In this document: positions 1 to 25,848 of the stretch, one piece after another
Layout: each line of letters begins with the position of its first letter
Numbering within the stretch: the stretch's first letter is position 1
Virus record (IMG/VR): IMGVR_UViG_3300033571_008792
Span: 1-25,848 of that record
Source of the DNA: a virus
DNA: 25,848 nucleotides
Strand: one strand, 5' to 3'
Translations under genes and position numbers: made by a program
The notes under the pieces: generated by a model
The model's database searches: none
The model's input: the letters and a program-made list of their open reading frames with translations, nothing else
What the model was told of the DNA's origin: nothing

Positions 1-1353
1 CCAAAATCTGTAATTTACTGCTTTTGCCAGAACGAAAGCGTTAGCATCGAAGTCCAGCAGGCGGCGGTTTACCAGCAACTTCCTGCCGAGTTGAAGCGCA
101 AGAACACAGGCGACGTTCATTACATCAGCTACTCCGTGCAAAACGGGTTCACGGGGCGTGGCTTTATCCTTCCAAACGGCTCCCGGTGCAAATTCCTCTA
201 CTATACCCAGTTCGCTCAAGATCAAAGCATTCTGGAAGGTATGGAGCTTGGATCAAGGAATCCGTCGTGGATCAATTTAGGCGCGTGGGCCGATGAATAC
301 TTGGGTTCAATGGAATTGCTCGACCGGCTTTATCTCCGACTTGCTACCAGAAACGCCAAGCTGCTTTTGACGTTTACCCCCAAGGACGGAATCACAGAAA
401 CGGTGGCAAACTTTCTCCGCGAAGCTGTTACCAAGGAGCGGCGGGAGGCGGTGCTACTCAAAACGCTTCACAAGCAGCAGAATTGCGAGGTGCCATACGT
501 GCAAGTCAACGACCGAAAAAGCACGGCGATTCTCTACTTCCACACGGCAGACAACCCTTGGAGCGGCTACAATAGCGTCGTGGAAATGTGCGCGGCGAAA
601 GGAGATGTGAACTACACCCTTACGGCGGCTTACGGAGTTCCAACCAAGAGCTATTCAACGAAATTCCCCAAGTTTTCAACTTCCGTCAACGTGGTGAAAC
701 CGGAAGCGGTGCCAAAAGAAAACGTGAGCATTTACCACGTAATCGACCCAGCGGGAAAAAAGAACTGGTTCATGTGCTGGATTGCCGTTCAAGAAGATGG
801 GACTTGGTACGTGTTCCGCGAATGGCCAGACGTTCCTACTCACGGCAAATGGGCGGAACCTGGCAAAGAAGGGAAATGGAAACCCGGCGAGGCATCGCGA
901 GGACTTGGATATGGCTACCAGCGATACATCGAAACGATCACGGAGCTTGAAGACGGCGAGGAAATCTTTGAAAGACTGATTGACCCAAGGCTAGGGGCGC
1001 AGCGATTCCAGAGAGACGAAGGCGATTCTTGCATGATGGACGAACTTGACCGGCTTGACTTCATCGTAAAGCCCGCTCCCGGAATGGAGATTGAAGACGG
1101 GCTGCAAGACCTTGTTGACCTAATGGACTACGACACTTCTCGGCCAATTGACGCAACAAATCGCCCATATTTCTACATTTCAGAAGATTGTCAAAACATC
1201 ATTGAAGCGATGTCGGAATACACCGGGGAAGGCGGCAAATCGGAGGCTCACAAGGATTGTATCGACGTTCTTCGCTACGCAGCATCCGCCAAGATTGACC
1301 ACGTTCCGAAATCCAAGATGTATGCGGCGAGAGTGGGCGCAGGCGGTTATTGA
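1..1353 (+). CDS. terL: Terminase large subunit (3' part, 5' end outside window)
   Basis: This is the DNA-packaging motor ATPase/nuclease that cuts concatemeric phage DNA and drives it into the prohead through the portal. The frame is open from the first base, so the TTG at 91 is not the start and the Walker A part lies upstream. An Asp-Glu pair in the context WADE (codons at 292-297) fits Walker B, followed about 25 residues later by the TFTPKDG coupling motif. The C-terminal half shows an RNase H-like nuclease pattern with acidic residues in IDPAG (codon 745), LIDPR (982) and CIDVLRYA (1264); the last resembles the usual DALRYA end motif. An HNH gene follows 31 bases later, a common neighbour of terminases. 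The family assignment is secure; the missing N-terminus prevents a length comparison. Confidence 0.93.
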   Translation, partial: PKSVIYCFCQNESVSIEVQQAAVYQQLPAELKRKNTGDVHYISYSVQNGFTGRGFILPNGSRCKFLYYTQFAQDQSILEGMELGSRNPSWINLGAWADEYLGSMELLDRLYLRLATRNAKLLLTFTPKDGITETVANFLREAVTKERREAVLLKTLHKQQNCEVPYVQVNDRKSTAILYFHTADNPWSGYNSVVEMCAAKGDVNYTLTAAYGVPTKSYSTKFPKFSTSVNVVKPEAVPKENVSIYHVIDPAGKKNWFMCWIAVQEDGTWYVFREWPDVPTHGKWAEPGKEGKWKPGEASRGLGYGYQRYIETITELEDGEEIFERLIDPRLGAQRFQRDEGDSCMMDELDRLDFIVKPAPGMEIEDGLQDLVDLMDYDTSRPIDATNRPYFYISEDCQNIIEAMSEYTGEGGKSEAHKDCIDVLRYAASAKIDHVPKSKMYAARVGAGGY

Positions 1354-1384
1354 CATGCGACGAATATTTTCGGAGTCTTAGCGC

Positions 1385-2026
1385 ATGCCAAAAAGAGGTG
1401 ACGCTGGGCCGAATGGATTGATTTTTTACCGTAGAAAACGCGGGAAAGAAATCTGGTTGTTGCCAGAATCGTTTGCAAAAAAAGCGGAGGCAGACTTGGC
1501 ATGGAGGAAAGAGAATTACGCGAAAAATCGCGATGAGCTTTTGCAAAAAGCAAAGGAGTATTACTGCGCAAAAAAGGATACTGAGGAACACAAAAAAGCC
1601 AATCGACAAAGAGCGGCAAAATACCGAAAGGAACACCCTGAAAAGAATCGCGCTGCCATCAAGCGATGGGAAGCCGCGCACCCAGACACCATGAAGGCAA
1701 CCAAGTTGCGGTGGGTGAAAAATAATCCCGAGGCCGTGAAGGCTATTCGGATCACGGCTGAAGCCAATCGAAGATCGCGCAAGAAAAGCAACGGCGGGCA
1801 AATTTCACACGCCGAGATGGCGGAAATCAAAAAGAGGGCAGGAGGAATTTGCTATTACTGCAAACAAAAGGCAAAAAGTCTGACTTTTGATCATATTGTT
1901 CCGATTGCAAAAGGCGGACGGCATGCAAAAGACAATCTAGTGATGGCTTGTCCCAAGTGCAATTCTTCAAAAAACGACCAAGACCCGCACGTTTATGCCG
2001 CCAAGATTGGGAGACTTCTCATCTAG
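1385..2026 (+). CDS. HNH homing-type endonuclease
   Basis: This 213-residue protein is a probable site-specific DNA nickase or endonuclease. The C-terminal HNH module is complete: a CYYC zinc pair (C156, C159), the DHIVPIAKGG motif with D169 and H170, N184, and the second zinc pair CPKCN (C189, C192) with a following lysine. The first 130 residues are very basic and repetitive, with YRKEHPEKN- and WEAAHPDT-like units seen in many phage HNH proteins, probably for DNA contact. A GGAG lies 9 bases before the ATG. Hand counts of two 60-base lines (1561-1620, 1921-1980) each give 25 G+C, lower than the neighbours, which suits a mobile gene. It may help terminase cleavage, as HNH proteins next to terminases do in some phages, or be a free-standing homing gene. 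Confidence 0.9.
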   Translation: MPKRGDAGPNGLIFYRRKRGKEIWLLPESFAKKAEADLAWRKENYAKNRDELLQKAKEYYCAKKDTEEHKKANRQRAAKYRKEHPEKNRAAIKRWEAAHPDTMKATKLRWVKNNPEAVKAIRITAEANRRSRKKSNGGQISHAEMAEIKKRAGGICYYCKQKAKSLTFDHIVPIAKGGRHAKDNLVMACPKCNSSKNDQDPHVYAAKIGRLLI

Positions 2027-2068
2027 CCTTGCTAAATCGTTGGTTTCAAATTAAAAAAACGCGCCGCA

Positions 2069-2929
2069 ATGACCGATCGCCAAACCATCAACCAAATCCT
2101 CATCAGGCTCAGAAAGCTTGAGCTGCAAAACGGCGGCGGGGGAGGTGGAGGCGCGGCATGGGGCGATATTACCGGCACTCTTTCGGATCAAACCGACCTG
2201 CAATCGGCGCTTGATGGGAAACAAGCAAGCGATGCCGACCTGACATCGTGGGCAGCAATTACGCGAGCTAGTGGGTTTGATTCCTTTACCGCTACTCCAA
2301 GCAGCGCAAACCTATCGTCGCTAGTTACTGATGAAACCGGCAGCGGTGCGCTTGTTTTTGGAACACTTCCGGCATTGGCTGGCTTTTCTAATACTGGATC
2401 AGTCACCTTTTCAACAGGATCAACTTTTACGTATGCCTCTGGTATTGCAGAAGTTCACCGCGCAGCGTTGCTAGGAGAAATTCTGAAATACGACCCAAAT
2501 GCGGCAGCAACCAGAACCAATCCGTCAGCTTACGCCGATGACGATGTTTTGGCCGGAAGCAACTTAACGAGTGGAATGTGGGAAATTTCATTTTATGCAT
2601 CGTTCAATGCTGGTCTTTGCGGTGTCATTCCGAGGCTTCTTTTTGGGACTGCCGCCAATGTTGACATGACGACAACTGGATACAACCTAGGAGGATATTT
2701 TCGAGGAAACCAAGCAATTGCGGCACTCCCATACACTACGGCAACCGGAGCAATAACAATGGCAGCACTAGCTGGAGCAAATTCAAATTGGCAATACACC
2801 GGATTCGCCACGGCGAGAATCACAGGCAACACCACGCTTGCGCTACAATACCAAAGAAATGCGGATTCGGCAGGTGCGACAATTATTCGTCGTGCTGGAG
2901 CATTTTTGCGAGCGCGGCGAATCAATTGA
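2069..2929 (+). CDS. Tail-fibre-like structural protein
   Basis: This 286-residue protein is probably a virion surface or fibre component. It starts with a short helical stretch, then a seven-glycine run at about residues 22-28, then a WGDITGTLSDQTDLQSAL segment followed by DGKQASDADL, a pattern very frequent in phage tail fibres. The rest is rich in Ser, Thr, Gly and Ala with alternating hydrophobics, as expected for beta structure, and the C-terminal half may form a compact trimeric beta-sandwich head. No enzymatic motif is visible. The ATG at 2069 has no Shine-Dalgarno sequence. Its place between terminase/HNH and the portal is unusual for a fibre gene. Fibre-like is secure as a description, but the exact position in the virion is inferred. 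Confidence 0.7.
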   Translation: MTDRQTINQILIRLRKLELQNGGGGGGGAAWGDITGTLSDQTDLQSALDGKQASDADLTSWAAITRASGFDSFTATPSSANLSSLVTDETGSGALVFGTLPALAGFSNTGSVTFSTGSTFTYASGIAEVHRAALLGEILKYDPNAAATRTNPSAYADDDVLAGSNLTSGMWEISFYASFNAGLCGVIPRLLFGTAANVDMTTTGYNLGGYFRGNQAIAALPYTTATGAITMAALAGANSNWQYTGFATARITGNTTLALQYQRNADSAGATIIRRAGAFLRARRIN

Positions 2930-2981
2930 CCGGCTCCGATAGTCTTGCCAACGTGATCTGAATGAAGTAATCAACGAACCA

Positions 2982-3362
2982 ATGAGCGACACGAAACTTG
3001 AAGGCGTAAAACGGAAGCTGGTTGCGGAGGATGCCGCCGCTTTGCGCGAGTTCCAAAAGACCCTGGTTGAAGGCGTCGATTGGTGGAAAGAAGGCGTTTC
3101 GACTTACTGGACTCACGAAGCCGCCGCCAAGTTCCACCAAACGCCAGCTATTGATGAAATCATTGCGGAACCGGTAGCGGAAATCATGATGCTCCGCGTC
3201 ACAAAGCCCGCAAAAAACAGCTATTTTGTGATGTGCGCAAGCCACGACGAAGCGGGTTGCTCCGTTCCCGTCCGGCTTCTCAAAAAAGGTTCCGGCATGA
3301 AACTCATCAAAAAGACCATCAGCGTCATCCGGCGTGACGGTCAATTCCAACAAGTGCGATGA
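2982..3362 (+). CDS. Conserved-position phage protein, unknown function
   Basis: I do not recognise this 126-residue protein. It is charged, with a helical N-terminal half and a C-terminal part (VMCASHDEAGC, then VPVRLLKKG) that looks beta-rich. No membrane segment, signal peptide or catalytic motif is visible. Its stop overlaps the portal start by ATGA, so it is probably translated together with the portal. A gene of this size between terminase and portal could be a small packaging or assembly factor, but nothing in the sequence proves that. The start at 2982 has the context CCAATGAG used by many genes here. Confidence 0.7.
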   Translation: MSDTKLEGVKRKLVAEDAAALREFQKTLVEGVDWWKEGVSTYWTHEAAAKFHQTPAIDEIIAEPVAEIMMLRVTKPAKNSYFVMCASHDEAGCSVPVRLLKKGSGMKLIKKTISVIRRDGQFQQVR

Positions 3363-5446
3363 CTGAAGACTTTGACGACATGGTTTACACCGAGGACGAA
3401 CCGGACATTCCGGTTTTGGCTCAATACTACGCGCAGACTACTTCCGACCTTGGTTTTTACTTTGACCAGTGCCGCCGGAATTATGATGACCGGCGCAATC
3501 TTTGGGCGGGAAAATCGTGGGATCTTCGCAAAAATGCAGTGGATGCGTTCCCGTGGCAGGGCGCAAGCGACCAAGAAACGCACGTTGTAGGCGAGCGGCT
3601 GGACACTCACGTTGCGCTGGCGATGAATGCCATGCAGCGCAGCAACGTCAAGGCGCTGGCGACTAAGGTCGAAAGCTTGCCGCGCGCTTCAAATGTTACC
3701 GCGTTTGCGAAATGGATGCGCTCAAATTACATCCGAAATTTCATGACCGAGCATGAAAAGGCGTGCAACTACGGTTTTGAGAAAGGGCTGATGGTCACTT
3801 ACGTCGGATGGGAGAAGATCGAGCAAACCTTCCAGCAAGAATTCACCCTTGAAGAAATCGCGGCGACCAATCCAGACGTTGCCGACATGATCGCACTTGG
3901 AGAAAATGACGACATGCTCGCTGAAATGCTGATTCAGGCGTTTCCGAAGCTCAAGCCAGCCCGCGCCAAAAAGGCAATCCGCCAGCTCCGTCAAAACGGT
4001 TCAGCTGTGCTTGTCGTGTCACGTTCCGGCCCGCTCCAATCCCGCCCGTTTGTCAAAGCATGCGCCCCCGATGGCGAGGTTTTCTTCCCTGCATACTGCA
4101 TGGACCCACAGAAAGCGCCTTACGTCTTTTGGAGGCAGCTTTACACTCCTCAAGAGATCGAGAACAAGGTCACGAACGAAGGATGGGACCGCGATTGGGC
4201 GGAAAAGATGATTGAGAACTTCCGGGGGATCGGCGTTGCTGAACTCACTTTTGATACGCAATACCAAAACCGCATTGCGGGCGGATACCCACGCGATATT
4301 TCCGGCAATAACGAGCTAATTTTGGTCGTTCATTGCTACCAGCGGCTAATCGACGAAGAAGACGGCAGCGAGGGAATCTACTGCACCGTTTTCAACCCTT
4401 ATTGGACAGGCGTGGATGGCGAGGATTGCCCCGCTTACGCCAAACGGGAGCTAATGAACGGTTACGACCAATACCCGTTTGCTGTAACCCGCATGAGCGC
4501 GGACAATGATCGGGTTTACGACCTTCAAGCCATGCCGGAACGCCTTCGGGGCGCTCAATGGCAAATCAAAGTTGAGCGGGACAGCCGGATTGACCGGACT
4601 AGTCTCGCAACCTGCCCGCCGCGTGAGGGACCGGCAGGACGCCCGCCGCCAGAGTGGGGGCCAGGGCGATACATCCCGACCCGTCGTCGCGGGGAATACG
4701 GGTATTCAGAAATTCCGCGCTTTGACCCAGGATCAATTGAGATCGAAAATACGCTGTCGGCAATGGCGGACAAGATCGTTGGGCTTGACCCAAGTTCGCC
4801 CTACACTCCGACACGCCAGCAGTTTTACGTCAACAAGACGCTGGAACACGGGTGCGCGGTCCTCAAGCTTGCTTACACTTGTTTCCAGCGTTTTGGCCCC
4901 GACGAAGTTTTCTTCAATGTCACTGGCGTTCCCGACCCAATCACAATGGAAAATATCGAGGACGACGCCTTTGACATTACCATGACGTTTGACACGCTTT
5001 CAAGCGACCCAGAAACCATGAAAGCGCGGGCGGAACAAATGGCTTCGCTGATGGCGTTTGACAAGAACGGGCGGATGGATGCTTCCAAACTTGTGGAATT
5101 CCTCGCCTACACTATCGACCCGGCGTTTGCCTCGCACGTTCTTTTGCCCGCCGAGGAAAACAGCCAGAAGCTTGTCAAAGCGATCACGGACGACTTCGCT
5201 AAACTCTTCGGAGGAGTTGCTGTTGGACCGCAACCAAATGGGGCGCAAGTCACCTTGCAGCTTGGTCAGCAATGGATGCAACAACCAGACGTTGCCCAGC
5301 GTTACCAAGGCGACGAGTCATTTAAAGCCCGCGTTGACGGATACTTCCAGCAAGCACAATTCCAAATCCAGCAGGCGCAAAACGCGCAAATTGGACGCAT
5401 CGGAGCCGCTCCAGCCGAGTTCCAAGGAACTAATCTTCAACCATGA
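3359..5446 (+). CDS. Portal protein (P22-like podovirus type)
   Basis: This is the 695-residue dodecameric ring protein at the unique capsid vertex, through which terminase pumps DNA and to which the tail attaches. The length matches large P22-type portals (about 700 residues). The N-terminal part has RRNYDDRRNLWAGKSWD and a PWQGASDQETHV segment resembling the conserved N-terminal region of this family. A Gln-rich C-terminus (FQQAQFQIQQAQNAQ) would form the helical barrel found at the end of P22-type portals. The order terminase, portal, scaffold, capsid supports the call. It overlaps both neighbours by ATGA. The middle segment around residues 415-445 is rich in Pro, Gly and Arg and probably forms a loop. 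Several long open frames inside it are shadows. Confidence 0.88.
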   Translation: MTEDFDDMVYTEDEPDIPVLAQYYAQTTSDLGFYFDQCRRNYDDRRNLWAGKSWDLRKNAVDAFPWQGASDQETHVVGERLDTHVALAMNAMQRSNVKALATKVESLPRASNVTAFAKWMRSNYIRNFMTEHEKACNYGFEKGLMVTYVGWEKIEQTFQQEFTLEEIAATNPDVADMIALGENDDMLAEMLIQAFPKLKPARAKKAIRQLRQNGSAVLVVSRSGPLQSRPFVKACAPDGEVFFPAYCMDPQKAPYVFWRQLYTPQEIENKVTNEGWDRDWAEKMIENFRGIGVAELTFDTQYQNRIAGGYPRDISGNNELILVVHCYQRLIDEEDGSEGIYCTVFNPYWTGVDGEDCPAYAKRELMNGYDQYPFAVTRMSADNDRVYDLQAMPERLRGAQWQIKVERDSRIDRTSLATCPPREGPAGRPPPEWGPGRYIPTRRRGEYGYSEIPRFDPGSIEIENTLSAMADKIVGLDPSSPYTPTRQQFYVNKTLEHGCAVLKLAYTCFQRFGPDEVFFNVTGVPDPITMENIEDDAFDITMTFDTLSSDPETMKARAEQMASLMAFDKNGRMDASKLVEFLAYTIDPAFASHVLLPAEENSQKLVKAITDDFAKLFGGVAVGPQPNGAQVTLQLGQQWMQQPDVAQRYQGDESFKARVDGYFQQAQFQIQQAQNAQIGRIGAAPAEFQGTNLQP

Positions 5447-5736
5447 CCGAAACCACCGAACAAACGATTGCCCGACTCGCGAAAGAGCGGGCGAAAACCA
5501 TCCTCGAAAACGGCGACTTTTGGGGAAGCCCAGGAGCAGCGAATACCAGTGCGCAGTGCATCGGCACGCTTCTTTCCTACCGCTACCAACTGCAACCCGA
5601 TCCCGAGCCAGTAAAGTTTCCGGCACTTGAGGAAACGCCCGCCATCATCGTGAAGGCAAAACGCGCCGAAAAAGTGAAGGAACCAGCATCCGCAAACATC
5701 GAAGCCAATGCAGAACCCGACCCCGCCGACGTTTGA
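5443..5736 (+). CDS. Small protein after portal, unknown function
   Basis: This 97-residue protein is not recognised. The first 50 residues are predicted helical (AKERAKTILENGDFWG) and contain a SAQCIGTLLSYRY helix. The last 45 residues are rich in Pro, Glu, Ala and Lys and probably disordered. It starts in an ATGA overlap with the portal stop and its end overlaps the next gene by 29 bases in another frame, so it is embedded in the portal operon. It may be a minor head protein or an assembly factor. No catalytic motif is visible. Confidence 0.65.
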   Translation: MTETTEQTIARLAKERAKTILENGDFWGSPGAANTSAQCIGTLLSYRYQLQPDPEPVKFPALEETPAIIVKAKRAEKVKEPASANIEANAEPDPADV

Positions 5737-5932
5737 GCAAGCCATCAAAGAGCTTGCTTTCAACGACTACTTTAAAGCCGTGGTCTTTGACCTGCTCGAA
5801 AGACGCGAGGCTGCAATCAAAGAGCTAGGCGCTTACAAGGACGATTCAGGCTTGCGCAAAGCAGCGGCAGAAGTAACCGTGTTCACGGACCTGCTTGACG
5901 CTTACCAAGTGCCAATCGGCGTCCCTGTTTAG
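5708..5932 (+). CDS. Small conserved helical phage protein
   Basis: This 74-residue protein is mostly alpha-helical and acidic, with the pattern ELAFNDYFKAVVFDLLERRE followed by AAAEVTVFTDLLDAY. I know similar short proteins from head gene clusters of other phages, but they have no established function. It starts inside the end of the preceding gene (29-base overlap) and is the last gene before the strong terminator at 5955. The ATG has a CCA context rather than a Shine-Dalgarno sequence, so coupling to the upstream gene is likely. Confidence 0.7.
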   Translation: MQNPTPPTFEQAIKELAFNDYFKAVVFDLLERREAAIKELGAYKDDSGLRKAAAEVTVFTDLLDAYQVPIGVPV

Positions 5933-5954
5933 TGTGTCGTTTCGTGCGTGTCAG

Positions 5955-5985
5955 GCCCGCCCCTAGCAATGGGGGCGGGCTTTTT
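5955..5985 (+). terminator. Strong intrinsic terminator after the portal cluster
   Basis: A perfect 9-bp G+C-rich stem pairs GCCCGCCCC (5955-5963) with GGGCGGGC-containing GGGGCGGGC (5972-5980) around an 8-base loop, followed directly by TTTTT. It closes the terminase/portal transcription unit and separates it from scaffold and capsid. Confidence 0.93.
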
Positions 5986-6000
5986 CGTGCCGTTCCGTAT

Positions 6001-6096
6001 CAAATCATTAGCAAGTTTATAAACATGCTTGCCATTTCGTAAATGAGACGCTAAGGATTCGCCATCGCCTACCTACCGGGGCGCAAATTCGGTTGC
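6001..6096 (+). promoter_or_regulatory. Candidate promoter/operator region before scaffold
   Basis: This is the only sizeable non-coding stretch between the terminator and scaffold, so a promoter for the capsid genes is expected here. It holds a perfect 10-bp palindrome GTTTATAAAC (6015-6024) flanked by the outer inverted arms GCAAG (6011-6015) and CTTGC (6028-6032). A TTGCCA box (6029-6034) resembles a -35 element, but no good -10 lies at the right distance. The 9-mer TTATAAACA also occurs at 21685-21693 in the leader before the replication genes. The promoter role is inferred from position. Confidence 0.35.
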
Positions 6097-7125
6097 ATGA
6101 GTATCCAAGTCACGCCTAACGAGGGAGGCAAAACCCCGATTGACGACAGCCTGACCGTGGACGCGCTTGCCGCGATCCTCGCAGGGGAAGAAGTTCAAGA
6201 GACGGAAACTGAGGAAGCCCAAGAGGAATCCGAGGAAACGACCGAACCCGAGGAAACGGAGCAATCCGACGAGACGGAAGAGGAAGAAACCGAGGAGGAA
6301 CCTGAAGCGACCGAAGAAACCGACCTCGACAACCTGACCGACGAGCAGCTTGAAGCCTACCGAATCAAGTTCAAATCGAAGCTAGCCGCTGATGTGGCAA
6401 AACTCCGCAAAGCGAACCGCGAGAAGGAAGCGATCATTGCTCAACTCCAATCCAGCCAACCACAGGCGACTCCCGTTGAAGAGGTGACGAGCCGGTTCCT
6501 TGAAGGAATCGACACGCCGCAAGCCCTTTCCGACAAGGTGAGCGAACTGAAAAAGCTCGGAAAGGAAACGGCCAGACTGCTACTCGACTACGAAGATTAC
6601 GGGGCTAATGACCTGATCGAAGTCGGCGGGGGCAAGACCTACACCAAAAAGCAGCTTCGGGCGCTCGACCTTGAGATCAAGGAAACGCTCATCGAAGCCG
6701 TTCCGTTCAAGCAGGAGCAATTCCGCAAACTTGCGTTCATTGAAGGCGAAGCGGTAAAAGTGCAAGAACGGCTCAAGGTGGAAGTCAAAGAGTTGTCTGA
6801 CGAGGAATCGCCCATCGCTAAGAACTTCAAAGAACTGACGGAAAGCGAGCTTTTCCAAAAGATCACCAAGCAATTCCCGGAAGCTAAGGCAGTTTTGCCC
6901 TACCTCGCCGGACATGCGCTGAAGTCGATCCACGGCAAGCAAAAGCCAGCGATTGCAACCACACCGGGAAAGACTCCGAAGGCAAAACCGCCCGGAAACC
7001 CGGCAGGCGTGGGGGCAGCACCGGCCAAGCAAGCCAACAACGGAGAGCCGACAAAACTCCGGGACCGTGCATCACAGAGCGGAACCCGCGAGGACTTGGA
7101 AAGATACCTGGAAAGCATCATCTAA
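6097..7125 (+). CDS. Capsid scaffolding protein
   Basis: This 342-residue protein is the likely internal scaffold that guides capsid protein into a procapsid and is then released. It has the expected make-up: a very acidic, low-complexity N-terminal third rich in Glu and Thr (about residues 32-80), then charged helices with coiled-coil character (AADVAKLRKANREKEAII), and a basic Lys/Pro/Gly-rich C-terminal tail (from about residue 290) that could bind the capsid inner face. It lies directly upstream of the major capsid gene, 13 bases apart. No protease motif is seen, so it does not look like a fused maturation protease. The ATG at 6097 has no Shine-Dalgarno sequence. An alternative would be another internal head protein. 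Confidence 0.82.
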   Translation: MSIQVTPNEGGKTPIDDSLTVDALAAILAGEEVQETETEEAQEESEETTEPEETEQSDETEEEETEEEPEATEETDLDNLTDEQLEAYRIKFKSKLAADVAKLRKANREKEAIIAQLQSSQPQATPVEEVTSRFLEGIDTPQALSDKVSELKKLGKETARLLLDYEDYGANDLIEVGGGKTYTKKQLRALDLEIKETLIEAVPFKQEQFRKLAFIEGEAVKVQERLKVEVKELSDEESPIAKNFKELTESELFQKITKQFPEAKAVLPYLAGHALKSIHGKQKPAIATTPGKTPKAKPPGNPAGVGAAPAKQANNGEPTKLRDRASQSGTREDLERYLESII

Positions 7126-7138
7126 CCGAATCAAAATC

Positions 7139-8119
7139 ATGGCTATTTCTACTACCTACGCGCCTAGTGCGCTTTCCGCCCGAACCGGACAAGGTTCCGC
7201 CATCGGCAACCGCGAAGACCTATCGGGGCTTGTCGCAATGCTCGACGCCAAGGACACCCCGTTGCTGTCCATCGCCAGCCGCACCGCCGCTAAGGCCACT
7301 TACCACGAGTGGATCGTGGACAAACTGGACGATCCGACCAACGATGCCGTCAACGAAGGCGCTGACGTTACCTCGTTTTCGGATGCGTTCAACAAAGTCG
7401 CCCGCCTCGGCAATCGCACCCAGCACTTCCGCCGCGACTGGCGCGTATCCAAAGAACAGGAGATCGTCAACAGCGCCGGGAAGCAGGATGTCGCCCGCGC
7501 CATCAGCAAAAAGCTCACCGAGCTGAAGCGCGATGTCGAAAAGCGGTTCTTGTCCGACGAGGACAGCGCCACGGAGAACGGCACCACCGCCAACGCCGCT
7601 CGCGGTCTTGGCGACTGGCTCGACAGCGCCGGACCTTCCGACGTTGCCGCCGACTACCGGACCCCTGCCGCGTCGATCATCGCCGCTGCTCCGACGGAAA
7701 TCACCTTGAACGACGTGATCGCGTCGATCTTCAATGTGAACGGCTCGATGAACAACCTGACCTGCCTTGCGGGCATCACGCTTCGCAAGCGCATTAGCGA
7801 GTTCACCCGCACGGACAACAACGCCTCGGAAACTGTTTACAACAGCGTTCAGTACACCGATACCAAGAAGGTCACGCTTGCCGTGAACATTTTCGACAGT
7901 GATTTCGGCATCTTGAACGTCATCAACGGCAACCCTCGTTGCATGCCTTCCGCTACCCGTGGCTACATCGTCAACCCGGCTTACGTCGGAGTTGCCTCGC
8001 TCATGCCGACCGGCACCGTCCGGCTGGAAGACCAGGGCGGCGGTCCTCGCGGTTACGTTGACTGCATGGAAACCCTCATCGTTCGCGACCCTCGCGCCCA
8101 TGGCAAGATCGCTTACTAA
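7139..8119 (+). CDS. Major capsid protein (SU10/DUF5309-like)
   Basis: This 326-residue protein is the main shell subunit, probably with the HK97 fold. The N-terminal part has the pattern of the SU10-type capsid family: NREDLSGLVAMLDAKDTPLLS, then HEWIVDKLDDP, NEGADVTSF, and a RTQHFRRDWRVSKEQE segment followed by KKLTELKRDVEKRFL. The length suits this family. Codon use is strongly biased to G+C-ending codons, as expected for a highly expressed gene. It follows scaffold by 13 bases and precedes a probable decoration protein. No Shine-Dalgarno sequence precedes the ATG at 7139. Two long reverse-strand open frames over this gene are by-products of its codon bias. Confidence 0.88.
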   Translation: MAISTTYAPSALSARTGQGSAIGNREDLSGLVAMLDAKDTPLLSIASRTAAKATYHEWIVDKLDDPTNDAVNEGADVTSFSDAFNKVARLGNRTQHFRRDWRVSKEQEIVNSAGKQDVARAISKKLTELKRDVEKRFLSDEDSATENGTTANAARGLGDWLDSAGPSDVAADYRTPAASIIAAAPTEITLNDVIASIFNVNGSMNNLTCLAGITLRKRISEFTRTDNNASETVYNSVQYTDTKKVTLAVNIFDSDFGILNVINGNPRCMPSATRGYIVNPAYVGVASLMPTGTVRLEDQGGGPRGYVDCMETLIVRDPRAHGKIAY

Positions 8120-8150
8120 GCAACCCCACAACTAAGAAAGACGAACTACC

Positions 8151-8678
8151 ATGGCTGATACAGCACTTACCACCCTGCTCGTCAAAGGACCGGCAGCGAA
8201 CAACGAAGTCGGGCGCGGATGGACGCATAAGCTGGAGATTTCCTACGCGGATTTCCTCGGCATTGCCTCCGCGTCGGACGGCGACACCGTAACCGTTTCG
8301 TGCTTCACGATTCCGGCCTACAGCATCGTGCGCAACGTCGGATACCGTCTCGTCACGGCATTCGACGATAGCGGCGGTGGCACCACTGCCACGCTGTTGT
8401 TGGGCGACGAGGATGACACTGACGGATTCCTCACTTCGTCTGTTATCCACGTTGACGGGACTGAAGTGTTCATCGGTGCGAATACCGGAGCTTACTTCAC
8501 CGGCACGGACTCGGGCGCGGCTACTACGGCCAACGTCATCAAGGGCAAGACCTACACCGCCGCCAAGACGGTGAAGGCCATCTTCACCCCGTCCTCGTTC
8601 AAGATGGAGGAATCGACTCAAGGCAAGATTGTGATCTTTGCCGAGATCCTCGACACCAACATCCTGATCGCCAACTGA
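8151..8678 (+). CDS. Probable head decoration/structural protein
   Basis: This 175-residue protein is rich in Thr, Ala, Ser, Asp and Gly with alternating beta-type segments (DTVTVSCFTIPAYSIVRNVGY and GKIVIFAEILDTNI) and few charged helices. Its position immediately after the major capsid gene, its codon bias matching that gene, and the terminator just behind it suggest a protein made in large amounts, such as a capsid-stabilising decoration protein. I do not recognise a specific family. A weak purine stretch (AAGAAAGACGA) precedes ACCATGG at the start. A minor capsid or head-completion role is also possible. Confidence 0.7.
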   Translation: MADTALTTLLVKGPAANNEVGRGWTHKLEISYADFLGIASASDGDTVTVSCFTIPAYSIVRNVGYRLVTAFDDSGGGTTATLLLGDEDDTDGFLTSSVIHVDGTEVFIGANTGAYFTGTDSGAATTANVIKGKTYTAAKTVKAIFTPSSFKMEESTQGKIVIFAEILDTNILIAN

Positions 8679-8688
8679 ACCACACCCA

Positions 8689-8726
8689 AGGCGGCAGTCC
8701 TTTACGGGGCTGCCGCCTACCTTTTT
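8689..8726 (+). terminator. Intrinsic terminator after the capsid genes
   Basis: A perfect 9-bp stem pairs AGGCGGCAG (8689-8697) with CTGCCGCCT (8710-8718) around a 12-base loop, followed by ACC and TTTTT (8722-8726). It lies 11 bases after the decoration gene and ends four bases before the next start, so the next gene probably depends on read-through. Confidence 0.88.
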
Positions 8727-8729
8727 CCC

Positions 8730-9026
8730 ATGTCCGTCCTGCACTTCGCCCCCGGCGAGCTGAATGACCTGATCGTTGCCGAGCTTGTCTCTGGCCGCAA
8801 ATACGTGGACGCGCAGGAAAAAGCGCGTGAACGAGCGGCAGCGCAAGAAGCAGTTGCGGCACGCGGTCACAAAACGATTCCAGGACTTGGCAAACTCGCC
8901 ATTTCGCTTCCTCAACAAGAGTATTTCGATCTGATTGGCAAATACGGGAACGACTGTATGCATGACCGCGAGTTCTTGAAGGACTTGCAGAAGAAAGAAC
9001 CGCAGTTCAAAGTCGCTTCGCTATGA
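8730..9026 (+). CDS. Small virion or assembly protein, unknown
   Basis: This 98-residue protein is not recognised. It begins with hydrophobic and acidic residues (LHFAPGELNDLIVAELVSG), has a long charged Ala/Glu/Arg helix (about residues 27-45), then an IPGLGKLAISLPQQEYFDLI stretch and a basic C-terminus. It starts just behind the terminator and its stop overlaps the next start by ATGA, so it is coupled to the neck-like protein downstream. A head or neck role is plausible from position only. Confidence 0.7.
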   Translation: MSVLHFAPGELNDLIVAELVSGRKYVDAQEKARERAAAQEAVAARGHKTIPGLGKLAISLPQQEYFDLIGKYGNDCMHDREFLKDLQKKEPQFKVASL

Positions 9027-9934
9027 CGACAATTCCATACTCCGATTTGCTCGCACAGGTTGAAGCTCTCGCAGGCGCAACGCTGGCGACACCGGAGCGG
9101 AACCGCGTGAAGATTTTTGCCAACCGGCGAGCGCGATACGCTCACCGCGAGTGCGATTTTTGGCCGCATTTGCTTTACGTCGGGGAAGAGCGTATCGTGT
9201 CCGATGCGGGGCTTTTGCCAATCCAGCAAACCGGCTTGCAGGACATTGACAAGATCATCCGCATCCACGCGGAAGACCCGTTCAAGTCGCAAGCTGTTTA
9301 CGAATACACGGAGTATTACGAAGCGAACGGCGGCATTCAGATCACCGGATACACAGCGAGCGAATGGCCGCGCTCAAACTACACCGTCAGCGGCAGCATC
9401 AACCCAAACCTTTCAGGGTTTTACGAGTATTCCTACACCGATTCAATTGGTAACGACTACTACGCAAATTCTTCCAATTCAACGTTTGAGCTTATCGGTT
9501 CATACTCGTTGAGCGACGAAGTGATTAACCGATGGCTTCTCATCGACTCAAATTTCGACGGCTGGCAATCGGAGCTTGGAGTAACCACTCCTGACGAAGC
9601 TACGACTTGGGCAAATTTAGGTGGATCGACCGGAACGCCGGAATTTGAGCGGCATCCGCTTTATTCCGCCTTTATCACCTATCTCGCCAAGATTCCATCG
9701 ACCTACGGCGACGGAGACAGCGAGGAAAGCGACGTTCCAGAGCCATGGTTTGAATACATGGCGCAGGGGGCGTATGCCGACTGGCTCCGAAGCGACGGGC
9801 AGACCGAAAAAGCAATGGCGGAAGAAGCTATTGCGGTTGGACTGCTCAACCAGCAGCTTGAAAAGGTCAGCCGCTCCAACGGAAACCAAGTCATAACCCG
9901 CATGATGTCACACGGAACCAAACAAGCCCGATGA
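9023..9934 (+). CDS. Neck/connector-like protein with inserted beta module
   Basis: This 303-residue protein has an N-terminal part (residues 1-110) with a pattern seen in head-to-tail connector proteins of short-tailed phages: a helix with FANRRARYAHRECDFWPHLLYVGEERI, then GLQDIDKIIRIHAEDPF and a YEYTEYYEANGGIQITGY strand pair. The C-terminal part (about 210-303) resumes with HPLYSAFITYLAKIP and a helix GQTEKAMAEEAIAVGLL. Between them, roughly residues 120-205, lies an unrelated beta-rich module (TVSGSINPNLSGFYEYSYTD, later NRWLLIDSNFDGW) resembling small modules in phage surface proteins. It overlaps both neighbours by ATGA and sits between head and esterase genes. The connector role is a family-pattern inference, not proven. 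Confidence 0.62.
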   Translation: MTTIPYSDLLAQVEALAGATLATPERNRVKIFANRRARYAHRECDFWPHLLYVGEERIVSDAGLLPIQQTGLQDIDKIIRIHAEDPFKSQAVYEYTEYYEANGGIQITGYTASEWPRSNYTVSGSINPNLSGFYEYSYTDSIGNDYYANSSNSTFELIGSYSLSDEVINRWLLIDSNFDGWQSELGVTTPDEATTWANLGGSTGTPEFERHPLYSAFITYLAKIPSTYGDGDSEESDVPEPWFEYMAQGAYADWLRSDGQTEKAMAEEAIAVGLLNQQLEKVSRSNGNQVITRMMSHGTKQAR

Positions 9935-11097
9935 TTCTAGCACTTGGAAACATGCTCGGGAGAGCTGGAAGAGGTGGCAGCTACGGAGTCGCCCGCAACA
10001 TCGCATTCACCGGCGATAGCATCACGCGGCAAAACTCCACGGTAGTCACGCAGCTAGATGCGATTGGATACGCTGCATGGGCGCGTGCATTTGGTGGCAG
10101 CGTTTGGGATTTTGAACCAAACGGGTCTAGCGATTTGCTTTTTGCGACTAACGGATACACCTGCTTTCAAGTTGGCAGCGTTCACATCCCGCAGGTTCTT
10201 GCAAGCAACGCTGATACGTGCTTTGTTCACGCTGGCACTAACGACAGCGCCAACACGTCCGCCAATGTCGCCAACGAGCTTTTGCGCATTTGGTTGGAAC
10301 TTCGAGATGGAGGAATTACGCCTATTGCAAGCACGATTCTTCCCGTCACTGGACCAGCCCTTAAATCGGCGTGGATTGTTGCAACAAACGAGCTTATTCG
10401 GGCGGCAGCTCGCTCCAATAATATCCCGCTTTGCGATTGGACCAACGTCATTGACCTTGGAACAAACACGGGCGTAACCAATACGACATTTTGCCCGGAC
10501 GGATTGCACCCTGGACAAACTGGAGCGGCAGCACTTGGCCGGTTTTTGTCCGAGTTCCTTGCAACCAACTTTACGCTCAATTTCGACCCATGGTCGGCAC
10601 CCGGAACTCTTAAAACGAGAAACCCGCAATTTGCCGGAACCACCGGCAGCCCGCCGACTTCATGGCGAGCGCCTACCGTCCCGTCCGGCGGTACCCTCAA
10701 CTCGCAATCGTTGGTTGCTGATTCCGAAACCGGCGGAAATTGGTGGACGCTGGATGTTACCCAAGGGGCGGCAACTGGATTCTTTACCCTTACGCTCGAT
10801 TTCGTCGGCCAACCTTCGATCCTAAATCTGAGCTGTTACGCCATCATGGACGTAGAGGTTGTTTCAGGCACGTTTGCGACCGTTGGGCTACAAGGCCCAT
10901 CGTTTGCAACTGCTGTTTGGGACATCCAAGCAGGAAGCAGCACCAACGGAGCTGGACTGACTTCAAGTGATGGCGTTGTTACGCTTCGCACGCCTACGGT
11001 CGTGGTGAATTCGTCCGGCTACTACACCCCCGGCGTGAATTTCAAAGGCACCGGAGTCATCCGCGTCCGCCGCTCATCGTTCTATTCTGTTCCTTAA
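9931..11097 (+). CDS. SGNH/GDSL hydrolase, probable tail-associated esterase
   Basis: This 388-residue protein has a complete SGNH catalytic set: GDS (S30), a conserved glycine region near residue 75, GTND (N104) and DGLHP (D190, H193). SGNH enzymes remove acyl groups, often acetyl groups from polysaccharides. The domain ends near residue 212; the rest is a Ser/Thr/Gly-rich beta domain (about 215-388) that may trimerise or bind sugar. A phage protein of this design in the structural block is best explained as a tail spike or fibre that deacetylates capsule or O-antigen during attachment. It has no signal peptide, consistent with a virion part. It overlaps the connector gene by ATGA. A release function at lysis is less likely but cannot be excluded, because the lysis genes follow. 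Confidence 0.82.
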   Translation: MILALGNMLGRAGRGGSYGVARNIAFTGDSITRQNSTVVTQLDAIGYAAWARAFGGSVWDFEPNGSSDLLFATNGYTCFQVGSVHIPQVLASNADTCFVHAGTNDSANTSANVANELLRIWLELRDGGITPIASTILPVTGPALKSAWIVATNELIRAAARSNNIPLCDWTNVIDLGTNTGVTNTTFCPDGLHPGQTGAAALGRFLSEFLATNFTLNFDPWSAPGTLKTRNPQFAGTTGSPPTSWRAPTVPSGGTLNSQSLVADSETGGNWWTLDVTQGAATGFFTLTLDFVGQPSILNLSCYAIMDVEVVSGTFATVGLQGPSFATAVWDIQAGSSTNGAGLTSSDGVVTLRTPTVVVNSSGYYTPGVNFKGTGVIRVRRSSFYSVP

Positions 11098-11111
11098 CCC
11101 CCACATTGCCG

Positions 11112-11471
11112 ATGTTTCACACCATTGCAGATTCCGCCGGAATGTCCGAAAAGGTCATAATTTACACGCTGATTGCCGGACATGTCGTTACTTTAGTAAC
11201 GCTTGCAATCAAAGCAATGATTGACCAAGCGAACCGGGTGCAAGACCGGCTTGATGCAGAATCCAAGGCAAAGATTCTACTTGCTGAAGGCGCGGAAAGG
11301 GAGCGGCGAATCAAAGAGAAGATTGACGAAAACACGCGGATTTCAGAACGGGCATTTGATGCCGCCAATGGGCACAATGAGAAGATTGCAACACTGACGG
11401 AAGCAATGACACGCTCAGTCGGTGAAGGAATGAAAGACATCCACGTTACCATCGACCGCGAGGACAAATGA
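11112..11471 (+). CDS. Membrane/coiled-coil protein, probable inner-membrane spanin or holin
   Basis: This 119-residue protein has one transmembrane helix (about residues 15-36, VIIYTLIAGHVVTLVTLAIKA) followed by a long charged coiled-coil region (RVQDRLDAESKAKILLAEG and onward). That layout matches inner-membrane spanins (Rz type), whose coiled coil crosses the periplasm. The next gene, joined by an ATGA overlap, is a small lipoprotein, which strengthens the Rz/Rz1 reading. Some single-helix phage proteins of this look are annotated as holins, so that remains the alternative. Starts at TTG 11106 or ATG 11142 are possible; ATG 11112 is chosen because it keeps a short cytosolic N-terminus. Confidence 0.72.
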   Translation: MFHTIADSAGMSEKVIIYTLIAGHVVTLVTLAIKAMIDQANRVQDRLDAESKAKILLAEGAERERRIKEKIDENTRISERAFDAANGHNEKIATLTEAMTRSVGEGMKDIHVTIDREDK

Positions 11472-11677
11472 AAACGCTTGCCATTCTAACCTTGTTCCTC
11501 GCGTCCTGCTCGGTCGAAGAAGTGACCGTCACGGAGTCGAGCAAGGGCGGCACTGTCACCACGACCCGCAAAAGCCGCAAGGTTGACCAAGAAGCCTGGC
11601 GCATTGCGGAGATTGGAGCGGGCTACATCACTCGCCAAGAGATTGAAAAGCGTTACCGACCGCTTGACGAGAAATGA
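11468..11677 (+). CDS. Small outer-membrane lipoprotein, probable o-spanin (Rz1-like)
   Basis: This 69-residue protein begins with a lipoprotein signal: MK, a hydrophobic core and the lipobox LASC, giving Cys14 as the acylated first mature residue. The mature part has only 56 residues and no strong hydrophobic stretch. A small lipoprotein placed between a membrane/coiled-coil gene and the endolysin is the usual arrangement of the outer-membrane partner of a spanin pair, which fuses inner and outer membranes at the end of lysis. It is not especially proline-rich, unlike lambda Rz1. A GAGG sits four bases before the ATG. The lipoprotein call is strong; the spanin role is inferred from context and implies a Gram-negative host. 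Confidence 0.78.
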   Translation: MKTLAILTLFLASCSVEEVTVTESSKGGTVTTTRKSRKVDQEAWRIAEIGAGYITRQEIEKRYRPLDEK

Positions 11678-12318
11678 ACCTAATTGCCGAGTTCGCCGCA
11701 TACCTCGCGGGGCGCATCGGCGATGCAATTCTTCCACGACCCATGAACACGCCACTCATTGCCATCTGCGTCGGACATTCCCGCTTCATCGGAGCCAAGC
11801 GCGACGGCGGGGCTGTATCCGCTGGCGGGGTTTCCGAGTGGGTTTACAATCGCGACCTCGCCTTCACGATTGAGCGAATTCTGCGCGAGCGCGGCATCAT
11901 CGGGTTCGTCTGCGACAAATACGAGGGCAGCGGATACACCGATTCGATGCGCTGGGTCGCCAGCCACATCAAGGGCAAGCAAGCAACGTTGGCGATTGAG
12001 CTTCACTTCAACGCCGCGACCGGAACTGCCAAGGGGCATGAGTGGCTTCATTGGGGCACCAGCAAGGGCAGCAAGCTTCTTGCCGACTCCTTACGTGAGG
12101 CATACTCCAAAGCATTCCCTAGCGCCGTCTCACGGGGCAGCAAGGCCAAGGGCAGCGGCGAGCGTGGCGGGGAGTTCCTAAAGCTCACGCACTGCCCTGC
12201 GGTCATCTGCGAGCCGTTCTTTGGAGACAACCCGCAAGAATGGGAATTTGCCAGCACGCATCAGACTTCGATTGCGGAGGCGATCTGCGACGGGATCGAG
12301 GATTACCTCAAAGCTTGA
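11674..12318 (+). CDS. N-acetylmuramoyl-L-alanine amidase endolysin (Amidase_3)
   Basis: This 214-residue enzyme cleaves the bond between muramic acid and the peptide stem of peptidoglycan. The zinc-amidase pattern is complete: H35 in CVGHS, E55 in SEWVYN, H111 in IELHFNA, and catalytic E180 in ICEPFFGDN. It is a single catalytic domain without a cell-wall-binding domain, usual for phages of Gram-negative hosts. The first 24 residues precede the core and look amphipathic rather than like a signal peptide; an internal ATG at 11743 would remove them. ATG 11674 is preferred because it forms an ATGA overlap with the o-spanin gene. It is the last gene before the terminator at 12372. Confidence 0.9.
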   Translation: MNLIAEFAAYLAGRIGDAILPRPMNTPLIAICVGHSRFIGAKRDGGAVSAGGVSEWVYNRDLAFTIERILRERGIIGFVCDKYEGSGYTDSMRWVASHIKGKQATLAIELHFNAATGTAKGHEWLHWGTSKGSKLLADSLREAYSKAFPSAVSRGSKAKGSGERGGEFLKLTHCPAVICEPFFGDNPQEWEFASTHQTSIAEAICDGIEDYLKA

Positions 12319-12371
12319 CCAAGCTAGCTGGTTTTCCTTTGCGGCTGTAGCACTTGCTGGCGGTCAAGTTT

Positions 12372-12400
12372 TTCTGTCGTGTATGACAGAACTATTTTTT
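12372..12400 (+). terminator. Probable terminator after the lysis genes
   Basis: A perfect 7-bp stem pairs TTCTGTC (12372-12378) with GACAGAA (12385-12391) around a 6-base loop, then CTA and six T. The stem is A+T-richer and the T-run starts three bases late, so it is weaker than the terminators at 5955 and 8689. It marks the border between late and early genes. The rest of 12319-12458 holds nothing else I can identify. Confidence 0.65.
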
Positions 12401-12458
12401 CCACTTTTTCTCGCCAAGGCGGCGGGTCGGGAGGATTGTGCGGCTGTCAACCGACACA

Positions 12459-12629
12459 ATGAAACCGACACCAAAACAGCAGGCCGAGGACATCGTGGCC
12501 GAGGCAAAGAAGCGAGCCGAGAGCTACGGCTACACGGGCGAGATCGCCGCCCACTTCGTAATCGGCGCTCTCACCGTGCAGCTTGAGCTGGCGCTGACCC
12601 GCAAAACCCGAGCCACTGCCAAGCCATGA
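12459..12629 (+). CDS. Small helical protein, unknown
   Basis: This 56-residue protein starts MKPTPKQQAEDIVAEAKKR and looks wholly alpha-helical, with a mixed hydrophobic helix GEIAAHFVIGALTVQLELAL. It is not recognised. A GTG at 12438 in the same frame follows GGGAGG with only three bases of spacing, so a 63-residue form is possible; the ATG is preferred because its ACAATGAA context recurs at other starts here. It overlaps the next small gene by ATGA. Confidence 0.6.
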   Translation: MKPTPKQQAEDIVAEAKKRAESYGYTGEIAAHFVIGALTVQLELALTRKTRATAKP

Positions 12630-12718
12630 CAGTCCTAGCCGTCATCTTTTGCGTAGCGGCCGCCGAGGTTTTTGCACTCCTGATTTTCCGCGCTCTTGCG
12701 CACCGAAACGACCAATGA
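12626..12718 (+). CDS. Single-pass membrane peptide (30 residues)
   Basis: A 30-codon frame encodes a peptide that is nearly all one transmembrane helix (from VLAVIFCVAAAEVFALLIF) with a basic C-terminal end RALAHRNDQ. Both its start and its stop sit in ATGA overlaps with the genes on either side, which argues that it is translated. It could be a lysis accessory or membrane-effector peptide; no function can be assigned. Confidence 0.55.
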   Translation: MTVLAVIFCVAAAEVFALLIFRALAHRNDQ

Positions 12719-12960
12719 AACTGACCATTACCAACCCTCCAGTTGTGGAGGAGAATCCATCAATCATCGTCCGCACCAGCAAGCCCTCGGATGTCAAATA
12801 CGAGAGCGAGAACCGCCGCTACGACGGCAAGCTTGCTCGCGTGAATGTATCGAACGGATACGATCTAGCATTGATCCGAATGCTGCGCCACGGCATCGAC
12901 TATTTTGCTCCCTCAACCGGCAACGGCATCCTCGTCAAACCCGAACTCTTGATCCGATGA
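12715..12960 (+). CDS. Small phage protein, unknown
   Basis: This 81-residue protein starts MKLTITNPPVVEENPSIIVR and is predicted to be beta-rich at the N-terminus and helical in the middle (GYDLALIRMLRHGIDYF). No motif is recognised. It is linked on both sides by ATGA overlaps to small membrane proteins. Upstream extension to 12649 is open but would cross the neighbouring gene, so ATG 12715 is chosen. Confidence 0.65.
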   Translation: MKLTITNPPVVEENPSIIVRTSKPSDVKYESENRRYDGKLARVNVSNGYDLALIRMLRHGIDYFAPSTGNGILVKPELLIR

Positions 12961-13121
12961 AAGCAGACACCGCCCGATTCCTTGCATCCGCCGCCGTGGT
13001 TCTCTCCGTGGTCGCCATCGTCCTGCTGGCAGCCTCTGGTTGCCGCGACTTTGAAGCCTACGTGGCGACCGTTGGAGTCGCCATCATGGCAGGCTTCGTA
13101 GCCAAGACCCAGGACGTCTAA
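12957..13121 (+). CDS. Two-helix small membrane protein, candidate holin
   Basis: This 54-residue protein has a strongly hydrophobic helix at about residues 8-28 (FLASAAVVLSVVAIVLLAAS) and a second weaker one at about 36-49 (VATVGVAIMAGFVA), separated by a short polar turn CRDFEAY. Two-helix proteins of this sort include class II holins, which are usually somewhat longer (65-95 residues). No other clear two-helix holin is present near the endolysin. It could instead be a membrane protein with an early function. Its start is in an ATGA overlap. Confidence 0.6.
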   Translation: MKADTARFLASAAVVLSVVAIVLLAASGCRDFEAYVATVGVAIMAGFVAKTQDV

Positions 13122-13128
13122 CACCTTC

Positions 13129-13157
13129 GCCTAGTGGCAAGCCGGGGCCTAGTGGCA
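13129..13157. repeat. Tandem short repeat GCCTAGTGGCA
   Basis: Two exact copies of the 11-mer GCCTAGTGGCA occur at 13129-13139 and 13147-13157, 18 bases apart, in the gap before the helix-turn-helix gene. Each copy contains a GCC/GGC dyad. The pair could be a binding site for the downstream regulator, or chance in a short gap. Confidence 0.4.
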
Positions 13158-13186
13158 CGTCGCGCCTGTTCCCGTCAGGGGCTGGA

Positions 13187-13477
13187 TTGCTCGCGACACC
13201 CGGAAACTCTACAGACACCATTAAAACGACCAAGAAACAGACACAGTGCCAGCGGCTTCTCGCCTACCTGCGCAAGAACCGCAAGGGCATCACTACGATG
13301 GAGGCTTTCGAGCATCTCCGCATTACGTGCGTCCACAAGCGCATCGCGGAGATCGACGGATGCGAAGAGCATTGGATCACCGCTCAAAAAGGGCCGTCTG
13401 CCATGATTCGGATCGACCGCATCCGCGAAAAAACCGCATCTGGCGCGACAGTCACCCGCTACAAGCTCGCACGCTAA
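13187..13477 (+). CDS. Helix-turn-helix DNA-binding protein (HTH_39-like)
   Basis: This 96-residue protein carries a winged-helix pattern: TQCQRLLAYLRKNRKGITTM, then EAFEHLRITCVHKRIAEI, resembling the small phage HTH family in which Gln-rich residues open helix 1 and a rule of the form ITxxEA opens the recognition unit. It probably binds DNA and may regulate early genes or its own promoter; the direct repeat at 13129-13157 just upstream is a candidate site. There is no ATG; the TTG at 13187 is chosen because AGGGG lies five to six bases before it. The true start could be different. The C-terminal part (about 65-96) looks like beta strands. Confidence 0.65.
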   Translation: MLATPGNSTDTIKTTKKQTQCQRLLAYLRKNRKGITTMEAFEHLRITCVHKRIAEIDGCEEHWITAQKGPSAMIRIDRIREKTASGATVTRYKLAR

Positions 13478-13495
13478 TTTCCAGCACCGCAAAAT

Positions 13496-14020
13496 ATGGC
13501 ATCTCCAAAACAAGTCCCGAAACTATCAGGCAAAGACCTAGCTAGATTTGAAGCTAGCTTCATCAAGGCCAGCGAAACCGAATGTTGGGAATGGATAGCG
13601 GGTAAAAGGCCCGCTGGCTATGGCAAGTTTTGGATACGAAACAACGCTTTTGGGGCTCACCGCGTTGCTTTCTCTGTAAACTTTGGAGCCGTCCCGGACG
13701 GATATTCGGTTTGCCATCGCTGTGACAATCCGGGGTGCGTCAATCACCATCATTTGTTTGCAGCGACTCACGCAGAAAACATGCGAGACATGGCGATTAA
13801 AGGAAGAGCAATCAACCCGCGAAGGGACATCTTCATTTTGAACCCCGAATCAATCCTTCGCGGAGAACGTCACGGAAGCTCCAAATTGTCAGCCTTGGAC
13901 GTATTGGAAATTCGCAGACTCCGTGGAATAACCCCGCAAAAGCAAATTGCGGAAAGATTTAAAATTGCGCCGGGTCAAGTTTGCAGAATCCAGAAACGCC
14001 AACAGTGGGCCCACATCTAA
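13496..14020 (+). CDS. HNH (HNH_3-type) homing endonuclease
   Basis: This 174-residue protein has the HNH_3 pattern: HRVAF (H55), then VPDGYSVCHRCDNPGCVN (Cys73, His74, Cys76, Cys81, Asn83) and HHLFAATHAENMRDMAIKGR. The C-terminal part (about 125-174) is a small helix-turn-helix (SSKLSALDVLEIRRLRG, then KQIAERFKIAPGQV) that helps site recognition. Such genes are typically selfish invaders of phage genomes. It stands free, 18 bases after the HTH gene and before a 247-base non-coding stretch, and is A+T-richer than its neighbours. It is not related to the first HNH protein outside the metal-binding core. Confidence 0.9.
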   Translation: MASPKQVPKLSGKDLARFEASFIKASETECWEWIAGKRPAGYGKFWIRNNAFGAHRVAFSVNFGAVPDGYSVCHRCDNPGCVNHHHLFAATHAENMRDMAIKGRAINPRRDIFILNPESILRGERHGSSKLSALDVLEIRRLRGITPQKQIAERFKIAPGQVCRIQKRQQWAHI

Positions 14021-14267
14021 GCAAAAAACTTTGTAGCGCACCTTGATGCCGGACCTCTAGGGAGACAGCACCGGCACAAGGGAATCTTTCCGGCTCAATA
14101 AACGTGGTGACGCCGCCGGTCAACTTGCAACCTACGCGACAGCCGGAGAGACGGCAACTTTCCAAAACGAAGCGGCAGCGGCAAAATCAATCATCATGCG
14201 CGGCGTCCCCATTGGTCGCGCATGTAGAACGGGGATCACTTGCCGCTGCCCTTCACCTTTTACGACC
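14021..14267 (+). promoter_or_regulatory. Non-coding leader with nested inverted repeats before erf
   Basis: This is the largest gap in the window. An 11-bp perfect inverted repeat, GGCAGCGGCAA (14174-14184) and TTGCCGCTGCC (14240-14250), encloses an 8-bp perfect repeat CATGCGCG (14195-14202) and CGCGCATG (14217-14224). A shorter TGCCGG/CCGGCA pair lies further upstream (about 14047-14076). The arrangement could fold into a branched RNA leader for erf or be a protein-binding DNA site. The erf frame is open back to 14061 without a good start other than ATG 14196, so decayed coding sequence is an alternative. No convincing promoter is visible. Confidence 0.45.
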
Positions 14268-14981
14268 ATGAACGAACTAGCACAACCGGCCAACAGCGCC
14301 GTTTCAATCATCCAATCCGCGCTGGCAAACAACGTGGACCCGGCAACCCTCCGCGAGCTTCTTAGCGTTCGCCGCGAGTGGGAAGCTGACGAGGCGCGCA
14401 AAAGCTACAACCGAGCCATGACGGCTTGCCAGCAGGCGCTCCCTGTTGTGGTCAAGTTTAACGCGACGAACTCTCACACCAATAGCGATTACGTCCGGTA
14501 TGACGAGCTGATGCGCGTCTGCAAGCCGATCATCCGCAACCATGGAATCACTATCAGCTTTGGGGAGAAGCCTTGCGACCGCGAGGGCTTCATTCTGGTT
14601 GTCGCTATCGTCCGCCATGAGGACGGGCACGCGGAAGAGTTCCACCGCTTCGCTCCGATTGACAACGTCGGAGCAAAGGGGAATGCAACCAAGACGTTGC
14701 TTCATGGTTGCCAGAGCGCGATGAGCTACATGCAGCGAAAGCTGATTGAGTCAATCTTTGGAATCGCTGAAAGCGGCGAGGACGACGACGCCAACGCAGC
14801 CGGAACCGCCTACGTCACCAAGGAGCAAGCCGACGAACTAGCATCACTGGTCCGCAACACGCCCCAAGGCACGCTAGAAGCTCTCCTTGAGTGGGCGGCT
14901 TGCGACTCACTCACCGACATCCCGGCGAGCAAGTTCAACGGGGCGAAGAAGGCACTCACCGCAAAGCAGATCAAGCCATGA
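14268..14981 (+). CDS. erf: ERF-family single-strand annealing recombinase
   Basis: This 237-residue protein anneals complementary single strands during phage recombination and genome circularisation. The ERF pattern is visible: NSDYVRYDELMRVCKPIIRNHG (residues 72-93), a beta stretch ILVVAIVRHEDGHAEE, then KTLLHGCQSAMSYMQRKLIESIFGI followed by the acidic GEDDD. The length fits the family. ATG 14268 follows the CGACCATGAAC context; an in-frame ATG at 14196 would add 24 residues without family similarity. It overlaps the next gene by ATGA and works with the YqaJ exonuclease two genes downstream. Confidence 0.88.
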   Translation: MNELAQPANSAVSIIQSALANNVDPATLRELLSVRREWEADEARKSYNRAMTACQQALPVVVKFNATNSHTNSDYVRYDELMRVCKPIIRNHGITISFGEKPCDREGFILVVAIVRHEDGHAEEFHRFAPIDNVGAKGNATKTLLHGCQSAMSYMQRKLIESIFGIAESGEDDDANAAGTAYVTKEQADELASLVRNTPQGTLEALLEWAACDSLTDIPASKFNGAKKALTAKQIKP

Positions 14982-15217
14982 GCAACCAAGACGACGGAGG
15001 ACATGCGTTTCCAATTCCGGTTGGAGAACGCGAATTTTGGGATCGTGAATCAGATGGAAGCCCAAACGGCATGACTCTCCGCGACTACTTCGCGGCGGCG
15101 GCTTTACAAGGTTTGATGAACCAAGCGACCAATCATCGATCTATCCCAATCGAAGAAACGAAATATTGTTACTCAATTGCCGACGCCATGCTCGCCGCTA
15201 GAAAGGAGAAGGCATGA
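14978..15217 (+). CDS. Small conserved phage protein (GMTLRDYFA motif)
   Basis: This 79-residue protein has the pattern GGHAFPIP, then GMTLRDYFAAAALQGLM and finally SIADAMLAARKEKA. I know this pattern from many early regions of phages and prophages; its function is not established. It is overlapped by ATGA on both ends and sits between the two recombination genes, so it is part of that operon. No membrane segment or catalytic residue is evident. Confidence 0.8.
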   Translation: MSNQDDGGHAFPIPVGEREFWDRESDGSPNGMTLRDYFAAAALQGLMNQATNHRSIPIEETKYCYSIADAMLAARKEKA

Positions 15218-15525
15218 GAGCAAAGCACACACCCGGCCCTTGGTCGGTAAAGTCTGACCCATGCCATTTTGATACGCTTTCAAGCGTTGTTGGCGGAAGA
15301 GACAACGGGAAAGGATGGACGCCGCTGATGGTCGAGATTGGCGGATTGGCAAATGTTGACGAGCAGGAAGCGAATGCCCGACTTGTATCGGCAGCGCCAG
15401 ATTTGCTTTCAGCGTTGGAAGACCTTTACGAAGTTACGCCGGACAATGAAGGAGGGGTTTTAGGGGCGGCTTGCCGAATGGCTCGCTATGCAATCTCCAA
15501 GGCTACCGGAAAGGAAAATCCATGA
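15214..15525 (+). CDS. Small conserved phage protein (ANARLxxAAPDLL motif)
   Basis: This 103-residue protein begins with HTPGPW and contains EANARLVSAAPDLLSALEDL near residue 50-72, then a helix RMARYAISKATG. This combination is a recurrent signature of small phage early proteins with no established function. A clear AAGGAG precedes the ATG by five to six bases, unlike many genes here. ATGA overlaps join it to both neighbours, including the exonuclease downstream. Confidence 0.82.
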   Translation: MRAKHTPGPWSVKSDPCHFDTLSSVVGGRDNGKGWTPLMVEIGGLANVDEQEANARLVSAAPDLLSALEDLYEVTPDNEGGVLGAACRMARYAISKATGKENP

Positions 15526-16190
15526 GGGAGATTAACATACAGCAAGGCACGAAGGAGTGGCTAAAGCTAAGGACAGGCCTGCCAACAGCCTCCAACTTCA
15601 AGCGCATATGCACTGCCGCGAAGGCTCAGTATGCCGCCGGGGCTGACGAATACGCAGCCGACTTGCTTGCCGACACGCTCGGGGTTTACCGTAGCGACGC
15701 CAGCGGCGAGGACATCGAGCGAGGCCACCGTCTTGAAGACGAGGCGCGACGCTGGACCCGCTTGCAACTCGGCATCCCGATCCGGCAGGTTGGCTTCATT
15801 CTCTCCGACTGCGGGCGCTACGGTTACTCCCCTGATGGCATCCTGGCCGATGGTCGCCCGCTCGAAATCAAAGCGCCGAACGTCAAAACGATCATCGGGT
15901 GGAAGCTAAAGGGCGTATTGCCACCGGAACACGCACCCCAGGTCCACGGCGCGATGTGGGTAACGGGCGCGACGTCTGCCGTGTTTGTCGCCTACTCCGA
16001 CCACCCGGCAATCGAAAACATGCTGGTTGAGGTGGAACGCTCCGACTTCACCGAAAAGCTCGGAGAGTGCGTTGTGCGATTCTGCGACCGGCTAGACGAG
16101 ATCCGCCGTCAGATCCTCGGGGACGAGCATGAGGTTTACTTTCCGAACGAAAAAAGCCCAGACGCGGGCGCAACTGAGATGAAACCATGA
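15522..16190 (+). CDS. YqaJ-type exonuclease (lambda exonuclease family)
   Basis: This 222-residue protein is a PD-(D/E)XK nuclease that would resect one strand at double-strand ends and hand the other to ERF. Motifs in order: GLPTASNFKRI (19-29), the conserved GxxxE (G68, E72), SPDG with metal ligand D105, LEIK with E115 and K117, and Q140 in APQVHGAMW. Length and order match the YqaJ family. AAGGA lies six bases before the ATG. ERF two genes upstream provides the partner, so the region encodes a Red-like recombination pair. Confidence 0.9.
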   Translation: MREINIQQGTKEWLKLRTGLPTASNFKRICTAAKAQYAAGADEYAADLLADTLGVYRSDASGEDIERGHRLEDEARRWTRLQLGIPIRQVGFILSDCGRYGYSPDGILADGRPLEIKAPNVKTIIGWKLKGVLPPEHAPQVHGAMWVTGATSAVFVAYSDHPAIENMLVEVERSDFTEKLGECVVRFCDRLDEIRRQILGDEHEVYFPNEKSPDAGATEMKP

Positions 16191-16732
16191 GCGGACTAGA
16201 CGGCCTCGGGTGGCCTAACCCCGAAGATGAACGAAACGACTCTAGCGAGAGAGATGCTCCTCCCCGTCGATCTGCGGCGTCTTGTTCTCCGTCTTCCGAT
16301 GCGCCGGAAACGCTTGAGGCATGGAAGAAGTTCGAGAAAAATAAGAAGATCGTGGCGTTCTTGAAGCACGCGATCCGCATAGAGCGCGAGCGGGACGAGT
16401 GGCAACTCCACGCGCTCATGAAGATGGCGGTCAAACAACTGGCGTGCATGTGGTGCGGGGAAATCGTCCATGCCCCAACGGGATATGAGCCTGGAACGCC
16501 GCTATCTGAGGAACAACGAGGGCAGGCATACCGCGAGCACGTCGCCATCTGCCCGAAACATCCGGTGGCACCGCTGCGCGAAGCTCTGAAATTCATCGCC
16601 ACGGACAAGATCGCCAATGCTGCGGACATGCGATACCGCGCCGCCCGCGCCCTGGAATCTCTTCCGGAGAACACTCCAGCCCTGCCGCCAACGGTCGGCA
16701 GCGGCGACAGTTCAACCAACCAAAAGCCATGA
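16187..16732 (+). CDS. Zinc-finger-like phage protein, unknown
   Basis: This 181-residue protein has a disordered Ser/Pro/Asp-rich N-terminus (1-42), a charged helical stretch (44-85), then a probable zinc site: CMWC (C87, C90) followed about 28 residues later by HVAICPKHP (H118, C122, H125). The site resembles zinc-binding segments of small phage proteins without known function. The C-terminus is helical, then Pro/Ser-rich. It is joined by ATGA to the exonuclease and to the next gene, so a DNA-metabolism role is plausible but not shown. Confidence 0.72.
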   Translation: MSGLDGLGWPNPEDERNDSSERDAPPRRSAASCSPSSDAPETLEAWKKFEKNKKIVAFLKHAIRIERERDEWQLHALMKMAVKQLACMWCGEIVHAPTGYEPGTPLSEEQRGQAYREHVAICPKHPVAPLREALKFIATDKIANAADMRYRAARALESLPENTPALPPTVGSGDSSTNQKP

Positions 16733-16923
16733 TGGGATTCCGAGACATGACATTTTGCAGCGGTGACGGATGCCTAGCGTTTGACCGATGCCCGCGAGCG
16801 ATCACCGAGAAAGTGAAAGAGGACGCCCGTCGATGGTGGGGAGGGGACGACTACCCTATTATTCAATGGGAGAACCCGAAAGCACTGGCTTGCTACGAGC
16901 CTTCAACTGCTACCGATCCATGA
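16729..16923 (+). CDS. Small Cys-rich conserved phage protein
   Basis: This 64-residue protein has the pattern RDMTFCSGDGCLAFDRCPRAIT and ends with PIIQWENPKALACYEP. The four cysteines (C10, C15, C21, C55) could bind a metal. I recognise the DMTFC...C...CPRA pattern from other phage early regions, with no function known. ATG 16729 gives the ATGA overlap; a second ATG directly follows at 16732. Confidence 0.75.
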   Translation: MMGFRDMTFCSGDGCLAFDRCPRAITEKVKEDARRWWGGDDYPIIQWENPKALACYEPSTATDP

Positions 16924-17063
16924 GAATCACCCGCACCGCCGTCCTGCTCGACTACGAGGGCGACACCGTCGTCATTGCCGCGATGGGCCGCGACGGGCTG
17001 GCCCGCGCTCTCAAGCGGTTTGGGCTGGACCTCGACCGCACCAAACACTCACCGTCACCATAA
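16920..17063 (+). CDS. Very small protein, unknown
   Basis: This 47-residue protein starts in an ATGA overlap. It has a beta-like first half (TAVLLDYEGDTVVIAAMG) and a helical part (RDGLARALKRFGLDLDRT). No family is recognised. A longer open frame begins at 16788 but would lie over the preceding gene. Coding is supported by the overlap and by the compact gene string. Confidence 0.6.
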   Translation: MRITRTAVLLDYEGDTVVIAAMGRDGLARALKRFGLDLDRTKHSPSP

Positions 17064-17085
17064 CCAAAGCAACACCTAGAAAACG

Positions 17086-17295
17086 ATGAACGACAAGCTA
17101 TTTGACATCCCGGAATCACCAAGCCCGCGCCTTCAATGGTTGCGGAAGCACGACATACGAATTCACCGCGACTCTGAAGAGGCGCACGAATACACCGCTT
17201 GGACGCTTCCAGACGTTAGCGGCTACGGCGCGACGGAAGACGAGGCCATTGCCGACCTTGCCCGCAAGCTCAACCTCAAGCTTTGGAACCAATGA
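17086..17295 (+). CDS. Small phage protein, HicB-like pattern
   Basis: This 69-residue protein has the segment EYTAWTLPDVSGYGATEDEAIADLARKL, which recalls the small alpha/beta fold of HicB-type proteins in which a strand is followed by GxxGxTxxEAxxxL. It lacks a toxin partner, so an antitoxin function is not supported. It begins 22 bases after the preceding gene and overlaps the next by ATGA. Confidence 0.65.
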   Translation: MNDKLFDIPESPSPRLQWLRKHDIRIHRDSEEAHEYTAWTLPDVSGYGATEDEAIADLARKLNLKLWNQ

Positions 17296-17537
17296 ACGAA
17301 CGACCGACACCGGAATCTGACGCCGCAGAAATCTACCAAACTTTTCATTCGATTCCGCCAGTAAAAACGGGGCGCGTCACCGTGGACTTTGCCCGCCGCC
17401 TAGAGCGCCAGCGCGACGAGTTGCTGGAGGTTTTGCAGTCATTTCCGGGATTCACCAAGGATGACATGATCCAACTTCTGTGGATGCAGCGATGCATTGA
17501 CGCAATCGCCGCAGTGAGGGAGGGGAAAGAGTCATGA
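17292..17537 (+). CDS. Small conserved phage protein (PTPESDA...LERQRDE)
   Basis: This 81-residue protein has RPTPESDAAEI at the start and VDFARRLERQRDELLEVL in the middle, a frequent signature of small phage proteins of unknown function. The middle is a coiled-coil helix. ATG 17292 forms the ATGA overlap; the frame is open back to 17283. It is distantly similar in pattern to the gene at 21304, suggesting paralogous small genes. Confidence 0.75.
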   Translation: MNERPTPESDAAEIYQTFHSIPPVKTGRVTVDFARRLERQRDELLEVLQSFPGFTKDDMIQLLWMQRCIDAIAAVREGKES

Positions 17538-17998
17538 CCATGATCGGTATAGACCCAGGCCAATCCGGCGGCATCGCGTGGATTGACGCAAAAGGGCGGG
17601 CTTGCGCTGACAAGATGCCTGAGACGTTAGCCGACCTTTGGGAGCTTTTTGAAAGCATCCGCATGGGCGCTAGCGCCACGCCAGAGACGCGGCTTGATCT
17701 AGTTGTTACCGGATGCCACGCCTACATTGAGCAAGTGCATTCCTCGCCTCAGATGGGAGTCAAAAGTGCATTTACCTTTGGGCAAGGATTTGGACACTTA
17801 GAAATGGCACTAACAGCCGCAGGAATTCCTTTTGAGCGAGTAAGACCTCAGAAGTGGCAGCAAGCCATGGGCTGCATGACGAAGGGAGATAAGAACGTCA
17901 GCAAGCGGCGGGCGCAAGAGCTTTACCCGCAACTCAAGGTGACGCATGCGACAGCGGATGCCCTTCTAATCGCAACTTACGGAACGCGCCAACTTTGA
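17534..17998 (+). CDS. RuvC-like Holliday junction resolvase
   Basis: This 154-residue protein belongs to the RNase H-like resolvases. The first acidic residue is in IGIDPGQSGG (D7), the second in AYIEQV (E66), and the third in HATADALLIATYG (H138, D142). The middle segment FTFGQGFGHLEMALTAAGIP and RPQKWQQAMG is typical of the phage branch of RuvC. It would cut four-way junctions formed by recombination or replication, clearing DNA before packaging. The gene has GGAGG about ten bases upstream and an ATGA overlap with the preceding gene. It ends the recombination block just before the ParB-like cassette. Confidence 0.88.
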   Translation: MTMIGIDPGQSGGIAWIDAKGRACADKMPETLADLWELFESIRMGASATPETRLDLVVTGCHAYIEQVHSSPQMGVKSAFTFGQGFGHLEMALTAAGIPFERVRPQKWQQAMGCMTKGDKNVSKRRAQELYPQLKVTHATADALLIATYGTRQL

Positions 17999-18023
17999 GA
18001 CGGTTACAAAACGACACCGACTG

Positions 18024-18761
18024 ATGAAAAACGACACACCAGAACCAGACCAAGACCTCTTCAAATTCATTGAAACGATTCAGCAAGTGAAGCCGCAACC
18101 ACAGCGGAGCGAGTTTGCGGAAATGGCTTTTGAGCATCTTTCAAAGCTTTCCGGCGAGGAACTCATTGACGAAATCAACGCAATTAGAAAGCGCATTCAC
18201 GATTGCAGCCCATTCAAGCAAGAGCCGGTTGACCTTGTTTTGTGGGTAAAGTCGGGAGCAGTAAGGGCAAACGACTACAACCCAAATAATGTCGCGCCTC
18301 CAGAAATGGAACTGCTTAGGCTTTCAATCGCGGAGGATGGATACACGCAGCCAATCGTCACGTTTGATTGCGTGGACACAAGAGAGGTGATCGACGGATT
18401 TCACCGGCATCGAGTCGGCAAGGAGTGCCCGGAGATTCAAACTAGGATTCACGGCTATCTCCCGGTCGTCACGATCAACGAGTCTAGACAAGACAAGGGC
18501 GACCGTATCGCTTCAACTATTCGCCACAACCGCGCACGAGGAAAGCACAAGGTCGATTCAATGTCCGACATCGTGGTTGAGCTTCGCCGCAGGAACTGGA
18601 GCGATGAGAAGATTGCCAAGCACCTTGGCATGGACCCTGACGAAGTTTTGCGCCTTACTCAAATCTCCGGTCTGTCCGAGCTTTTTGCGGATCAGGAGTT
18701 TTCCAAGTCGTGGGAGATTGGCGAGATGGAATCCGATCTTGAGGAGGTGGAACTAGCATGA
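18024..18761 (+). CDS. ParB/sulfiredoxin-like protein (IbrB type)
   Basis: This 245-residue protein has a ParB/Srx nucleotide-binding domain: NDYNPNNVAPPEMELLRLSI, then GYTQP (106-110) and the hallmark DGFHR (124-128). It continues with STIRHNRARGKHKVDSMSD and a helix-turn-helix (about 181-215, NWSDEKIAKHLGMDPDEVLR). This matches IbrB-type ParB proteins, which occur with PAPS-reductase-like IbrA proteins. In ParB relatives the domain binds CTP or ATP; whether this one cleaves DNA is unknown. The N-terminal 70 residues are charged and helical. Two genes downstream lies the IbrA-like partner. It is not a plasmid partition protein, as no ParA is present. Confidence 0.82.
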   Translation: MKNDTPEPDQDLFKFIETIQQVKPQPQRSEFAEMAFEHLSKLSGEELIDEINAIRKRIHDCSPFKQEPVDLVLWVKSGAVRANDYNPNNVAPPEMELLRLSIAEDGYTQPIVTFDCVDTREVIDGFHRHRVGKECPEIQTRIHGYLPVVTINESRQDKGDRIASTIRHNRARGKHKVDSMSDIVVELRRRNWSDEKIAKHLGMDPDEVLRLTQISGLSELFADQEFSKSWEIGEMESDLEEVELA

Positions 18762-19180
18762 ACCGCATTTACCATACGTGGGACAAGTGGGAGTGCTATC
18801 CAGCTGGATTCTACAACACGCAGGCACCCAAGGGGCTTTCGTCCGACGAATGCTTAGAAATGTATCGGGCATTTTTGGCTGACATTCCGCGATTCCAAGC
18901 CGCTATGGTCCGGGTGGTTTCCGAGTGGAAAAACTCCTGCGAGCATTACCTATCTAACGAGTGTATGAACCGCATCGCATGGCTTGGCCAATCGGCAATG
19001 TGCATTGAAACGGGAATCCCCGCCCAATTTCGCGGAGGCTACAACCTTTTGACGGAAGATCAAAAAAAGAAAGCCGATGAAGCAGCGCTGGCCGTGTTGA
19101 ATCTCTGGATGAAAAACAACGGGGAGCAGGAATTGAACTTTGAATCCGCGCAATCTAAAACCCAAGCAAACCTTTACTGA
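18758..19180 (+). CDS. Conserved protein of the IbrB/IbrA cassette, unknown
   Basis: This 140-residue protein has a striking aromatic and Cys-rich motif set: YHTWDKWECYPAGFYNT at the start, then SSDECLEMYRAFL, EWKNSCEHYLSNECMNRIA and WLGQSAMCIE. The strict spacing of W, C, Y and H suggests a metal site or an enzyme. I recall similar small proteins beside ParB-like and PAPS-reductase-like genes in other phages and genomes, but no function is established. It has a strong AGGAGGT before its ATG, overlaps the ParB-like gene by ATGA and the reductase-like gene by TGATG, so all three are made together. Confidence 0.75.
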   Translation: MNRIYHTWDKWECYPAGFYNTQAPKGLSSDECLEMYRAFLADIPRFQAAMVRVVSEWKNSCEHYLSNECMNRIAWLGQSAMCIETGIPAQFRGGYNLLTEDQKKKADEAALAVLNLWMKNNGEQELNFESAQSKTQANLY

Positions 19181-20397
19181 TGAGTCTGAAGCAATACAGA
19201 GAAAAGAACGTGCTAGAAGCTGCACGCGAGCGTGTCGCCATTGCGTTTGATAGATTCGAGAAAATCTACGTCAGTTTTTCGGGCGGCAAGGATTCGTCTG
19301 TGATGATGCACCTTGTTCTTGCCGAAGCCATCAAGCGCAACCGCAAGGTTGGCGTTTTGGTGATCGACCTTGAAGCGCAATATAAATCGACCATTGAGCA
19401 TATCAGGGAAATGGTTGAGCATTACCGCGAGTCAATCGACCTTTATTGGGTTTGCCTCCCGATGGCTCTCCGCAACGCTGTGAGCAACTACGAGCCGAAA
19501 TGGTGTTGCTGGGAAGAGAGGGCAAAGGATTCATGGGTTAGGCAGTTTCCGCAAGTTGCTGGCGTCATCACCGATTACGACTACTTTGATTTCTTTGTTC
19601 CAGGCATGGAGTTTGAAGAGTTCATGGTTCTATTTGGACTTTGGTTTGGCGGCGGCGATCCGGCTTGCGGGTTTGTTGGAATCAGGGCCGACGAGTCTTT
19701 GAATCGGTTCCGCACGATTGCCTCGTCAACCAAGGAATGTTTGGACGGAATGAAGTGGACCACGTTGGTCGAGCCAGGGCTTTACAACGCCTACCCGATT
19801 TACGATTGGCGCACAGAAGACATTTGGAGATTCCACGGAGCGAATCCCGCCCTAATGCACAATTCGGTTTACGACATGATGCACAAGGCGGGTCTTTCAA
19901 TCCACCAGATGCGCCTTTGCCAGCCATACGGGGACGACCAGAAGAAGGGTTTGTGGCTCTACCACATCCTTGAGCCGGAAACGTGGGCAAAGATTGTGGC
20001 GCGTGTCAATGGTGCTAACTCTGGCGCTCTTTACGTGTCAGAAACCGGCAACATTTCAGGCAGCATCAAGATCACAAAGCCCGCTGGCCATTCGTGGAAA
20101 TCGTTCTGCGACCTGCTGCTTTCCGGTCTCCCAAAGCGGACGCAAGAGCATTACCTTTCCCGGTTTAGAGGATTCATTAAAGGGTGGAAAGGAAGAGGAT
20201 ATACTGAAGGCATCCCAGATGAAGCGCCTGCCATTTTGGAGGCAAAGCATTGGGCTCCGTCTTACCGCCGACTTTGCAAAGTTTTGCTTCGGAATGATTG
20301 GTATTGCAAAGGGCTTGGACTCACTCAGCCAAAGTCCGAATCCTACGGGAAATATCTGGAAATCAAGAAAGCCAAAAAGGAGGCAGCAAGCGCATGA
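19180..20397 (+). CDS. PAPS-reductase-like ATP pyrophosphatase with DUF3440 (IbrA type)
   Basis: This 405-residue protein has an N-type ATP pyrophosphatase loop SFSGGKDSS (S34-S40), then GIRADES (167-173) and YPIYDWRTEDIW (205-216), as in PAPS reductases and DndC. The C-terminal half (about 220-390, with HSWKSFCDLLLSGLPKR and WAPSYRRLCKVLLRNDW) fits DUF3440 of IbrA proteins. The C-terminal ECGLH reductase motif of true CysH is missing, so assimilatory sulfate reduction is unlikely; adenylation or sulfur transfer to DNA, RNA or protein fits better. Cys109-110 and C247 are candidate catalytic or metal residues. It overlaps its upstream partner by TGATG and the following nuclease by ATGA. Confidence 0.85.
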   Translation: MSLKQYREKNVLEAARERVAIAFDRFEKIYVSFSGGKDSSVMMHLVLAEAIKRNRKVGVLVIDLEAQYKSTIEHIREMVEHYRESIDLYWVCLPMALRNAVSNYEPKWCCWEERAKDSWVRQFPQVAGVITDYDYFDFFVPGMEFEEFMVLFGLWFGGGDPACGFVGIRADESLNRFRTIASSTKECLDGMKWTTLVEPGLYNAYPIYDWRTEDIWRFHGANPALMHNSVYDMMHKAGLSIHQMRLCQPYGDDQKKGLWLYHILEPETWAKIVARVNGANSGALYVSETGNISGSIKITKPAGHSWKSFCDLLLSGLPKRTQEHYLSRFRGFIKGWKGRGYTEGIPDEAPAILEAKHWAPSYRRLCKVLLRNDWYCKGLGLTQPKSESYGKYLEIKKAKKEAASA

Positions 20398-20933
20398 AAA
20401 CTACACGAAAACCATCTGTTACGGAACTAGTCGGGATGCTCGACAAGCCAGCCTTGCTTGGATGGGCAAACAGACTTGGTCTTGAGGGAAAATCACTTGT
20501 TGAGGCTCGCCGCCAAAATATGAAAGACGGCGCATCCTTGCACAAGCAGCTTGAGCGTTGGTTGCTAAATGGCACGCCAATCCCAGACGAAAGCTTCCAA
20601 TCAAAAGCCAGGGCCTTCTTTCAGGACAAGAACGTGATCGCCTGCGAAAAGTCGGTTGAACACGACAAGTTTACAGGGAGGCTTGATGTCAAGTATCAGA
20701 CGGAAGACGGGACCGAGTGGATTTGCGACTTCAAGACCAATCAAAGCAATCTCTACCGTGAGAATAAATTACAGCTTGCGGCTTATCGAATGATCGAAGG
20801 CTGCGACCGCGTGGCAGTCATCAGCATCCCTGACATGAAGCTGATCGAAGCGCGAATTCCCGACTTCGCCCCATACGAGCAAATTGTTTTGCACCTAGCG
20901 GAAATCTACAAGTTGAACCAGGAAATTCAGTAA
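20394..20933 (+). CDS. RecB/Cas4-type PD-(D/E)XK nuclease
   Basis: This 179-residue protein has all signature residues of RecB-like nucleases: GASLH (G46, H50), E85 in ACEKSV, GRLD with D98, the DFK motif (D112, K114) and the QLAAY helix (Q127, Y131). The N-terminus SVTELVGMLDKPALLGWANR resembles a phage subgroup of this superfamily. It probably digests DNA ends or single strands. ATG 20394 is preceded by AAGGAGG and overlaps the IbrA-like gene by ATGA, so it is co-translated with that cassette. An in-frame upstream extension to 20298 would lie over the cassette gene and is not used. It is a second PD-(D/E)XK nuclease beside the YqaJ enzyme. Confidence 0.83.
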   Translation: MKTTRKPSVTELVGMLDKPALLGWANRLGLEGKSLVEARRQNMKDGASLHKQLERWLLNGTPIPDESFQSKARAFFQDKNVIACEKSVEHDKFTGRLDVKYQTEDGTEWICDFKTNQSNLYRENKLQLAAYRMIEGCDRVAVISIPDMKLIEARIPDFAPYEQIVLHLAEIYKLNQEIQ

Positions 20934-20937
20934 AACC

Positions 20938-20994
20938 ATGAACGACGACGACCACGACAGCCACGACGAAACAACATACGACGAAAGACCATGA
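20938..20994 (+). CDS. Mini-gene, 18-residue acidic peptide
   Basis: An 18-codon frame encodes MNDDDHDSHDETTYDERP, very rich in Asp and His. It starts four bases after the preceding stop in the ACCATGAAC context used by real genes here, and its stop overlaps the next start by ATGA. It may be a leader that delivers ribosomes to the next gene or a short metal-binding peptide. Translation is inferred from context only. Confidence 0.4.
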   Translation: MNDDDHDSHDETTYDERP

Positions 20995-21311
20995 ACGACA
21001 CCAAGACCCTAGCCGCCGAGTTGCGGCACTTCAACCGATGGAGGCGCGGAGTTGATGCGATTGCACATCCTGAACCATACAAGATCGGCGCGATGCTGGA
21101 CCGTGCCGCCGACCGTCTGGAGGAGCTGGAGCGCGAGCTTCAAGAAGAGCGGCAGGACCGTAAGCAAGCCGACCTCGACACGATCCGGGCGCTTGGCGAG
21201 CGGAACGACGAGCGGGCGCTTGCGGACAGGCTAGCGGGCGTCATGTTTGGATGCCCATCACGCGACCAGAACGACGCTTACGACGCATGGAAGGAGGCCC
21301 GCAGTGAGTGA
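20991..21311 (+). CDS. Small conserved coiled-coil phage protein
   Basis: This 106-residue protein has LAAELRHFNRWRRG at the start, then IGAMLDRAADRLEELERELQ, a recurrent pattern in phage early genes with unknown function. The middle is a highly charged coiled coil. The C-terminal part FGCPSRDQNDAYDAWKEA is helical. It starts in an ATGA overlap with the mini-gene and overlaps the following GTG-start gene by eight bases. Confidence 0.72.
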   Translation: MNDTKTLAAELRHFNRWRRGVDAIAHPEPYKIGAMLDRAADRLEELERELQEERQDRKQADLDTIRALGERNDERALADRLAGVMFGCPSRDQNDAYDAWKEARSE

Positions 21312-21594
21312 CACGCCGAGAACAGATGAAGCCGTTCGCGCTTCCAAAGGGCAATGGAGCTTTGAGCTTCGCGAGCTTTGCCAGAATTTGGAGCGAGAGC
21401 TTGCCGAGATGGCAGAACAGTGCCAGTCCTGGGCCGACTCGTCGCGAGCTTGGAAGGTCCGAGCCGACAAGAACTGGCGCGAGCTGGAGCAAAAGAAGGC
21501 AATTTTAGATTCGCTTCGCGCCCTTGTGACGACCGACCACGAAAGCAAAGAAGCGTTTATCGGACGGGTGAACTTTACGCTCAACCAGCCATAA
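21304..21594 (+). CDS. Small coiled-coil phage protein (GTG start)
   Basis: This 96-residue protein starts SDTPRTDEAVRAS after a GTG and continues with FELRELCQNLERELAEMAEQ, a common phage pattern (TPRTDE...ARxLERELAE) of unknown function. The GTG at 21304 is chosen over the longer frame at 21247 because AAGGAGG lies six bases before it and the family begins at MSDTPRTD. It overlaps the preceding stop by eight bases and is the last gene before the structured leader. Confidence 0.75.
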   Translation: MSDTPRTDEAVRASKGQWSFELRELCQNLERELAEMAEQCQSWADSSRAWKVRADKNWRELEQKKAILDSLRALVTTDHESKEAFIGRVNFTLNQP

Positions 21595-21692
21595 CCCCGA
21601 AGCTACGCTTGCATATTATCAGATAAAGTGTAGTCTTGCCCTGTCGCAAGACCCGGTTTGAGACCCGGATACAACGATGCAGAATTATAAAC
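21595..21692 (+). promoter_or_regulatory. Structured leader upstream of replication genes
   Basis: This part of the 186-base gap holds a perfect 7-bp hairpin GTCTTGC (21633-21639) / GCAAGAC (21646-21652) with a 6-base loop, then two copies of AGACCCGG (21649-21656 and 21661-21668). The second copy, extended to GAGACCCGG (21660-21668), is exactly complementary to CCGGGTCTC (21726-21734) inside the terminator loop, so two mutually exclusive folds are possible. TTGCAT (21609-21614) and TATTAT (21614-21619) are weak promoter-like boxes. An attenuator or small-RNA role is inferred. Confidence 0.5.
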
Positions 21693-21761
21693 AGCCTCCA
21701 AATCCCTCGCCAGCCGGTTGCATCACCGGGTCTCAACTGGCGGTGGGTTTGGGGGCTTTTT
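21693..21761 (+). terminator. Long hairpin terminator/attenuator before replication genes
   Basis: Arms 21693-21713 and 21737-21757 pair over 21 positions as RNA with one mismatch and three G-U pairs, followed by TTTT directly after the stem (five T counting the last stem base). The loop contains an inner 5-bp helix CCGGT/ACCGG. It lies 19 bases before the initiator gene, so read-through control would set expression of the replication block. Confidence 0.82.
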
Positions 21762-21780
21762 GTTGCTATGATTTCAAGCC

Positions 21781-22470
21781 ATGAGGATTAGAACCATCAA
21801 ACCAGAGTTTTTTACACATGAAGCTCTATTCGACGCGGAAATGGAATTTAAGCTACCGCTGCGAATTGCGTTCGTCGGCTTGTGGTGCGCCGCCGATAGG
21901 GAAGGACGGTTTCGATGGGAACCTCGCCGCCTTGGGATTCAGATCATGCCATATGATAAGATGGACTTTTCACGCGTGCTTGACGCGTTAGTAACGCGTG
22001 GATTCATCCGTCAATATCGCGTCAATGACGCGGTTTTTGGGTGCATCCCGTCGTTCTCGCGTCATCAAGTGATTAACAACCGCGAGCGGGAAAGCGATTT
22101 GCCGGAACCTCTGGATTTCAACGACATCGACGCGTGCCCCACGCGTGCCCCACGCGTTGACGACGCGGGGAAAGCGGAAGGGAAGGGAAGGGAAGGGAAA
22201 GGAAAGGAACAGAAGGGAAGGGGAACACGCGACGAGCTACGCTCATACGCGGTCGAAATTTCCCTTCCTGACTCAGACGGTGATTTCTTTTTCGATCACA
22301 TGGAGGAAGGCGGATGGACACGCAGCGGTCAACCAATCAAAGATTGGAGGGCGGCTATGAGGAAATGGAAAGCGGCGGGATGGCTTCCTAGCCAAAAAGC
22401 ATCCCAGACCAAACACGCCGCTTACGCCAACGGCTACAACGAACAAATTCCACTTCCGCCAGCACTATGA
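21781..22470 (+). CDS. Replication initiator / replisome organiser
   Basis: This 229-residue protein probably binds the origin and recruits the helicase loader. The N-terminal winged-helix region has the family pattern RTIKPEFFTHEALFD, FVGLWCAADREGRF, IMPYDKMDFSRVLDALVTRG and FSRHQVINNRERESDLPEP. A linker of about residues 128-150 is low-complexity Gly/Lys/Glu/Arg. The C-terminal part (about 165-229, FFFDHMEEGGW, then IKDWRAAMRKWKAAGW) resembles the end domain of phage replication proteins. The gene contains the ACGCGT array and polypurine tract described separately, so it may carry the origin. It follows the attenuator-like hairpin and overlaps the DnaC-like gene by ATGA. Confidence 0.82.
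   Translation: MRIRTIKPEFFTHEALFDAEMEFKLPLRIAFVGLWCAADREGRFRWEPRRLGIQIMPYDKMDFSRVLDALVTRGFIRQYRVNDAVFGCIPSFSRHQVINNRERESDLPEPLDFNDIDACPTRAPRVDDAGKAEGKGREGKGKEQKGRGTRDELRSYAVEISLPDSDGDFFFDHMEEGGWTRSGQPIKDWRAAMRKWKAAGWLPSQKASQTKHAAYANGYNEQIPLPPAL
21972..22168. repeat. Iteron-like ACGCGT arrays, candidate replication origin
   Basis: ACGCGT occurs six times within the initiator gene in two clusters: 21972, 21983, 21994 and 22130, 22141, 22152, always exactly 11 bases apart. A near copy ACGCGG follows at 22163, again 11 bases on, and TCGCGT/ACGCGG at 22017/22028 are also 11 apart. Because 11 is not a multiple of three, the copies fall in different codon phases, so the pattern is selected in DNA, not protein. 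About one helical turn of spacing suits binding sites for an origin-recognition protein. Confidence 0.68.
22176..22225. repeat. Polypurine tract next to the ACGCGT array
   Basis: Positions 22176-22225 are all purines on the plus strand except one C at 22210, built of GGGAA- and GGAAA-like units. It encodes the charged linker of the initiator. Next to the iteron-like array it could act as an easily opened or triplex-forming element, as the A-rich asymmetric segment does in the lambda origin; it may also be mere linker coding sequence. Confidence 0.55.
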
Positions 22471-23156
22471 ACAGCCTCGACAAATTCATCAACAGCCTCG
22501 ACGAACTGATCGAGAAGGCGCCAGATTCTCGAGAACCCGAACAAACAACCCATCAGCTTGAAGCAAGAAAGCCAGAGCCTCAAGTAGCGCTTGAGGGATG
22601 GGAACAGCGGTGGAGAAAAGCGGAATCTCAGCCAACAGGCGACCAGTGGCTTGATGCATTCGACAAGGCCAAGCGCGTGATCGAGCGAGGAAGCATCCTG
22701 ATTCTCCACGGGACGCGAGGCGCGGGGAAAACCCGGATGGCATACGAGGCCGCAATTTCTGCCGCTTTGCCAAAGGACAAATCCGGACATTTCGACGGCA
22801 TCAGGACACATCGCAAGACCACCGCCAGATACACGACGGCAATGGCGTTCTTCCTCGATGTTCGCGCCACATTCTCCAAGAAAGCCAGCAAGACGGAGCG
22901 CGACATCGTGGAGTCATTGACCGACCCCGCTTTGTTGGTCATCGACGAAATCCAAGAGCGCAGCGAATCCGCATGGGAGAACCGGCTACTCACTCACGTT
23001 CTTGATTCCCGCTACGCATCAATGCGCCCGACCATCATCATTGCCAACCTGACATCCGCCGAGCTGGCCGCTTCGCTTGGACCATCAATCATGGACAGAA
23101 TCCACGAAGGCGGCGGGCACATAGAGTTTACGTGGCCTAGCTACCGCCGCGCATGA
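22467..23156 (+). CDS. DnaC-type helicase loader (AAA+ ATPase)
   Basis: This 229-residue protein should load the host or phage DnaB-type helicase at the origin. It has Walker A GTRGAGKT (82-89), Walker B LLVIDEI (D160, E161), a sensor asparagine in TIIIANLTS (N194) and an IMDRI motif near the end, all typical of DnaC/IstB ATPases. The first 45 residues are a charged, partly disordered helicase-binding arm. It follows the initiator gene by an ATGA overlap and precedes a mini-gene and the DnaA-like gene. No helicase gene lies in the window, so the loader probably uses a host helicase or one encoded outside. Confidence 0.88.
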   Translation: MNSLDKFINSLDELIEKAPDSREPEQTTHQLEARKPEPQVALEGWEQRWRKAESQPTGDQWLDAFDKAKRVIERGSILILHGTRGAGKTRMAYEAAISAALPKDKSGHFDGIRTHRKTTARYTTAMAFFLDVRATFSKKASKTERDIVESLTDPALLVIDEIQERSESAWENRLLTHVLDSRYASMRPTIIIANLTSAELAASLGPSIMDRIHEGGGHIEFTWPSYRRA

Positions 23157-23209
23157 AGCGCAAGGTTGCGCCGATCCTTGAATACATGCTCCGAAAACTG
23201 AACCAATGA
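23153..23209 (+). CDS. Mini-gene, 18-residue basic peptide
   Basis: An 18-codon frame encodes MKRKVAPILEYMLRKLNQ, a short basic amphipathic helix. Both its start (with the loader stop) and its stop (with the next start) are ATGA overlaps, filling exactly the gap between the two replication genes. It may keep ribosomes coupled or be a small bound peptide; only position supports translation. Confidence 0.45.
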   Translation: MKRKVAPILEYMLRKLNQ

Positions 23210-23532
23210 CAACGACCGCAAATCCCCCAAGCCCCTACCAAATCCTGCACGCCGTTGAGATGGCAACCGGCGTTCCGACGTTCGCGATCCTGGCAGACAA
23301 CCGGCTTCAGGCGACGAGCTACGCCCGCTTCCTTGCAATGCTCATGGTCAAGGAGCTTCGCCCGTGGTCAACGAACCTCGACGCGGCAGTAGCGGTTGGC
23401 AAAAAGGATGCCGGAACCGGCAGGCATGGGCTGATGCGAGCCGCTTACCTACTGGCCAACGACGAGCAGTTTAAGGCTGCTTACGCCAAGGTGAAAGCCA
23501 TGATCGCCGCGCCCGAACCCTTGCCGCTCTAG
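23206..23532 (+). CDS. DnaA domain IV-like DNA-binding protein
   Basis: This 108-residue protein resembles the isolated C-terminal DNA-binding domain of DnaA: an ILHAVEMATGVP helix, SYARFLAMLMVKELRPWS (38-55), then GKKDAGTGRHGLMRAAYLL (65-83). In DnaA the corresponding regions contact the DnaA box. It lacks the AAA+ domains, so it cannot act as a full DnaA. Its position behind the initiator and loader suggests binding of the phage or host origin, or interference with host initiation. The similarity is by pattern and is not verified by search. Confidence 0.68.
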   Translation: MTTTANPPSPYQILHAVEMATGVPTFAILADNRLQATSYARFLAMLMVKELRPWSTNLDAAVAVGKKDAGTGRHGLMRAAYLLANDEQFKAAYAKVKAMIAAPEPLPL

Positions 23533-23547
23533 GGCTGGAAAGAAAGA

Positions 23548-23598
23548 ATGAAAAAGATCTTGCCGGATTCAAAGCGGGGGGGTAGGTTCGCGGCGTAA
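23548..23598 (+). CDS. Possible 16-residue peptide
   Basis: A short frame encodes a basic peptide MKKILPDSKRGGRFAA after GGAAAGAA. It contains a run of seven G (23576-23582). It is not coupled to a neighbour and may well be untranslated; it is listed because the 79-base gap holds nothing else. Confidence 0.2.
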   Translation: MKKILPDSKRGGRFAA

Positions 23599-23611
23599 CG
23601 AACGACACGAC

Positions 23612-23860
23612 ATGACTCTTCCACTCATTCACCTCAACGGCACCAGCAAAGAAACTCTCGCGGAAGGCTATGATAACGCTGCTTGCAAGCTCCGCGAGTT
23701 CATTGACGCATGGGAGGGAGTCGAATTTAACGCTCGCGACTATTACCCGCAGGGACCAGAAGCTTGGAATGAAGCTCTTGCCAAGCGCGAAGAAATGAAT
23801 GCAAAAATCGTTGAGGTTCTGGAATACCTCACGGATCACCGCGAAGTCATTCACGCTTAA
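23612..23860 (+). CDS. Small conserved phage protein (PLIHLNGTS motif)
   Basis: This 82-residue helical protein begins with LPLIHLNGTSKETLAEGYD and has ARDYYPQGPEAWNEALAKREE in the second half. I know this pattern from early regions of many phages, where it has no assigned role. It is preceded by a 79-base gap and followed by a 39-base gap, so it is expressed as part of the early transcript rather than by overlap. No catalytic motif is visible. Confidence 0.78.
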   Translation: MTLPLIHLNGTSKETLAEGYDNAACKLREFIDAWEGVEFNARDYYPQGPEAWNEALAKREEMNAKIVEVLEYLTDHREVIHA

Positions 23861-23899
23861 TCAACCACCGGGGCGCGGCGGACACGCGCAAGACGAACC

Positions 23900-24157
23900 A
23901 TGATCCAAGAATACCAACCCGAGCAGTGGACGGTCCTTAAAGATCACATCTACGCCGCCCGTGAGGCCATCCGAAACGGCATCGAATACACGCAGGAGCT
24001 TCTAGCCAACCGCGACGTTGAGCTTGGCCGCGACCACCGTTCCAACCGCAAAACATCGGAACGGATTGAGCGTGAAATCGAACAGATGAAGATCGCGCTG
24101 GCCAACCTTGATCGCCCCCTTCCTCCCGCCCCTGACCATCACCAAACAACCGACTGA
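23900..24157 (+). CDS. Small helical phage protein, unknown
   Basis: This 85-residue protein is mostly alpha-helical and charged (REAIRNGIEYTQELLANRD, then RIEREIEQMKIALANLD), ending in a Pro/His-rich tail. It is not recognised. The ACCATGATC start follows no Shine-Dalgarno sequence, and the SSB-like gene begins one base after its stop. A DNA-replication accessory role is possible from location only. Confidence 0.7.
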   Translation: MIQEYQPEQWTVLKDHIYAAREAIRNGIEYTQELLANRDVELGRDHRSNRKTSERIEREIEQMKIALANLDRPLPPAPDHHQTTD

Positions 24158-24158
24158 A

Positions 24159-24575
24159 ATGATCCGACTGAAACTAAACCTCCGCAAACTCACCGATTTC
24201 CGCACCTTCACCGGCAAGGACGGAGTCGAATACGCCGCGTTCCCGATCAAGGCGAACGCGATCTACATGACCGACAAAACCGCCAGCATGGACGTCACGC
24301 TGGTAAGCAATCGGGACGGCAAGGACCAATACGACAATGATGGATTTGCCACGCTCGACCTCGGAAAGGAGCGCCGATTGGCTGGCGAACGCGGGCCGAT
24401 CCTTGGCAACTGGAAAGACCTGGACGCCGCGATTGGCCGCGACATCGCCGCCAAGGACGCGACCTACCGGGGAAACAAGAGCGCGCCTCAGCAACGCGAC
24501 AACAGCGCGGCGGATGGACCGGATGATTCCGACGAGATCCCTTTCAATCAGCGCCACGCCGGACTGCCCGTTTAA
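24159..24575 (+). CDS. Probable single-stranded DNA-binding protein
   Basis: This 138-residue protein has a beta-rich core (IRLKLNLRKLTDFRTFTGKDG, YAAFPIKANAIYM) followed by DQYDNDGFATLDLGKERRLAG and RGPILGNWK (79-86). That middle pattern is one I know from phage proteins usually annotated as hypothetical or SSB-like. The C-terminal part is acidic and disordered and contains DSDEIPF (123-129), like the DDIPF tip of bacterial SSB that binds partners, but nine further residues follow. The ATG at 24159 is chosen because it directly follows the previous stop; the frame is open to 24108. It would protect single strands during replication and ERF recombination. Confidence 0.68.
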   Translation: MIRLKLNLRKLTDFRTFTGKDGVEYAAFPIKANAIYMTDKTASMDVTLVSNRDGKDQYDNDGFATLDLGKERRLAGERGPILGNWKDLDAAIGRDIAAKDATYRGNKSAPQQRDNSAADGPDDSDEIPFNQRHAGLPV

Positions 24576-24593
24576 TCCGTAACAGCTCGCACA

Positions 24594-24722
24594 ATGAACG
24601 ACGAACTCAAGCAACTCATTGAGCAGGCCGACGCCACCATGGCGCGACTCTGCGAGATCCTCGGTCGAATCGAATCGCGATTTGAGCTGATGGATGAAAT
24701 CACCAAACCAGCTGAGCAATGA
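24594..24722 (+). CDS. Small helical protein (42 residues)
   Basis: This 42-residue protein MNDELKQLIEQADATMARL plus a second helix EILGRIESRFELMDEI is a likely short coiled coil. It begins in the ACAATGAAC context and its stop overlaps the MazG-like start by ATGA, which supports translation. No family is recognised. Confidence 0.6.
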   Translation: MNDELKQLIEQADATMARLCEILGRIESRFELMDEITKPAEQ

Positions 24723-25042
24723 TCCAAGAACTCATCGACAACGTGCGCCAATGGGGCATCGACAAGGGCATCACCGGACCCAACGGCAAGGGGACGCTGC
24801 TGGCGCAGTTGTCCAAAACTCAAGAGGAGCTTACCGAAACGCGGGATGCCGCTGTTATGCATAAGGCGCATCCGATGTTCGACGAGATCGCCGACGGCAT
24901 TGGCGACTGCACCGTAACGCTTATCCTCGCCGCCGAAATGGCCGGTTTGCGCTTTGAGGACTGCCTGCAAGCCGCCTACGACGAGATCAAGGGCAGGACC
25001 GGAAAAATGGAGGGCGGGCAATTCATCAAGGACAAGCCATGA
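24719..25042 (+). CDS. MazG-like nucleotide pyrophosphohydrolase
   Basis: This 107-residue protein has the helical all-alpha NTP pyrophosphatase pattern: QLSKTQEELTE (E36, E37, E40) and EIADGIGDCTVTL (E56, D59, D63), the acidic residues that bind magnesium and nucleotide. The end AAYDEIKGRTGKMEGGQFIK also suits the family. Such enzymes hydrolyse NTPs or dNTPs to monophosphates, or degrade the alarmone (p)ppGpp, and in phages may adjust nucleotide pools. It overlaps both neighbours by ATGA. Confidence 0.82.
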   Translation: MIQELIDNVRQWGIDKGITGPNGKGTLLAQLSKTQEELTETRDAAVMHKAHPMFDEIADGIGDCTVTLILAAEMAGLRFEDCLQAAYDEIKGRTGKMEGGQFIKDKP

Positions 25043-25227
25043 CCGAGCCAACCAAACGAGGCGGCAAACGCCAGGGCGCAGGGCGAAAGCCTAACCCGTT
25101 AAAGCGCGTTAACCTCACGGTGTCACTCCCGCCAAAAAACAAGCTCTGGATCGTTGCCAAGGCCAAGCAGGACGGCATCAGCGCGTCCGAACTGGTCAAG
25201 CGGTGGAGCGACGGGGAGACGCCATGA
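25039..25227 (+). CDS. Small ribbon-helix-helix-like DNA-binding protein
   Basis: This 62-residue protein begins with a basic tail GGKRQGAGRKPNPL, then VNLTVSLPPKNKLWIVAKAK and ISASELVKRW. A beta strand followed by two helices with ISASEL fits the ribbon-helix-helix fold used by small phage repressors such as Arc-type proteins. It could repress early genes. It is overlapped by ATGA at both ends. Confidence 0.68.
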   Translation: MTEPTKRGGKRQGAGRKPNPLKRVNLTVSLPPKNKLWIVAKAKQDGISASELVKRWSDGETP

Positions 25228-25421
25228 AAGAATATTTTCCGTATTGCATGATCGGCTTTCTCGCCGCTGCCGCTTGGCATTTTTGGCCAGCAGGCAAGCT
25301 TGAATCCATTCTTGCTGGGTTTGGAGCTGCTATATGGTTGATCGCGGCATGGCAAGACGCGGAAATCCGCCGGTTAAAGCGAACTCTTCAAATCCTCAAG
25401 CGATGGGAGGACAAACCATGA
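25224..25421 (+). CDS. Two-helix small membrane protein
   Basis: This 65-residue protein has two hydrophobic segments, about residues 7-22 (CMIGFLAAAAWHFWPAG) and 28-43 (ILAGFGAAIWLIAAWQ), then a basic coiled-coil tail RRLKRTLQILKRWED. Such a design suits a membrane-bound regulator or holin-like protein, but it is far from the lysis genes. ATG 25224 gives an ATGA overlap with the DNA-binding gene upstream. Confidence 0.65.
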   Translation: MKEYFPYCMIGFLAAAAWHFWPAGKLESILAGFGAAIWLIAAWQDAEIRRLKRTLQILKRWEDKP

Positions 25422-25609
25422 ACGACCCAAACAACCTTGAAGGCTCCCGAACCCGCGAGGAAATCGCCGAGAATTTCCGAGAGCTAAACCAAATCGCGCC
25501 GACGCCAGCGGACAAGTTCCGCCTAATGTTTGTGCAACCACCATTCCAGCACAATGAACACCGGACGACACCATCCGATTTGCCGCCGGAAGGCAGCGGC
25601 GAAAGCTGA
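25418..25609 (+). CDS. Small protein, unknown
   Basis: This 63-residue protein has a helical acidic part (TREEIAENFRELNQIAPTPADK) and a Pro/Glu/Ser-rich tail. It is not recognised. It starts in an ATGA overlap with the membrane protein gene and its end overlaps the next gene by 56 bases in another frame, which is unusually long for this genome. Confidence 0.6.
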   Translation: MNDPNNLEGSRTREEIAENFRELNQIAPTPADKFRLMFVQPPFQHNEHRTTPSDLPPEGSGES

Positions 25610-25823
25610 CCGCGAGGCGACCACCAAGGACGACTGGCAGCGCGTGTTTGACGAGGAACTCGCCAGGCTAACCCAGCAGGCCGAGCAAGCCGCTCAGGAC
25701 CGCCGTCAAGGCATCCAGCGCAAGCCTAAGCGGTGGACCTACCACGGCGATACCTCGACATACAAAAAGCCCGTTTGCGAGCTTGGCCACATCGCACGGC
25801 AGAACGGGGACAAAATCGCATGA
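25554..25823 (+). CDS. Small basic helical protein, unknown
   Basis: This 89-residue protein is rich in Ala, Arg, Lys and Gln with a long helix (DDWQRVFDEELARLTQQAEQ) and a C-terminal part with YKKPVCELGHIARQNGDK. It is basic enough to bind nucleic acid. The ATG at 25554 has the ACAATGAAC context seen at 12459 and 24594; no later start in frame is convincing. It overlaps the last partial gene by ATGA. Confidence 0.58.
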   Translation: MNTGRHHPICRRKAAAKADREATTKDDWQRVFDEELARLTQQAEQAAQDRRQGIQRKPKRWTYHGDTSTYKKPVCELGHIARQNGDKIA

Positions 25824-25848
25824 AAGACACCGACACCATGAACCAACC
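25820..25848 (+). CDS. Start of a further gene, cut by the window edge
   Basis: An ATG in ATGA overlap with the preceding stop opens a frame MKDTDTMNQ that runs off the end. Nothing can be said about its product. Confidence 0.45.

Follow-up and report, generated by a model that had tools for sequence, protein, structure and literature searches.

What purpose do evenly spaced repeats of one palindromic hexamer serve inside the coding sequence of a phage replication initiator? The question is raised by a viral sequence of 25,848 nucleotides (IMG/VR record IMGVR_UViG_3300033571_008792, positions 1 to 25,848), analysed here at its full length and referred to as the window. A preliminary description had placed six ACGCGT and one ACGCGG (22163) on an 11-bp grid inside an initiator gene, with a polypurine tract after them, and both the tract and every position on the grid were confirmed. 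Array 1 (21972..21999, + strand) consists of three ACGCGT in 11-bp steps, at 21972, 21983 and 21994, and falls in codons 64-73, within those for the DNA-binding domain. Array 2 (22130..22168, + strand) consists of ACGCGT at 22130, 22141 and 22152 and ACGCGG at 22163, also in 11-bp steps, and is encoded in linker codons. The tract, a (GGGAA)n run with one C at 22210, occupies 22176..22225 on the + (coding) strand, 3' of array 2; it is purine-only over 22176-22209, resumes over 22211-22225 and is a putative strand-opening or R-loop element. Judging from the sequence, the arrays very probably form an iteron origin that is embedded in the initiator gene and read by its own winged-helix initiator. 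We infer the identity of the binder, the place of strand opening and the start of replication at this site, and the steps of protein binding, opening and helicase loading are proposed by analogy with the protein families named below.

The gene that carries the arrays (21781..22470, + strand, 229 aa) is assigned as a replication initiator from a phrog_16167 match and an AlphaFold model. Residues 1-113 match phrog_16167, 'replication initiation protein', at E 2.7e-40, and the C-terminal part lies outside the match; against Pfam, the protein matched no family at E<=0.1. Its end is overlapped by 4 bases by the start of the gene directly downstream (22467..23156, + strand), which encodes a DnaC-like helicase loader (phrog_50, E 1.2e-35; Pfam IstB_IS21, E 1.6e-7), as in lambda-type origins. 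The product previously described as 'DnaA-like' is in fact this loader. The gene after the initiator is annotated as a helicase loader or helicase in four of nine annotated relatives and carries no such annotation in four others; in the ninth, two genes intervene before a DnaB helicase. None of the 21 loci found as loader relatives (L087-L107) carries a member of the phrog_16167-type initiator family. Elsewhere in the window, Rfam and tRNA searches found nothing, and the region 18024-20397 contains a weak ParB_N match, below the Pfam cut-off, one gene from a PAPS-reductase/DUF3440 gene. The gene at 24108-24575 has no Pfam match; its product carries an acidic DDSDEIPF stretch near the end and, judged by eye, looks like a single-stranded-DNA-binding protein.

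The window is most likely the beginning of a 40,865-base contig, that of relative L006 (IMGVR_UViG_3300032288_002266), because the coordinates agree and no base differs in the part compared, which runs from 19,281 to the window's end. The rarity of the hexamer, one of the original arguments, carries little weight: the window contains six ACGCGT, against 7.8 +/- 2.8 in shuffles, so over-representation was rejected as an argument and it is the placing of the copies that is unusual. Across the 40,865-base contig, ACGCGT occurs nowhere but at the six array positions. Outside the arrays there is none in 40,645 bases, counted over the window plus the rest of the L006 record, where 7.7 would be expected under a maximum-order Markov model or 11.6 from base composition. 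Of the 64 palindromic hexamers, 18, ACGCGT included, are absent from these 40,645 bases (contig G004), which suggests restriction avoidance, and a general avoidance of palindromes may explain why ACGCGT is missing outside the arrays. When all hexamers were considered at spacings of 7-30 bp, the 40,865 bases held three exact, equally spaced triples, namely both arrays and one at 30 bp elsewhere. The cumulative GC skew, which had been proposed as a check, does have a local maximum near 23 kb, with minima near 15 and 29 kb, but is not decisive for the origin site, and the skew does not mark the site of the arrays.

The pattern is widely kept in relatives. From a protein search of viral contigs, the best 80 of 236 relatives were taken, and 33 remained after 47 of the 80 had been dropped as near-duplicates, those kept having less than 93% nucleotide identity over 140 codons. 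Three phased ACGCG are present at array 1 in 31 of these 33 dissimilar relatives (the exceptions are L046 and L054), at least three at array 2 in 32 (the exception is L080), and both arrays are phased in 30, with varying spacer letters between the phased copies. Two outcomes had been named as damaging to a lambda-like origin in the initiator gene, an equal density of ACGCGT elsewhere and a loss of the spacing in close relatives. Both turned out the other way, with no copy outside the arrays in the 40,865-base contig and close relatives retaining the 11-bp spacing despite changes in the spacer codons; together with the phrog_16167 initiator and the DnaC-like loader next to it, this supports the proposal. 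No ACGCG array was found in L420, L526 or four rows of genome G1079, though they belong to the same clade of a tree that was built from few columns and whose bootstrap had not settled. Positions 0-3 of the sequence logo are circular, the units having been collected by those letters. The distance from array 1 to array 2 is 158, 159, 167, 169, 170 or 182 bp (32 rows), and a fixed helical phase between them was rejected on these values; a rigid joint complex of the two arrays is not favoured, because the distances are out of constant helical phase. A DnaA-box-like word at 21810 was also rejected, being present there in only one of the 33 rows, the window's own contig L006.

The peptides encoded by the arrays, SRVLDALxTRGF and DAxxTRxxRV, are conserved, which is what constraint on the protein would produce, and such constraint, or else chance, is an explanation to which we give practically no credence. 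Among the 33 relatives there are 79 conserved degenerate codon columns, of which 17 show just one codon in every row that has the majority residue, and all 17 lie within codons 63-73, 117-125 or 133-143. They are codons 64, 68, 69, 72 and 73 in array 1, with codon 63 directly beside it, codons 117, 118, 121, 122 and 125 in array 2, and codons 133-136, 138 and 143 in the GGGAA tract. Since single-codon columns are confined to the arrays, codon 63 and the tract, the constraint acts on the DNA. In 20,000 synonymous-codon shuffles of the initiator gene, one exact triple array appeared in 63 and both arrays in none. With these results, and with an excess of self-similarity at 11 bp above that of synonymous shuffles (see below), protein-level constraint or chance is refuted. 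The earlier assertion that protein repetition cannot explain the arrays is therefore upheld by the synonymous-codon tests; the reasoning from spacing on which it had been based does not hold, as three 11-bp units make 11 codons.

The spacing can also be assessed free of any particular letters, by comparing the self-similarity of the linker at lags 5-26 with that of synonymous shuffles of the same gene, with purine or pyrimidine runs and TGATTCC repeats masked. In the window's clade, p<=0.01 was obtained at lag 11 in 30 of 33 members, at lag 22 in five, at lag 16 in one and at no other lag. Ten enteric relatives, chosen from a set of 80 loci with 68 distinct genes and 34 representatives, gave lag 11 in five, lag 22 in five and lag 18 in one at the same threshold. 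Among 42 further members, lag 11 was significant in nine (33 individually fell short of p<=0.01), lag 22 in eight and any other lag in at most two. Significance at lag 11 was found in 7 of the 35 of these members that lack ACGCG arrays and in 2 of the 7 that have them, the array-bearing members below it being VvAW1, ct4oC223, L411, L423 and L517. Taken together, the 35 members without ACGCG arrays show a mean excess of 5.6 SE at lag 11 and 2.4 SE at lag 22, and of less than 1 SE at the other 19 of 21 lags. Lambda gene O, used as a positive control, was significant at lags 20, 23 and 24, which are its annotated iteron spacings, and not at 11. The lag test excluded L412-L414, which had been reached via pattern hits, and L433, L536, L538 and L540-L542 as duplicate or very weak; 11 loci without a family ORF were also left out, and locus L530, which contains runs of N, was kept unaltered.

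Read by eye, the repeated units differ between clades of the phrog_16167-type family. They include a 10-bp unit, GCACGTGCAA, in L434 (significant at lag 10), and 11-bp units that are GCACGGTGCAA-like in L417 (lag 11, p 0.023), ATACCRGTCCR in L429, NNNYTCANNGA before GGAAGGG in L236 and L529 (lag 11 in L529, p 0.053), and ACCAGTNNNGN in L524 (lag 11, p 0.030). The step itself may vary by one base pair: L423, which was found by protein family and not by pattern, has ACGCG in steps of 10, 11 and 10, L228 has steps of 11 and 11, and several members of a second ACGCG clade (clade B in the tree) mix 10 and 11 bp. Viral ACGCG triples at 10 bp occur in 19 stretches, 10 of them in family members, and 7 of these 10 also have 11-bp or 21-bp steps. 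The coexistence of 10- and 11-bp steps indicates that the helical repeat, and not the codons, sets the spacing.

As far as sequences can tell, the letters of the repeats thus change and the spacing of one turn does not, which is what one would expect of initiators that each read their own repeats. This is the main argument for self-recognition over recognition by a host factor, because the letters vary with the initiator lineage and the spacing is kept. We regard it as quite unlikely that the locus is an origin whose arrays are read by a host protein instead of the phage initiator. Such a protein would account for the recurrence of the ACGCG core in initiators of phrog_9474, 2447, 2509 and 9327, for which no profile homology to the family was seen, and for its presence in two separated clades of the phrog_16167-type family. 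It would have to be reconciled, however, with the other clades, where the same spacing carries different letters, with TGCGCA at 11 bp in another initiator family, and with the diversity of the prophage and plasmid hosts.

In the AlphaFold model of the initiator, a winged-helix N-terminal domain (about residues 1-110) is followed by a low-confidence linker and a short C-terminal part; mean pLDDT by ten-residue blocks is 80 for residues 1-10, 95-98 for 11-90, 84-91 for 91-110 and 41-62 for 111-180. Array 2 and the tract are encoded in this uncertain linker. Array 1 approximately covers the codons of a helix at residues 63-72 that precedes the wing and would, by the topology of the model, be the recognition helix. 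In L423 (clade B), ACGCG is present with a different third helix. Structural neighbours in the PDB are winged-helix proteins in general, and a PDB search by sequence gave no meaningful match to the initiator. Three entries described as 'initiator' or 'Rep-DNA complex' (4pql, 4pt7 and 5kbj), which we take to be RepA_N domains, align with the model over 85-86 residues at Z 5.9-6.5, rmsd 3.3-3.5 and 19% identity; Z values near 6 are also reached by unrelated winged helices and show the fold only.

Downstream of the DNA-binding domain, the protein is modular. The 33 relatives have four types of C-terminal part without blastp similarity to one another (E<=1e-3), and members of different types have N-terminal parts up to 93% identical. 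Given that the C-terminal types are dissimilar and the N-terminal parts alike, the origin and the DNA-binding domain seem to travel together, with the C-terminal part swapped near the tract. The same observations would fit a recombination joint, in which repeats and tract serve the swapping of C-terminal parts and replication is not involved. We consider this very unlikely, as phasing at 10-11 bp would be superfluous for a homology joint, array 1 is distant from where such a joint would be, and swapping is equally expected if the origin and DNA-binding domain travel together. The modular layout, in which the putative origin and the DNA-binding domain are kept and the C-terminal part is swapped, illustrates concretely how an exchange of replication modules may proceed.

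The polypurine tract belongs to the conserved pattern. A purine-only run of 14-44 nt (median 28) lies within 110 nt after the array in all 33 relatives. G-quadruplex formation was rejected as its conserved property, the motif being present in only 13 of the 33, and a folded hairpin of the polypurine strand was rejected for want of a stable fold. No AT enrichment was found after the arrays in the 33 relatives, the mean being 0.476 in the 60 nt after array 2 and 0.477 after the tract, compared with 0.47 for genes; over the 60 nt that precede array 2 the mean is slightly higher, at 0.546. Some linkers (L235, L436-L515, L230, L232 and L416-L419) contain repeats, TGATTCC or related to it, with a spacing of 7 or 15 bp, which encode the peptide LIPDSLIPDS. 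In enteric and Pseudomonas/Bordetella relatives, these repeats occupy the place of the window's GGGAA, after 11-bp units of their own, and in the enteric set many of their codons are single-codon columns; they are possibly another opening element.

Among known systems, the evidence best supports a reading of the arrays as a lambda-like origin within the initiator gene. For lambda and the Stx phages, initiator-binding direct repeats are described in the middle of gene O with an opening element adjoining (PMC7466680, PMC5043065). The lambda repeats form one cluster accompanied by an A+T-rich region; each is an inverted repeat of 19 bp and is bound by O as a dimer (PMC5043065). Gene P lies next to O in the lambda record (NC_001416). 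The window resembles this arrangement in having DNA-constrained repeats in the initiator gene, with array 2 between the DNA-binding domain and the C-terminal part, an element 3' of them and a loader gene next. It differs in its units, which are palindromic hexamers one 11-bp turn apart, not inverted repeats of 18-19 bp about two turns apart, and in having two clusters, a polypurine tract and no A+T enrichment after the arrays. The window's initiator matches no O-like PHROG at E<=0.1, and its relatives VvAW1 and JBD44 do (phrog_18020, phrog_345).

Similar layouts exist beyond lambda. Phage SPP1 has its oriL inside gene 38, the replisome organizer gene, with direct repeats, initiator binding and a helicase loader, and has an AT-rich unwinding element and a second origin elsewhere (PMC6316719). 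The likeness to oriL is one of layout, direct repeats within an initiator gene; the opening candidate in the window is a polypurine tract, unlike the AT-rich element of SPP1. In the staphylococcal RepA_N plasmid pSK41, PMC5703833 places four Rep boxes centrally in rep, between the N-terminal DNA-binding and C-terminal domains, and reports that the protein can do without the linker encoded by these boxes. Array 2 likewise lies inside the initiator gene in linker codons, whereas the window's initiator has no match to Pfam RepA_N (PF06970) at E<=0.1. The iteron plasmids P1, F, RK2 and R6K have repeats of two turns, about 17-22 bp each, located outside rep; those of the window, in contrast, are of one turn and lie inside the gene. 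Repeats within an O-like gene are mentioned for Pseudomonas phage MD8, with no spacing given in the passage (PMC8508860), and a lambda-like origin with four iterons has been proposed for a Francisella phage (PMC7924643). In PMC4666352, ACGCGT occurs once, in a primer, and is unrelated. Among open-licence papers, to which the literature search was confined, none was seen that describes iterons of one turn within the initiator genes of phages. Lambda, SPP1 and pSK41 are known cases of intragenic iteron origins, and the one-turn, two-cluster variant with a polypurine tract appears to be undescribed.

In the mechanism that we envisage for an origin of this kind, the N-terminal winged-helix domain of the gene's own product would bind each ACGCGT. 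As the copies are one helical turn apart, the initiators would align on one face of the DNA, forming a continuous row over the three to four copies of array 2 and over the three of array 1, and the two clusters might be joined by a loop. The row would bend and strain the DNA, and the polypurine tract beside array 2 would open. This opening may be aided by transcription through the gene, which would yield an RNA rich in purines and able to pair stably with the pyrimidine strand. The host replicative helicase would then be placed by the DnaC-like loader together with the C-terminal part of the initiator.

The arrays could instead be operator or handcuffing sites, through which the initiator represses its own gene or counts copies, with opening elsewhere. 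We hold this to be unlikely. Array 1 does lie early in the gene, the two separated clusters could loop together, and the operon looks regulated, to judge by the strong hairpin and U-run immediately before the initiator gene. Repressor sites are usually at the promoter, however, and the arrays lie about 190 and about 350 bases inside the gene; the tract after array 2 is as codon-constrained as the arrays, and the layout is that of known intragenic origins. The hairpin itself (21693-21757, -40.8 kcal/mol, z -5.0, then a U-run, directly upstream of the gene) looks like a terminator or an antitermination site gating the replication operon. Similar stems before T-runs were seen at the same place in L066, L073 and perhaps L052 among 12 relatives viewed by eye.

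Turning to the wider occurrence of such arrays, ACGCG triples at 11 bp are present in at least 119 viral and at least 117 genome stretches, and 80 listed ones of each were examined. No array falls outside a family ORF in 67 of the 80 listed viral loci. The other 13 have arrays elsewhere (L146 has one inside and one outside), and five of the 13 belong to other PHROG initiator or primosomal families: L109 to phrog_2447, L112, L135 and L165 to phrog_9474, and L147 to phrog_9327 and others. Profile comparison with hhalign detected no homology of the family to other ACGCG-bearing initiator families, for which only six sequences each were available. When the distant relative ct4oC223 served as the protein query against viral contigs, a single locus was found. 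Ten phage records were inspected among 77 with a protein match.

Two scans intended as controls brought up further initiators. ACGCG triples at 12 bp, a spacing control, occur in 38 stretches, none in the phrog_16167-type family, and all nine ORFs chosen from them by eye (L354, L357, L360, L361, L364, L365, L367, L368 and L373) are replication initiators of other PHROG families (phrog_2447 or phrog_2509); in several of these 12-bp initiators, the units precede purine tracts of the RREEKRREE type. TGCGCA, the hexamer read backwards and used as a letter control, forms triples at 11 bp in 74 stretches, of which none belongs to the phrog_16167-type family by a narrow profile and one by a broader profile. 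Nine of the 74 are placed in another initiator family by a profile for which five of them served as seeds, and all four ORFs scanned, each among those five seeds, are PHROG initiators. In eight loci of this TGCGCA family (four of them alike), the first array begins about 40 and the second about 320-350 bases into the gene, and a purine run of 24-48 nt follows the second array in five of the eight. L547, L558, L562, L601 and L609 (phrog_2509/9474) have two clusters of TGCGCA at 11 bp, the first close to the beginning of the gene and the second about 280-310 bases after the first, start to start. The two-cluster layout thus recurs in another initiator family. The 10-bp, 12-bp and TGCGCA scans are not clean negative controls, because PHROG initiators turned up in them.

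It is plausible that one-turn intragenic iterons form a broad class. In its full form, the idea is one that we put forward tentatively, rating it slightly short of an even chance: origins with one iteron per helical turn inside winged-helix initiator genes would be a general class of phage origin, on which initiators form a row or filament with one molecule per turn. The letters would be free to change in each lineage (ACGCGT, GCACGTGCAA, GCACGGTGCAA, ATACCRGTCCR, NNNYTCANNGA, ACCAGTNNNGN, TGCGCA), the spacing of 10-12 bp would be fixed by the helix, and a purine-only strand would open in place of AT-rich DNA, possibly via an R-loop. If this were true, part of the DNA encoding a DNA-reading domain would itself be a site that the domain reads.

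For many environmental phages the origin is unknown and the initiator poorly annotated, and a letter-free rule, an excess of self-similarity at 11 and 22 bp over synonymous shuffles in the initiator gene, could help in finding origins in metagenomic phages and phage-plasmids. Two further questions are how winged-helix initiators would be arranged on every helical turn, as opposed to lambda O dimers on 19-bp sites, and whether a polypurine tract could stand in place of an AT-rich unwinding element.

The arrangement extends to cellular genomes and plasmids. Of the 80 listed genome stretches with ACGCG triples at 11 bp, 26 are in family members, with hosts among the Rhizobiales, Burkholderiales and others. 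In three sets of evenly drawn genomes, phrog_16167 matches were found in 19 of 398, 12 of 385 and 10 of 369, most of them distant members without ACGCG arrays. Two plasmid records were inspected among 35 with a match, the circular plasmids of Bradyrhizobium sp. ISRA432 (46.6 kb) and Endozoicomonas gorgoniicola (54 kb), and both have the initiator, both arrays and the tract; in these two records, the initiator adjoins genes such as those for an S24 family peptidase or RecT. The other 54 listed genome stretches are outside the family, 11 of them from a single assembly, Isosphaera sp. PR.3.33, in which a repeat with ACGCGT triples at 11 bp occurs across contigs, outside family members (L258, L260, L263, L266, L275, L280, L295, L302, L308, L309 and L314).
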